The position numbers and the translations under genes were made by a program. A DNA stretch of 12,607 bases from Desulfuromonas sp. SDB. Its GTDB lineage: Bacteria > SDB-A. Location of the stretch: positions 1-12,607 of the forward strand of contig LKUE01000308.1 of NCBI GenBank assembly GCA_001412365.1, read 5' to 3'. The notes under the pieces were generated by a model. It was not told where the DNA came from and ran no database searches. It was given only the letters and a program-made list of their open reading frames with translations. This document shows, piece by piece, positions 1 through 12,607 of the stretch (position 1 is its first letter; each line of letters starts with the position of its first letter).

Positions 1-111
1 TCTACTCTTTTGAATAGAGAAGTTGATATTGTTGAAAAAGAATCTTTAAAAAATCCCATTAGGAGAAAGAATATTATCGAAAACCGAGAGATATTGTATG
101 CAGATAAATGA
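1..111 (+). CDS. mntA: MNT-type nucleotidyltransferase antitoxin, C-terminal fragment (5' end outside window)
   Basis: Frame 1 is open from the first base and ends at TGA 109-111, giving 36 residues that include VDIV, NPIRR and EILYA. These are typical of the C-terminus of small MNT-domain nucleotidyltransferases that precede HEPN toxins. In the characterised MntA-HepT pairs the antitoxin AMPylates a tyrosine of the toxin's active-site motif and silences its RNase activity. The gene overlaps the downstream HEPN gene by 14 bases (98-111), which indicates translational coupling. The catalytic GSx10DxD region lies upstream of the window, so activity cannot be judged. The identification rests on the short tail plus the diagnostic neighbour. 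Confidence 0.75.
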   Translation, partial: STLLNREVDIVEKESLKNPIRRKNIIENREILYADK

Positions 112-451
112 ACAGGATATTTCATATTTACTGGATATCTTGGAATGTATAAATGATATTATCTCTTTTACCTCAGATATTTCGTTTGATGAATTTGAAA
201 AAGATAAGATGAGAAAACTTGCTGTTGAAAGACAACTGGAAATTATTGGACAGGCTGCCAACAAAATCTCCGAAGAAACTAAAAAACAACTTATAACTAT
301 TCCCTGGAGACATATTATTGGTTTAAGAAATCGTCTTGCCCATGATTATGGTGAGATTTTAGCTAAGAGAATTTTTGATATTTCGCAAGATTCTCTATTA
401 TCTCTAAAACAAGAAATTGAAAAAATTGAACAGATAAAAAAATATCTATAA
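98..451 (+). CDS. hepT: HEPN-domain RNase toxin of a MNT/HEPN toxin-antitoxin pair (DUF86, HepT-like)
   Basis: This 117-residue, all-helical protein has the normal length for HepT/DUF86. The RX4HxY active-site motif is intact in GLRNRLAHDY: Arg77, His82 and Tyr84. In the family, Arg and His form the RNase centre of a HEPN dimer, and the Tyr is the residue AMPylated by the partner MntA. The protein is cytoplasmic with no signal or membrane segment. Its ATG at 98 lies inside the 3' end of the antitoxin gene. There is only a weak purine-rich stretch (GAGAG) before it, so translation probably depends on coupling. The pair would act as a stress, phage-defence or plasmid-maintenance module; which of these cannot be told. 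An intact catalytic motif argues for a functional toxin. Confidence 0.85.
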   Translation: MQINEQDISYLLDILECINDIISFTSDISFDEFEKDKMRKLAVERQLEIIGQAANKISEETKKQLITIPWRHIIGLRNRLAHDYGEILAKRIFDISQDSLLSLKQEIEKIEQIKKYL

Positions 452-520
452 AAAATTTTCAATCATTTCTCAATACACCTGGAACTTCCCTCTCCACTAA
501 TCAAATTCTTATCCTTACCA

Positions 521-540
521 ATCCTGTTAAATTTCAGGAT
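521..540. repeat. Small inverted repeat between convergent genes
   Basis: Arms atcctg (521-526) and caggat (535-540) are exact complements around an 8-base AT-rich loop. The element sits in the 177-base gap between hepT and the convergent DUF1015 gene, where terminators for both directions are expected. There is no T-run on the 3' side in either direction, so it is at best a weak or non-canonical terminator. Nothing else was recognised in 452-628. Confidence 0.3.
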
Positions 541-628
541 AGAATGGTGATTCAGTGTTTAGATGGGTAAGAGAGGTACTCTGCTATCTCTGTGGTTAAA
601 TTCTATAGGGTTTGATTGGTTGGTAATA

Positions 629-1885
629 TCACTCCAGCAGGTGAATAAATAAACCGCTTCTCAGTTTAGGTTCAAACCAGGTGGACTTGGGGGGCATTAC
701 ATTTCCGGTATCTGCAATATTCATCAGCTGCTCTATCGCCACCGGATAAAGGGCAAATGCCACTTGGAATTTTCCACTATCTACCAGTTTAACCAGCTCC
801 TTGATACCCCGGATACCTCCCACAAAATCTATACGCTGATCTTCCCGGGGATTGCCAATTCCCAGGATGGGATGCAGTAAATTATTCTGAAGAATACTTA
901 CATCCAGGGCTTCCACCGGATCCTGGGGATTCCAGCTTCCCCGCTTGGCGTCTAATCTGTAGAATTTGTGATCCAGGTACATTAAAAATTGATTGGGTTG
1001 TTGAGGCTTCATCTGTTCAGGATCATCTGGGTTGAGCTCGGTCAAACTGAATTTCTGCTGTATCTTATCCAGAAATTCCTTCTCGCTTAAATTATTTAAA
1101 TCGGTTACCACCCGGTTGTAATCCATAATCTTCATCTGATTATCTGGGAATATTACAGTTAAAAAGTAATTGTAGTGTTCTTCACCGGTATGGTGGGGAT
1201 TTTTCTGTTCCAATAATTTCTCAGCTCTGCTGGCTGCTGCGCTTCTATGATGACCATCGGCAACATATAGCAGATCAATTTCATCAAACATATTCTGAAT
1301 TTTATGAACATCATTTTCATCACAAACTTTCCATAAAGTGTGGACAATTCCGTCAACCGAAGTAAAATCATTTTCAGGCTGGTGGTTTTCAATAAAATTT
1401 GCAATGAATTGATCCAGGTTTTGTTTAGCCCGGTAGGTTAAAAAAACCGGACCGGTATTAGCTTTTAAAGACATAATATGATTGGTACGGTCATCTTCTT
1501 TTACTTTCCGGGTATGTTCATGCTTTTTAATTAAATCTTTGTCGTACTCATCAACACTAGCTGCCGCCACCAATCCTATTTGTTCATGATCACCCATAAT
1601 TTGACGGTAAAGATAAAAACATTCTTTTTCATCCTGCACCAGCCATTGATTTTGTTTGAAATCATCCAGATTTTTTCTAGCTTGGTCGTAAACTCTCTGG
1701 TCATAGAGGTCAATGGAGGGATCTAAATCAATTTCCGGTTTCACAATATGAAGGAAACTGTGGGGGTTATCATTTGCCAATTCCCTGGCTTCATCGGAAT
1801 TTAAGACATCATAAGGGGGAGATGCAACTTTTTCCGCTAGTTGTTTAGGTGGTCTCAATGCTTTAAAGGGCTTAACTATAGCCAT
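629..1885 (-). CDS. DUF1015 family protein
   Basis: This 418-residue cytosolic protein is a full-length DUF1015 member. Hallmarks are the N-terminal PFKALRPP and SPPYDV segments (6-25), KKHEHT (120-125), the ADGHHR motif (209-214), and the C-terminal segment MPPKSTWFEPKL (397-408) followed by SGLF, which typically closes the family. The DGHHR-x-A motif resembles the DG-x-RR/HHR motif of the ParB/Srx-like fold, which includes free-serine kinases such as SerK and SbnI. DUF1015 genes are often found near serine-biosynthesis genes, so a small-molecule kinase or serine-metabolism role is possible but not shown here. AGGAGG lies about 6 bases before the ATG. It is the last gene of the unit, 13 bases after the PATAN/winged-helix gene, and no ser gene is in view. 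Confidence 0.85.
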   Translation of the reverse strand: MAIVKPFKALRPPKQLAEKVASPPYDVLNSDEARELANDNPHSFLHIVKPEIDLDPSIDLYDQRVYDQARKNLDDFKQNQWLVQDEKECFYLYRQIMGDHEQIGLVAAASVDEYDKDLIKKHEHTRKVKEDDRTNHIMSLKANTGPVFLTYRAKQNLDQFIANFIENHQPENDFTSVDGIVHTLWKVCDENDVHKIQNMFDEIDLLYVADGHHRSAAASRAEKLLEQKNPHHTGEEHYNYFLTVIFPDNQMKIMDYNRVVTDLNNLSEKEFLDKIQQKFSLTELNPDDPEQMKPQQPNQFLMYLDHKFYRLDAKRGSWNPQDPVEALDVSILQNNLLHPILGIGNPREDQRIDFVGGIRGIKELVKLVDSGKFQVAFALYPVAIEQLMNIADTGNVMPPKSTWFEPKLRSGLFIHLLE

Positions 1886-1898
1886 CTATACCTCCTGC

Positions 1899-2579
1899 TT
1901 ATCGTCTGAAGAATCCTTTTTTCTTTTTCTTTCTAGTAGTTCGTTTTGCTTTAGAAGCAGTAACCGTAGCGGGTTGCTCTCCGCTTCCATCATTCTCCGG
2001 TGGTGGTTGTTCAACTTCCTCCTCCTCTTCTTCTTCAAATCCTTCGTGAACTTCAGCTAATCCGGAAACGATTAATGAGTGAACTATTTTCGCTGTTTCC
2101 AATAAGGACATCGAGGTCACCTTGGATAGTTCCCGGACTGTTCTCTCATCGTTTACCTGGGCGGCAATAATCCACTGTTCAGGATTAATTTTCACTTCTT
2201 TCACCTCAGGATCGGCAATCAGGGAAACAAATAAATTCAAATCCGGAATTTCTTTAGTAATTTCTTCCCATTCTTTTAATTTTTCCTGCAACGATGAATG
2301 AGCTTGGTCAATGGGGATGTCAATTGCTTCTTTATTAACCGTGTCGGTAGGATTAAAGGAAAATTCACCTTCCTTCAATCTGAATAGATTGAACAAAGCC
2401 ACTTCACCAGTATTATCTTCTTGATCGTTAGCGGAAACAATTGACTGATCTTTAAAGTGAATTTCTCCGGTGCAGTTTGAGGAAGAAATTTTAAGTACCC
2501 CGTTTTTCCCGCTTGTCTTTATAAATTGAAGGATTGTCTTCATCTCAAAATCTGAAAGTTTTCCACTTAATGCAGCCAT
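1899..2579 (-). CDS. PATAN (DUF4388) plus winged-helix-like protein with charged C-terminal tail
   Basis: This 226-residue cytosolic protein has three visible parts. Residues 1-80 are a PATAN/DUF4388 domain: LSDFEMKTILQFI, then GVLKISS, GEIHFKDQSIVSA, ALFNLFRLKEGEFSF. Residues about 131-178 match the winged-helix module that often follows DUF4388 (INPEQWIIAAQVNDERTVRELS, then LLETAKIVHSLIVSGL). Residues 179-226 are a low-complexity tail with an acidic run of seven Glu interrupted only by the flanks, a Pro/Gly/Ala linker, and a strongly basic end (RKKKKK followed by GFFRR). PATAN domains are protein-interaction modules known from cyanobacterial PatA/PixG-type regulators. The basic tail could bind nucleic acid or acidic membrane lipid; this is inference. 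A strong AAGGAGG overlaps the stop codon of the upstream PorV-like gene, 9 bases away. Confidence 0.8.
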   Translation of the reverse strand: MAALSGKLSDFEMKTILQFIKTSGKNGVLKISSSNCTGEIHFKDQSIVSANDQEDNTGEVALFNLFRLKEGEFSFNPTDTVNKEAIDIPIDQAHSSLQEKLKEWEEITKEIPDLNLFVSLIADPEVKEVKINPEQWIIAAQVNDERTVRELSKVTSMSLLETAKIVHSLIVSGLAEVHEGFEEEEEEEVEQPPPENDGSGEQPATVTASKAKRTTRKKKKKGFFRR

Positions 2580-2588
2580 AATCCCTCC

Positions 2589-3530
2589 TTAAAGGTTAAT
2601 ACCCATAGTAATCAGGTGAGAATTTCCTAAATCTTCACTGTAGGGCAAAAAGGCATAATCAAAGCATATTGCCTTCCAACTATAACCTAAACCTGCAGTC
2701 CAACTTTGAGTATCTGAATTAAATCTTCCTCCTGCCCTAAGTGCTAATCCGCTGGAATGGACAATCTCTGCTCCTAAATCCCAACGCATCCGGACATCAG
2801 GATATTTCCAGGCATCTAAAGCCAACGATCCGTTGAATCCCTTGTATTCAGGAAGGTTTAATGCAGTTCCAACCCTCCAGCCGGTGGGAAGTCTTGATGT
2901 TTTCTCGGAATTATTAATATAGGTGTATTTGGGACCGAAATTTTCAAGAAGTGCCCCTAAATTAACGTACTTGTTTAATTTATAATGCACTCCGAAGTCG
3001 AAGGCATAAACGGTGGTAGAATACTGAAATATCTTCTGGTGGAGAAGTTTAGTCCGAATGCCCATAGATAGATCTTTGTAAACCCGATAAGATATAGCGG
3101 CTGAACTTATAAAATCGTAAGCGCTGAAATCTCCTTCCGAGGGACCTGGACCTGATCTGAATTCCAAACCATCCACAAACAAACCGCTGAAACTTAAACC
3201 CAGGGCATAATTCGGTTTAGCTATCAGTATTCCTAAATATTCCTGATGTATTCCCTGAAAATGATTCTGATGATTAAAAATAAAACTGGTTTGATCTGCG
3301 AGCATGGAAGCGGGGTTAGTTGAGACCGATTGCTGAGGGGTCGAACCAGCGGCATAGGTACCTCCCATTGCCGCTCTCCGGGCAGATACCGGTATTTTTA
3401 AAACAGCAAAACCAATTCCCGTTTCAATTTTCTCGAGATTATCATTGTACCAATCTGTAATTCCTGCTCCATTCAATACTGCAGAACACAGGAACAGAGA
3501 GGTAATGATTATATTTATATATAGTCGCAT
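2589..3530 (-). CDS. PorV/PorQ-like outer-membrane beta-barrel protein
   Basis: The 313-residue precursor has a Sec signal peptide (residues 1 to about 22; short basic start, hydrophobic core, SAVLNGA). The N-terminal mature region carries the PorV/PorQ family signature: FAVLKIPVSARRAAMGGTYA (41-60), then STNPASML (70-77). The remainder is alternating beta-strand sequence with many aromatic and glycine residues, ending in HLITMGINL, as expected of an outer-membrane barrel. Length fits the family. In Bacteroidetes, PorV and PorQ work with the type IX secretion system, but relatives are widespread in FCB bacteria without it, so export function is not implied. AAGGAG precedes the ATG. It sits among signalling genes, suggesting that the pathway has an envelope-located target or sensor. 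Confidence 0.8.
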   Translation of the reverse strand: MRLYINIIITSLFLCSAVLNGAGITDWYNDNLEKIETGIGFAVLKIPVSARRAAMGGTYAAGSTPQQSVSTNPASMLADQTSFIFNHQNHFQGIHQEYLGILIAKPNYALGLSFSGLFVDGLEFRSGPGPSEGDFSAYDFISSAAISYRVYKDLSMGIRTKLLHQKIFQYSTTVYAFDFGVHYKLNKYVNLGALLENFGPKYTYINNSEKTSRLPTGWRVGTALNLPEYKGFNGSLALDAWKYPDVRMRWDLGAEIVHSSGLALRAGGRFNSDTQSWTAGLGYSWKAICFDYAFLPYSEDLGNSHLITMGINL

Positions 3531-3552
3531 TAATATCTCCTTAAAAAATGAA

Positions 3553-4194
3553 TTAAGTAATTAACTTCTGAGATTCTTCCTCGAATTTTTTTCTGGCATT
3601 TTCTTCATCAATATATTCACTAACTGCACTGACCAACTCTTTCAACCTGTATTTTCTAGGTTTTCCTCTATCCAGCCAGTTTTCCAGTATTCCATCAAAG
3701 TAATATTCAATCCAGGGACCGGCAATTTTTGAAGCTAAACCTTTAATTTTAGCAATTACTGCATCAATATTGCCTTCTTCGCTGGATTTGCTGTTCACCA
3801 TTTCTTCTTTTCTGGCACTTAACGATGAAACCCAATCTTCATAGTCAAAATCAGCACCCATTAAATAATCAGTTGATTTTTCAACAACTTTTATTAAATT
3901 ATTTTCATTTACATCTTTGTTGCAAATAGCCAGTAGGAAACCTTCTGAAAAGCTGTTCATGTATATTAAAGCTTCCTTGTATTTCCAGTTGACCATACCT
4001 TCCTTGATCCCCGATTTCCTGAGGGCATCCCACATTATCACCAGCTCTCTGCCCAATTCATCCATTTCCTCCAGAGAAACTGACTTGGGGATGTATTTGT
4101 GTTTAACCGAACCATTTAAAGCGTAGATAATAAATCCAATAACATTTTCAATAGACATAATGTTATCTTGTACAACTTCGACAATTCCAACCAT
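3553..4194 (-). CDS. Predicted roadblock/LC7-like domain protein with C-terminal extension
   Basis: This 213-residue cytosolic protein has no confident family match by eye. Residues about 10-110 follow a roadblock/LC7 pattern: helix, IENVIGFIIYALNGSV, long helix (LEEMDELGRELVIMWDAL), then strands around EALIYMNSFSEGFLLAI and a closing helix (NLIKVVEKSTDYLM). Residues 120-213 form a separate, highly charged helical extension with WIEYYFDGILENWLDRG and a Lys/Glu-rich end. Roadblock proteins such as MglB are GTPase-activating or scaffold partners of Ras-like GTPases, but no GTPase gene lies in this window. The start ATG is 1 base after the stop of the response regulator gene, so the two are translationally coupled. 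That tail also ends in a roadblock-like domain, so the two products may heterodimerise. Confidence 0.5.
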   Translation of the reverse strand: MVGIVEVVQDNIMSIENVIGFIIYALNGSVKHKYIPKSVSLEEMDELGRELVIMWDALRKSGIKEGMVNWKYKEALIYMNSFSEGFLLAICNKDVNENNLIKVVEKSTDYLMGADFDYEDWVSSLSARKEEMVNSKSSEEGNIDAVIAKIKGLASKIAGPWIEYYFDGILENWLDRGKPRKYRLKELVSAVSEYIDEENARKKFEEESQKLIT

Positions 4195-4195
4195 T

Positions 4196-5317
4196 TTACT
4201 TACCTAACTTTTTGACGATTTCACGGTGAGTTACATTAGCCGACAAAATGTAAACATCGTACTTCCAGGGTACTGCTCTAATCCAAAGTTCCCTCCCCTG
4301 AACATACAGCAATACTTCATCCGGTCTGGACAGTCCGAATTTCTCCCCAACTTTACATCCCCATTCATTGAGAAAGAATGCTGCCTTAACTATTGACTGG
4401 GGATTGTTCATTTTTGAAGAGTTGATTAATTTCCACTTGGCATCAACTCTTAATGCTGCGTCAATGCCCTTTATCTTGGAAATTTCTTCAATTGACAGAA
4501 GTTCATCCTGTTCAGTGGATTTTATCCCATCCTTAGCATCCAGGGCAATTTCTTCAGGGGGAGTCTTAAATAACTTCTCTCTGATTCTCAGCTGCTCTTT
4601 TTCATCCTGAACCAGAGGTAATCCCTCGTCAATTCTGCGGGCAGCTTCAAGCAGAAGCATATTTACATCCATAGTAGGTTTTTCTTCAGGAGGTTCAGTC
4701 CAGGGAGCTACATTGAAAACCCCGCTTTGCCAGGACAACATCCGGTAAAACGCCTTATCCATAAATTCATTGCCGGAACGGGCATATACAAGTTTTCCAT
4801 TTCTAATGTACATCTCTCCGGAACCTTTAAGAGATTTCACCGATAATCTTCGATTACCTCCGGCTAAAGCCATCATCTGAATTAGATCAAAGGGCGAGAT
4901 GGATTCAATTTTCGCTTCAAATTCCTTGGGGGGTTCTAAGATATTCTCAATCTTGGTAGCAAATTCATCTAGATCAAATGGTTTCTCAATGTATAAAACC
5001 GCCCCCCTCTTCAACGCCGCTCTATATGCGCTGGGAGATCCGTGAGCAGTTATCACCACAACTTTGGTTAAGGGACAATTATCCTTCATCCACCCCATCA
5101 GCTGAAAACCGTCAATATAGGGCATTTTTAAATCAGTGACAACTAAATCAAATGATTCATTTTTTAAAATCTTTATTGCTTCCCGGGGGTCCCATTGAAC
5201 ATTGATATCAAAACCTGATTCACCCAGTCTTTCTCCTACAATGGAGGCAATGTCCAATTCATCGTCCACTACCATTATCTTTTGTTTTTTCTTAGTAAAA
5301 AGTTTTTCTTCACTCAT
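4196..5317 (-). CDS. Response regulator: receiver, PATAN (DUF4388) and roadblock-like domain
   Basis: This 373-residue cytosolic protein has a canonical receiver domain at about 13-126, with Asp18/Asp19, phospho-acceptor Asp62 (VVTDLKMP), Thr90 (VITAHG) and Lys112 (YIEKPF). Residues about 131-235 form a PATAN/DUF4388 domain: ISPFDLIQMMALAGGNRRLSV, EMYIRNGKLVYAR, AFYRMLSWQSGVFNV. Residues about 276-373 read as a roadblock/LC7-like domain: IKGIDAALRVDAKWKLINSS, VKAAFFLNEWGCKVGEKFG, LWIRAVPWKYDVYILSA. There is no DNA-binding output domain, so signalling is expected to be through protein contacts. It lies 19 bases after the PATAN histidine kinase gene, its likely cognate kinase. A modest AGAGG site precedes the start. 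Receiver and PATAN calls are firm; the roadblock call is by pattern. Confidence 0.88.
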   Translation of the reverse strand: MSEEKLFTKKKQKIMVVDDELDIASIVGERLGESGFDINVQWDPREAIKILKNESFDLVVTDLKMPYIDGFQLMGWMKDNCPLTKVVVITAHGSPSAYRAALKRGAVLYIEKPFDLDEFATKIENILEPPKEFEAKIESISPFDLIQMMALAGGNRRLSVKSLKGSGEMYIRNGKLVYARSGNEFMDKAFYRMLSWQSGVFNVAPWTEPPEEKPTMDVNMLLLEAARRIDEGLPLVQDEKEQLRIREKLFKTPPEEIALDAKDGIKSTEQDELLSIEEISKIKGIDAALRVDAKWKLINSSKMNNPQSIVKAAFFLNEWGCKVGEKFGLSRPDEVLLYVQGRELWIRAVPWKYDVYILSANVTHREIVKKLGK

Positions 5318-5336
5318 TGATTACCTCTGATTGCTG

Positions 5337-6446
5337 CTAATGATTAACTTTCCCAACCGAATTCCGATCAGATAACTGCTTAGATTTAATTTCATATTGA
5401 TTCATCTTGACGGGAATTTTCAACAAAACCTCTGTTCCTTCACCTGGCTTTGAAGAAATGCTGACAGACCCTCCCATCCTTGTAATTATCGCATTCACCA
5501 CATTTAAACCCAACCCGCTGTGGTCGTTGAAACTTGAAAAAAAGGCATTGAAAATTTTGGGCTTGTCATTTTCATCAATACCGATGCCGTTATCCTCAAA
5601 AAATATCAACAAATTATCTTTCTTTTGGGTAATGTAGATGACAATATTGTTCTGGGCGTTGTCAGATAAATTACAGGCATTTTCCGCATTATCCAGCAAA
5701 TTAGACATCACCTGGATAAGCTCGTCAGGTTCTCCAAAAAACTCTAAACTTTTAACTTCAGTGGTAAAATGAAGCTGGATGTCTTCACTGAGAGAATTTC
5801 TTTGTCTATTTATCCATTCTTTAATCAAATTAATTGTATCGTAAACCGTATTTCTTCTAGTTCTGGGTTTGGACAACATCCGGGCAGAAGCGAGAAGCTT
5901 GGTAAATCTTTCCACCTGCTTGGAAATTTTTGATTCCATCTGGGAAACGTATTCTTTAACTGTATCCGGAACCTCTTTATTTTGAGCGACATGACGCTCC
6001 ACCATCTGCATACTTCCCCGGATAATGGTAAGGGGATTACCTAATTCATGAATTAAATTTGAAAAAAATTCCAGCATACTGTCGGAAACTTCGGGAAACT
6101 GAGAAGAATCCACATCAAAATTTCTTTTCCTTTCATGAGTAAAACTCTGATCCCTCAGTTTAACTAACTTTTCGCCGTCCAGAGAAACATTTCTCTGATT
6201 TTTGTCGTAATCCAGGGAAAAGTAAAAATGTTCCCAGTAATTTTTCAATATCTCCTGCAAAGCTTCCATGCCGCTGATATAGGAAAAATTTGCGTAGATT
6301 ACATCTCCATGTTCAAACACAATAACTGCTTCCCGATTTAAAACTAATTTTCCGGAGAATTCAAACTCAACTAAGAATTCCAGAAGGTCTCTGACTGTTA
6401 TTACTCCAAAGCCGCCTCGGAATAATTTGCCGTTTTTTTTATTCAT
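5337..6446 (-). CDS. Cytosolic histidine kinase with N-terminal PATAN (DUF4388) domain
   Basis: The protein has 369 residues and no transmembrane segment. Residues about 8-85 match PATAN/DUF4388 (VITVRDLLEFLVEFEFSGKL, IVFEHGDVIYANFS, EALQEILKNYWEHFYFSL). The HisKA dimerisation domain holds the phospho-acceptor His133 in LIHELGNPLTIIRG. The HATPase domain has the N box with Asn249 and Asn253 (MSNLLDNAENA), G1 DNGIGID (285-291), an F-box-like IFNAFFSSF (298-306) and G2 HSGLGLNVV (309-317). All catalytic elements are present, so it should be active. With no sensor or membrane region, input probably arrives through the PATAN domain. The start lies inside the 3' end of the preceding gene (8-base overlap) and has no clear Shine-Dalgarno, implying coupled translation. 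The response regulator follows directly. Confidence 0.9.
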   Translation of the reverse strand: MNKKNGKLFRGGFGVITVRDLLEFLVEFEFSGKLVLNREAVIVFEHGDVIYANFSYISGMEALQEILKNYWEHFYFSLDYDKNQRNVSLDGEKLVKLRDQSFTHERKRNFDVDSSQFPEVSDSMLEFFSNLIHELGNPLTIIRGSMQMVERHVAQNKEVPDTVKEYVSQMESKISKQVERFTKLLASARMLSKPRTRRNTVYDTINLIKEWINRQRNSLSEDIQLHFTTEVKSLEFFGEPDELIQVMSNLLDNAENACNLSDNAQNNIVIYITQKKDNLLIFFEDNGIGIDENDKPKIFNAFFSSFNDHSGLGLNVVNAIITRMGGSVSISSKPGEGTEVLLKIPVKMNQYEIKSKQLSDRNSVGKVNH

Positions 6447-7881
6447 GGTTTACTGTTATAACTGGTTCAGTGTCCTGTGCAGATATTTCAACATTAATAC
6501 CTGCTCCTGCAAAACTTTTTAAAATCGACATAATAATTTCAGCTTTTTCTCTAAAACCGCTGATTTTAAATATTACCTCAGGATAATAGGATAGACAACT
6601 TGATAATGGTAATAATTTCATCAATCCTCCTGCAGATAAATCATCAGCATCAAAATCAGATTCTTCAAAAATAACTTCATAATTATCCGGCAACATTGAC
6701 ACCTGGTAATAATTTTTATCGGATATGATCAAAGTAACCGGAAGATGATCGGAGTTGAACACTTTCAGGGAATCACCTTTTTCAATGCTGACTGAAAAAG
6801 CTGAGGATAACTCCGGTTGTTCGATCCACTGTCCCCCCTCAAACCTGGCTATCCTTCCGGAGATACTCTGCTGCGAACCGCAGGAGATTAAATTCAGATC
6901 AATGGATTGAACCTGATTAATTGAGTCCAGGGATACGGTGACATAACTCACTTCATTTTTTCTGACGCTTACCGGCAAGGATTTCTCCAGGAATCCCTCC
7001 GCTCCCACATATAGCGAAATAAAGCCTGAAGGCACTTCAAAAAATGTAAACTGACCCAGGGTATCACTGATACTGCTAAAGGTATCTTCTCCCCTTAATA
7101 TAATTTGCGCATTGTTCACCGGATTTCCCTGGTGTACAATCTGCCCCTGAATAGACCCGCTTCCCCTTACTGAACTTTGATCGCGGTATAACGGAATCTG
7201 CAGGGCAAAATTAACACTCCAATCATAAGGTTGCCCGGATATCCCTGAGGATAAATCTTCAGATACATCCGCCCCCAGTCTAACTTTTGTAAAAAATTCA
7301 GCATCCACATCAAAAGGCAGTCTGACTTGGGTTCCCAATCTTAAATATGAGCGGCTGTAGGAAAACAAACGGTTGTCCTGATTATAACTTTTATCAAAAC
7401 CGACATAAGTTCTGGCTGATGAATTCTGCAAAAAAACTTCCCCTCTGAGCAGCCAGCGATTATCCTCTGCTTCCCAACAATATCCTGGAGAAATCTGTAT
7501 ACCGCTGAATTCATTTTTTTGAAATTCAGCCAGCAACATTAAATTACGGGAATGCTGGAAATCCTGATACCATAATCCCAGATCGCAAAACGCTCCTCCA
7601 GGTCCCCCCAAATGTATCCCCCAGCTGTAGTTTTCAAGGGTGCTGTCAGTAAAATTATGATAATAGCCTCCTCCGTTAACCCTTAAAAAAGAATTTATTT
7701 TCCAGCTGAGGTTGGCATTGAGCAAGTAACTGCTTGATAAGCTGTCATTTAACTCCTGTTGAAAATATTCTCCGCCCCAAATTATTTTGGCTCTCCACTT
7801 TTTATCAATAAGAGGTGAGTAGAAATTAAAATTCTGATTAGAAAACTGGATTAAGACCAGCAGGGTATTTACTATCCACAT
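6439..7881 (-). CDS. Beta-rich envelope protein with carboxypeptidase-regulatory-like domain
   Basis: This 480-residue protein was not matched to a named family. The N-terminus (MWIVNTLLVLIQF) is a short hydrophobic stretch without the usual basic residues, so it is a weak export signal. Residues about 28-235 show alternating strands rich in Tyr, Trp, Phe and Gly, like an outer-membrane barrel. Residues about 243-318 match a CarboxypepD_reg/Ig-like fold: SIQGQIVHQGNPVNNAQIIL, then SDTLGQFTFFEVPSG, ending VSYVTVSL. Residues 330-480 are mixed alpha/beta and unassigned; the last 45 could form an OmpA- or secretin-like small domain, but no motif is clear. The start overlaps the upstream stop by one base (TAATG), and the 3' end overlaps the kinase gene by 8 bases. 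A role as envelope sensor or receptor is inferred from context. Confidence 0.65.
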   Translation of the reverse strand: MWIVNTLLVLIQFSNQNFNFYSPLIDKKWRAKIIWGGEYFQQELNDSLSSSYLLNANLSWKINSFLRVNGGGYYHNFTDSTLENYSWGIHLGGPGGAFCDLGLWYQDFQHSRNLMLLAEFQKNEFSGIQISPGYCWEAEDNRWLLRGEVFLQNSSARTYVGFDKSYNQDNRLFSYSRSYLRLGTQVRLPFDVDAEFFTKVRLGADVSEDLSSGISGQPYDWSVNFALQIPLYRDQSSVRGSGSIQGQIVHQGNPVNNAQIILRGEDTFSSISDTLGQFTFFEVPSGFISLYVGAEGFLEKSLPVSVRKNEVSYVTVSLDSINQVQSIDLNLISCGSQQSISGRIARFEGGQWIEQPELSSAFSVSIEKGDSLKVFNSDHLPVTLIISDKNYYQVSMLPDNYEVIFEESDFDADDLSAGGLMKLLPLSSCLSYYPEVIFKISGFREKAEIIMSILKSFAGAGINVEISAQDTEPVITVNHE

Positions 7882-8423
7882 TAACTATTTGTTGATGAAC
7901 CGGTTGAGCCAGAAGGACTCTGTTTATGTGCGCCTATATACAGTCTGCGGAATTGTTCGTTGTCAACTATAGCTTTATTTATCAAGAACAATGTTTCCAC
8001 ATTCTCATTGGCATTTTGGATGCGATCACATAATTCTTCAGCTAAAGCTTTTAAAAATTTGCCCATGGTGGAAGGATATTCTTCCATCATTGAATCTAAT
8101 AATTCTTTTCTAAATATTAAAGTAGTACACTTAGTCAGCGCTTTCACCGTAGCACTGCGGGGATGATCGGTGAGTAGAGCCATATCTCCTACAAATCCCC
8201 CCGGACCTAATTTCGCTAAAACCAGTAAAGTATCTTCCCTTTTCAGGATTACCTGTACTTCTCCGTCAATAATTATGTACATTTCATGACCGGTATTGCT
8301 TTCCTCAACTATGGTTTCCCCTTCATTAAATGTCTTTTCTTCTAATTGATTGGAGATGATATCAATTTCTGCTTCCGATAAATATTTAAAAATGGAGATA
8401 TTCTTAAGCACTTCAAATTTCAT
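7881..8423 (-). CDS. Stand-alone cyclic-nucleotide-binding domain protein
   Basis: This 180-residue cytosolic protein consists of one cNMP-binding beta-roll (about 7-120) plus helices and a Ser/Gly-rich tail (169-180). The phosphate-binding cassette is FVGDMALLTDHPRSATV (77-93). The conserved Arg89 is present, while the usual glutamate after Gly is Asp80, a conservative change seen in some family members. There is no Crp/Fnr helix-turn-helix, so this is not a transcription factor; it is a sensor or adaptor without an obvious enzymatic partner domain. The ATG follows GGGGAGG by 4 bases. It is the first protein gene of the unit, 18 bases after tRNA-Lys, and its stop overlaps the start of the next gene. 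It probably supplies a cyclic-nucleotide or second-messenger input to the kinase module. Confidence 0.85.
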   Translation of the reverse strand: MKFEVLKNISIFKYLSEAEIDIISNQLEEKTFNEGETIVEESNTGHEMYIIIDGEVQVILKREDTLLVLAKLGPGGFVGDMALLTDHPRSATVKALTKCTTLIFRKELLDSMMEEYPSTMGKFLKALAEELCDRIQNANENVETLFLINKAIVDNEQFRRLYIGAHKQSPSGSTGSSTNS

Positions 8424-8441
8424 ATTTCCTCCCCTGCATTA

Positions 8442-8514
8442 TGGGTCGCGTGGGAATCGAACCCACGACCCCCTGCTTAAAAGGCAGGTGCTCTACCTAT
8501 TGAGCTAGCGACCC
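8442..8514 (-). tRNA. tRNA-Lys (anticodon TTT)
   Basis: A 73-nt cloverleaf on the minus strand. The 7-bp acceptor stem is GGGTCGC with GCGACCC; the D arm is GCTC...GAGC with GG in the loop. The anticodon stem is CCTGC/GCAGG around loop CTTTTAA, giving anticodon TTT. The T arm is GTGGG/CCCAC around TTCGATT, and the discriminator is A. CCA is not encoded. It has its own good promoter and is followed after 18 bases by a protein-coding gene with no terminator between. Confidence 0.97.
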
Positions 8515-8526
8515 ATTTTAAGTGTG

Positions 8527-8544
8527 TAACTATATATATAGTTA
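8527..8544. repeat. 18-bp perfect palindrome over the -10 region
   Basis: The sequence taactatatatatagtta is identical to its reverse complement. It covers the -10 box of the tRNA-Lys operon promoter, so it could be an operator for a dimeric regulator. Alternatively it may simply reflect an AT-alternating -10 region with strong melting; alternating TA is self-complementary by nature, and only the outer taac/gtta arms add weight. Confidence 0.4.
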
Positions 8545-8562
8545 AATAAAATACCCTGTCAA
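8533..8562 (-). promoter_or_regulatory. Sigma-70-like promoter of the tRNA-Lys operon
   Basis: On the minus strand a perfect -35 box TTGACA (8557-8562) is followed, after a 16- or 18-base spacer, by TATATA (8535-8540 or 8533-8538). The predicted start is about 10 bases upstream of the mature tRNA 5' end at 8514. The -10 region lies inside an 18-bp palindrome. Confidence 0.8.
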
Positions 8563-8689
8563 TTAAAATGTATGAAAAGAAAGATTATATTCAAGTAATC
8601 CAGTTTATTCAACAATTTTTTAGAAAATAATAGTTTTTTTAAACCTTTGTCCGTTTTATTTCGTCATAACCATAAACAAAGGAGGAAAA

Positions 8690-9223
8690 ATGAAAAACTT
8701 GTTTAAAAAAATTAATAGTCTGAAAGCTGCTTTTCTGGTTGGATTATTTCTTGCCACTGCTGCCTATGCTCAACCTGCTCATGACCATTACCAGTCCCGG
8801 GGCGGACCGGACTCTCCCCCAGGACCGCCCCAGGGCAGATTTTTAGACCGGTTAGATCTTTCCGAGCAACAAAAAGAACAGGTGATGATCTTGATGGAAT
8901 ATCATCATGAACAAATGGAAATTTACCGTGAAAAAATCAGAGAAATTCATGAGGATTTAAAAGAACTACTTGCTGACCCTGAAGATCCCCAGGCAATTAA
9001 GTTAAAAATTATGGATATGGCTCAACTGGAAGGAGAGATGAAATCTCTCCGGGTTGATTTAATTTTCGATATTATGGAGCTTTTAACTGAAGATCAACTA
9101 GATAAACTGCCCGACAATTTTTTAATGAGGTTTTTACAACCCCAAGGTCCTCAACAGCACCAGAGCCCCCAACATCATGACCAAAGACCTCCCCAGGATC
9201 ATAATCACCGTCCTGATTTTTAA
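8690..9223 (+). CDS. Spy/CpxP-like periplasmic protein with LTxxQ motifs and His-rich tail
   Basis: The 177-residue precursor has a clear Sec signal peptide (KNLFKK start, hydrophobic core, AYA cleavage at about 27/28). The mature protein is helical with the two family motifs: LSEQQ (57-61) at the first helix and LTEDQ (132-136) near the last. Histidines cluster at H31-H33, H72-H73 and through the C-terminal tail (HHDQ, HNHRPDF), with Pro/Gln-rich linkers. Spy/CpxP/ZraP relatives are periplasmic chaperones or metal and envelope-stress modulators; the His tail favours metal binding. AAAGGAGG (8678-8685) sits 4 bases before ATG. It is a single-gene unit divergent from the tRNA operon and followed by its own terminator. 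No clear promoter was recognised in 8563-8677. Confidence 0.8.
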   Translation: MKNLFKKINSLKAAFLVGLFLATAAYAQPAHDHYQSRGGPDSPPGPPQGRFLDRLDLSEQQKEQVMILMEYHHEQMEIYREKIREIHEDLKELLADPEDPQAIKLKIMDMAQLEGEMKSLRVDLIFDIMELLTEDQLDKLPDNFLMRFLQPQGPQQHQSPQHHDQRPPQDHNHRPDF

Positions 9224-9241
9224 AAAATTTAAACAGAATAG

Positions 9242-9270
9242 AAAAAGGAGTTACCCAGTAACTCCTTTTT
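9242..9270 (+). terminator. Intrinsic terminator after the Spy-like gene
   Basis: Arms aaaaaggagttac (9242-9254) and gtaactccttttt (9258-9270) are a perfect 13-bp inverted repeat around a cca loop, followed by further Ts (tattttttc). It lies 18 bases after the Spy-like stop. The A-rich left arm makes it usable from the opposite side as well, so it may also terminate the lipoprotein transcript. Confidence 0.9.
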
Positions 9271-9374
9271 TATTTTTTCATGATTAAATAAAGTTTTTAT
9301 GCTGGTTTTGCCTTGTTGCTGACACCAGGTATCAGACGCTCGGTCAACTGCCACTTAATGTTCTGGTTGGCTTT

Positions 9375-9848
9375 TTATTCAATGGTTATAGACTGGATAG
9401 ACTTGCGCAATGAGGTCTCATACTCTGGAAAATCCTCTGCTGGAGTGACAAACGAGATCTCAATGAGTCTGTCCCCTTTGTGAATAAAAACCTTGATGGA
9501 CTTACTACCCGCATTTGGATATTCGATGACTGTTAGGATAGCGTCGAAGCCGCTTATTGATATAGTAGCGGTTGAAATCACTTTTCCGGAATTTGCTTCT
9601 GAAAGCTGCTGCACATATTCATCAAACGATTTTCCTTCCAAGGGCTCATCTAGGATAATACCGGTGTTTTCGCCCTTGAAACACATTCGCGGATTAGGTC
9701 TATCCACACTCCAACCGGAAGGAGCGTACATGGATATCCCTAGTTCAGGCGCTTCCATTTTTCCGTTACTTGCTGTACTTCCACCTCCACAGCCCATAAT
9801 AATCAACCCCAGGAAAATCAGAATCATCCTCAATGAATACTTTGTCAT
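9375..9848 (-). CDS. Small lipoprotein with PsbP/Mog1-like fold
   Basis: The 157-residue precursor has a type II signal peptide: basic start (TKYSLR), hydrophobic core and lipobox IIMGC with acylated Cys20, followed by a Gly/Ser linker. The mature region resembles the PsbP/DUF1795-like fold: LGISMYAPSGWSV near 37-50, an alternating strand core, VFIHKGDRLIEISFVTP, and a final helix with SLRKSIQSI. Such lipoproteins are common and mostly uncharacterised. AAAGGAG lies about 8 bases before the ATG. It is a monocistronic gene. Its base composition looks somewhat richer in GC than the surrounding DNA, which may indicate acquisition, but this was judged by eye. After its TAA the same frame continues for 25 sense codons to TAA 9297-9299. 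Confidence 0.75.
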   Translation of the reverse strand: MTKYSLRMILIFLGLIIMGCGGGSTASNGKMEAPELGISMYAPSGWSVDRPNPRMCFKGENTGIILDEPLEGKSFDEYVQQLSEANSGKVISTATISISGFDAILTVIEYPNAGSKSIKVFIHKGDRLIEISFVTPAEDFPEYETSLRKSIQSITIE

Positions 9849-10069
9849 TTTCCGTCTCCTTTCTGTCGTCGTTAAGACTAAAGGGCAGTGATAAAAGTAG
9901 TTGTGTTCAGAAAACAGTGCATAATTTTTTTAAAATTTTAATATTTAATTTACCAAAAGGGCATCAGAGAACCTAATATGGTCAAAGATTGACTTAACTT
10001 GACATATTGGTAAGACAGGTGGTCAAATTTCCTCAAAACAGTTTAGATCAAAACCAAAAGGAGGAAACA

Positions 10070-10345
10070 ATGACCACCCAAATGAAGACTTATTACTGAA
10101 AAATTGAAATTTTTCAGTCTAAAAAAGCAAACATTGCTAGAGCTAGCTGAATTCTTAAAAAATGTATCAGAAGCCTGCCGGATCTCCGGATGTTCCCGAC
10201 AACATTTTTATGACATCAAAAAGGCATATGAACAGGATGGACTTGAGGGATTAAAAGAGAAGAGCAGGAGAAAACCTTGTTTTAAGAATAGGGTTGCTCC
10301 AGAGGTAGAGGAAGCGATAGTGCAGATGGCTTATGAATATCCAGC
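10070..10345 (+). pseudogene. IS481-family transposase, 5' fragment (frameshifted, interrupted)
   Basis: ATG 10070 follows AAGGAGG and opens as MTTQMKTYY, then hits TGA at once. The continuing protein (LKFFSLKKQTLLELAEFL, then SEACRISGCSRQHFYDIKKAY) is one frame away from about 10104. A small indel near 10097-10104 therefore separates start and body. The body is the N-terminal helix-turn-helix region of an IS481-type transposase, including QDGLEGLKEKSRR. Coding sequence stops at AYEYPA (10345), where an IS256-family element is inserted. An apparent 88-residue reading frame from 10104 to 10370 ends in residues supplied by the IS256 end and is not a real gene. Confidence 0.85.
10338..10345 (+). 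repeat. Left copy of 8-bp target-site duplication (tatccagc)
   Basis: tatccagc is identical to 11877-11884 and directly abuts the left IS256 end. Eight-base duplications are typical of IS256-family insertion. Confidence 0.85.
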
Positions 10346-10369
10346 GGCACATGTCAAGAAAGTTGTGTA
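10346..10369 (+). repeat. Left terminal inverted repeat of the IS256 element
   Basis: Starts ggcacatgtc and ends gttgtgta (10362-10369). It matches the inverted right end over the terminal GG and the inner GTTGTGTA block, with a one-base length difference and several mismatches between them. Confidence 0.7.
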
Positions 10370-10404
10370 AGAAGATGAAGGATTCATACCGAGAACAGAC
10401 AAAA

Positions 10405-11742
10405 TTACCCGGCCATTTTATCAGCTAAAGAGTTCATTTCTTCCAATGCGGAATTAACATCGACATCTGAATTTGTAGAATAATTGATAAATTTTCCTCT
10501 ATGAATTTGCAGCAATTCATATTCATTCGCTTTAAAATAAGGATGCACCTTTTTCCATTTGCCTTTTTTCAGGCGATCCAGCTGCAAGATAATATTAATA
10601 CCCAGTATTTCTTCACTTTGAAAGAATCCATTAAGTCGGTTTCTAATGGTTTCAATTCTGCTGTTAAAATTTTCAGATACATTGGTGGTGTAGATGTATT
10701 TTCTAAGAGGTTCGGGGTATTTGAGAAAATTCAGATAATGGCATCTTTTTGTCCAGATCAGAGAAGAAAAATGTTTGTAATTATCTTTATAAGCAAGGAT
10801 TAGTTTTTCAAACTTTTCCAGGGCATGTTCATAATTACCAAGAGATTTTATGCTGTCAAAATTATTTTTAAATTCTTTTCCATCTTGTTTAGACATGTTT
10901 TTGGTTATGTTTCTTTTAAAATGAGTTATACAGAGCTGATGATCGGTATAGGGAAACATCTCTGAGATCGCGTCAATTAGTCCCGGGAAATCATCAGAGA
11001 CAATCAGAGATATGCGTTTTAAGCCCCTGGAGATCAAATCATTGAAGGTTTTAAGCCAATTGCCTTTGTTTTCTACACCGGTATGGATATAGAAGCCGTA
11101 GAGGTTTTTATTCCAGTTAATATCAATGCCAATAACCGTATAGATAGTAATGGTTTTTACTTTTCTTTGTTCTTTGTCCCTCATTTCAGTTCTGTATCCG
11201 TCAATATAGGCTACAAAAACATCAGCAGGTAATTCTTTTTGCACAAAGCAATAATACCTGTTTTTTAATTCTTCAATGATATTTTCAACTTCACTTTTAG
11301 AATATCCAAGACCCATTTCTTGCAACAATATCCTCAGTTTGGCAGGAGAATATCCATTGACAATCAAAGCTTCCAGCAAATTAGTATAACTCTGTTCACT
11401 TCTTTTATACTTCTCGGGCAATATAAAAGGTCGGAAGTTTAATTCTCTGGTCCTGGGTACATCCAATGATAATTTCCCCAGTGCGGTATCCAAATTTCTG
11501 GGGTAGAAGCCATGACCGAAATCAGGATTGTTCTTCAAAAATATCTCTCTATCCGAGATCATCATCTGGTTAATCAGATCCTGGAGCATGGACTTAAGAT
11601 TGGTTGAAACAAAGTTCTTAATTTTTACTTCATCCCCCATAGTTTCTTTGATAGAATTATCAATAGCTTCTTTTGCAATTTGTTCAACAAGAGATTTTTT
11701 CATGATGTCATTACTCCAGTTTAAAGGTTTTAAAAAATCCAT
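10405..11742 (-). CDS. IS256/Mutator-family transposase
   Basis: The 445-residue protein is full length. It shows the family's DDE layout: Asp181 (VAYIDGYRTEMRD), Asp250 (IVSDDFPGL), the CX2H motif at Cys271/His274 (QLCITHFKRN), and Glu357 in TTNVSENFNSRI. The N-terminal region contains the helical DNA-binding part with LEALIVNGYSPAKLR (123-137). No frameshift or premature stop is seen, so the element may be active. The first ATG (11740-11742) has only a weak AGGA about 12 bases upstream. Met14 (ATG 11701-11703) has GGAG about 10 bases ahead and may be the true start, giving 432 residues. Transcription runs opposite to the IS481 gene it interrupts. Confidence 0.93.
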   Translation of the reverse strand: MDFLKPLNWSNDIMKKSLVEQIAKEAIDNSIKETMGDEVKIKNFVSTNLKSMLQDLINQMMISDREIFLKNNPDFGHGFYPRNLDTALGKLSLDVPRTRELNFRPFILPEKYKRSEQSYTNLLEALIVNGYSPAKLRILLQEMGLGYSKSEVENIIEELKNRYYCFVQKELPADVFVAYIDGYRTEMRDKEQRKVKTITIYTVIGIDINWNKNLYGFYIHTGVENKGNWLKTFNDLISRGLKRISLIVSDDFPGLIDAISEMFPYTDHQLCITHFKRNITKNMSKQDGKEFKNNFDSIKSLGNYEHALEKFEKLILAYKDNYKHFSSLIWTKRCHYLNFLKYPEPLRKYIYTTNVSENFNSRIETIRNRLNGFFQSEEILGINIILQLDRLKKGKWKKVHPYFKANEYELLQIHRGKFINYSTNSDVDVNSALEEMNSLADKMAG

Positions 11743-11774
11743 GGTTATGATTAAAATCCTGGTTTAATGGCTGT

Positions 11775-11802
11775 CCCATCCGGAGGTCGCCCTCCGGATG
11801 GG
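11775..11802. repeat. GC-rich hairpin in the IS256 leader
   Basis: Arms cccatccggagg (11775-11786) and cctccggatggg (11791-11802) form a perfect 12-bp stem with a 4-base tcgc loop. It lies between the right end of the IS and the transposase start, about 33 bases upstream of the first ATG in the transposase direction. No T-run follows on either strand. A likely role is a barrier to expression from read-through transcripts, as leader structures do in several other ISs; this is inference. Confidence 0.7.
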
Positions 11803-11853
11803 ATATAACAATACTTCCACTCCATTATCTTTTAACAAATTAATCCAACTCCA

Positions 11854-11876
11854 TACACAACATTTATCTTAATCCC
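11854..11876 (-). repeat. Right terminal inverted repeat of the IS256 element
   Basis: Read on the minus strand it begins GGGATTAAGAT and ends GTTGTGTA at 11854-11861, mirroring the left end. It abuts the right tatccagc copy directly. Confidence 0.7.
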
Positions 11877-11884
11877 TATCCAGC
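11877..11884 (+). repeat. Right copy of 8-bp target-site duplication (tatccagc)
   Basis: Identical to 10338-10345. It is followed by ctatgggcag, which continues the interrupted IS481 codons (PAYGQ). Confidence 0.85.
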
Positions 11885-12607
11885 CTATGGGCAGATCAGG
11901 GCATCTAATGAGTAGGAGTGAGGTCAGTATGGCTCAGGCATGATCTGGAGACCTTTAAGAAGCGCCTGACGTCGTTAGAGGAGAAAGCATCCAAAGAAGG
12001 TATCGTTTTTACCAAGGAACAATTGATAGCTTTGGAAATGAAGAAAAAAGAAAAGGAATCTGACCCAAATATCATTGAAACGGAACATCCCGGTTATCTA
12101 ATTTCCCAGGATACATTTTATGTCGGCTATATCAAAGGAGTGGGCAGAATTTATCAGCAGACGGTTGTTGATACCTATGCCCAGATTGCCTTTGCCAAAG
12201 TCTATACCGCCAAAGTGCCTATCACTGCCGCTGATATCCTCAATGACCGGGTACTGCCATTCTTTAACAATCATGAAGTCCCCATACTGAGAGTATTAAC
12301 TGACCGAGGCACTGAATACTGTGGCAGATTGGACAAGCATCCTTACCAGATATTCTTACAGTTCTATGATATTGAACATACTAAAACCAGGGCAAGAAGA
12401 CCACAATCAAATGGCATATGCGAAGCTTTCCACAAGACTATATTGAATGAATTTTACAAAGTAGCATTCCGGAAAAAAGTATATTCCAACCTTGAACATC
12501 TACAGGAAGATTTTGACAACTGGCTAAATTACTATAACAATGATCGAACCCACCAGGGTAAGAGATGTGATGGAAAGACTCCTATGGATACTTTCCTGGA
12601 TAATCTG
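11877..12607 (+). pseudogene. IS481-family transposase, 3' fragment with intact DDE domain (runs off window)
   Basis: Codons 11877-11912 read YPAYGQIRASNE in the frame of the 5' fragment, then TAG. From 11915 a different frame stays open to the window edge, starting GVRSVWLRHDLETFKKRL. About ten to twelve codons normally found between these blocks (the KKG-x-SPG region) are missing, so a short deletion of non-triplet length caused the shift. The catalytic core is complete: Asp codon 12110-12112 (SQDTFYVG), Asp 12302-12304 (LTDRGTEYCG), Glu 12422-12424 (PQSNGICEAFHKTIL). The family C-terminal motif NDRTHQGKRCDGKTP is also present. The protein end lies beyond the window. The gene is dead because of the deletion, the upstream frameshift and the IS256 insertion. 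Confidence 0.88.

Follow-up and report, generated by a model that had tools for sequence, protein, structure and literature searches.

A conserved operon on the minus strand of Desulfuromonas sp. SDB contig LKUE01000308.1 (positions 1–12,607, the whole 12,607-nucleotide stretch analyzed and hereafter the window) is tentatively interpreted as a two-component switch whose output proceeds by protein contact rather than direct transcriptional control, a reading to which we assign a probability of roughly 0.4. The unit comprises, in order, a tRNA-Lys gene and the genes for a cyclic-nucleotide-binding (cNMP) protein, a beta-rich, CarboxypepD_reg-containing barrel protein, a histidine kinase, a response regulator, a 213-aa orphan protein, a PorV-family protein, a PATAN–winged-helix (PATAN-wH) protein, and a DUF1015 protein. 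Far from being scattered in relatives, these genes retain their order in all four searchable genomes of the phylum, with the kinase gene missing in one of them (G001); most of the signaling and envelope genes are ~30–60% identical between genera, yet the order is kept. Since it extends to all four genomes, which represent two genera of a little-sampled phylum, this conservation shows that the operon is more than a product of chance. The seven consecutive minus-strand reading frames of the original prediction, with overlaps and gaps of −8 to +22 bp, were recovered as described, although as a gene set they were incomplete, the DUF1015 and tRNA-Lys genes having been overlooked as parts of the same unit. 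The shared gene order supports the proposal of an undescribed operon-level signaling unit with ties to the envelope, and no description of the operon was found in the papers searched. A 24,484-aa open frame reported in genome G003 proved to be a run of N.

First, the signaling core. The soluble histidine kinase (369 aa; 5337..6446, minus strand) carries confirmed HisKA (E 5.9e-8) and HATPase_c (E 1.3e-22) domains, and the response regulator (373 aa; 4196..5317, minus strand) consists of a receiver (PF00072, E 1.3e-24), a PATAN/DUF4388 domain (PF14332, E 5e-17; 62.5 bits against a curated cut-off of 25), and a C-terminal domain that occurs in 4 of 386 genomes, each of the four from this phylum. 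Judged by their domains, including the conserved Asp and Lys of the receiver, the two qualify as a two-component pair. Only Response_reg and DUF4388 were matched on the regulator in the Pfam scan, which found neither a DNA-binding domain nor a PglZ effector domain; its single-sequence AlphaFold model is of very low confidence (pLDDT 38). Of the three PATAN proteins initially claimed, the regulator and the PATAN-wH protein stand, whereas the case for the kinase is weaker: its marginal PATAN-like N-terminus scores 20.3 bits against the Pfam cut-off of 25 (E 5.7e-4), is seen in one of three orthologues, and yields profile–profile E-values of 2e-4 (against the PATAN-wH N-terminus) and 2.8e-3.

Second, the orphan protein (3553..4194, minus strand) has no family match, and profile searches find full-length copies only in this phylum. 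By eye, the N-terminal half has a possible roadblock-like order of strands and helices, while the C-terminal half is helical. The low-confidence single-sequence AlphaFold model (pLDDT 51; ~50–90 in the helical C-terminus) returned nothing beyond helical-bundle noise in a structure search. It had been proposed that both this protein and the regulator C-terminus are roadblock-like, an identity that the sequence tests do not support: neither region gave a Robl_LC7 or other significant Pfam match in any orthologue scanned, PF03259 matches a single gene in each of the four genomes, the separate MglB, and in profile comparison with 17 MglB relatives, a test that had no positive control of similar divergence, both regions scored at or below column-shuffled controls. 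With the roadblock domains failing every sequence test and the third PATAN marginal, the idea of one complex built from repeated PATAN and roadblock domains is weakened as well. The regulator C-terminus and the orphan protein look phylum-specific.

Third, the kinase-less genome provides a natural kinase deletion. The rest of the operon survives there, so the output can do without the kinase. The receiver of G001 has retained residues D18, D19, D62, T90 and K112. It evolves faster (21 v 6 changes, p 0.006, and 19 v 5, p 0.007), and is more distant from its own genus (66–68% identity) than the receiver of the other genus is (74%). The orphan protein is likewise accelerated (40 v 11, p 6e-5, and 38 v 8, p 9e-6), also in its C-terminal half (p 3e-4), and, these tests spanning four genomes and one loss, only the orphan result stands alone after correction for 17 tests. 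The regulator PATAN domain and the PATAN-wH, cNMP, PorV, CarboxypepD_reg, MglA and MglB proteins are not faster in G001. That only the receiver and orphan protein accelerate after kinase loss supports a module of kinase, receiver and orphan separable from the remaining operon.

Fourth, the PATAN-wH protein (226 aa; 1899..2579, minus strand) is the candidate adaptor. Its DUF4388 domain is clear (PF14332, E 1.4e-15; 57.8 bits against a cut-off of 25) and is followed by an acidic linker, a C-terminal region with a weak MarR match (E 0.0022), and, as seen in alignment, a conserved basic tail ending in KKGFFR. PATAN proteins reportedly occur in MglA/MglB neighborhoods, as Makarova is said to have described in 2006. 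Among relatives of the PATAN-wH protein in other phyla, MglA or MglB homologues lie no more than two genes away in 11 of 53 loci, spanning eight families, in agreement with known neighborhoods of this kind (PMC4316618, Wuichet and Sogaard-Andersen 2014), and cyanobacterial PATAN regulators work through PilB (PMC9090330, PMC7690835, PMC10519157). The operon itself contains no small GTPase or pilus gene; MglAB and PilB/PilT-type ATPases occur in all four genomes, with MglA beside MglB on another contig, in a separate dnaX–ybaB–recR locus. Any link of the operon to MglA or PilB would be one of analogy and of PATAN-wH relatives. Given that the regulator lacks a DNA-binding domain and that PATAN proteins elsewhere adjoin MglA/MglB or bind PilB, the earlier claim of a non-transcriptional output is plausible as far as protein contact goes; its stronger form, that DNA-binding output is absent, is unsafe because the PATAN-wH C-terminus is winged-helix-like.

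Under the preferred reading of a contact-based switch, the soluble kinase would phosphorylate the receiver, the orphan protein would dock on kinase or receiver via its helical half, and phosphorylation would alter what the regulator PATAN domain binds. The PATAN-wH protein may then serve as an adaptor that relays the signal to targets with genes outside the operon, namely the polarity GTPase MglA/MglB and the ATPases of the type IV pilus; the PorV-family and CarboxypepD_reg barrel proteins would be the envelope components that this process positions or loads. A further, cyclic-nucleotide input could be added by the cNMP protein (180 aa; 7881..8423, minus strand), whose binding domain is secure (PF00027, E 2.7e-20; 72.6 bits, cut-off 27.5), which has no helix-turn-helix, and which is 71–74% identical in the other genus. 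Many cyclic-nucleotide sensors carry GE in the ligand-binding motif; in all four genomes, the putative motif here has GD at that position and keeps PRSATV. Each genome has 22–31 cyclase matches, and the input would come from the many class III cyclases. Transcription probably begins upstream of the tRNA-Lys gene, so that expression would follow growth.

Which envelope machine would the switch act on? The CarboxypepD_reg protein (480 aa; 6439..7881, minus strand; PF13620, E 7.8e-9) is matched in four of four orthologues and is presumably in the outer membrane, its barrel and signal peptide having been read by eye; an OmpA-like C-terminus suspected by eye was searched for and gave no match. The PorV/PorQ-family outer-membrane protein (313 aa; 2589..3530, minus strand; NF033709, E 5.5e-38, 131.4 bits, cut-off 90) is likewise assigned as predicted. 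Together with SprA, a type IX secretion (T9SS) protein present in all four genomes, these two envelope proteins raise the somewhat unlikely alternative that type IX secretion, or its outer-membrane cargo path, is what the switch governs in PorX/PorY fashion, the regulator contacting the export machinery with both proteins as its operon partners. PorX, a regulator, binds PorL, a subunit of the motor (PMC5005315). In another family (loci L122 and L123) the PATAN-wH type again adjoins a PorV-family gene, not MglA. However, the operon PorV is one of 6–7 family members per genome and falls below the T9SS equivalog cut-offs (NF033710 for PorV, 38.1 of 250 bits; NF033711 for PorQ, 69.9 of 220 bits), and the regulator lacks PglZ. 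Polarity or pilus is the more likely target.

Alternatively, only kinase, regulator and orphan may form a functional system, within a conserved neighborhood whose other envelope and housekeeping genes have little to do with one another and simply follow the promoter of a tRNA-Lys gene. The tRNA-Lys gene (anticodon TTT; 8441..8515, minus strand; ARAGORN and Rfam RF00005, 76.4 bits) opens the unit, 17 bp ahead of the cNMP gene, and occupies the corresponding position on the same strand in G001 and G003, the G002 contig stopping at that point. The DUF1015 gene (418 aa; 629..1885, minus strand; PF06245, E 6.2e-113) closes the unit, 13 bp downstream of the PATAN-wH gene, which it adjoins in all four genomes; a search of the DUF4388 and DUF1015 literature found almost nothing. 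A promoter-like TTGAAT-17-TATAAT site upstream of the tRNA (8584..8612, minus strand) is a weak lead, such sites being as numerous in the region as in shuffles. The presence of the tRNA-Lys and DUF1015 genes within the block, the normal rates of the other genes after kinase loss, and sampling confined to two genera fit such a neighborhood; we regard it as unlikely, considering that the genes, closely spaced or overlapping, keep their order in both genera despite the divergence of most signaling and envelope genes, and that another family likewise has a PorV gene close to PATAN-wH. Direct transcriptional control, with the regulator–orphan pair acting on PATAN-wH and its winged helix binding DNA to regulate envelope genes, draws on the MarR-like match and basic tail and is less probable still, as winged helices can be protein-binding domains too and PATAN proteins studied to date act by contacts (PMC9090330, PMC10519157). 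An elaboration of the contact-based switch, in which kinase, receiver–PATAN regulator and the helically docking orphan, representing a new family of adaptors, feed a PATAN-wH hub coupling MglA to PorV-type outer-membrane proteins in a phylum-specific complex that places envelope export at a chosen pole, is a long shot.

Finally, PATAN proteins are common and often sit beside polarity GTPases, and their partners outside cyanobacteria are hardly known. Here one conserved unit brings together two PATAN proteins, a regulator and a putative adaptor, with a dedicated kinase and outer-membrane proteins of the PorV type, which, with the natural kinase deletion of G001, makes the question of the PATAN-wH partner testable with a small candidate set. 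Actinobacterial conservons, which combine a histidine kinase, an MglB-type roadblock protein, a DUF protein and a GTPase, similarly place a kinase and small adaptor proteins in one operon, whereas the present operon has no GTPase or detectable roadblock and does have a response regulator. The PorX/PorY system shares the two-component pair and the SprA-bearing genome and would share an export-linked output partly by protein contact; the present unit differs in its domains, its lack of a PglZ effector, and a PorV that is not the T9SS equivalog. The PATAN-wH protein is of the type adjoining MglA/MglB in other phyla, but here it resides in a two-component/PorV operon with MglAB at a separate locus. 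As in the cyanobacterial PATAN-REC regulators (PixE, PixG, PilG and LsiR, acting on PilB1), a receiver and a PATAN domain share one protein devoid of a DNA-binding domain, and output would be by protein contact, PilB being the known contact in cyanobacteria; in contrast to those regulators, the receiver here comes first, followed by PATAN and a third, phylum-specific domain, and the kinase is a soluble one within an envelope operon instead of part of a chemotaxis array.

The contig analyzed here (C308, spanned entirely by the window) is one of 433 in a 3.1-Mb genome, and the seven ORFs, checked on the window, lie where the original prediction had them: each is on the minus strand, and the spacing between neighbors runs from −8 to +22 bp. 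Because the same spacing rule fits a DUF1015 gene 13 bp further on (629–1885, minus strand; PF06245, E 6.2e-113), this gene is counted in the unit, and a minus-strand tRNA-Lys (8441–8515) ends 17 bp ahead of the first ORF, whose ribosome-binding site follows it directly. The unit thus begins with tRNA-Lys and closes with DUF1015, its order being tRNA-Lys, a cyclic-nucleotide-binding protein (cNMP, 7881–8423), a CarboxypepD_reg barrel (6439–7881), a histidine kinase (HK, 5337–6446), a response regulator (RR, 4196–5317), an orphan 213-aa protein (3553–4194), PorV (2589–3530), a PATAN protein with a winged-helix-like part (PATAN-wH, 1899–2579) and DUF1015. The order is identical in all four genomes compared for this phylum (one family, two genera), with ~30–74% identity between genera; scattering in relatives, which would have told against the original prediction, is therefore not seen. 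The tRNA-Lys is equally placed in G001 and G003, and the G002 contig stops at that point. In the other genus, 57–70 bp separate PATAN-wH from DUF1015, which may thus have its own promoter there.

Around the unit, a HepT-like gene (98–451) lies on the far side, and a CpxP/Spy-like Metal_resist gene (8690–9223) is divergent from the operon and occurs also in G001 (L047:6381–6905), where genes for an ECF sigma factor and a zinc-finger, anti-sigma-like protein precede it. A 14-bp hairpin with A/T runs between convergent genes (9241–9271) is likely a bidirectional terminator, and 10104–12607 holds a Mutator-family transposase gene and an rve-type transposase, apparently split by the insertion, whose helix-turn-helix part lies beyond the Mutator-family gene.

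The cNMP_binding, CarboxypepD_reg, HisKA/HATPase_c, Response_reg and PorV-family assignments all hold. DUF4388 (PATAN), predicted in three proteins, is confirmed in RR and PATAN-wH but falls below cut-off in HK, with a match in one of three orthologues; HK likely carries a degenerate PATAN, as profile comparison of its N-terminus with that of PATAN-wH gives E 2e-4. The roadblock domains proposed for the RR C-terminus and the 213-aa protein were not recovered at sequence level: neither region has a significant Pfam match in any orthologue, and against a profile of 17 MglB relatives they score like shuffled columns. Their strand–helix order, read by eye only, would be compatible with a roadblock fold, and their own profiles match, among 386 genomes, this phylum only, save one partial match (E 1.8e-4).

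We tentatively favor, at a probability of about 0.4, a protein-contact switch on a polarity or pilus function, with envelope partners. Published PATAN regulators work through PilB binding (PMC9090330, PMC7690835, PMC10519157), and in Myxococcus the pilus regulator SgmX and PATAN proteins occur together (PMC11580455). The search for MglA-like GTPases or pilus genes elsewhere succeeded: each phylum genome has one MglB adjoining MglA at a distinct dnaX-ybaB-recR locus, and PilB/PilT-type ATPases are present. PATAN-wH relatives occur in 55 of 386 genomes, this phylum's four included, and an MglA/MglB homologue (counting small GTPases that match the MglA profile) lies within two genes of them in 11 of 53 neighborhoods, the window's operon left out; these 11 come from eight families, and a rough estimate expects <1 by chance; this adjacency matches published neighborhoods (PMC4316618). 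The phylum genomes also contain SprA, of type IX secretion, and 6–7 PorV-family genes each, and one of the two nearest rivals, somewhat unlikely, is that the switch governs type IX secretion, with PorX binding PorL as precedent (PMC5005315).

Several related arrangements were seen. A PorV-family gene, one small gene and PATAN-wH follow one another in two genera of one unrelated family (L122:6355–8326, L123:7654–9646), an independent linkage. In the window's own genome (G000, contig C274, L065:6854–9321), a second PATAN-wH gene is followed by two uncharacterized genes (242 and 282 aa), then by genes for a TonB-dependent receptor and for ExbB/ExbD/TonB-like proteins, which makes a parallel PATAN–envelope cluster. 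Receiver–PATAN proteins with an extra C-terminal domain adjoin 128-aa stand-alone relatives of that domain (L064:4639–9040, L066:2769–4277), a layout resembling the window's regulator and small partner. PATAN-wH ends (1899–1990) in an acidic linker and a basic KKGFFR tail in all four genomes, possibly a docking tail. Class III cyclase-domain matches number 22–31 per 2–3-Mb genome (G000–G003), many in open frames >1,200 aa, which looks many for the genome size.

In G001, ~200 bp without a reading frame replace the HK gene, and no HK orthologue appears elsewhere at E ≤ 1e-25 in this genome of stated 100% completeness. Relative-rate tests of 17 genes or domains, with G000 as outgroup, find the faster change in G001 that had been predicted in advance for the receiver (21 v 6, p 0.006; 19 v 5, p 0.007). 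The 213-aa protein is accelerated there too, both over its whole length (40 v 11, p 6e-5; 38 v 8, p 9e-6) and in the C-terminal half alone (23 v 4, p 3e-4); only the 213-aa result stands after correction for 17 tests. The RR PATAN, PATAN-wH, cNMP, PorV, CarboxypepD_reg, MglA and MglB are not accelerated, and the receiver retains its phosphorylation residues. This pattern suggests a contact set made up of HK, the receiver and the 213-aa protein, which would have relaxed or been re-wired once HK was lost, while the PATAN and envelope parts would have retained their function. The other near rival, a looser neighborhood in which only HK, RR and the 213-aa protein work jointly, is improbable. Transcriptional control through the PATAN-wH winged helix, conceivable because of a weak MarR-like match, is likewise improbable.

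The literature searched yielded no description of a single conserved operon with this combination, of the two phylum-specific protein regions or of the kinase-loss signature; the components are of known kinds, and PATAN adjoining MglA/MglB is already published.
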